Shown: piece after piece, positions 1-33,359 of the stretch | How the letters are laid out: each line of letters opens with the position of its first letter | Numbering within the stretch: the stretch's first letter is position 1 | Assembly: GCA_945868575.1 (NCBI GenBank) | Contig: CAMBMH010000025.1 | Coordinates: 1 to 33,359 of the forward strand | DNA from: Singulisphaera sp. GP187 | GTDB lineage: Bacteria; Planctomycetota; Planctomycetia; Gemmatales; Gemmataceae | DNA length: 33,359 nucleotides | Reading direction: 5' to 3' | Translations under genes and position numbers: made by a program | The notes under the pieces: generated by a model | What the model saw: the letters and a program-made list of their open reading frames with translations, nothing else | What the model was told of the DNA's origin: nothing | Database searches by the model: none

Positions 1-621
1 ATCAGCCAACCCAAGGAAATCAAAGGTGTAATGATCCTTCACCGCCAGCACGGCCTGCGCCTTGATTTCCGGCGGCAAGGTTCGATCGAAGTTGGTTTGA
101 TTGAGCAGGTATTTTGCGTAACTCTGGTTGTCGATCTGGTGCTGAAGAACGGCCTTGGTCCAGCCAAAGCGAGCGGTGGCGCGGAGGTAGAACTCTTTTT
201 CCAGCAAGTCTTTACAGCGAGCCATGATGACGAGATTCTTGGCCCAACTAATTTCTCCAACCAATGGTTGGAGTTTTGGTTGGCCGTGATACTCGGAGTA
301 GAACTGGCGCATGTACCAGAGGTTCTGCGCTGAGAAGCCATTGCGACCAGGGAACTCCGCCTGAAGGTCGCGCGCCAGCGTTTCCACCACGGATTTCCCC
401 CACCCGAGCGATTGCTGCTTGCGGTGGATGGTTTCGCCAATGTCCCAGTAGAGCCGGGTCAACTCAGAATTGACCGCTCGCAGCGCCTGATACTGCGCCT
501 GCCGGATGCGTGTCTTGATTTCGACAAGAAACCCCAGATAGTCGTTGGCGGACAGTTCACTCATGCCAATCCTCTGATGTTGCCCGGCACTTCCGCGCTC
601 TCGGTTTTCCATAGCTTTCAT
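1..621 (-). CDS. DUF1016 / PDDEXK nuclease-family protein (YhcG-like), 3' end outside window
   Basis: The reading frame is open from the ATG at 621 to the left window edge (207 codons, no stop), so the C-terminus is missing. The visible part matches the DUF1016 N-terminal domain: it contains the stretches RQAQYQALRAVNSELTRLYW, DIGETIH, GWGKSVVETLARDL and FSAQNLWYMRQFY, then ISWAKNLVIM. In this family a PDDEXK nuclease-fold domain follows; that part would lie beyond position 1. I chose 621 because its ATG overlaps the stop of the upstream small gene as ATGA, with a purine-rich GAAGGGGAA just before it. A second in-frame ATG at 564 (MSELSANDY) could be the start by homology. Proteins of this family often sit in type I restriction-modification loci, which fits the neighbours. 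Their exact role in restriction is not established by this sequence. Confidence 0.85.
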   Translation of the reverse strand, partial: MKAMENRERGSAGQHQRIGMSELSANDYLGFLVEIKTRIRQAQYQALRAVNSELTRLYWDIGETIHRKQQSLGWGKSVVETLARDLQAEFPGRNGFSAQNLWYMRQFYSEYHGQPKLQPLVGEISWAKNLVIMARCKDLLEKEFYLRATARFGWTKAVLQHQIDNQSYAKYLLNQTNFDRTLPPEIKAQAVLAVKDHYTFDFLGLAD

Positions 622-824
622 TTCCCCTTCTTCCCTTCCGGCAACTGGGGAGTGCGCTCATCGGCAGTGAGCAGTTTCATCTGCTGGATGTCGATCAAGT
701 TAGGGACGGTGAGAGTGAAATGGTTGAGACCGGCCTGTACTCTAACCCCGACGAATTCGACGGGGTTAACACCGGGGTGGTAGATCTGTTCCCAAAGGCC
801 GAGAACTTCGATTTTTTTAGTCAT
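618..824 (-). CDS. short KilA-N-like fragment protein (68 aa) between hsdM-like gene and DUF1016 gene
   Basis: This 68-residue frame overlaps the methyltransferase gene by eight bases (ATGACTAA) and the DUF1016 gene by four (ATGA), which argues that it is translated as part of one operon. The segment IEVLGLWEQIYHPGVNPVEF followed by AGLNHFTLT resembles, from memory, the middle of KilA-N domain proteins found in restriction loci (a pattern like FLGLWEQ...NPVEF...AGLNxFxLTPKQWIE). The usual N-terminal part of that domain and everything after the LT are absent. The tail (residues about 42-68) is unrelated and charged, ending PEGKKGK. It is therefore either a degraded KilA-N gene or a minimal protein kept for coupling or regulation. 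Function unknown. Confidence 0.6.
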   Translation of the reverse strand: MTKKIEVLGLWEQIYHPGVNPVEFVGVRVQAGLNHFTLTVPNLIDIQQMKLLTADERTPQLPEGKKGK

Positions 825-1941
825 TGGGTTTCTCGGTGTTCAGGAGTTGCCTGATATTGGCCAACACTTCCGCGCTCTCGGCGTCCAGCGCGGCGATTTC
901 GTCCATGATCTCCTGCGGGCTGCGGTGCGCGATTTCCTCGCCGCCGTTAGGATTCTTGACTGAGAGGTCATAGGTGCTCGTGTCAATCGCCGAAACATCA
1001 ACGCTCCAGCTTTTGGGGGAATCGGCTCGGGTCTTTTGCAGTTCGATAAACTCGGCGAGGTCGGCATCGTTGAGCGGATTCGTCTTCCCCATGTTGCGGC
1101 CGGGGTCGAGCTGGTAATACCAGACCTTTTGCGTCCGGCTTCCCTTCTCAAAGAAAAGCACCACGGTCTTCACACCTGCGCCAATGAAGGTCCCGCCCGG
1201 GCAATCCAGAACCGTATGCAGGTAGCACTCTTCGAGAAGTTTCTTGCGCAGAAGAACGGAGGCGTTGTCGGTGTTGGAAAGGAAGGTGTTTTTGATGACG
1301 ATTCCCGCCCGTCCCCCCGCTTTGAGAATCTTGATGAAATGCTGGAGAAAGAGAAACGCGGTTTCGCCGGTTCGGATGGGGAAGTTCTGTTGAACCTCCT
1401 TGCGCTCTTTGCCTCCGAAGGGGGGATTGGCGACGATGATGTCGAAACGGTCCCTTTCCTGAACATCGGCCAGGTTTTCGGCGAGCGTATTGGTGTGGAT
1501 GATGTTGGGCGCTTCAATCCCATGCAAAATCATGTTCATGATCGCGATGACATACGCGAGGGACTTCTTTTCCTTCCCGTAGAAAGTCCGCTCTTGCAGG
1601 GTCTGGTCCTGGGCGGTGGTGCGCTGGGCATTTTGGGCCCTCAGGTAATCAAACGATTCGCACAGAAACCCGGCGGACCCGACCGCCGGATCGCAAATGG
1701 TTTCGCCAATTTGGGGGGCGGTGACGGCGACAATGGCACGAATGAGCGGACGCGGGGTGTAATATTCTCCGCCGTTTCGTCCGGCGTTCCCCATGTTTTT
1801 GATTTTGGCTTCGTATAGGTGCGAAAGCTCGTGTTTTTCCGACTGGGAACCAAAGCGGAGTTCATCGATATGGTCTATGATCTCGCGCAGGTTATAACCG
1901 CTCTGGATCCGGTTTTTGATCTCGCCAAAGATTTCCCGATC
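817..1941 (-). CDS. type I restriction-modification methyltransferase HsdM-like, C-terminal part (after frameshift)
   Basis: This frame carries the catalytic domain of an N6-adenine methyltransferase of the HsdM type. It begins, after the frameshift, with residues reading EIFGEIKNRIQSGYNLREII, continues through GGEYYTPRPLIRAIV, and has the SAM-binding motif ICDPAVGSAGFL (motif I) and the catalytic NPPF (motif IV, in DIIVANPPFGGKER). The likely role is to methylate adenine in the recognition site set by a specificity subunit. No hsdS or hsdR is visible; they may lie to the left of the window. The first in-frame ATG is at 1794, but homology clearly extends above it, so that is not a natural start. 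Its stop overlaps the next gene by eight bases. Confidence 0.85.
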   Translation of the reverse strand, partial: DREIFGEIKNRIQSGYNLREIIDHIDELRFGSQSEKHELSHLYEAKIKNMGNAGRNGGEYYTPRPLIRAIVAVTAPQIGETICDPAVGSAGFLCESFDYLRAQNAQRTTAQDQTLQERTFYGKEKKSLAYVIAIMNMILHGIEAPNIIHTNTLAENLADVQERDRFDIIVANPPFGGKERKEVQQNFPIRTGETAFLFLQHFIKILKAGGRAGIVIKNTFLSNTDNASVLLRKKLLEECYLHTVLDCPGGTFIGAGVKTVVLFFEKGSRTQKVWYYQLDPGRNMGKTNPLNDADLAEFIELQKTRADSPKSWSVDVSAIDTSTYDLSVKNPNGGEEIAHRSPQEIMDEIAALDAESAEVLANIRQLLNTEKPND

Positions 1942-2912
1942 TTGTATTCGATCGTGTTGGGGCCGGTCGCCTTTTGTTTGAACCCATGCAAATAGGGAAA
2001 GAGCTTTTGGTTGACAAAAACAATGAGATCATCACCCGTCAGCGCGGTGTTGTGATCGATCTCTCCACTGGGCCCTTTGGGAGCGGCCCATTTTTCCCAG
2101 CGGTAGGGTGCATCAAGGATATGGCTGTATTCTTTCCCCTCGAAAGCCGCTTCGGTGGCTTTGTCGTGTTCCAGGGCATCGAGATATTTGAGAAACAATA
2201 ACCACGAGGTCTGCTCGGTGTAATCCAGCTCGCTAGTGTACCCGGCATCCTTCCAGAGGATATCATCGATATTTTTAAACGCCAATTCGAAGCGCTGGCC
2301 CGAGGAGGTTGGCTTGGTTGAAGCGGAAACGCGCTCGGAAGCCACTGGGGATCGATTTTGGGAAGGTCGGCTCACGACAGCTTGGCTTTTGGGTGTTTCA
2401 GGGAAAGGATTGTCGCGAACGGTTTGGGCCCGGGGATTTTCTTCCCCTTGGGACTCTTCGGAAACCTCATCAAACAGGCTTGGTGCAGTCGCTTTTCCGG
2501 TAAGGGTAACCGATCCACCTCGGCCTTTGCCGGTTTGGATCTTGCCTAAGCCGATCAGGGATTTTTGAATCCGGAAATAGTCCTCCTCTTCGAAACGAAG
2601 AGCCTCGCGAAGGGTGACATTGCCTGAGGTGCCACCCAGGCGATGAAGGGTGGAAAGAAACCGTTCCATCTCTTCCGCAGTAGCTGTGGGAGCCGGTTCG
2701 GGGGGCGCTCCGTTGTGTCCAGCCAGGGAAACGGACCCGCCCCGCCCGCGTCCGGGGACGATTTTTCCTTCGAATTTGAGGTTGGACTGGATCTGGTTGT
2801 AAGTCGTCTCATCCCAGCGGAGGGTCTCGCGAAGGGTCACATTTCCGGCGGAGCCGCCCAACTGGGCGAGAGCGTCAAGGAACTGTTGGGCAGGATCGGG
2901 AAGGTTGGTCAT
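1875..2912 (-). CDS. HsdM-like methyltransferase, N-terminal part with two repeated modules (frameshifted gene)
   Basis: This is the 5' half of the same methyltransferase gene. Residues 11-64 and 85-139 are two copies of one module (pattern LGG-SGNVTLRE-LR, then GKGRGGSV or GRGRGGSV), probably small winged-helix-like DNA-binding units by inference. A Pro/Ser/Thr-rich linker follows (about 140-205). From residue 207 (RFELAFKNIDDILWKDAGYT) the sequence is the helical HsdM N-terminal domain. The frame runs off at IEYKIG and ends after a short nonsense tail at 1875. Adding one base near 1935-1937 joins it to the catalytic part, giving about 699 codons. As it stands the gene would not give an intact enzyme unless the missing base is a sequencing error. 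No clear Shine-Dalgarno precedes the ATG at 2912. Confidence 0.8.
   Translation of the reverse strand: MTNLPDPAQQFLDALAQLGGSAGNVTLRETLRWDETTYNQIQSNLKFEGKIVPGRGRGGSVSLAGHNGAPPEPAPTATAEEMERFLSTLHRLGGTSGNVTLREALRFEEEDYFRIQKSLIGLGKIQTGKGRGGSVTLTGKATAPSLFDEVSEESQGEENPRAQTVRDNPFPETPKSQAVVSRPSQNRSPVASERVSASTKPTSSGQRFELAFKNIDDILWKDAGYTSELDYTEQTSWLLFLKYLDALEHDKATEAAFEGKEYSHILDAPYRWEKWAAPKGPSGEIDHNTALTGDDLIVFVNQKLFPYLHGFKQKATGPNTIEYKIGKSLARSKTGSRAVITCARS
1934..1938 (-). other. one-base frameshift in the hsdM-like gene
   Basis: On the minus strand the reading is AAG ATC GGG AAA TCT TTG, giving KIGKSL and then an early stop. With one extra G in the GGG run it reads AAG ATC GGG GAA ATC TTT GGC GAG, giving KIGEIFGE, which continues without a stop into the catalytic half. 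The break is a missing base in a three-base run. That is too short for a typical phase-variable tract, so a recent mutation or an assembly error is likelier. Confidence 0.75.
2496..2882 (-). repeat. duplicated coding module (about 54 aa twice) at the N-terminus of HsdM-like protein
   Basis: Two in-frame copies encode residues 11-64 and 85-139. They share FL-L--LGG-SGNVTLRE-LR, then a helix, then GKI-GRGRGGSV-L or GKI-GKGRGGSV-L. The copies have diverged at the DNA level, so the duplication is old. The glycine/arginine loop before a beta-strand (RGGSV) fits the wing of a winged-helix fold; this is an inference from pattern only. Confidence 0.75.
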
Positions 2913-2971
2913 GAGGGGCAGCCAATGGCAATAGGAATCTGATGCTTGTTATAGGGGAGAAGCTATCCGGA

Positions 2972-2989
2972 CCTCATGAAAAAATGAGG
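2972..2989. promoter_or_regulatory. small inverted repeat upstream of the hsdM-like gene
   Basis: CCTCAT (2972-2977) and ATGAGG (2984-2989) form a perfect six-base inverted repeat around GAAAAA, about 60 bases upstream of the hsdM-like start at 2912. It could be an operator for the restriction locus. The rest of the 2913-3211 gap shows no gene. Confidence 0.3.
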
Positions 2990-3178
2990 CTATTATAACC
3001 ATTACCAGCAAAGGGATTGGAAATTTCAGGATGTGCGGGGAAAAGGGCCAAATCTTAGGGCTGAAGGGGCGACTCTCCGCTTGATTCCCATCATTAAAGC
3101 GGTGTCAACTTTGTTGGATCCTTGTGGCTTGGGCCCGAGGTGGGTTTTCAAATCGTGCCGAGCGCGGACCGGAATTGC

Positions 3179-3205
3179 AAAAAAACATTCTTTGAAGAAT
3201 TCAAA
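3179..3205 (-). terminator. possible weak terminator after alpha/beta hydrolase gene
   Basis: Just past the stop of the hydrolase gene, the minus strand has TTTGAA-TTC-TTCAAA followed after five bases by a run of T. The stem is only six A/T-rich pairs, so efficiency is doubtful. Confidence 0.3.
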
Positions 3206-3211
3206 TATCGT

Positions 3212-4081
3212 TTAGTCCAATGACTCAAGGAACGCGTGGACAGCGGACAAGCAAGCCTCGGTGGCGGTCCAGTGGATCAGGTGCCCGGTTTGGGGAAATC
3301 TTACCAGCAGGCAATCGGTCACAAGCGAGGCGATATGTTCCGCTTCCGTTTTGGGGAGCATGCCGCCTTTAGACTCTTCCCCGGCAAGAAGGAGAACCGG
3401 GCAGCGGATATTTTTGAGCATCGAATCAAAATCGATCCCGGAGAGCCAATTTTTGGCCAGCAAGGGATCGTAAACCGCAGGATCAACATAAGCTAGGCAA
3501 CTGGCACTCAGTCGCAAAGAGGCCATATCGCGCACATCGCCCAGGCGAACCATTCCTCCGTTTGCCGTTTGCAGGTTTACCTCGGCAAGTTCCGCGGCAA
3601 GTCGTGCAGTGGGGTGTGGGCTACCAGCAAAGCCACGCATGGCCTCGAACATCCCCTTGTAAGGGTTGGAGTCAAGATTCGCCAGGAATCCTGGCCCTGG
3701 AGGATCCTCAAGAACGACCGCACGAACCAGGTCGGGGCGTTGCGATGCGGCGGTCATTGCCTCGAGGGCGCCCATGGAGTGGCCAAAGATTACGGCTGGG
3801 GTTTTTCCCGATTGGGTGATTGACTCCAAAACAGCGATCGCATCGCGTGCGTGGTCGCGAATTTGATAATGGCCAGGGGCCCGGTCCGAGAGGCCATGTC
3901 CCCTTGCGTCGATGGCAAAAAGGGACCTGTCAAATCCCAACGGGCCAAAGAGCGGGGCAAAATCGCGCCCTTGGCGACCAATACCATGAAAAAACAAAAT
4001 AGGAAACCCACCCGATTCGGACCGGGTGGTTTCGTGAAGGCCGAGGTGAATTTCGCCAAAAAGGCGCTTGCTGGATTGCAT
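3212..4081 (-). CDS. alpha/beta hydrolase-fold protein
   Basis: The 289-residue protein has the expected alpha/beta hydrolase order. An oxyanion-hole motif FFHGIG (residues 31-35 region) comes first, then DARGHGLS (58-65). The nucleophile elbow GHSMG is at 100-104 with Ser102. The late histidine is His267 in QTGHLIHW. At the usual acid position (LLLAGEES, Glu235/Glu236) there is glutamate rather than the more common aspartate. No signal peptide is seen, so it is probably cytoplasmic. The substrate cannot be read from sequence; esterase, lactonase or C-C hydrolase are all possible. No good Shine-Dalgarno lies before the ATG, but no better internal start exists and homology begins near the N-terminus. 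It stands alone, with about 140 bases separating it from the VWA gene upstream. Confidence 0.88.
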   Translation of the reverse strand: MQSSKRLFGEIHLGLHETTRSESGGFPILFFHGIGRQGRDFAPLFGPLGFDRSLFAIDARGHGLSDRAPGHYQIRDHARDAIAVLESITQSGKTPAVIFGHSMGALEAMTAASQRPDLVRAVVLEDPPGPGFLANLDSNPYKGMFEAMRGFAGSPHPTARLAAELAEVNLQTANGGMVRLGDVRDMASLRLSASCLAYVDPAVYDPLLAKNWLSGIDFDSMLKNIRCPVLLLAGEESKGGMLPKTEAEHIASLVTDCLLVRFPQTGHLIHWTATEACLSAVHAFLESLD

Positions 4082-4218
4082 GGAAGATGGTCCGTTGGTT
4101 AGCGCGTAGTTTAGGAGATCGTTACACCCTCCGCCACCGTGGACCCGACAGTTGCTAACCCCGACCTGTGCATAAGGGGGTCGGAGTTTGCCGCGAAAAT
4201 GAACAGACCTTGAGGGCT

Positions 4219-4854
4219 CTATCTCATGGCCTCGGTTTCCTCGTCAACAAAGGCATTGGAAACCGTTTCCCCCTGGCGCCTTTGATTGCGCATCCTTTTG
4301 ACTTTGCTGCTGGTGGAGTCATAGGCGAAATCCACTTTGTCCGCGCTGAAATTGGCAGTCCCCTGGTCATCCCGGATGCCGAGTTTGGCCGCTTCCCCAA
4401 AAGCATCCTGGTTGGCGCCCAAATAGGTGAATTGCCAGTTGTAGACGGTTTGTTGGTGTTCCACCATTTGCCGGATTTGCTCCCGGGAAAATTGGGTGCT
4501 GGAATTCTCCTCGCCATCGGTCATGATCACAAAAATGACAAGGCCAGGACGATTGGCTTCGGGGATGGAGGATAGCCTTTCCCCTGTGTTGAGAATGGAT
4601 TGGCCGACTGCGTCCAAAAGGGCGGTTCCACCACGCGGTTCAAGCTGATAGTTCCCCACCTGATTGATCGGCGTACCTTTGTGGAGGAAATCGAATTCGG
4701 TGTCGAATTGGATGAGCGAAAGGTTTGCTTCTCCGGGTTGTTTTTTCTGATCGTCGATGAAGCCGTTGATCCCTTTTTCGGCCTTCCTTTTGATGGATTG
4801 CATGGAACCGCTGCGATCGATGACAAGGGTGATATCGGTCAGTTGATCGTTCAT
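4219..4854 (-). CDS. VWA-domain protein with intact MIDAS motif
   Basis: From the chosen start (MNDQLTDITLVIDRSGSM) the protein is 211 residues and is almost entirely one von Willebrand factor A domain. The metal-ion-dependent adhesion site is complete: DRSGS (Asp13, Ser15, Ser17), Thr77 in GGTALLDA and Asp113 in IMTDGEEN. Such stand-alone domains bind a partner through a bridging divalent cation. There is no signal peptide or membrane segment, so it is probably cytoplasmic. A longer frame begins at 4887, but the ATG at 4854 has GAAAGG about ten bases upstream and starts exactly at the domain, so it is preferred. Similar VWA proteins occur in tellurite-resistance-like (TerY) and phage contexts, but no such neighbours are present here. 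Partner unknown. Confidence 0.85.
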   Translation of the reverse strand: MNDQLTDITLVIDRSGSMQSIKRKAEKGINGFIDDQKKQPGEANLSLIQFDTEFDFLHKGTPINQVGNYQLEPRGGTALLDAVGQSILNTGERLSSIPEANRPGLVIFVIMTDGEENSSTQFSREQIRQMVEHQQTVYNWQFTYLGANQDAFGEAAKLGIRDDQGTANFSADKVDFAYDSTSSKVKRMRNQRRQGETVSNAFVDEETEAMR

Positions 4855-4936
4855 GACTGGGCCTTTCGCGGGTAAGTGTTGGAACACTACTTATTCCCGC
4901 CACAAAGCCGTTTATTTCCAAATCGTCGAATCTTTC

Positions 4937-4976
4937 AAAAAAAGAAACCCCCGGCGAGCCCAATGGCCAACCGGGG
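4937..4976 (-). terminator. rho-independent terminator after the DUF1559 gene
   Basis: Read on the minus strand, CCCCGG (4971-4976) pairs with CCGGGG (4949-4954) and is followed by a T-rich stretch (GTTTCTTTTTTT). It lies about 55 bases past the stop of the DUF1559 gene and separates it from the VWA gene. Confidence 0.7.
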
Positions 4977-5031
4977 ATTCAGATATTCGACAGGAAAGAT
5001 TCGCCCGATAGTTTCCATCCACAGCCGCGTA

Positions 5032-6009
5032 CTATTCCTGGCTGACTTCGCCACCATTTCGGCTTACCAGACGGGCAAGAGCCCGGATGTCGGTGGTGGC
5101 GGGGAGGAACCGAACGGAACCATCGGCCATTAGGGTATTGGTTCCACCGGTGTGGAACGAATAAACCTGGCTAGTGCCATCGGTTCCAAAGGGAGTGGAG
5201 GAAGGACCACCCGCGGCGATGTAATCCAGGCCGTTGGTGACATTGATCGCGGATGCTCCGGGACCGGTGGCTCCGTTGGCGTCAGAGCCATAGAGGTAGG
5301 GGATTTCGCTGGCTGGGCGGCACCAGCCACCACCATTTACGCGGCTTGTGGCGGAAGCAGTCGCGAATACCTTGCCTTTGCGGTAGATGTTGGGCCGACC
5401 TGCGGACTCGGTAGCCTGGATGGTGTTGGACAACCCATCGAGGAAGTCGGCAAAGCGGAGCTTTTGGGTTTTGGAGATTGCGCCATTGGAAGCGTTCGCG
5501 GATTGGGTATCGACCAGGCCCAGGCCCGGGGTTCCCAAAGAAGGATGGACCCCATAGAAGCCGGCGTAGTCGCTGTTGGCGACGATCTGGGTCCATGCGG
5601 GTGAGGTATCCGGGGCGCCATCAAGGCCCGCCTCGGGTGTAGATGGGCAGAGGAAGGTTTTCACTTTTACACTGGTGTAAGGGATGTTGAGTGGGTCGGA
5701 CCAGTTCACGGTTTGGTTGTAGGCCTTGAAGATGTTGTCCTGCTCGACAAAGGGAAGAATGAAGGTCAGCCAGCGAACGCGAACGGTGCTGTTGAGGTTT
5801 GGGCGAATGTTTGCGGGGATTCCACCCGTGGCGTCGTGGATCGAATGGATGGCGAGCCCGATTTGCTTGAGGTTGTTTTGGCAGCTCATCCTGTTGGCGG
5901 CTTCACGAACTTTTTGGACTGCGGGGAGGAGAAGACCAATAAGGACTGCAATGATGGCGATGACGACCAAAAGCTCAATCAGGGTGAAGCCAGAACGACG
6001 ACGAATCAC
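5032..6009 (-). CDS. DUF1559 domain protein with type IV pilin-like N-terminus (copy 1)
   Basis: The protein (325 aa) starts with a prepilin-like leader and hydrophobic helix: [15 protein letters not shown], then [20 protein letters not shown]. The DUF1559 domain follows, with LKQIGLA, a conserved FLCPSTP, a DGLSNT segment and the C-terminal [18 protein letters not shown]. Such proteins are massively expanded in planctomycetes. The leader suggests processing by a prepilin peptidase and display at the cell surface or in a pseudopilus-like structure, but their exact role is not known. I use the GTG at 6009, because GGAGG lies five bases upstream and the more distal ATG at 6048 falls inside the predicted -10 box. 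No small lipoprotein gene follows, unlike copies 2, 4 and 5. Confidence 0.92.
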
Positions 6010-6033
6010 GGAAACCTCCGGGTAAGAGAATAT

Positions 6034-6087
6034 GATCAACAAAGTCATGATAATCTAGTTGATCGACTTTGTCAAGTAAAGTTGATC
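6034..6087. promoter_or_regulatory. three GATCAAC/GTTGATC half-sites around the promoter
   Basis: The heptamer GTTGATC occurs at 6058-6064 and 6081-6087, and its inverse GATCAAC at 6034-6040. They bracket the -35 and -10 boxes and the presumed start of transcription. The spacing of 23-24 bases, about two helical turns, suits a repressor that binds several half-sites. No regulator gene adjoins, so this is an inference. Confidence 0.4.
6047..6075 (-). promoter_or_regulatory. sigma-70-type promoter of DUF1559 copy 1
   Basis: On the minus strand a perfect TTGACA (6070-6075) is followed by a 17-base spacer and TATCAT (6047-6052). The start of transcription would be near 6040, about 30 bases before the GTG start codon. 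It is the clearest housekeeping-type promoter in the window. Confidence 0.7.
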
Positions 6088-6188
6088 CACTTGGGCTTTT
6101 CGCTGTTTTTTCGCTGGTGGACTGGTCCGGACCCCTCATAATGGCCCAATAGGCCCAAGGTGTTCGAGCTTTTGAATTCTTTGGGACA

Positions 6189-6213
6189 AATGCCTTGTCC
6201 ATATTTGGGCATT
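6189..6213. promoter_or_regulatory. inverted repeat upstream of the secreted protein gene
   Basis: AATGCC (6189-6194) and GGCATT (6208-6213) form a perfect inverted repeat 40-65 bases before the start at 6254. It could be an operator or part of the 5' leader. No convincing -35/-10 pair was found beside it. Confidence 0.3.
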
Positions 6214-6253
6214 AAGGGCTTTTTTGAATGATTTCCTTGCACCCGAGGTCACC

Positions 6254-7345
6254 ATGATTAGCTGGAATCCGCGTCGAGTCCTTCGTTCCTGGGTTTTGGG
6301 TTTAGCCCTTTTGTCCGCCTGGTCCATTGCCCCCGTGGGCGCGGAAGACCTCAAAACCGGCAAAGTGGAGCTTCAATCCGCTGGTCCGATCACTTTTGGT
6401 CCCAATGGCGTGCTGTTCCTTGGTGATCCAAAAGCGGCCAAAATTTATGCGATTGACACCGCCGATAAACAAAGCACTGCGGTAGCCCCTGTAACTGTGG
6501 GCGAATTGGATACCAAGTTGGCGGCTCTTCTTGGTGTCAAAACAACGGATCTCGTCATCAACGACCTTGCGGTGAACCCTGCTTCCAACCGGGTCTACCT
6601 GTCTGTTTCTCGTGGCAAGGGCCCTGCCGCGATTCCGGTGGTCTTTGTCCTGGATGGGAAAGAGGGTGGGTTGAAAGAGCTCGCTCTCGAAAGTGTTCCC
6701 TACGCCAGCATCGAACTCGGCAACCCGGTGGCTCCAGGGAACAAGCGCCAGGAAGCAATCACCGGCATCAAGTTTGTAAAAAACAAGATTTTTGTCGCCG
6801 GATTGTCCAACGAGGAATTTGCCTCGACCCTTAGGTCGATCCCTTACCCCTTCACGGGCAAAGTTGCATCTTCGGGGATCCAGATTTACCACGGAGCTCA
6901 CGGCAAATTTGAAACCGCCTCGCCTGTTCGCACCTTCACCCCGCTGGATGTTAATGGCAAAGAGGAAATTCTCGCCGCCTATACCTGCACCCCGCTTGTT
7001 CGCATCCCCGTTTCGGAGCTTCAGGATGGCGCCAAGGTCAAAGGAACGACTGTTGCCGAATTGGGCAACCGGAACCGTCCGCTGGACATTGTGACCTACA
7101 CCAAGGAAACCAAACCTTTCGCACTTATGGCCAATAGCGCCAGGGGCGTGATGAAGGTTTCCCTTGAGGACATCGAAAAGATCGATGCCATTGTCGAACG
7201 GATCCAGGATAAAGCGGGTCTGAAATATGACACACTGTCCGACCTCAAGGGCGTGGAACACCTCGACAAGCTTGGTGAAACCCATGCGGTCCTCCTGGTT
7301 CGCTCGCCCAAGGGCCTTGCCATCCAGACTATTCTCCTTCCCTGA
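6254..7345 (+). CDS. secreted protein of unknown function, probable beta-propeller
   Basis: The 363-residue protein begins with a signal peptide: MISWNPRRVLRSW, a hydrophobic stretch LGLALLSAW, and a likely cleavage after PVGA. The mature part has repeated short beta-type segments such as GPNGVLFLGDPKAAKIYAID, NPASNRVYLSVSRG and VKNKIFVAGLSNEEF, as seen in periplasmic beta-propeller proteins, although no catalytic motif is recognised. The start at 6254 has GAGG five to six bases upstream; the longer frame from 6224 lacks this. It is followed 35 bases later by an Ig-like lipoprotein gene on the same strand, so the two may be co-transcribed. No family can be named with confidence. Confidence 0.8.
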   Translation: MISWNPRRVLRSWVLGLALLSAWSIAPVGAEDLKTGKVELQSAGPITFGPNGVLFLGDPKAAKIYAIDTADKQSTAVAPVTVGELDTKLAALLGVKTTDLVINDLAVNPASNRVYLSVSRGKGPAAIPVVFVLDGKEGGLKELALESVPYASIELGNPVAPGNKRQEAITGIKFVKNKIFVAGLSNEEFASTLRSIPYPFTGKVASSGIQIYHGAHGKFETASPVRTFTPLDVNGKEEILAAYTCTPLVRIPVSELQDGAKVKGTTVAELGNRNRPLDIVTYTKETKPFALMANSARGVMKVSLEDIEKIDAIVERIQDKAGLKYDTLSDLKGVEHLDKLGETHAVLLVRSPKGLAIQTILLP

Positions 7346-7380
7346 TTGGGCATTTTTTTCTCCCCCGGGGAGTCTTTTTC

Positions 7381-8484
7381 ATGATGTTCCCGGCATTAAT
7401 AGCCCCGCTGGCGATGATTGTTGTAATCGCCTGCGGGGTGGATCCGGTATTCCGGTATCAGCCTCCGAACAAGCTGCTTCCCACGGGGAGGTTTGAAATT
7501 TCGGGTGTTCCCACCAACGCAATCGTTAGAATTAGGGATAAAGCAGAGTTAAAAAAAATCCTGATTGTGGGCGTTGACCCATCTATTCCCTTGTTGGGAA
7601 CCCATGGCGTCACGGGCGATACACTCTGGTTCGCTCCCCGTTTTCCCCCGGCTCCGGGTATCGAGCATACAATCCGTTTTGATTTGGCGGCCCTTGATGG
7701 GTCTGGTGCCAAACCCCATATATGGCGCTGGATACCAGTTCAGGAGAAAACCCCAATTCCCGGAGTGGAGGCAGTCTACCCCACTTCGGAAACCATTCCC
7801 GAAAACACACTCCGGTTTTACATTCACTTTTCCAGACCGATGAAACGGGGTCAGGCTCCCGGTCGTGTCAGGGTTTTGAACGATCAGGGCAAAGAAGTCG
7901 AATTGGCTTTTTTGGAGCTGGACGAGGAACTCTGGGATGCCGGGCAGACCCGTTTGACTTTGCTTATTGATCCGGGCCGGATCAAGCGTGGTGTCAAGCC
8001 GCTGGAGGATGTGGGGCCTGTTTTCGAAGCAGGCAAAACCTACACGATTGAGGTCGATGGAGCGTTTGAGGACGACGCCGGGAAAAGTCTGGGGGAGCCC
8101 TTTCGCAAATCGCTTAAAGTCGGTCCTGCCGTCCGCGAACGAATTGAGCCCCGGGCGTGGAAGGTCGTCGCGCCCCAAATTCCCTACGGGGTTTTGGAAG
8201 TTCAATTGGACAGACCGCTCGATCATGCACTTCTTATGAGACAGCTCAAGGTGAAAACCATGTCCGGCGCCCCTGTCGAGGGCGTCTGGCAAGTCCCACC
8301 AGGCGAAACGGTGGCCCGGTTTCGTCCTTTCAAGTCATGGCAAAAAGGGACATATCATCTGGTCCCGGGCGCGGATTTGGAAGACTCCGCGGGAAATCGT
8401 ACAAATAGGGTCTTTGATGCGCCGGGGGACGAAAAGCCCGTGGTCCCTGTCGATCATCTGGAGTTTATGGTTACAGGAAAATAA
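7381..8484 (+). CDS. putative lipoprotein with Ig-like (SbsA/Big-type) domains
   Basis: The 367-residue protein starts MMFPALIAPLAMIVVIACG. Cys18 in VIAC fits a lipobox, so it is probably anchored to a membrane by a lipid. The region around residues 120-230 (VEAVYPTSETIPENTLRFYI then HFSRPMKRG) has the pattern of bacterial Ig-like SbsA-type domains, which typically read as P-S-G-x-VP-NT---I-FS-PM. A second such unit covers about residues 250-360 (RPLDHALLMRQLKV, ending in LEDSAGNRTNR). The start is supported by GGGGAG eight bases before the ATG. It probably works outside the cytoplasm in binding or structure; no enzyme motif is visible. It is probably in an operon with the gene ending at 7345. 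Confidence 0.8.
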   Translation: MMFPALIAPLAMIVVIACGVDPVFRYQPPNKLLPTGRFEISGVPTNAIVRIRDKAELKKILIVGVDPSIPLLGTHGVTGDTLWFAPRFPPAPGIEHTIRFDLAALDGSGAKPHIWRWIPVQEKTPIPGVEAVYPTSETIPENTLRFYIHFSRPMKRGQAPGRVRVLNDQGKEVELAFLELDEELWDAGQTRLTLLIDPGRIKRGVKPLEDVGPVFEAGKTYTIEVDGAFEDDAGKSLGEPFRKSLKVGPAVRERIEPRAWKVVAPQIPYGVLEVQLDRPLDHALLMRQLKVKTMSGAPVEGVWQVPPGETVARFRPFKSWQKGTYHLVPGADLEDSAGNRTNRVFDAPGDEKPVVPVDHLEFMVTGK

Positions 8485-8612
8485 CAGGCTGTTTAAAGGA
8501 ACGGTCGTTGGCAATCGTTGCTGGGAAAATCGGGCGGTCGGCCCAATGAGCAAATGAGTAAATGGGTTTTGGTTCCGGCAAAGACCAATTGGAGATCAAT
8601 ACTATCTAACAA

Positions 8613-8641
8613 AAAACCACGGGTGTTTCGCCCGTGGTTTT
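8613..8641. terminator. bidirectional rho-independent terminator
   Basis: AAAACCACGGG (8613-8623) and CCCGTGGTTTT (8631-8641) form a perfect 11-base stem with a seven-base loop. A/T runs flank both sides. It sits between two convergent genes and can stop transcription from each. Confidence 0.88.
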
Positions 8642-8668
8642 GTCGTTTTGGAACCAGCGCGGATTCCC

Positions 8669-11600
8669 TTAGCGGGGGGTCACTTCGGAGACAGGAGTTG
8701 TGGACACCTCGACTCCTGGTGGGGGAGCATCAATTACTACCGGAGCGAAAGCATCAAGGTTGGCGATTTTTTCGCCGCCCGCGATTGTGCACATTGCGCG
8801 GAAGATTTCCGGCTTGATGTCCGCCCGGATAAAGCGAACCTTGAAGTCACCCATAATCGCGAGGGTGCCTCGGGCTTCTTTTTTGGTGATTGGGTCGATG
8901 GCTTTTTCCAGGAGGAAAGGCACGAGAGGATCACCCGTTTCGTTGACGGTGCGAATGGTCGAGCCACCGCCCGCAATCCATGGCCCCTGACGGTTTGGGG
9001 GCACTTCAAGAACAAGGATGGTGCTGGCTTTGTCGTCTCTGATGTCCGAAAGTTTGGTGACCCGGTCATAGCCAAAGGCGCCAAGCTTTTTGACCTCATC
9101 CGGGGTTTTTCCCATGAGGGTTACAGACTTGTTCCCCAATCCACCCACGCCCACAAAGCTGGTTGCCGCAACCAGTGTTGGAACCCGGGCGAGTTGAAGG
9201 AGACTTGTGCTTCCTGGAAGCGTTTTGTCCACAAACGAGGGGACAACAAGACCGGCGGCAGGGAGATTCTTTTCAGCCGACCAGGGGATATTGATGTCAT
9301 AAGCAAACTGGTTGGCATTCTGATCGCCCACTGCCATTGGGCCGGTGGGTGTGAATGGTGTCAATTCGGTGAGCCATGACGCTCGAAGGTCGGGTGTCAA
9401 TCCCAACACCGAACGGTTGGCTTTGGGTTGGACTGTTCCCCTGGGGAGAGCCTGGTTCTTTTCGGCGTACTGTTTGAGGGCCGATGCAAGTTCGTGAACC
9501 CCGTTGAAATGATTGAACCCTTCCACCTGGCTGCGGGTCCGAATCGCCCAAAGGCCAAGGGCGGAAGAGATGGATTCGTATTGGTTCGACTTTTCCGCAA
9601 ACGGGATATAAGTCTGAACCATGGCAAATTCTTTTTGACCGTTGTAGGCAATGAAGCTGCCCGATCCGGGGGCTCCTGCTCCGGGTTGCCCACCCATACC
9701 GGGCATTCCAGGCATACCCATACCAGGTCCACCCATACCGGGCATTCCAGGCATTCCAGGCATACCCATGCCGGGTCCACCCATGCCGGGTCTTCCCATC
9801 ATGCCTGGAGGTCCGCCTGCACCAGGAAATCCGGGGCGACCCCGTCCACCAGCGCCAGGACCCTCTTCGCCTTCGCCAATCCCTGGTCCGCCTCCCGCGC
9901 CAGGAAATCCAGGGGCTCCGCCGGGAGGCGCTGCTCCCGGGCCGGAGTTCTGGGCACCCAGTGCGGTATGTTGGGTCGAGATGATCGGTGCGGAAACATC
10001 CAGGGCAAATTGGTCTTTGAATACCTTGGGCCCGAGTTTCATGAAGCTGATCAGGATCGGATCAAGCTCATCAAGGGTGTCCTTGTTTTCGGGACGAATC
10101 CCGGTGTCCATCAGGAGATGTTGACGGTCAAACTCCCGAACGGTCACAGCAAAGTGGTAGCCTGCCGAACCTTGTTCTATGGCTCTCCAGATGAGTTCGG
10201 TAGCGGCAGAGCCAAAACCGGATTTCAACCCCTCCATGGATTTGGTCACGCTACTCTTCAGATAGTTGGCCAAAGGCGATTGTTGGTTGGTCAAAAGGGA
10301 AACATTCCCCGCAATCGTTACCAGTGCGGTTTCTCCATGGTTGGCTTCAACGCTTTCCAGAAGGAGTTGAACGGATTTGGGTTGGGAGAAAAAGTTCCGG
10401 ATCTGGTTCTCGTCAGGGTCCTTGATCATGCGGGGAGTAAGCACCGCTCCTGGTTCCCCTTGGGCACCAGTGGCCGGGAGATTTGGAGCGCCGGGGAATC
10501 CACCCTGTGCCATGGGTCCGCCTGGAAATCCCATAGGTCCACCCTGTGCCATAGGTCCACCCTGTGCCATAGGTCCACCCTGTGCCATTGGTCCGCCCGG
10601 GAAACCCATTGGAGGTCCACCCTGTGCCATTGGAGGTCCACCCGGTCCCATAGGGCCCATTGGAGGGCCTTTTCTTGGTCCCATTGGACCAGGATCCATT
10701 GGTTTTCCATCCTCTGAGGGTGCGGCACCGTCCATGGGTGCACCAGCTTCCTTGGGCCCTGGAGGAGCTTCAAGGGGTGCGGGTGGGAGATTTTTGGGAA
10801 TGCGTGTCACACAGGAGATAAATTCCTTCGAGGCGTACTCGGACAATTTTGCCTTGGAGTCGCAAAGCAGAATGGTGGAGGGGTCAAGGAAAAGAATTCC
10901 CATGTCCTGGGAAACTTGAAGGTTGCTTGATCCGGTGACGAGGAGTTTACCCATGTGCGCAAGGGTCGAGGTGAAGCTGTCCACCCGTCCCTGGAATGCA
11001 ATCAGTTCAAAGTTGTCATCGCCTATTTTGACGGGTTCCCGGCGGCCACCAACGCTACGGATGACTTCCTCCACACTGACCGGGATGGTCGTGCGCAAAA
11101 ACACAAGTGTCCAGGGATTGGGGGAATTTACGCCATTGGCAACCAAAACCTGATGGACCTGGTCGACTTCAAAGCCCATGGAGCGCCGGAAATCCGCCTT
11201 TCTGTATGCACCCGGATTATCAAAAAATGGCTTTACCAACGCGGAGTTTAGGATTTTGTGGAGATTGATACGGGCAAGGAAGTCTGTGTTGGATGGAGCC
11301 AGGTTGGATAGGTCATGCTGTTCCTGGATGGGAAAGCGGTAAACATTTCCGACAGGCGGAGCGACATTGGGCTGCCCGCCCCCGGGATTGGCCGCGCCAG
11401 GATTCGCCACTCCGGGATTGGCGTTGGCGCCCATTGGGTCATCGCCTGGATTGCCAGCGGGGTTGTTTTCCTGGCCACCTTCTTCGTTTTTGTTTCCCTG
11501 ATTTTGCTGGGGCTGACCCTTTGCGACTTGTTGGCCACCTACTGGCGGTTTGTTCGGCGTTCCTTCCCCACCCATCATAAATAAGGCTACGCCACCACCA

Positions 11601-11905
11601 CCCAAGACGAGCACAAGTACCGTGGCAACTGCCAGAATCGGGACCATGCCACCTTTTTTCTTTTTGGAAGGTGCGGCCTCCGCATCATCGTCGCCTCCCT
11701 CGGCATCCTCATTGGCGGATTTTTTGCCTTTGGGTGCTTTGCCTTTGGGGGGCTTTTTGGCGTTTGCGGGCTCTTCCCCTTCTGGAGGCTCAACGGTGAA
11801 TTTGTATTTGCATTTGGGGCAATCAATCTTTTTGCCCACAAGGTTTGGATCCTTGATAAGGACCCGATCCTCACAACTGGGGCAGGTCTGACGGAAACTT
11901 GCCAT
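8669..11905 (-). CDS. large zinc-ribbon membrane protein with Gly/Pro/Met repeats and DUF1559-like C-terminus
   Basis: The 1078-residue protein has a modular layout. Cys8, Cys11, Cys29 and Cys32 form an N-terminal zinc ribbon (CPSC...CPKC). A Lys/Glu-rich stretch and a transmembrane helix (about 87-111, VPILAVATVLVLVLGG) follow, then a disordered Gln/Asn/Gly/Pro linker. A globular domain covers about 190-390. A GPMAQG-type repeat region lies around 400-475, a second globular part follows, and a PGMPGMGGPGMG-type region lies around 650-750. The last 280 residues resemble the distal half of DUF1559 proteins. The topology suggests a cytoplasmic zinc ribbon and a large extracytoplasmic part. I use the ATG at 11905, because GAGG lies seven bases upstream; the TTG two codons earlier is less likely. 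Function unknown; zinc-ribbon headed proteins of this type are common in Gemmata relatives. Confidence 0.85.
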   Translation of the reverse strand: MASFRQTCPSCEDRVLIKDPNLVGKKIDCPKCKYKFTVEPPEGEEPANAKKPPKGKAPKGKKSANEDAEGGDDDAEAAPSKKKKGGMVPILAVATVLVLVLGGGGVALFMMGGEGTPNKPPVGGQQVAKGQPQQNQGNKNEEGGQENNPAGNPGDDPMGANANPGVANPGAANPGGGQPNVAPPVGNVYRFPIQEQHDLSNLAPSNTDFLARINLHKILNSALVKPFFDNPGAYRKADFRRSMGFEVDQVHQVLVANGVNSPNPWTLVFLRTTIPVSVEEVIRSVGGRREPVKIGDDNFELIAFQGRVDSFTSTLAHMGKLLVTGSSNLQVSQDMGILFLDPSTILLCDSKAKLSEYASKEFISCVTRIPKNLPPAPLEAPPGPKEAGAPMDGAAPSEDGKPMDPGPMGPRKGPPMGPMGPGGPPMAQGGPPMGFPGGPMAQGGPMAQGGPMAQGGPMGFPGGPMAQGGFPGAPNLPATGAQGEPGAVLTPRMIKDPDENQIRNFFSQPKSVQLLLESVEANHGETALVTIAGNVSLLTNQQSPLANYLKSSVTKSMEGLKSGFGSAATELIWRAIEQGSAGYHFAVTVREFDRQHLLMDTGIRPENKDTLDELDPILISFMKLGPKVFKDQFALDVSAPIISTQHTALGAQNSGPGAAPPGGAPGFPGAGGGPGIGEGEEGPGAGGRGRPGFPGAGGPPGMMGRPGMGGPGMGMPGMPGMPGMGGPGMGMPGMPGMGGQPGAGAPGSGSFIAYNGQKEFAMVQTYIPFAEKSNQYESISSALGLWAIRTRSQVEGFNHFNGVHELASALKQYAEKNQALPRGTVQPKANRSVLGLTPDLRASWLTELTPFTPTGPMAVGDQNANQFAYDINIPWSAEKNLPAAGLVVPSFVDKTLPGSTSLLQLARVPTLVAATSFVGVGGLGNKSVTLMGKTPDEVKKLGAFGYDRVTKLSDIRDDKASTILVLEVPPNRQGPWIAGGGSTIRTVNETGDPLVPFLLEKAIDPITKKEARGTLAIMGDFKVRFIRADIKPEIFRAMCTIAGGEKIANLDAFAPVVIDAPPPGVEVSTTPVSEVTPR
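9684..9960 (-). repeat. coding low-complexity repeat (PGMPGMGG-type) in the large zinc-ribbon protein
   Basis: The minus strand encodes repeated PGM, GMPGMPGM and GGPGMGMPG units followed by a GRGRPGFPGAGG-type stretch. On the plus strand the DNA shows recurring blocks such as GGCATTCCAGGCAT and ACCCATACCGGG. The encoded protein is flexible and rich in glycine, proline and methionine. Confidence 0.85.
10531..10584 (-). repeat. three perfect 18-bp tandem repeats encoding GGPMAQ-type units
   Basis: The unit CCATAGGTCCACCCTGTG occurs three times head to tail at 10531-10548, 10549-10566 and 10567-10584. Degenerate copies occur on both sides (about 10497-10660). Each unit adds six residues in frame, so copy number changes would alter length without breaking the gene. 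Confidence 0.9.
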
Positions 11906-12416
11906 ATGCAAACCTCATATTCCGGCCCATAAACCTGGCCGAGCCCGGAGCGGGAGATTGCCCTCCCTTTGCCGGGAAATTGTGAACATTAGACGGATTA
12001 CTTGATTCTACAGGAGAAACCCCGCTCAACGCCACAAAAGTTTTCCCCAGTACCCCAATCCGGGTACCCGGAATAGGCTGCTTATGCGGGTTTTGCCTTT
12101 GCGAACGATGTTTTAAGGTCTTTCGGGCCTTTTGCGGGGACCGGAATGCGGGGAAATCTCCTATGCCACTAATGTTTGAAATGGTGGTTTTGTTGGCCAA
12201 AATGGATTTTTTTTGTTTTCAATACAAAGACAATAAAAGATATAATAAAATATCAAAATGTGTGTGACTCAACTTCCGGGCTGGTGAACCCGGAAAATTG
12301 GGCCCGATCCTTTAGCATAACCACTAAGCTTTTGGATCCTGGTCCCCATTGGCACATTATAACAATTGCCAATTTCCCTTTTGATGGCTTTTCCTGCGGA
12401 GTTTTGACACGATCCT
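11906..12416. other. divergent intergenic region (511 bp) with AT-rich promoter stretch
   Basis: No gene is seen here. The stretch 12205-12260 is strongly AT-rich and contains a perfect TATAAT at 12241-12246 facing the sigma-54 activator gene, with only a poor -35 match (TTCAAT) 17 bases upstream. That would leave a leader of about 165 bases. The palindrome at 12348-12373 is listed separately. No TGGCAC-N5-TTGC sigma-54 promoter was found. Nothing convincing was found for the promoter of the large zinc-ribbon gene. Confidence 0.5.
12348..12373. promoter_or_regulatory. palindromic operator candidate upstream of the sigma-54 activator
   Basis: ATTGGCA (12348-12354) and TGCCAAT (12367-12373) form a perfect seven-base inverted repeat with a 12-base A/T-rich centre. 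It ends 43 bases before the activator start. Its size and place suit a dimeric regulator, possibly the activator itself through its Fis-type helix-turn-helix. Confidence 0.45.
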
Positions 12417-13544
12417 ATGGTTTCTCCCAGCCGACCCGACGCCCCTGTCAGCCTTGACGCACCTCTTCCGGGTGTGGTGGGCGAAGCCCCATGTATGCGC
12501 GATGTTTTTCGGTTGGTGCGTCAGGTTGCGCCCAGCCATGCGACTGTATTGGTGATTGGAGAAACGGGTTCGGGCAAGGAGCTCGTCGCAAAAGCGGTTC
12601 ACACCCTTAGTTCTCGCCATGATGGTCCCTATGTGCGGGTAAATTGTGGGGCGCTCAATGAAAGCCTTTTGGAAAGTGAACTTTTCGGCCATGTAAAGGG
12701 CGCTTTCACAGGAGCCATCGAAAACAAAACTGGCCGCTTTGAGGCGGCTCATGGCGGGACGATCTTTCTTGACGAAATATCGTCCATGAGTTTCAAGCTC
12801 CAGGTGAAACTTTTGCGCGTTCTCCAGGAAAACGAATTTGAACGGGTGGGCGAAAGTCGCACCATTCGGGTCGATACCCGGGTTGTGGCCGCCACCAATC
12901 AGCTTCTGGAGGATGAGGTTGAAGCGGGGAACTTCCGTGACGACCTCTATTATCGACTCAATGTGGTCCCCATTTACCTCCCACCTCTGCGTGAGCGTCG
13001 ACTGGACATTCCCAATCTTGCCAGACACTTTGTCCAAAAGCACGCGATCCTGAACCGGGTGGGCGTTCCGGAAATCCACCAGGCCCTGATGGACCGGCTA
13101 CTTGCGTATGATTGGCCCGGCAATGTTCGCGAACTGGAAAATTACCTTGCCAGGGTGGTTGTGCTGAGTGGTGGCAAAGGGCGGACGGCCGATGATATCG
13201 CACCCCCGGGACAGTCTCCCCGCCGATTCATGGCCCCGGCTGGTCGCCTCGCGAAGGGTGGATCAGGGGACCTTGCCAGTCTGATACGACAGGTTGTTCG
13301 GGCCGGCGTCCGCAGTATTCCCGAGGGAATGCTCCACGAGCGAATTGTCGGGTCCGTGGAGCGGGAATTGATCGAACAGGTCCTCGAAGAATGCGACCAG
13401 GTACAGATCAAGGCGGCCGGACGCCTTGGTATCAATCGCAACACATTGCACAAAAAAGTTTCTGATTTTGCCAAACCAACAGGAGGCGACTCCGGGGCAT
13501 CCCCGAGAGAAAAGCCTACCGGGGATGGCGGGGGTGACCAATGA
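12417..13544 (+). CDS. sigma-54-dependent transcriptional activator (AAA+ and Fis-type HTH, no receiver domain)
   Basis: This 375-residue protein is an enhancer-binding protein for sigma-54 RNA polymerase. It has Walker A GETGSGKE (48-55), the sigma-54 contact loop GAFTGA (95-100), Walker B GGTIFLDE (113-120), the arginine-finger region [10 protein letters not shown] and PLRER (173-193), and WPGNVREL (233-240). A C-terminal Fis-like helix-turn-helix is at about 325-348 ([18 protein letters not shown]). Only about 20 residues precede the AAA+ core, so no receiver, GAF or PAS input domain is present. Its stop overlaps the start of a dCache/HAMP membrane protein (ATGA), so that protein is the obvious candidate for its input. 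The final 30 residues are Gly/Pro-rich. The Shine-Dalgarno is weak. The target genes may include the downstream ceramidase-like gene. Confidence 0.93.
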
Positions 13545-15022
13545 GCGATATTCACTCCGCGATGGATGCCCCTTCCGGGGGGGTCGGTCAGGGACTTTCC
13601 TTCTCATCCCGATTGCGATGGGTTTTGGCGGGATTTCTTCTCGCCTGGCTGCTTTTTGTGGGATTGTTCGCCTGGTTTTTTGTCCGCCGGTCCCTCTTTC
13701 AACAGGTCGATTCCGTCGCGATCAATCAACTCCATTCCGCCGCGGCCAGTCTCGATGACAGGCTGGAGCGACTTGAGACGCTGACTGAATCCATCGCCCG
13801 GTCGCTGGCCGTGCAATGGGGGCCCAAGCCCGTTGCTCCCCTGGTCGCAAAAGCCCTTCTGGAGACGACCCTTTCCTCCCTCACACCAGAGGAGGCGGCG
13901 GTGATTTACCTTGCCGTGGAGGGAGTTCCATCATCCAACCCGGAAGCGCTGATATGGTTTCGTCGTGATAAACCACCCACCCGGATCATTCCAGGCGGAC
14001 TGATCCGTTACGATTTCCACAAGGAATCGGCGGTGACCAACTGGTACCAAAAGCCAAAACAGACACGCAAGGTGTTTATATCCGAGCCTTATTATGATCT
14101 TGGTGGATCCGAACAGAAGGTAATATCGGTCACTGCCCCCGTGATTGACCCACAAGGGGTTTTTCGCGGAGTGGTCGGGATCGATATCCGTATCGAGGCC
14201 CTTGAGCAGGTTCGGCGCAGGCTCCACTTGCGTCCGGCAGAATTCGACGAACTTCATACTCCGATCCACGAGACGGGCTTCATCTGCTCCCCTCAGGGGA
14301 AAATCATTGCCCATCCCGACTCAAGGCTGTTGCCTTCCCCGGGCAATCCCGAAGGTGTCTCGGTCGAAACCCTTCCCATGGGCCCGGAAATCCTGGCGTC
14401 GCCTGATGGATTGCTGATGGAAATGATCGATAACATTCCCCAGAGGATTCTTTGGTACACATCCATCCGTACAGGGTGGAAGTTGGTTTTTATTGTCCCT
14501 GAAACCCTGCTTGCCGCCCCGGTTAATGTTTTGGCCCTTCAGCTTTTGGCGGTTTTCGCGGCGGGTTCGGTCGTGATCATCGTTTTGGTCTCGATCATCG
14601 CCAGAAAAATGGCGGAACCGCTTGAGGTTTTGAGAATGGGGGCGCTCGCGAATTCCACCCAATCCCCCATGGTGCATGCCCTTGCCCTTCGAAACGACGA
14701 GATTGGCCTGGTAAGCCGTTGGTTACTGCGGCTCTCCGAAAAGGCCACCGAGCAGGATAACCGCAACCGGATCGAATTGATGCGCGCGTTCCGGCTCGAA
14801 CTGGCTCGTCAATTGGCGGATTTGAAACTTGGAGTCGGCCCCGAGGCGATCGATTGGAATGAGGAACAGGTCGCCCGCGAGCTGCAATCCCAGGGGTATC
14901 CCGTAGAACCCGCCCAGGTGAAAATTCCCGGGCGCAAACTGGTTTACGGTGAAAACATCCTGAATGTCCAGCTAAGTGACGACCTTGCCCAATCGGTGAG
15001 TTTGATTGTGTCCAACACCTGA
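13541..15022 (+). CDS. membrane sensor with dCache and HAMP domains but no known output domain
   Basis: The 493-residue protein has a first transmembrane helix at about 27-50 ([20 protein letters not shown]) and a large outside domain at about 55-330. That domain has dCache hallmarks ([55 protein letters not shown]). A second helix (about 332-356) follows, then a HAMP-like segment with the NDEIG motif (about 357-405). After that there is only a short tail of about 90 residues ([20 protein letters not shown]). No histidine kinase, methyl-accepting, cyclase, GGDEF or PP2C motif is visible. Dimeric Cache proteins normally sense small ligands such as amino acids or carboxylates. The four-base overlap with the sigma-54 activator suggests that the tail passes the signal to that protein directly. 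That is an inference. Confidence 0.85.
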
Positions 15023-15075
15023 TTTGCATTTTTAATTTATTGTCGCCTTAAATGATGTTATTGGAGGGATTTTCC

Positions 15076-16515
15076 ATGCCTTTTGCCGCGGGATCCCGCC
15101 GGGAACTGTTGCGACAATCCCTTTTTGGGCCATTGGCCGCCGGAATCACCTGGTCCCTTCAAACCCCTGCGGTTTGCCCCAAAGACGAGACAGGCGGGGG
15201 CAATCTCCATGTCGCTCCGTTTTCTTTTGATGTCACTCCACCCATCGGACATCCCTGTTGTGGTGGATGGATCAAACCCGTTGAGGTTGTTGACGATTCC
15301 CTCGAAGCAAAGGGGATCGTGATTCTTGGCGCTGGCAAGCCTATCATTCTTTGCGCCGTCGATTGGACGGGGGTTTTGAACAGCACCCATGTTTCATGGC
15401 GTTCGGCGATGGCGGAAGCCGCGGGAACCACGCCGGATCGGGTCGCTTTGCACTGTGTCCATCAACACAACGCGCCGTTCGCGTGCCTTGATGCCGAGGC
15501 AATTATCGCAAAGGAGATCGCAAAGGGCCGGGACAAGATTTCCCATATACTGGATGTTGATTGGTTTAAAAAATGTGTCAACCAAAGCCGCGATGCGATT
15601 GCCAAAGCGATCGGCCGCGCCCAGCCCGTAACCCAAATCGGCTGGGGAGAGGGAAAAGTCGAAAGGGTCGCCTCGAATCGTCGGGTCAGTCGGGACAAGT
15701 CGGGCAAAGTTCTCGCCATGAGGGGAAGCGCTTGCAAGGACCCGAAATTGAGGGAACTTCCCGAAGGGTTGATCGACCCTTTTGCAAGGACCATTGCGTT
15801 TTTCAACGGTGAGAAAAAGGTCGCCTCCTGTCACTTTTATGCCGTTCATCCAATGAGTTTTTATGCGGATGGGCGGGTGACAAGCGATTTTGCCGGTTTG
15901 GCGCGCAAAGCGCTGCAAGCCCGGGAACCGGAATGCGCCCACATCTATTTCACGGGCTGCGCCGGAAATATCGCCGCAGGCAAATACAACGATGGGTCCA
16001 AAGCCTCCCGGGCCGATCTGACCCAAAGGTTGCTTGAGGGGATCATTGCCTCCGAGAGCATAATGGAACGAACCGATACCAAAGGAATTGCCTGGAACAC
16101 GGCGCAGATCGTGCCAAGCGCCCGACTCCAGCCCGCGATGCCCACGCTTTGGGGCCTGATCGAAAACCGGACCAACCCCGCGACCAACGCAAACCGTTTA
16201 GCCCTTGAATTGGCGTTTCATCAGCGGGCCCAAAAGCAGATCCCCATCGTGCTTGGATCGTTGAAGGTTGGCCCGGTTCGGACGCTACATCTTCCGGCCG
16301 AATCGTTTGTCGAATACCAATTGAATGCAACCAAATTCGCCCAGTCCAAGCAAAACGACGGGTTTGTGGCAACGGCGGCATATGGGGATGGCGGCCCATG
16401 GTACATTCCGACTCCCGCCGAGTTTCCCAACGGAGGCTATGAGGTTTCTGTGGCGTTTGGGGCGCCGTCCCTGGCCGAATCCCTTTCGCGTGGGATCGAA
16501 TCGCTATTGGGCTAA
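15076..16515 (+). CDS. neutral/alkaline ceramidase-like secreted hydrolase
   Basis: The 479-residue protein starts MPFAAGSRRELLRQSLFGPL, a twin-arginine-type (SRRELL) leader, so export by Tat is likely. The mature part opens with FSFDVTPPIGHPCCGGW, has VALHCVHQHNAPF and CHFYAVHPMSFY, a GCAGNIAAGKYND stretch and YGDGGPWYIPTPAEF. This is the layout of the N-terminal domain of neutral ceramidase-like proteins, with the HxH segment as probable zinc ligands. True ceramidases are longer (about 650 residues or more with a C-terminal domain), so this is the short planctomycete type and the substrate may not be ceramide. I use the ATG at 15076, because GGAGG lies eight bases upstream. It lies 53 bases after the sensor gene with no terminator between, so it may belong to the same transcript. 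Confidence 0.82.
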   Translation: MPFAAGSRRELLRQSLFGPLAAGITWSLQTPAVCPKDETGGGNLHVAPFSFDVTPPIGHPCCGGWIKPVEVVDDSLEAKGIVILGAGKPIILCAVDWTGVLNSTHVSWRSAMAEAAGTTPDRVALHCVHQHNAPFACLDAEAIIAKEIAKGRDKISHILDVDWFKKCVNQSRDAIAKAIGRAQPVTQIGWGEGKVERVASNRRVSRDKSGKVLAMRGSACKDPKLRELPEGLIDPFARTIAFFNGEKKVASCHFYAVHPMSFYADGRVTSDFAGLARKALQAREPECAHIYFTGCAGNIAAGKYNDGSKASRADLTQRLLEGIIASESIMERTDTKGIAWNTAQIVPSARLQPAMPTLWGLIENRTNPATNANRLALELAFHQRAQKQIPIVLGSLKVGPVRTLHLPAESFVEYQLNATKFAQSKQNDGFVATAAYGDGGPWYIPTPAEFPNGGYEVSVAFGAPSLAESLSRGIESLLG

Positions 16516-16705
16516 TCGACGGAAAGACGCAAGTTGACCGACCCCCATGGGCCTGCCCGATTGCGATATTTTCACGAATCCGACAGGAGTTCTGTTGTAG
16601 AAGCTGATAGGGCTCGAGTTTTTTGGAATGGCGGGAGTTGTCTGAATAAGATAAGATCTTTGGTGGATTGGGCTGGTTGCTTCTGGGCGCCTTCCTGACT
16701 TCCAC

Positions 16706-16778
16706 GGGCCTTTAGCTCAACGGTCAGAGCAGGGGACTCATAATCCCTTGGTTCCGGGTTCGAATCCCGGAGGGCCCA
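16706..16778 (+). tRNA. tRNA with CAU anticodon, probably tRNA-Ile2 (lysidine type)
   Basis: A full cloverleaf can be drawn. The acceptor stem is GGGCCTT with AGGGCCC (one G-U pair), the D stem GCTC/GAGC, the anticodon stem GGGGA/TCCCT with loop CTCATAA, and the T stem CCGGG/CCCGG with loop TTCGAAT. The discriminator base is A. CCA is not encoded. The anticodon CAU fits elongator Met or Ile2. The body (TTAGCTCA, GACTCATAATC then TTGGT) is closer to the bacterial tRNA-Ile2 pattern as I remember it, where the C is changed to lysidine to read AUA. Initiator Met is ruled out by the paired first acceptor position and the lack of the three G-C anticodon-stem pairs of initiators. Confidence 0.9.
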
Positions 16779-17015
16779 TTAAGCAATTACCCCTGCTATC
16801 TGGTTTTGGCTATTGGATTTTCCAAACCAGAATCGAATTCGGGGAATCCATTCGGGAATAGTTCAAACCGTCCGGATCCTGAATTAGGTTATCATTGGGG
16901 CAATTCTCCGTGCCCTGAAAGATCCCGCAGACACAATTATTTCGTGTTTAAGCTGAACCTCTGGTCCAATTTTTGATTTTGCTCCTTTCGGGTCGGCCCA
17001 ACCTTGGAGGGGGAA

Positions 17016-19328
17016 ATGGTTTTTGGTTTTTTCCATCGGGGATTTTCCATGCGCCTTTTGATCTTGGGACTGAAAACTTGTGGACTACTTGGGCTAATCA
17101 TTTGCCCGGGACCATGGACCTGGGCCCAAGCTCCTGATCCCTCCCAACTGACTCTGGACCGGATCTTTGCGTCGGATGATTTCCGGGGCGAGCGCGACCC
17201 CATGGTCCGGTGGCTGAATGCGACCACCTATGTGGAATTGCGCCCGGCCGAAAAAGGCAAAAGTGGAAACGACCTCATTCGCGTCGATGCCAAAACCGGG
17301 TTGGAGACCATGTTCCTTCCAGGAACAAAATTGCTTGCCCCAAATGGCGAGCCTATACGGATCGATGACTACTCCTTTTCCGTTGATGGGGATGTTATTT
17401 TAATCTATACACGATCGGAAAAGGTGTGGAGACGCAATACCCGAGGCGATTATTGGACCTTTCGGATCTCAACAGGCCACCTGGTGAAACATGGAAAAGG
17501 GGCCAAGCCATCCTCGATAATGTTCGGCAAGCTTTCACCCGATGGTAGGAACCTGGGCTATGTCCGGGACAATAACCTGTTCGTTGAGCCGGTGGATGGA
17601 GGGGAACCGCTGGCGCTAACCTCCGATGGTTCCGAAGAAATCATCAACGGCACTTTTGACTGGGTCTATGAGGAAGAGTTTGATTGCCGGGATGGATGGC
17701 GCTTTAGCCCGGATGGAAAAGCGATTGCCTATTGGCAGCTTGACACCAAAGGTGTTCCGCGTTTTACCATGATTGACAATGTCCAAGGTAAATATCCCAA
17801 GTTGACGACCTTTGCCTACCCAAAAACCGGGGAACAGAATTCGGCCTGTCGAATTGGTGTGGTTTTGGTTTCGGGAGGGAAAACCACCTGGATGGATATT
17901 CCCGGCGACACCAAAAAGGAGTATTATCTACCGCGCATGGACTGGACGGGAAGGCACGGGGAATTGATGGTCCAGCGGATCAATCGGCTACAAAACCAAA
18001 AGGACTACCTCCTTTGTGAAGCTTCCAACGGCAAAACGGTTCCAATTCATTCGGACAACGACGCGGCTTGGGTCGAGGTCCATGATGAGTCGATGTCCTG
18101 GAGCGAAAAAAGTTACATTCCCTTTCTGTCCGAAAAAGAGGGATGGCGCAGTTTGTACCTCTTGTCCCATGATAAAGGAAAGGAAGCGAATCATCCCATC
18201 AGAGTGACGCGCGAACCCTTTGATGTGATCCGGTTGGTCTGGATCGATACCAAACAGGAAAAGGCATACTTTCTTGCGTCGCCTGACTCTGCTTCGGAGC
18301 AATATCTTTATTGTGTTTCCTGGGGGGAAAGCCCTTCGAAGGCGGTTCGCCTCACCCCGGCTTCATTTAAGGGAAGCAACGATTATCAGCCAGGCCCAGA
18401 TGGAACCATGGCGCTTTGGACCCATTCGTCATTTGGTGAGCCTCCAGTCTCCCATTGGATCGATTTGGCCACGCACAAGGTCCTACGACCCTGTCAAAAT
18501 TCCGCAAGATCGCGAACCGCGATTGGGAAATTGGCCCGTACACCCGTGGAATTTTTCAAGGTGGATATTGGGGATGGAGTAAAGCTGGATGGTTGGCTTA
18601 TGAAGCCGCCAGGATTTGACCCCGACAAAAAATATCCCATCCTCTTTCATATTTATGGTGAACCCGCGGGACAGACCGTGGTGGATCGATGGGGAGGGAG
18701 CAATTATCTTTGGCACCTGATGCTCACACAGCGCGGGTATTTGATCGCCAGCATCGACAATCGGGGGACACATGCCCCCAAGGGGAGGGAATGGCGCAAG
18801 TCGATTTACAAAAACATTGGGACCCTTGCCTCCATGGACCAATTGGCCGCGGCGAAGCAATTGCTCAAGCGATCCTATATCGACAAGGATCGGGTTTCTG
18901 CATGGGGTTGGAGTGGCGGAGGCTCGATGACCCTGAACCTTATGTTCCGCTATCCGGAAATCTACAAAACCGGCATGGCGGTGGCTCCTGTACCCGACAT
19001 GACCCTTTATGACACAATTTACCAGGAGCGGTATATGGGGTTACCCCAAACCAATCCAAAGGAATATGCGACCGGTTCCCCCATTCACCATGCGTCGGGC
19101 CTTCGGGGAAATCTTCTCATTGTGCATGGGACGGGAGATGACAATGTCCATTATCAGGGGACGGAGAAACTGGTGGATCGACTGGTCGCCGAAAACAAAC
19201 GGTTCACCCTGATGCCATACCCCAACCGGTCACACTCGGTCTCCGAGGGAAAAAACACCACAAGGCATCTTTATAGTTTGTTGACCAGCTATCTGGAAAC
19301 GGCGAATCGCGAGGTCAAAGCGCCCTAA
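17016..19328 (+). CDS. dipeptidyl peptidase IV-type S9 serine peptidase, secreted
   Basis: The 770-residue protein has an N-terminal signal peptide ending near TWAQA. A DPP IV-type beta-propeller follows, including DWVYEEEF (the glutamate pair that binds the substrate N-terminus) and WRFSPDGKAIAYWQLDT. The C-terminal alpha/beta hydrolase domain carries the complete triad: Ser633 in GWSGGG, Asp708 in GTGDDNVH and His740 in NRSHSV. It should remove dipeptides from peptide N-termini, typically after Pro or Ala, in the periplasm. Two starts compete. The ATG at 17016 has GGAGG at a five-base spacing. The ATG at 17049 gives a more compact signal peptide and is preceded by the same GGGATTTTCC seen before the ceramidase-like gene. 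It is transcribed alone and meets the convergent glycosidase gene 106 bases later. Confidence 0.95.
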   Translation: MVFGFFHRGFSMRLLILGLKTCGLLGLIICPGPWTWAQAPDPSQLTLDRIFASDDFRGERDPMVRWLNATTYVELRPAEKGKSGNDLIRVDAKTGLETMFLPGTKLLAPNGEPIRIDDYSFSVDGDVILIYTRSEKVWRRNTRGDYWTFRISTGHLVKHGKGAKPSSIMFGKLSPDGRNLGYVRDNNLFVEPVDGGEPLALTSDGSEEIINGTFDWVYEEEFDCRDGWRFSPDGKAIAYWQLDTKGVPRFTMIDNVQGKYPKLTTFAYPKTGEQNSACRIGVVLVSGGKTTWMDIPGDTKKEYYLPRMDWTGRHGELMVQRINRLQNQKDYLLCEASNGKTVPIHSDNDAAWVEVHDESMSWSEKSYIPFLSEKEGWRSLYLLSHDKGKEANHPIRVTREPFDVIRLVWIDTKQEKAYFLASPDSASEQYLYCVSWGESPSKAVRLTPASFKGSNDYQPGPDGTMALWTHSSFGEPPVSHWIDLATHKVLRPCQNSARSRTAIGKLARTPVEFFKVDIGDGVKLDGWLMKPPGFDPDKKYPILFHIYGEPAGQTVVDRWGGSNYLWHLMLTQRGYLIASIDNRGTHAPKGREWRKSIYKNIGTLASMDQLAAAKQLLKRSYIDKDRVSAWGWSGGGSMTLNLMFRYPEIYKTGMAVAPVPDMTLYDTIYQERYMGLPQTNPKEYATGSPIHHASGLRGNLLIVHGTGDDNVHYQGTEKLVDRLVAENKRFTLMPYPNRSHSVSEGKNTTRHLYSLLTSYLETANREVKAP

Positions 19329-19392
19329 CCCGGGACCAGCGCCCATCGGACGCCACAGCTTGCTTGATCGACCCGAAATCCCGAATGGCAAT

Positions 19393-19421
19393 CGCCCGGT
19401 TTTTTGTTTATTGGCCGGGCG
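19393..19421. terminator. possible terminator between convergent peptidase and glycosidase genes
   Basis: CGCCCGG (19393-19399) and CCGGGCG (19415-19421) form a perfect seven-base stem. The 15-base loop is T-rich, and no clear T run follows either arm. It sits in the 106-base gap between convergent genes. Confidence 0.35.
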
Positions 19422-19434
19422 CGCCAAAATCGGA

Positions 19435-21783
19435 CTATCGCGGCTTGCGCATCACCCAGATGTCGGTGACATAGTGGCGATTGCGCCAATTGAGATGGGT
19501 TTCGTCCATCGCCTCCCAGGTCAGGGTGATCTTTCCATCCTTGAGGGCTTCCTGGGGAACCTCAAACTCGTGAAGGGTCACCTGGCCATAGGTTTCCCCT
19601 TTTTTCAGGAGTTTGGCGCGCTTGCCATCGACCATAAGTGGGGATTCCCGTTGGGAAAATAATCGGACAATATGGGGTGTTGCCGGATCCAGTGCTTCGT
19701 AGGTAAGTCCCGTCGGTATTTCGTCCTGATAGACATGCCACGCCAACCGCAGGGGATTCCTTTCGGGCCCCAGGTTTCGCTGGGTCGGACCAGTCAAAGT
19801 GTTGGCGTTGCGGATGGCATCGCCCATATCCTGGAGTTTCACCATGCGCGGAGATCGGCCAACATGACCAATCACATCATAGTAACCTCCTGGACCGGAA
19901 TTTTCCCAATTTACAATCTTTTGAATCGTTTTAAGCTGCTCCTCTTTGGAGGACATTTTGCCAATCAGGTTCAATTGGTCTTCGATAAACCATCGATTAT
20001 TCAATGGATAATCGAGATAGTCAAGTACCGCGCCCCGTTCATAGCCGCTGGCCTGGTGGCGGGGCATACTGGTCTGCAATCCAACAGACTTGAACAACGA
20101 ATCGCACAAAGCCACAATTTTCATCCTTGTTTCGGCAAGGATCGGTCGGGATTCGGCTTCCTTTAGCTTGGCTCTTGCCAAGGCAAACGACCTGGTGGGT
20201 TCATCAGGATCGGCTTTCGCCAAAATCGCCAGTGCTTCCTGCTCCAGTCGGGTCTCGTTAAGCAGACGCTGCCTCGTGTAGGCATCATAAAAAGCCCGCA
20301 TCAGGTGCATTTCAAAGCGCCAATTGGCTGATGTGTCCCCAAGTTGCGAGGCAAGGAGTTCCCAGAGGATGATTGTGGAAGAAACGGATCCGTTGGTTGC
20401 AAGGGGGCCGCGCCAATTGGTCTCAAGGGCAAGAAGCGCATCCGCACCCGCGTTGGCCAAATCTGGGCGAAAATAGAACCGTGCATAATCCTTCGCGATT
20501 TCGCGCACCGGCCGATTGGGCTCCCAACCCAACTGGGACCAGACCGATTTGTTAAAATCATCATGAACCCCATCCGAATAGGTGAGGAAACCTTTGGTGT
20601 GTCTATAGCCATATTGGTAAATGGCCTTCATATCCGCGGGTCGGGGATTGACGGCTTCACGGCCAAGGGTCATTCCATAAGCCGGATCCCACCAGGGAAC
20701 CGGATATTGACAACGGACATTATGAGTGATGTCCGGATACCAACGGATCGGATAATTTTGAGGTAGTCTTTGGCGGGTTTCCTCCAGTGGCGGGGAACTT
20801 GGCCCCATGACCACACCTCCCAACCATGTCGGTTTTTTATCCGCGACATAAGCGTAAAAGAACTCGACATCCTTTTTCTTGAAACCCTGAAGGGAAAGCC
20901 AAATTTTTGCCTTTGGGTGGTGGTTGGAAACGGTTTTCGCCATTTTTTCAAGGAATGGGAGGAGGTTGTTGGCGTGGTTGTCTCCGGGGTCGCCTCCGGG
21001 GACAAAAACCGCATCGAGTCTTTTGCATGCTTTGTAGAAATCGTCCTGGAGTTTCAGGAAGGCAGCCTCCTTGGCGATATTGGGAACCTCGAATTGGACG
21101 GGAACCCAAACCCAGTGATCAAGATCATATTTGGCACAAATTTCAGCGATTTTCAGGTTCATCTCCGCCCGCGGAAGTTTCATGTGTGGGGACGGATCGT
21201 TATCCTCGAATGGAATGTTTTCGATGGCGTTTGCTCCGAAGATCGCGCTCTCGCGGAAGTGCTGGTCAAATTGGTCGACGGTCCATGCATCCCAACTGTT
21301 CGCCCGGGCTCGGTAGCCGATCTGATGCCCCCGAAGGGGGACATCGGGCGCTGATACACAGGAAAACCTGGAATCCAGGGATAGACGCCCTTTGGACCAT
21401 TCCAGAGTTCTGAGGAGTTTGCCCACGCCAAACATCACTCCCCGACCATCGGTCCCCAATACCTCGACAATGGTTTGCGTTGTTTCCTGGGCCGGGATCA
21501 CCCGGATGGAAAAACCCTCCGGAGTTTGGGGCACCTTGTCTTTGGTTCCCAAACCCAGCCGGATCAGGGATCCAGCCGATTCGGTTGGGCTTTCGGAAAT
21601 CGGAAGGGTCAATCCCGTCCGTTTGGCGATTTCCTCGCTCAGGATGGTTGCGGCTGCCTTTTCCGCGGGGAATCGCTCACCGGCTCGAACGACAATGGCC
21701 GCGCGGCTCAAATCCAATTCCTGCCCAAGGGCCTGGTCGATAGAAATGGAAAACAAAAAAAAACAGAGGCACCAACGGACCAT
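19435..21783 (-). CDS. secreted alpha-glucuronidase-like glycoside hydrolase
   Basis: The 782-residue protein begins MVRWCLCFFLFSISIDQALG, a signal peptide. Residues about 25-140 resemble the N-terminal alpha/beta domain that precedes GH67 and GH20-type catalytic domains (AAATILSEEIAKRTG, then GVMFGVGKLLRTLEW). A TIM-barrel-like region starts at PLRGHQIGYRARANSWDAWT, with IFGANAIENIPFEDND, CAKYDLDHWVWVP and YPIRWYPDITHNVRCQYP. The closing 100 residues are beta-rich. It most resembles what is labelled alpha-glucuronidase-family glycosyl hydrolase in planctomycetes, so it probably releases a sugar acid from a glycan in the periplasm; catalytic acids were not assigned. I chose 21783, because GGGAG lies eight bases upstream. 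It faces away from the MFS/aldolase pair across a 380-base region, which suggests shared control. Confidence 0.75.
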   Translation of the reverse strand: MVRWCLCFFLFSISIDQALGQELDLSRAAIVVRAGERFPAEKAAATILSEEIAKRTGLTLPISESPTESAGSLIRLGLGTKDKVPQTPEGFSIRVIPAQETTQTIVEVLGTDGRGVMFGVGKLLRTLEWSKGRLSLDSRFSCVSAPDVPLRGHQIGYRARANSWDAWTVDQFDQHFRESAIFGANAIENIPFEDNDPSPHMKLPRAEMNLKIAEICAKYDLDHWVWVPVQFEVPNIAKEAAFLKLQDDFYKACKRLDAVFVPGGDPGDNHANNLLPFLEKMAKTVSNHHPKAKIWLSLQGFKKKDVEFFYAYVADKKPTWLGGVVMGPSSPPLEETRQRLPQNYPIRWYPDITHNVRCQYPVPWWDPAYGMTLGREAVNPRPADMKAIYQYGYRHTKGFLTYSDGVHDDFNKSVWSQLGWEPNRPVREIAKDYARFYFRPDLANAGADALLALETNWRGPLATNGSVSSTIILWELLASQLGDTSANWRFEMHLMRAFYDAYTRQRLLNETRLEQEALAILAKADPDEPTRSFALARAKLKEAESRPILAETRMKIVALCDSLFKSVGLQTSMPRHQASGYERGAVLDYLDYPLNNRWFIEDQLNLIGKMSSKEEQLKTIQKIVNWENSGPGGYYDVIGHVGRSPRMVKLQDMGDAIRNANTLTGPTQRNLGPERNPLRLAWHVYQDEIPTGLTYEALDPATPHIVRLFSQRESPLMVDGKRAKLLKKGETYGQVTLHEFEVPQEALKDGKITLTWEAMDETHLNWRNRHYVTDIWVMRKPR

Positions 21784-22163
21784 GTAGTAAGCTCCCATCA
21801 CGGAAGATTTCTTTTTATGTTAGAAAATCAGCTTGAGGAAACGGGTATCTTCTTCTCAATGGGGATCTTTCATTTGAGTTTCCCTTTCCTTTCGGTTCCT
21901 GGTTGGGTATTGGTATCACCATGATTTTTCGGTATCTGTGAAAAAACCGATTTTGGCCAAATTGGCGTGTTCCCGGTTTTCTCCTCGCCTCTTTGGCCCA
22001 CGAGACCGAAAACAACTTCTGGACAAGGTCCAACAAGGGTCCAACTTCCCGGACCGGTACCACCCCGGTTTTGGGCCCGGATCGTTGTTCAGCCCATCAA
22101 GAGGGATGTTTCTCCGAATCCTTCAAGCGGATCTGAGCCCTCAAAGACAAGGTCCCATTCATC
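21784..22163. other. divergent promoter region (380 bp) of the sugar-acid locus
   Basis: No gene is seen. The region separates the glycosidase gene (minus) from the MFS/aldolase pair (plus), so promoters for both should be here. The decanucleotides AAGGTCCAAC and AGGGTCCAAC stand at 22025-22034 and 22036-22045, one helical turn apart, about 120-140 bases before the MFS start. No clear -35/-10 pair was recognised. Confidence 0.45.
22025..22045. promoter_or_regulatory. direct repeat (GGTCCAAC twice), operator candidate
   Basis: Two copies of a ten-base element differing at one position lie head to tail with an 11-base period. That places both on the same face of the helix, as in sites for regulators that bind direct repeats. 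The location between the divergent genes makes a role in control plausible but unproven. Confidence 0.35.
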
Positions 22164-23423
22164 ATGAACTCCTCCCCAACCAGGCCCTCCAGATCGCCGA
22201 TTGCGACGGCATGGCTTGTGGTCGTTTTGCTGATGCCGGTTGCGCTGCTTAACTATCTCGATCGGCAAATGCTTGCCACGATGAAAAGCTCGGTGATGGC
22301 GGATATCCCATCCATTGAGACGAGTGCCAATTGGGGGTTCATGCTTGGGCAATTCAAATGGGTTTATGCGTTTCTGAGTCCGGTGGGTGGGATCGTTGCC
22401 GATCGATTGGGGCGGAAGTTGACCATCTGTTCGAGCCTTTTTGCCTGGTCGCTGATCACTTGGTGGACGGGACAGGTGGAGACCTATTCCCAACTTCTTT
22501 GGGCCCGGTCCTTCATGGGAATCAGCGAGGCGTTTTATATCCCCGCGGCACTTGCGCTAATCGCCGATTTTCACACCGGACCGACCCGTTCACGGGCCAT
22601 TGGAATGCACCAGATGGCGATTTACCTTGGGCAAATCGTAGGCGGATTTGGGGGATATGCGGCGGATGACCCAACTCTTGGTTGGCGGGGGACTTTTGCC
22701 CTGTGTGGAATTGCGGGGATTGTCTACACGGTTCCCCTTGCGCTCCTCTTGCCTCGCGCCTTGGGGGTTGGGTCTGTAAAGAGTGAAGAAACCGGACTTC
22801 CAAAAGCATCGTGGACAAAATTATTCGTAAATAGTTCTTTTATCCTTTTGGTGCTCTATTTTACTTTGCCTGCGCTTTCAGCCTGGATCGTGCGCGACTG
22901 GATGCCCACCATCCTCAAAGACAAGTTCGAGATTGGCCAGGGGATCGCCGGGGTTTCCGCAACGCTTTATTGGCAGATCGGCGCGATTGTCGGCGCGCTG
23001 ATCGGAGGGTTTTCGGCGGACAAGCTGATGCGCTGGACGATTCGCGGCCGCATATACGCGAGCGCCTTTGGCATGATGCTTTTGATTCCGGCGCTTTTTG
23101 GAGTGGGAAATGCCCCAACGCTATTTATTGCCGTGGCTTTTCTTGTATTGTTTGGCTTGGGTTGGGGGATTTTTGACACCAACAACATGCCCATTCTTTG
23201 CCAAATCGTCCCTCCGGGACTAAGGGCGACCGGTTATGGCATCATGAACCTGGTAAGTATCAGTTGCGGCGCCATCGCAGATTGGACATTTGGGATCCTT
23301 AAAGATTATAATTCGCCTCTCAACAATATTTTCGCCGTCTATGCCGCTTTCGCCGCGATTTCCGTTGTTCTTGTCCTTCTGATTCGTCCCAACCCCTCCC
23401 TAAAGGATTCTCAAGCCGCATGA
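22164..23423 (+). CDS. MFS transporter, probably for a sugar acid
   Basis: The 419-residue protein has about 12 hydrophobic helices. The first contains LNYLDRQML (the N-Y-x-D-R pattern of the anion:cation/hexuronate-type MFS group) and the loop between helices 2 and 3 has GGIVADRLGRK. This group imports hexuronates, galactonate and other organic anions with protons. The gene overlaps the next one by ATGA, so transporter and aldolase are made together. An uptake role for the acid split by that aldolase follows: N-acetylneuraminate or a 2-keto-3-deoxy acid precursor. No strong Shine-Dalgarno stands before the ATG. Substrate cannot be settled from sequence. Confidence 0.9.
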   Translation: MNSSPTRPSRSPIATAWLVVVLLMPVALLNYLDRQMLATMKSSVMADIPSIETSANWGFMLGQFKWVYAFLSPVGGIVADRLGRKLTICSSLFAWSLITWWTGQVETYSQLLWARSFMGISEAFYIPAALALIADFHTGPTRSRAIGMHQMAIYLGQIVGGFGGYAADDPTLGWRGTFALCGIAGIVYTVPLALLLPRALGVGSVKSEETGLPKASWTKLFVNSSFILLVLYFTLPALSAWIVRDWMPTILKDKFEIGQGIAGVSATLYWQIGAIVGALIGGFSADKLMRWTIRGRIYASAFGMMLLIPALFGVGNAPTLFIAVAFLVLFGLGWGIFDTNNMPILCQIVPPGLRATGYGIMNLVSISCGAIADWTFGILKDYNSPLNNIFAVYAAFAAISVVLVLLIRPNPSLKDSQAA

Positions 23424-24322
23424 AATACCCAAGGATCGAAGGTTTCGTTGCCGCAACATTCACCCCTTTCCAGACCGATGGATCGCTTGATCTGGAAGGG
23501 GTCGAGGGGATGGCCGAACACCTCGAAAAAAATGGTGTTCGCGCTGCGTTTATCGCCGGAACGACAGGCGAAAGCCCGTCCCTCACCCTCGAAGAGCGGT
23601 TGGGTTTGACAAAAAAGTGGTCCGAGGTGGTACGCGGAACCAAATTGGGCCTGATGGTTCATGTGGGGTCCAATTGTCTGGCCGATTCGCGAACCTTGGC
23701 CGTGCAGGCTCAGGAATTGGGCGCGATGGGCATCTCCGCTGTGGCACCTTCCTATTTCAAACCCCAAGCCCTTTCAGACCTGATTGATTGTTCGGCTTCG
23801 ATCGCTGCCGCCGCGCCGGGTTTGCCTTTTTATCACTATGACATTCCGATGCTAACCGGAGTGAATCACTCGATGGCGGCGTTTCTGGAACAGGCCCCGG
23901 CCAAAATACCCAACCTCGCTGGGATCAAATATTCCAACCCTGACTTGGTAACCCTTCAGGAGTGCCTGGCCCAAACCGATTTCGATGTGCTTTGGGGCAT
24001 GGACGAGGCCCTTCTTGCAGCGATGGCGCTTGGTGTTAGGGGTGCTGTGGGAAGCACCTACAACTTCATCGCGCCCATTTTTCACAAGCTTGTTGCCTGT
24101 TTTGAAAAGGGGGACCTCGTTTCTGCCCGGGCAGAGCAGATCAAAGCGGTCAAGTTTGTGCGCGCGCTCTCCAAGCGGGGCTATTTCGCATCGGCCAAGG
24201 TGCTTTTGGATCTGATGGGGTTGAAAGGTGGCGACCCACGGTTGCCGCACAAAAGCTTAAGTCCAACAGAAAAGGCCGAATTTGGAGTGGAGATGCGAGT
24301 TATGGGTGTTTTGGAAATTTAG
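23420..24322 (+). CDS. N-acetylneuraminate lyase / dihydrodipicolinate synthase-family aldolase
   Basis: The 300-residue protein has the length and motifs of the DHDPS/NAL class I aldolase family: GTTGES at 47-52, the Tyr of YDIP (Tyr140) and the Schiff-base lysine Lys170 in GIKYSNPD, with GSTYN near residue 212. The YDIP and GIKYSN wording is closer to N-acetylneuraminate lyase than to DapA, so cleavage of sialic acid to N-acetylmannosamine and pyruvate is the first guess. 2-keto-3-deoxygluconate-type aldolases share the fold and remain possible. The gene is translationally coupled to the MFS transporter, and a secreted glycosidase is divergent from the pair. It acts in the cytoplasm. A strong terminator follows. 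Confidence 0.9.
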   Translation: MKYPRIEGFVAATFTPFQTDGSLDLEGVEGMAEHLEKNGVRAAFIAGTTGESPSLTLEERLGLTKKWSEVVRGTKLGLMVHVGSNCLADSRTLAVQAQELGAMGISAVAPSYFKPQALSDLIDCSASIAAAAPGLPFYHYDIPMLTGVNHSMAAFLEQAPAKIPNLAGIKYSNPDLVTLQECLAQTDFDVLWGMDEALLAAMALGVRGAVGSTYNFIAPIFHKLVACFEKGDLVSARAEQIKAVKFVRALSKRGYFASAKVLLDLMGLKGGDPRLPHKSLSPTEKAEFGVEMRVMGVLEI

Positions 24323-24369
24323 CCTGCTAGATGGTGTTAGGTTTTCTGATTTGGCCACATCAAATAAAA

Positions 24370-24403
24370 AAGGGGATTGGGCAGCGAACTGCCTAATCCC
24401 CTT
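24370..24403. terminator. bidirectional rho-independent terminator
   Basis: A 15-base stem (24370-24384 with 24389-24403, one G-T mismatch) closes a CGAA loop. A-rich sequence lies before it and a T-rich stretch (GTGGTTTTTATT) after it. It separates the convergent aldolase and small lipoprotein genes. Confidence 0.88.
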
Positions 24404-24428
24404 GTGGTTTTTATTCTCTAATTTCCGA

Positions 24429-24788
24429 TCAAGGGGTCAATTTGAGATCCAGGTTGGCGCCATTGGAAACCTGGACGCTTGCGTCCTTGTTTCCTTGACG
24501 GTACTTTGCTGGAACCTGAGTTGCTTCCGCTCCGCCTTTAAGTTGGAAGAAGTAAGCATACTTTCCGGGAATCGCTTTTCCCTTGAAGGTGCCATCGGCA
24601 CCAACTGGAGCATAGGCTGGACGACTGGTGTTGTCCATTGGTTGAAGGGCCAGTTCCATGTAGCCGACTGGCTTGCCAGCGGCATCCGTTACTTTGCCCG
24701 AAAAATCCACCGGCTCAGCAAGAGGTCTCGCCGACTCACCACAGCCCAATACTACCAGAGGCAGAAGGGCAACAAAAAAGGATCTCAT
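24429..24788 (-). CDS. small lipoprotein with carboxypeptidase-regulatory-like fold, behind DUF1559 copy 2
   Basis: The 119-residue protein starts MRSFFVALLPLVVLGCGES; LGC is a clear lipobox, so Cys16 should be lipidated. The rest (FSGKVTDAAGKPVGYMELAL, GTFKGKAIPGKYAYFF) matches a single beta-sandwich of the carboxypeptidase-regulatory-like/transthyretin-like type, common in planctomycete lipoproteins. It begins 36 bases after the DUF1559 gene on the same strand, without a terminator between, so the two are probably one operon. An AGGAAG is found nine bases before the ATG. Confidence 0.88.
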   Translation of the reverse strand: MRSFFVALLPLVVLGCGESARPLAEPVDFSGKVTDAAGKPVGYMELALQPMDNTSRPAYAPVGADGTFKGKAIPGKYAYFFQLKGGAEATQVPAKYRQGNKDASVQVSNGANLDLKLTP

Positions 24789-24824
24789 AACTTGCGACTT
24801 CCTAATGGTTTAATGAATCAATAC

Positions 24825-25919
24825 TTAGTCAAGGTTGACAACCGTCCCGTCCTGGGCGCCGACTGCGGCTTTCAGAATGAGGGCATCGGTCGATTCCTTG
24901 ATGGTACGGACGGATCCATCACACATGACGGCCATTGCAATGCCTGTGTGAAACGCAAAAGGTTCATCGTTGGGTCCGCAGTTATTGACGGACCAAGGGC
25001 AGGTGGTGCCTCCACCGATAGGGGAGTTATTGTTGTTAATCTTGGCAGTTTTATCGCCCAATGACTTGTTTGGACCAGAAAAACCATTGGTTGCGGCGTC
25101 GGGATCGGCCCATGCATAAACACGGCGAGCATTACCGGTAAGGCCGTCACCAGCCACAGAGTGACCGGGAGCAGCAACAGGTGAACTGCGGGAAGAACCC
25201 GCACCAAAGGTACCGAGCAGCGGGTGGGCGCGACCGGCATCTTCAATCACAAGGATTGTGTTGGACGAGCCGTCGAGGATGCTCGAGATTTTCGAACCTT
25301 CGGCGGTGAGTGGACCAAAGAATCTGCCCCGATAGGACGCGCTTCCTGTGCCAGACACGCGGGCCTTGGTGCCTTCATCGACATCGCTTACCGCGACAGC
25401 CATGTAATCGATAGGTCCGAGGTTTTCCCCGTTGGAGCGGGAGGTAGGGGACATGGGGGTGCTTGGGCAAACAAAGGTTTTGATTTGGGTTTGCGCAGCG
25501 GTCCAGCCTGAGGGATAGCCTGGATCATCATAATCCCGACCTTTGGTGGCAAGGATGTGAAGAAGCGCGCGGTTGTATCCCAATCCGGTGTTATCGGAAG
25601 AAACATCAAACATCTTGTACACATTTTCCTGCTCAAGATAAGGCAGGATTTGGGTACACCATGAGTGTATCATGTAAGTGGTGGTGTTACTTCCGGTGGA
25701 GTCAATCTGACCGGGGTGAGGGAGAACGCTATTGGTTGATTCAAAGTTGTGGAAGCCGAGGCCGATTTGCTTCAGGTTGTTCGAACATTGCATACGGTTG
25801 GCGGCTTCGCGGACCTTCTGAACGGCGGGAAGGAGCAAGCCGATCAAAACGGCAATGATGGCGATCACAACGAGCAATTCGATCAGGGTGAAACCCTGGC
25901 GCTTGCGAGAGAGGAGCAT
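24825..25919 (-). CDS. DUF1559 domain protein with type IV pilin-like N-terminus (copy 2)
   Basis: The 364-residue protein starts [16 protein letters not shown], a short basic leader and the prepilin-type G-F-T-L-I-E site, followed by a hydrophobic helix and [20 protein letters not shown]. Later come FVCPSTP, ILDGSSNTI and the C-terminal FHTGIAMAVMCDGSVRTI. I use the ATG at 25919, because AGGAA lies six bases upstream; the frame opens earlier at 25970, but that part lacks any leader character. The downstream small lipoprotein gene is probably co-transcribed. The probable site of action is the cell envelope. Confidence 0.92.
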   Translation of the reverse strand: MLLSRKRQGFTLIELLVVIAIIAVLIGLLLPAVQKVREAANRMQCSNNLKQIGLGFHNFESTNSVLPHPGQIDSTGSNTTTYMIHSWCTQILPYLEQENVYKMFDVSSDNTGLGYNRALLHILATKGRDYDDPGYPSGWTAAQTQIKTFVCPSTPMSPTSRSNGENLGPIDYMAVAVSDVDEGTKARVSGTGSASYRGRFFGPLTAEGSKISSILDGSSNTILVIEDAGRAHPLLGTFGAGSSRSSPVAAPGHSVAGDGLTGNARRVYAWADPDAATNGFSGPNKSLGDKTAKINNNNSPIGGGTTCPWSVNNCGPNDEPFAFHTGIAMAVMCDGSVRTIKESTDALILKAAVGAQDGTVVNLD

Positions 25920-26158
25920 GGATAATTCCTGTTTCACGGGATGTTTGAAAGGCGGACACTCGCCCTTCATCTTTTGCTAAGCTTAATCCAAAAAGAAATG
26001 TGGAGGTTAAGGAATGATGAAGTTTTTGTGAAGACATGTCCTTCATCAAAAATCCGAGCCTTGCCAAGGAATTTTCGCGCCTTGTTTCTTCCGAATGCCC
26101 CCATTTTTCCATTTAGGAGTTCTTTGTCCATTATTCTAATTTGCCAGCTGTCAAAGAA

Positions 26159-26180
26159 ATGAACGCCGCATGAACGCCGC
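26159..26180. repeat. perfect tandem 11-bp repeat
   Basis: ATGAACGCCGC stands twice, head to tail, at 26159-26169 and 26170-26180. It is GC-rich inside an AT-rich spacer. The 11-base period puts both copies on one helix face, as for a regulator site, although a chance slippage duplication is also possible. Confidence 0.7.
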
Positions 26181-26410
26181 ATTTACGATAAATACATACC
26201 GCCACCTTAAGAAAACATGGCCGGTAACGCTTGCTAACCATTTCGCGGAACCGGAGTCCAAATCTGGCGAAGCATTCCTTCAGGCAGACCAGTTCAGCTC
26301 AAAAACACAAATAAGAAGACAGGTTTAAGAGATTTGTTGATTTTGCATGAATACAGTGATAGATAATATTAAGTAACAATAAACCAAAAGAGTAACCTGG
26401 ATTTTAAGGG

Positions 26411-26452
26411 AAAAAAAGTGCCATGAGCCAACCATAAGCTAATCCATGGCAC
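26411..26452 (-). terminator. rho-independent terminator of DUF1559 copy 3
   Basis: On the minus strand GTGCCATG and CATGGCAC (26445-26452 and 26418-26425) form a perfect eight-base stem with a 19-base loop, followed directly by seven T. It lies about 50 bases after the stop of copy 3 and shows that copy 3 is not followed by a co-transcribed lipoprotein. Confidence 0.8.
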
Positions 26453-26499
26453 CATAATTGGAAAGGAAAACCGAAACCGAAATCAATCGGAGCCGAACT

Positions 26500-27507
26500 T
26501 TAGTCCAGAGTAAAAATTTCGCTTCCAGCTTTGGTGATTACCGCCGCCATCGTTTTCAGATCAATGCTCGACTTGATAAATCGAACCGATCCGTCTCCAA
26601 AACAGGCATTAATTCCACTCGTGTGGAAGCTGTATGCTTCATTTCGGTTGGTGACATTCATGGGTGCTGTGGTCACACTGGTGTTAATCGCCACATCTTT
26701 TGTGGGGATCGCACCTGCAGGGGAGCAGCCATCCACACTGAATGGTCCTTCCGAGTCAGCCCAACCGATTCCCTCATTGTTATGAAGCGAGTTTGTTGTA
26801 TCATAAGGAACCGTAACGATTCCATTGACAACCACATTGGGCCTGGAGGAGCATTCGACGAGCAAAGCCGTATTGGATGTTCCATCAAGAATCATCGCCA
26901 TTGCGGTGATTTCATTTTTGCACATGATGCCTCTTGTTAGCTGGTCATATTTCGCATTGTCGGGCTTGCCGGTATAAGGAAGACCATAAAGAGGGGCATA
27001 AGTGAAGGCTTTGACGCCATTCATTGTGTCGTAATCGGTTGGCCCAAGTGCGGCGGGGAAGCTCATCGCTGGGCGATTTCCGCTCTTGATACAGCTGGTG
27101 ACCGATGCACGGGAGGGAGTGGAAGGGCACTGGAAGGTTTTCACCTGAATGGTAGCCGCATTGAGGTTATTGGCGGAAAACCAGTGCTGATTTCGATCGT
27201 ATACCTTACCAACATTGCCTTGTTCAATGTAATCAAGGGTAAAAGACCGCCAACTGTGGTTGGTACCACTGGGATTTCCCGGGGCGACGGTGTCATACAT
27301 CGCGGCGGGGAAAAAGCCGTTTGTGTCGTGATAATTGTGCATTGCCAAACCAAGCTGTTTCAGATTGTTTTGACATTGCATGCGGTTGGCAGCTTCACGC
27401 ACTTTTTGCACGGCGGGAAGGAGCAAACCAATCAATACAGCGATGATGGCAATCACCACTAGAAGTTCGATCAGGGTGAACCCCCGACGCTTGCTGGAAG
27501 AGATCAT
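26500..27507 (-). CDS. DUF1559 domain protein with type IV pilin-like N-terminus (copy 3)
   Basis: The 335-residue protein starts [16 protein letters not shown], then the common helix and [39 protein letters not shown] and [18 protein letters not shown] complete the family pattern. The start has AAGGAA seven bases upstream. It is monocistronic: a strong terminator follows the stop and no small lipoprotein gene adjoins. Its upstream region shares a decanucleotide with copy 2 at nearly the same distance from the start. Confidence 0.93.
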
Positions 27508-27891
27508 GAATGAATTCCTTGGGGAGAAATTGGGAGTCCAGACCGGGGCGAGGTCTTAATTCTTAATAGTAAAGCGGTTAGGTTGTGAAACGGTTAAGAA
27601 ATCGAGAAGAAATGATGAAGAAGGTGAAACTTGGAGGAAAATTCAAAGAAAATTGCCCCGATATCTTGCCAAATTTATCTTATTTTCGGACAAGCTCCCA
27701 GCCATAACTATCAATATGTTGATGAGGGGCAAAATTATTTGCCCCTACAGGAAATAATGTCCAAGGTTGAATCGCGTCAGGCGGCTTGCTTTTCTTTTTG
27801 GGGAGTTCCTTAGCCCGTTCGTTTTCAAAGCTTCGCGCGTTTATTTGTCTTCCGTAAGGGATTCCCCCGCCCATCCTTGGCGGACACAGAA
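27508..27891. other. intergenic region (384 bp) with a REP-like palindrome
   Basis: No gene is supported. It holds upstream DNA of copy 3 (CGGTTA at 27575-27580 and 27591-27596, TCTTAAT twice at 27554-27567, AATGATGAAG at 27611-27620), the palindrome at 27726-27745, and the downstream part of the phytase-like gene, for which no T-tailed terminator was found. Confidence 0.55.
27726..27745. repeat. perfect palindrome GGGGCAAA/TTTGCCCC, REP-like
   Basis: GGGGCAAA (27726-27733) and TTTGCCCC (27738-27745) flank ATTA, then TACAGG follows. The pattern of a G/C-edged palindrome around an A/T centre followed by TAC is like dispersed intergenic palindromes known in other bacteria. Only this copy was seen in the window. 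It could also be a weak terminator for the phytase-like gene. Confidence 0.5.
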
Positions 27892-29088
27892 TCAGGGTTT
27901 TTCCACAGCAAAGGCATAGATCCTCAAAGGAGATGACGCGATAAAGTCGTTATCCGCGGTGATGAGCAGCAAACGACGACCATCAGGCAAATCCGGGCCA
28001 AAAGTCATGCCTTCAAATTTCTCCGGAAGGTCCGTTCCAACAAGCTTCATGGAACGATCCAACAGGTCAATAAACAGGGTTTTCGTGACAGGCATGATTT
28101 CCTGGGGAAGTTTTAATGCGGGAAGCTTTTCCAAAAGACTAATCTCGGTAGCCATCCGGGTGTCAATTTTAAATACCTTTTTAAAAGTAGCTTCCCTGTT
28201 TGCTTTTCCATCGCGCTCCAAAACAAGATATTCATAGTCGTTCAGGGCAAGAATTTCGCTGACTCCCAATCCCGGATTTTCGAGTTGGTAGACATACTCC
28301 CTGGTTTTGCCGGTCGACCGGTTTACTTCAAGGATGCGGCAATTGATTCCGACGCGTTGTTTTAGGCCGTCCACCCCGCCATCCTGAATCAGGGGGCTTT
28401 GCATGATTCCGATCAATTTGCTGCCATCGGGAGAAATCGCCAAACCTTCCATGCCCCGATTGGGTTGGCGCCCCATCAGGTTTTTTGGGGGGAGCTCATC
28501 ATCAGGCTTGGCGCTGATTTTGGCGGGAAGGAATTTGGCCGGAATCGGGTAGGTTTGGGTTCGCTTGCCACTTGTATCAAATTCATAAAGAGATGGGCCA
28601 TATTCGTCAGCGATCAGGATTTCGCCTTTGGGCCCCACGCGGACTCCCTCCGGGTCAAGCCTCCTCGACTTTTCGGGATTTTTTTTGTCGATCATGCTTA
28701 GGGCCCCACTGAAGCTCTGGCCCATTTCATTGGTCAAAAGCGTCGTGGAGGCCAGCTTGAGTTGGACCGGATTTTTGGATTCGGGATCAACCGTGATATC
28801 CATCATGTGGATACGACAGGGGTAATCTATGGCGCCATCTTTGGGCCCCCGATCCGAGGCAAGGACATAGCGGTTGCTTTTCCCGGAATAGGCAATTGCC
28901 GAACCCAATCCTCCCAGTCGATTCCAAGGGGTGCCATCCTGGAATTTTCCATTGAGCCCGGAAAGGTCGGAAGAATTGCCTGGAAGGGTTCCGATGCCGA
29001 TGAGGGTTACCTGGGCCTGCATCCAATCAGGTGCAGCTGCGATGGTTGCAATGGATAAAAGTCGAATAACCCAAGTGGAGTGCTTCAT
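27892..29088 (-). CDS. secreted phytase-like esterase-family protein
   Basis: The 398-residue protein has a signal peptide (MKHSTWVIRLLSIATIAAAP, probable cleavage at MQA). The mature part has the order of the phytase-like domain family (esterase-like activity of phytase): LGGLGSAIAYSGKSNRYVLA, SDRGP, RRLDPEGVRVGPKGEILIAD, EYGPSLYEFD, NRGMEGLAISPDGSKLIG, the EILALNDYEYLVLERDG segment, and FEGMTFGPDLPDGRRLLL near the end. These proteins are beta-propellers with acidic loops likely to bind calcium, located outside the cytoplasm. Action on phosphoesters is suggested by the family name but not proven for most members. It is transcribed alone. Confidence 0.88.
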   Translation of the reverse strand: MKHSTWVIRLLSIATIAAAPDWMQAQVTLIGIGTLPGNSSDLSGLNGKFQDGTPWNRLGGLGSAIAYSGKSNRYVLASDRGPKDGAIDYPCRIHMMDITVDPESKNPVQLKLASTTLLTNEMGQSFSGALSMIDKKNPEKSRRLDPEGVRVGPKGEILIADEYGPSLYEFDTSGKRTQTYPIPAKFLPAKISAKPDDELPPKNLMGRQPNRGMEGLAISPDGSKLIGIMQSPLIQDGGVDGLKQRVGINCRILEVNRSTGKTREYVYQLENPGLGVSEILALNDYEYLVLERDGKANREATFKKVFKIDTRMATEISLLEKLPALKLPQEIMPVTKTLFIDLLDRSMKLVGTDLPEKFEGMTFGPDLPDGRRLLLITADNDFIASSPLRIYAFAVEKP

Positions 29089-29573
29089 GGATCGGTTGCC
29101 TTAGGTTGGGAGGATCAAAGCGCGATAAGGGTGGTTTTATGCACCAAGTTGGAAATCCTTTGTGCTGTTTTGATGAAGATTGTTAGGTTGGATCTGGCGC
29201 CACGAAGGAACACTTTTGACCAACTGCAACAAAAAAGGATTTTGTGGCAGGTACTTTGGCGAAAATCCGATCCAACGGAAACGATAATGGGAAATGTTTG
29301 CCGTCGGAGCCCATGCACCCAAAGCGTCCATTGCTCGTCTGATTTCGTCCCAAATGGAATGCGATCCAAATATATAGTCGATTGATGAATCTGTTTTCAG
29401 ACCATTTATACACAGATTCTACACAATCGCAATTGTGAAAAAATGAATAAGGATTCATGAAGACTTGTTGAGGTGGTTCCATTTATCGATTCGTGGTGTT
29501 AACTTACCCCTGTGGCAGGATTCCCTCCCGTTGATTTGGTCGGGGCTCTGTCTCACTTTTAAGGAGTTTCTTT
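29089..29573. other. divergent intergenic region (485 bp) before DUF1559 copy 4
   Basis: No supported gene. Two small palindromes stand close together: CACAAT/ATTGTG (29422-29437) and ATGAAT/ATTCAT (29443-29458). Both lie 115-150 bases before the copy 4 start and could be operator sites. No -35/-10 pair could be assigned with confidence. The translation start of copy 4 has AGGAG seven bases upstream. Confidence 0.5.
29422..29458. promoter_or_regulatory. two adjacent palindromes upstream of DUF1559 copy 4
   Basis: CACAAT-CGCA-ATTGTG and ATGAAT-AAGG-ATTCAT are perfect six-base inverted repeats with four-base centres, separated by five bases. Their centres are 21 bases apart, two helical turns. 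They may bind a dimeric regulator in tandem, although the arms differ in sequence. Confidence 0.35.
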
Positions 29574-30653
29574 ATGACACCATCGATTCGAGCCTTTGGC
29601 GGATCCCGTAAGGGTTTTACGCTGATTGAATTGCTCGTTGTGATCGCCATCATTGCTGTTTTGATTGGTCTTTTGCTGCCTGCCGTGCAAAAAGTTCGCG
29701 AAGCCGCCAACCGCATGCAGTGCCAAAACAACCTGAAGCAAATCGGGTTGGCTTTCATGAACTATGAGAGCACAAACAACTTTTACCCCAAGGGTCCCTA
29801 TGACGGTGATCCGAGCCTTGCGGGTATGGTTTACAATGAACCCGCCGGAGCATACGAGAGCGGCACAACCTGCTGTAACTCCGCCAGCCCCAACGGCTGG
29901 AGCCACTGGTTCAAAATTTTGCCTTACATCGAACAGGACAATGTCTACAAACTGGCCAACTTCACTCTGCCCCCGATCCACTCGGGTCGCCCCGCCAACT
30001 ACAACGGCGAAGATGATGTTGCCCGCTGCTTGATCAAGACCTACTACTGTCCTTCACGTCGCGCCCCCACCGGTTATGGCTCGGCCCTTTTGGGTCGCTG
30101 TGACTATGGCGGTAGCGCCGGTTTCTATCAGGGCGAAGTTCACGAAAACTACGGCGATATCCCAGCCGCACCCTTGGGCATGAGCCCTCGCCGCAATGAA
30201 CGCACCCCCGAAAACTTTGGTGACATGGCCGGTCGCAAGGGTTATATCTGTTGGTCAGGCCAGGGGGCGACCCGCCGCAATGCCGATGTGCTCGACGGTA
30301 CCTCCAATAGCATCATTGCAGCCGAAAAGTGCCTTCCCCCAAGGCGCCACGGGTCTGATGGTGGCGACAACGAGCGCTGGAACAACGCGGGTTGGGATGA
30401 ATGCGTGCTTCGTTATCACTTTCCACCCAAATCCGACACTGACCCCACCATTCCAGTAACCGGAACCGTTACCGACCCCACCAACGGAGCAAATGTTTGG
30501 CGCCGTTATTTCGGTTCCAGCCACACCGGCGGTCTCAACGCCGTTATGGGTGATGGATCTGTCAAGTTTGTCAGCTTCACCGTGGATCCAGTTGCCTGGA
30601 TGCGCGCTTGCGTGATCGACGATGGCCAGGTCGCAACTCCTCTTAACAACTAG
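29574..30653 (+). CDS. DUF1559 domain protein with type IV pilin-like N-terminus (copy 4)
   Basis: The 359-residue protein starts MTPSIRAFGGSRKGFTLIEL, with the same hydrophobic helix and [20 protein letters not shown] as the other copies. YYCPSRR, DVLDGTSNSIIAAE and SHTGGLNAVMGDGSVKFV follow. It has a good AGGAG seven bases upstream of the ATG. A 64-residue lipoprotein gene follows 28 bases later, then a strong terminator, so the two form a two-gene unit. This copy is the only one on the plus strand in the window, and its codon use favours C-ending codons more than the others, which may mean high expression. Confidence 0.94.
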   Translation: MTPSIRAFGGSRKGFTLIELLVVIAIIAVLIGLLLPAVQKVREAANRMQCQNNLKQIGLAFMNYESTNNFYPKGPYDGDPSLAGMVYNEPAGAYESGTTCCNSASPNGWSHWFKILPYIEQDNVYKLANFTLPPIHSGRPANYNGEDDVARCLIKTYYCPSRRAPTGYGSALLGRCDYGGSAGFYQGEVHENYGDIPAAPLGMSPRRNERTPENFGDMAGRKGYICWSGQGATRRNADVLDGTSNSIIAAEKCLPPRRHGSDGGDNERWNNAGWDECVLRYHFPPKSDTDPTIPVTGTVTDPTNGANVWRRYFGSSHTGGLNAVMGDGSVKFVSFTVDPVAWMRACVIDDGQVATPLNN

Positions 30654-30681
30654 TCTGGCAAGCCCAACGGAGAAGATTCCC

Positions 30682-30876
30682 ATGAAACATTTCACACTTA
30701 TGGTTTTGGCTCCTCTTTTTATCCTCAACCTTCTCACCGGTTGCGGTGACGACAAGACCGTCCTTCCCAAAGCCCTCACCGAGGAGCAAAAGAAGGCGAT
30801 CAAGGCAGAAGATGAATCGGTTGCCAACGAAGAGGGTGGCCGCGTAAAGAAGAAGGCTGGCAAGGCGACCAAATAG
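30682..30876 (+). CDS. small lipoprotein (64 aa) paired with DUF1559 copy 4
   Basis: The protein starts MKHFTLMVLAPLFILNLLTG followed by Cys21 (LTGC lipobox), then a charged tail with LTEEQKKAIKAEDESVANEE and a Lys-rich end. The mature part of about 44 residues is probably helical. Small lipoproteins of this kind repeatedly follow DUF1559 genes in planctomycetes; their function is unknown. The start has GGAG about ten bases upstream; a longer frame from 30622 overlaps the DUF1559 gene and is not used. It ends just before a terminator. Confidence 0.88.
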   Translation: MKHFTLMVLAPLFILNLLTGCGDDKTVLPKALTEEQKKAIKAEDESVANEEGGRVKKKAGKATK

Positions 30877-30903
30877 GATTGCCTTGCAATGTGTTAACCC
30901 ATC

Positions 30904-30933
30904 GCGGCCCACGAATCCAATTGCGTGGGCCGC
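30904..30933 (+). terminator. strong hairpin terminator after the copy 4 unit
   Basis: GCGGCCCACG (30904-30913) and CGTGGGCCGC (30924-30933) form a perfect ten-base GC-rich stem with a ten-base loop. The following sequence (TTGCATTATC) has only a weak T content, so it may need help from Rho or act as an RNA 3' end. Confidence 0.7.
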
Positions 30934-30986
30934 TTGCATTATCTAAAATGATTTGGAAATCTCCACGAACTTGACGGGAAAACGCA

Positions 30987-31631
30987 ATGATCAAGACCAC
31001 AAATCTTCCGATTGTCCTATTCGTTTTGGGCCTTGTGGTTGGGTGTGGTGGGGAACCCAAACCCAAAGGGAAAACCCAGGCAGGTTTGCCCGAGGGTTAT
31101 GTCGCGCCCCAATCCACAGATCATCTTCCCCTGCATGACAATCCCGACTATGCCAACTGGCAGCGATTCAAGGTGGGGACGAAGGTCGTTCGGAAAAAAA
31201 TCTCCAAAAACCCTTCAGACCAGGTGACCGAGACGCAATCCCTAAGGCTTTTGGAAGTCAACGGGGACAAGGTGGTTTTGGAAACTCAAATCACTGTCGA
31301 ACGGCCCAATTATCCGAAGAAGGACAATGCGCCTTTCAAGATTGAACATGCCGCGAAATTCCGCCTTCCCGCCAATCTCAAATTGGAGCAGTTCACCAAG
31401 CCTTCCATCAAAGCCAAGGAAATCGCCGAAGAGTCGATCAAGGTTTTGGGAAAAGAATACAAGGCAAAGCTTTTCACTTGGGAAGACAATACCGAATCGG
31501 GACCCATGCCCCACAAATATTGGGAGTCGATGGAATTCCCCGGGCGGATGCTCAAACATGAGGCGGTTGTGAAAAAAGACAACGCCGAAACCTCAACAAC
31601 GGAAGAGGTCATAGAGGTGGTGACTCCGTGA
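30987..31631 (+). CDS. lipoprotein of unknown function (first of a tandem pair)
   Basis: The 214-residue protein has a lipobox (VLGLVVGCGG, Cys20). The mature part has YANWQRFKVGTKVVRKK, ETQSLRLLEVNGDKVVLETQ and a C-terminal SGPMPHKYWESMEFPGRMLK, followed by TEEVIEVVTP. It is beta-rich and shares its layout with the next protein (W..F..GT, a long K/E linker, a GP.P..W.S...PG segment and an E-V-.-.-V ending), so the two are probably paralogues. The stop overlaps the next start as GTGA, so they are translated together. Located at a membrane outside the cytoplasm. Family not recognised. Confidence 0.82.
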   Translation: MIKTTNLPIVLFVLGLVVGCGGEPKPKGKTQAGLPEGYVAPQSTDHLPLHDNPDYANWQRFKVGTKVVRKKISKNPSDQVTETQSLRLLEVNGDKVVLETQITVERPNYPKKDNAPFKIEHAAKFRLPANLKLEQFTKPSIKAKEIAEESIKVLGKEYKAKLFTWEDNTESGPMPHKYWESMEFPGRMLKHEAVVKKDNAETSTTEEVIEVVTP

Positions 31632-32329
31632 TCGGATCACCCTTGCGCCATTTCTTCAGAACCCAGGCAGGGAGCTTGCTCCCGGCTTGGGTGATTGTGT
31701 TTTTGGCATGTTTTCCTTTGGGATGTTTCAGGGACTCTGGAATTGCTGGCCCGGATGCTATGTCCAAAGCCTTATCGTCCCAACCGGAATGTGATGATTG
31801 TCCCAGCGCAAAAGTTTTGCCCGACCCGGAACCGGGACCAGGAGAAATGGTGAACCCGGTTTTTTTGAGTTGGCGGATCTATCCCGAAGGAACGAGTACC
31901 GTTCTCTCGACCCGGGAGGGAGATAGAGTGGAGGCTCGCGAAGTGACCAAACTTTTAGAAAAAAAAGAACACACCATTACCCTATCGGTCGAGAAAAATC
32001 GCCTGGACCAAGGCAAAACCATCGATACGAAACGCCAGACTGTGACCCTTTCCTATTTGATCCCCAAAAACGGATCCTCAACAGGAAGAAATCTGGACGC
32101 GACCCCAGCCAAGCTTGATTTGTTGGGAAAAACCTTTGCCTCGTTCCTTTCGGAGAGTAGTGGCAACGATTCGTTAGGAGCGTTTGTGACCCGTCGTTGG
32201 GACAGCGACACCATTCCCGGGTTGCTTATTCGCCAGGAAAAGCAAACGACCCCGGCAGGTGGGGGCGCGGTATTTTTAACAGTGACGGAACTTGTTGAGT
32301 TAAAATTTCCCAAATGGGATGCCAAATAG
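31628..32329 (+). CDS. lipoprotein of unknown function (second of a tandem pair)
   Basis: The protein starts at a GTG inside the preceding stop (GTGA) and is 233 residues. A hydrophobic segment AWVIVFLACFPLGC gives a lipobox at PLGC (Cys33), although the preceding leader is long. The mature part begins with a Cys-containing SQPECDDCPSAK stretch, unusual for a lipoprotein, then LSWRIYPEGTSTVLS, a beta-rich middle and ends VTELVELKFPKWDAK. The pattern RRWDSDTIPGLLIRQE parallels the YWESMEFPGRMLKHE segment of the preceding protein. The pair probably arose by duplication and may act as partners. Function unknown. Confidence 0.78.
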   Translation: MIGSPLRHFFRTQAGSLLPAWVIVFLACFPLGCFRDSGIAGPDAMSKALSSQPECDDCPSAKVLPDPEPGPGEMVNPVFLSWRIYPEGTSTVLSTREGDRVEAREVTKLLEKKEHTITLSVEKNRLDQGKTIDTKRQTVTLSYLIPKNGSSTGRNLDATPAKLDLLGKTFASFLSESSGNDSLGAFVTRRWDSDTIPGLLIRQEKQTTPAGGGAVFLTVTELVELKFPKWDAK

Positions 32330-32376
32330 GTTTTTATTGGCAACCCAAAAGATCCATTGGTCCGGCGTATGGAAAA

Positions 32377-32646
32377 CTATTCGATCTCCTCGATCGACCC
32401 ATCCGGACGAATGTCGATCTCGCGTACCTTTCCGTTTTTCTCTTTTCCCTGGACTTCGAAAACGCCGCTTTGCTTTTTCCAGGCGGTATCAAACTCCACT
32501 CCGGGGAGATTGTCCTGTGCGATTTTCATAATGTTTGGGGGAACATCCTTCAGGTCAATCGTGGTTTTCTTCCCTTTTGCGGCTCCACCACAGTCCAAAA
32601 GAAGACCAACCTGGGCGAGAATCAGAAACCCGTTTGCATAGCGCAT
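32377..32646 (-). CDS. small secreted PepSY-like protein paired with DUF1559 copy 5
   Basis: The ATG at 32646 overlaps the stop of the DUF1559 gene by one base (TGATG), a strong sign of translational coupling. The protein has 89 residues. A hydrophobic leader (FLILAQVGLLLDCGGAAKGK) may be a lipoprotein signal, although Asp just before the Cys is unusual. The mature part (VPPNIMKIAQDNLPG, then VFEVQGKEKNGKVREIDI, and DGSIEEIE) has the fold pattern of a single PepSY-like unit: a helix followed by beta-strands. PepSY units often inhibit or bind peptidases. A TTG one codon earlier is not used. Confidence 0.82.
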   Translation of the reverse strand: MRYANGFLILAQVGLLLDCGGAAKGKKTTIDLKDVPPNIMKIAQDNLPGVEFDTAWKKQSGVFEVQGKEKNGKVREIDIRPDGSIEEIE

Positions 32647-33359
32647 CAAAAATCTCCCTGGGAAATCACCTCGCCACCGGACCTTGTCGAAAGGGCCTTG
32701 TAGGTCGCGTAGGTGGTGGCACCGCCAAGCGAGCTCACATGCCCGTCCGCAAAAACAAAATTTCCCGATCCTGTATGTCTTGAGGTGAAGTGATTGGCCT
32801 CCTCGGGGTAGGCGGGGCCCTTGAAGGTTTCTCCCGTGTGGGCGAGGACAAAGTTCGAGGCATTACTTTCCTGAATGGGGAGCGGGGAGCCTGGGGTTGG
32901 TCCCTGGTTGGCGCTTGAGACCGCTCCCACCCAGGTTGACTCGGCATGGTAAAAGGATCGCTCACCCACCATAAGCGTGTTTGAGGTTCCATCGGTGATG
33001 TCCGAGATTCGGACTTTGCTTCCCCGATAAAAGACCCCCTCGCCATCCACACCTGGCTCACCAATGCCAAAATTGCCCACATAGTTTCCGGGGGCAACAG
33101 TGCAGGTGGTTGAGTTCAGTTGACCGGAGGTTCCACGAGGGCCGACCGGAAACGCCTGGGAGGGGGATGAATCCGAGGGGCAGAGATAGGTCTTGATCAG
33201 GGTGGTTCGAGGCCCGTTCATTGCGGGTGCCTCGATAGGGAGGTTAAAATCGATTGATTTGTAAAGGTTGTCCTGCTCGATGTGGGGCAACAAATACGAG
33301 GCCCAACCCCATCCAGGTCCGTTGTCCGTGGCCCAGGTGGAAACTCCAGAGGTGTATCC
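32646..33359 (-). CDS. DUF1559 domain protein (copy 5), 5' end outside window
   Basis: The frame is open to the right window edge, so the pilin-like N-terminus is missing. The visible part begins GYTSGVSTWATDNGPGWGWA, then LLPHIEQDNLY, TYLCPSDSSPS, ISDITDGTSNTLMVGER, and ends with TSRHTGSGNFVFADGHVSSL and an unusually short tail. These are standard DUF1559 segments. It is coupled by a one-base overlap to the PepSY-like gene, the tightest of the DUF1559-small-protein pairs here. Confidence 0.92.
   Translation of the reverse strand, partial: GYTSGVSTWATDNGPGWGWASYLLPHIEQDNLYKSIDFNLPIEAPAMNGPRTTLIKTYLCPSDSSPSQAFPVGPRGTSGQLNSTTCTVAPGNYVGNFGIGEPGVDGEGVFYRGSKVRISDITDGTSNTLMVGERSFYHAESTWVGAVSSANQGPTPGSPLPIQESNASNFVLAHTGETFKGPAYPEEANHFTSRHTGSGNFVFADGHVSSLGGATTYATYKALSTRSGGEVISQGDF

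Follow-up and report, generated by a model that had tools for sequence, protein, structure and literature searches.

A secreted glycosidase-like gene that diverges from a transporter gene, itself overlapped by an aldolase gene, raises the question of whether the three encode a single route for a sugar acid and, if so, which acid it handles. The initial annotation proposed such a route of release, uptake and aldol cleavage, with sialic acid, a ketodeoxy acid and another acid as candidate substrates. We analysed the locus in the window, meaning the whole stretch of 33,359 nt, which is contig C25 of a Planctomycetota genome (G000; 4.29 Mb, 302 contigs, 90% complete), and in the corresponding locus, L014, of a sister genome (G069; 100% complete). 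ORF calls placed the three genes at the positions and in the orientations first described:

19435-21801, minus strand: secreted glycoside-hydrolase-like gene, 788 aa (ORF call)
21802-22163, no strand: divergent intergenic region between the hydrolase and MFS transporter genes, 362 bp
22164-23423, plus strand: MFS transporter gene, 419 aa; PF07690 (MFS_1), 1.7e-40
23420-23423, plus strand: ATGA stop/start overlap coupling the transporter and lyase genes (sequence read)
23420-24322, plus strand: gene for an aldolase of the N-acetylneuraminate lyase (NAL) type, class I, 300 aa; PF00701 (DHDPS), 1.7e-48

The letters at the transporter stop and lyase start read ..GCCGCATGAAATAC.., bearing out the proposed ATGA coupling, and an identical overlap occurs in L014. 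The sister locus also retains the order of hydrolase, transporter and lyase, with identities of 70, 73 and 73%, respectively. Comparison of the 362-bp divergent spacer with that of the sister species revealed no clear operator or conserved block. The region after the locus (24825-33359) contains several genes of the DUF1559/prepilin type and a gene for a phytase-like esterase. Synteny with the sister species extends to the first of the DUF1559 genes and to a small lipoprotein-like gene at 24429-24788. Elsewhere in the window, at 12417-15022, a gene for a sigma-54 activator shares an ATGA overlap with one for a dCache-domain membrane sensor.

To identify the lyase, we compared it with solved structures and with family models. 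The best solved relatives were 5afd (215 bits), 6h4e (190 bits) and 6arh (180 bits), which we take to be the NALs of A. salmonicida and P. mirabilis and human NPL, respectively; the best DapA among solved structures scored ~112 bits. Lys170 and the YDIP motif, both noted at the outset, are present in the alignment:

23837-23839, plus strand: codon of the catalytic Tyr140 of the YDIP motif (alignment)
23927-23929, plus strand: codon of the Schiff-base Lys170, invariant in the alignment

Lys170, Tyr140, Asp195-Glu196 and Ser212 match the corresponding residues of 5afd and 6arh, and GTTGE at residues 47-51 fits the GTTGE/GSTGE motif of NALs; the roles of the individual residues are those generally known in the family. 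According to NCBIfam, the best-ranked model was NF003164 (147 of 281 bits), and TIGR00683 scored 123 of 382 bits. Because both scores lie below the equivalog cut-offs, we named the enzyme NAL-type. Judged by its sequence, it is most likely an N-acetylneuraminate lyase-type class I aldolase, with cleavage of Neu5Ac as the predicted reaction. In a tree of lyases, the MFS-linked enzymes and one unlinked lyase formed a single group (support 98/97). YDIP occurred in 19/19 MFS-linked lyases, and YHIP in human NPL and most lyases of clusters containing NanM and an SSS transporter.

The transporter had been described as being of the hexuronate type. This was fair at the family level: its top NCBIfam match was TIGR00893 (D-galactonate), at 112 bits against a 395-bit cut-off. 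It also missed the cut-off of the sialate:H+ symporter model TIGR00891 (NanT), with 44 of 553 bits. Since it is not a NanT, it is a candidate for a new family of sialic-acid carriers, that is, a candidate importer from a planctomycete-specific, non-NanT group. Homologues with E ≤ 1e-90, mostly 56-74% identical, were present in 120 of 398 genomes of the class (~30%). In three genomes (L111, L191 and L193), the partner of the orthologue is another DHDPS-family enzyme, and the specificity of the transporter may therefore be less than strict. In L111 (6317-8544), as in the other two loci, the enzyme that follows the transporter gene has the motifs YNMP and IKDSSGD and is ~26% identical to the window lyase.

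We then inspected the neighbourhoods of the transporter gene in relatives, using 60 loci and four added ones (64 in all) and counting partners within 6 kb. An orthologue of the lyase, with at least 49% identity, occurred in 19/64 neighbourhoods. A NanM-like kelch mutarotase gene was found in 14/64, an N-acylglucosamine 2-epimerase (AGE) gene in 8/64 with a ninth just outside the 6 kb, a BNR sialidase-like gene in 6/64 and a SASA-like esterase gene in 3/64; about 38 of the 64 had none of the partners searched for. A Pfam search independently confirmed the AGE positions, and PF24996 confirmed the identity of NanM in L083. Sialidase, AGE, NanM, transporter and NAL genes shared one cluster in 5/64 loci (L143, L167, L168, L170 and L186), and a NanM-like gene accompanied the transporter-lyase pair in 10 of 19 cases. 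Beyond the window genus, the transporter (~58-68% identical) adjoins the lyase (49-54%) in 17 further genomes from several families. This adjacency is more frequent than expected by chance, given several thousand genes per genome. The linkage is scattered over the transporter tree, which fits an old association that was lost repeatedly. For more distant lyases of the phylum, the cluster partners are AGE and an SSS-NanM fusion, and the MFS protein thus appears to substitute for SSS. As in a sialic-acid catabolic operon, lyase and transporter occupy one unit, evidenced by the ATGA overlap and the recurrent linkage. Together with the NAL residues, the NanM, AGE and sialidase genes beside the orthologues narrow the substrate, originally left open, to a sialic acid.

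One part of such a pathway was not recognised. The initial annotation found no ManNAc epimerase in the window, and this held when the search was widened: neither NanE (PF04131) nor AGE (PF07221) was detected in the window, in the whole of G000 or in G069, so the epimerase of a sialic-acid catabolic operon is lacking from these searches of both genomes. Across the 19 genomes with the linked pair, NanE was above the cut-off in none. AGE was absent from 10, comprising the window genus and 8 of the 17 others, mostly those without a linked NanM; it was present in 8 of the 10 genomes with a linked NanM and in 1 of the 9 without (Fisher p 0.005, kinship ignored). A recognised ManNAc epimerase is therefore missing from about half of the linked-pair genomes, a concrete gap. 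In the genomes without AGE, either a different enzyme does its work or the lyase yields something other than ManNAc. We found no alignment columns that separate the lyases of the reduced modules from those of the full modules, and the two sets form no separate clades in the lyase tree. As the lyase sequences do not split the two types of module, an unknown epimerase or secondary loss is favoured.

The hydrolase was more difficult to place. Its N-terminus is visibly signal-peptide-like, and the sole Pfam trace was a sub-threshold match to GH20b (E 0.023). Nothing exceeded the threshold in Pfam, NCBIfam or the PDB, the last searched both by single sequence and by profile. With respect to GH67, the window protein matched no domain and three members of its family matched GH67N below the cut-off (best 0.0012); with respect to GH33/GH156 sialidases, there was no Pfam BNR match and no sialidase among the PDB profile matches. 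A distant relative in L029 matched DUF4838 just short of the cut-off (8e-6). Relatives occurred in 9 of 102 genomes of the order and in 17 of 392 of the phylum, the latter mostly partial and distant. An AlphaFold2 model built from 20 sequences (pLDDT 80, pTM 0.81) and the sub-threshold matches gave the following features:

minus strand, domains: GH20b/GH67N-like, residues ~28-150; TIM barrel, ~156-410; a helical region; a C-terminal beta domain
20989-20991, minus strand: codon of Asp271 (PGGDPGD) at the end of barrel strand 4, candidate catalytic acid, nearly invariant in 20 relatives
20731-20733, minus strand: codon of Asp357 (YPDIT), a candidate base at the end of strand 7; relatives have D or E here
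20572-20574, minus strand: codon of Asp410 (YSDG), a candidate base at the end of strand 8; relatives have D or E here

In Foldseek searches, the model matched GH115 (6e-19, the top match), GH67 (1e-14), GH84 (8e-14) and GH20 (2.5e-13) with TM scores of ~0.4-0.48; that for GH115 was ~0.47, without a sequence match. Among viral structures, it matched only generic TIM barrels. In the model, a strand at 264-268 precedes Asp271, and the conserved Asp271, Asp357 and Asp410 are consistent with a functional glycosidase like those of GH67/GH115. The label 'alpha-glucuronidase-like' thus stood for the fold, with GH115 and GH67 on top, and failed for the sequence, which no family claims. The modelled protein represents a candidate unclassified glycosidase family of GH67/GH115/GH84 architecture. 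In L016 (2332-10008), a relative of the hydrolase gene lies near genes for a 3-keto-disaccharide hydrolase domain protein, an SSS transporter and the exo-muramidase NamZ.

Several other explanations of the pair were weighed. That the lyase is a redundant DapA is extremely improbable: it shares Pfam family PF00701 with DapA, but a paralogue on contig C13 (302 bits, motif YNIPGRT) is by far the stronger DHDPS-family match in this genome, and the window lyase is only 27% identical to it. The C13 paralogue has Asp-Ser and Val where the window lyase has Asp195-Glu196 and Ser212, and the YDIPMLTG of the latter is without the substrate-binding Arg. A third DHDPS-family paralogue, with a GSMGD motif, is encoded on contig C37 (L109, 6530-7477). 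It is also highly unlikely that the pair forms a hexuronate or aldonate route in which a KDG/KDGal aldolase is supplied by a galactonate-type transporter. The top NCBIfam match of the transporter and the three genomes that pair its relatives with another DHDPS-family enzyme would fit this route. Against it, the archaeal KDG-aldolase and HpaI models scored 109 and 101 bits versus 147 for the NAL model, the lyase keeps the sugar-end residues of NALs, and the neighbouring partner genes are those of sialic-acid metabolism. Both the DapA and the KDG-aldolase identities were dropped on residues and scores. A pair lacking NanM and AGE might instead serve another nonulosonic acid; with Kdn, for example, the lyase would yield mannose and no ManNAc epimerase would be required. 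This possibility draws on the distribution of AGE with respect to NanM and on the lack of NanE in the 19 genomes. We nevertheless judge it unlikely, as the lyases show no split by clade or column and the pattern is equally well accounted for if genes were lost repeatedly or if an unrecognised epimerase is at work.

The remaining question is whether the hydrolase belongs with the pair. Were it to represent a new family of sialidases or glucuronidases, it could free the sugar acid that the transporter imports and the lyase cleaves. The divergent layout in the sister species, the secretion of a hydrolase whose fold is closest to alpha-glucuronidases, and the presence of the transporter in 8 of the 9 hydrolase-bearing genomes of the order (Fisher p 0.015, kinship ignored) all speak for this, as do the overlap of the hydrolase gene by another MFS gene in G038 and the fact that the sister genome's sole sialidase candidate is a widespread BNR_2 protein. 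However, the syntenic block also retains the unrelated DUF1559 and small lipoprotein-like genes, the hydrolase and transporter genes are far apart or on different contigs in six genomes (G009, G010, G012, G076, G077 and G079), and the hydrolase gene is in none of the 62 other transporter neighbourhoods, its adjacency being confined to one genus. For these reasons, the pairing of a glucuronidase-like enzyme with a NAL, first considered an unusual pathway, is more likely a neighbour effect, and we regard a three-gene pathway as rather unlikely. It is distinctly unlikely that the hydrolase founds a new GH family that releases a sialic or other sugar acid while the pair handles a nonulosonic acid such as Kdn without an epimerase. 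A role of the hydrolase in substrate release is possible. Of the route originally proposed, uptake and aldol cleavage are thus supported, by the gene context in relatives and the NAL residues, and release is not, given the absence of a family and the one-genus linkage.

Our preferred explanation, to which we assign a probability of about 0.72, is that the transporter and lyase are a translationally coupled pair for the import and cleavage of sialic acid and that the hydrolase stands apart from them as an unclassified glycosidase with a TIM barrel. Counting against it are the lack of NanE and AGE in the searches of G000 and G069, the roughly 38 neighbourhoods with none of the partners, the other DHDPS-family enzyme beside the transporter in three genomes and the low score of the transporter with TIGR00891. 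From gene structure, homology, residues and linkage, we infer the substrate, the transport and the direction of the reaction. The transporter would bring free sialic acid (Neu5Ac or a closely related nonulosonic acid) through the inner membrane, and the lyase would convert it to pyruvate and an acylmannosamine via a Schiff base on Lys170. In planctomycetes, the two genes would form the core of a nan operon; more complete versions of it also include the NanM mutarotase, the AGE epimerase, a sialate esterase and a sialidase.

Genes that may act in release are found elsewhere in the genome. On contig C41 (L108, 1988-6207), genes for a SASA esterase, a BNR-repeat protein and a sulfatase lie one after the other, and this row is a possible unlinked unit for the release of sialic acid; its BNR-repeat protein is 57% identical to the product of a gene that immediately precedes a lyase gene in G297. 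The adjacent esterase and BNR genes count in favour of the preferred explanation. On contig C2 (L107, 2766-4019), a BNR_2 protein scored 273 bits. Similar scores were obtained in most related genomes searched, and it is likely a core protein rather than a dedicated sialidase.

That Planctomycetes have NanA, and that this enzyme is related to the eukaryotic branch, is already known (PMC2693436), and NanT-annotated sialic-acid genes have been reported in Thermoguttaceae (PMC11929135). A literature search, mostly of papers outside subscription, found no published account of the MFS-linked module. The transporter group points outside the NanT, SSS, TRAP and ABC types of sialic-acid carrier, with a substrate that is directly testable, and the hydrolase contributes a usable structural model for its candidate family.

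Compared with known systems, the window lyase resembles the NALs of A. salmonicida and P. mirabilis and human NPL in fold family and in its Lys, Tyr, Asp-Glu and Ser residues, at 37-38% identity. It differs from them in having YDIP rather than YHIP, in its linkage to an MFS gene and in scoring below the equivalog cut-offs. With the NanT/NanX family of sialate:H+ symporters, the transporter shares the MFS superfamily and a presumed role, whereas it is nearer to the D-galactonate (ACS) subfamily and Spns-type transporters. The hydrolase shares an N-terminal alpha/beta domain and a TIM barrel with GH115, GH67, GH84, GH20 and DUF4838 proteins and has candidate acids at the barrel end, but its sequence matches none of them significantly. 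Finally, the fuller planctomycete modules share partner genes with the Bacteroides-type AGE clusters, which contain GH33, NanM and an SSS transporter. In contrast to those clusters, the MFS protein appears to stand in for the SSS fusion, and the window genus retains the transporter and lyase only.
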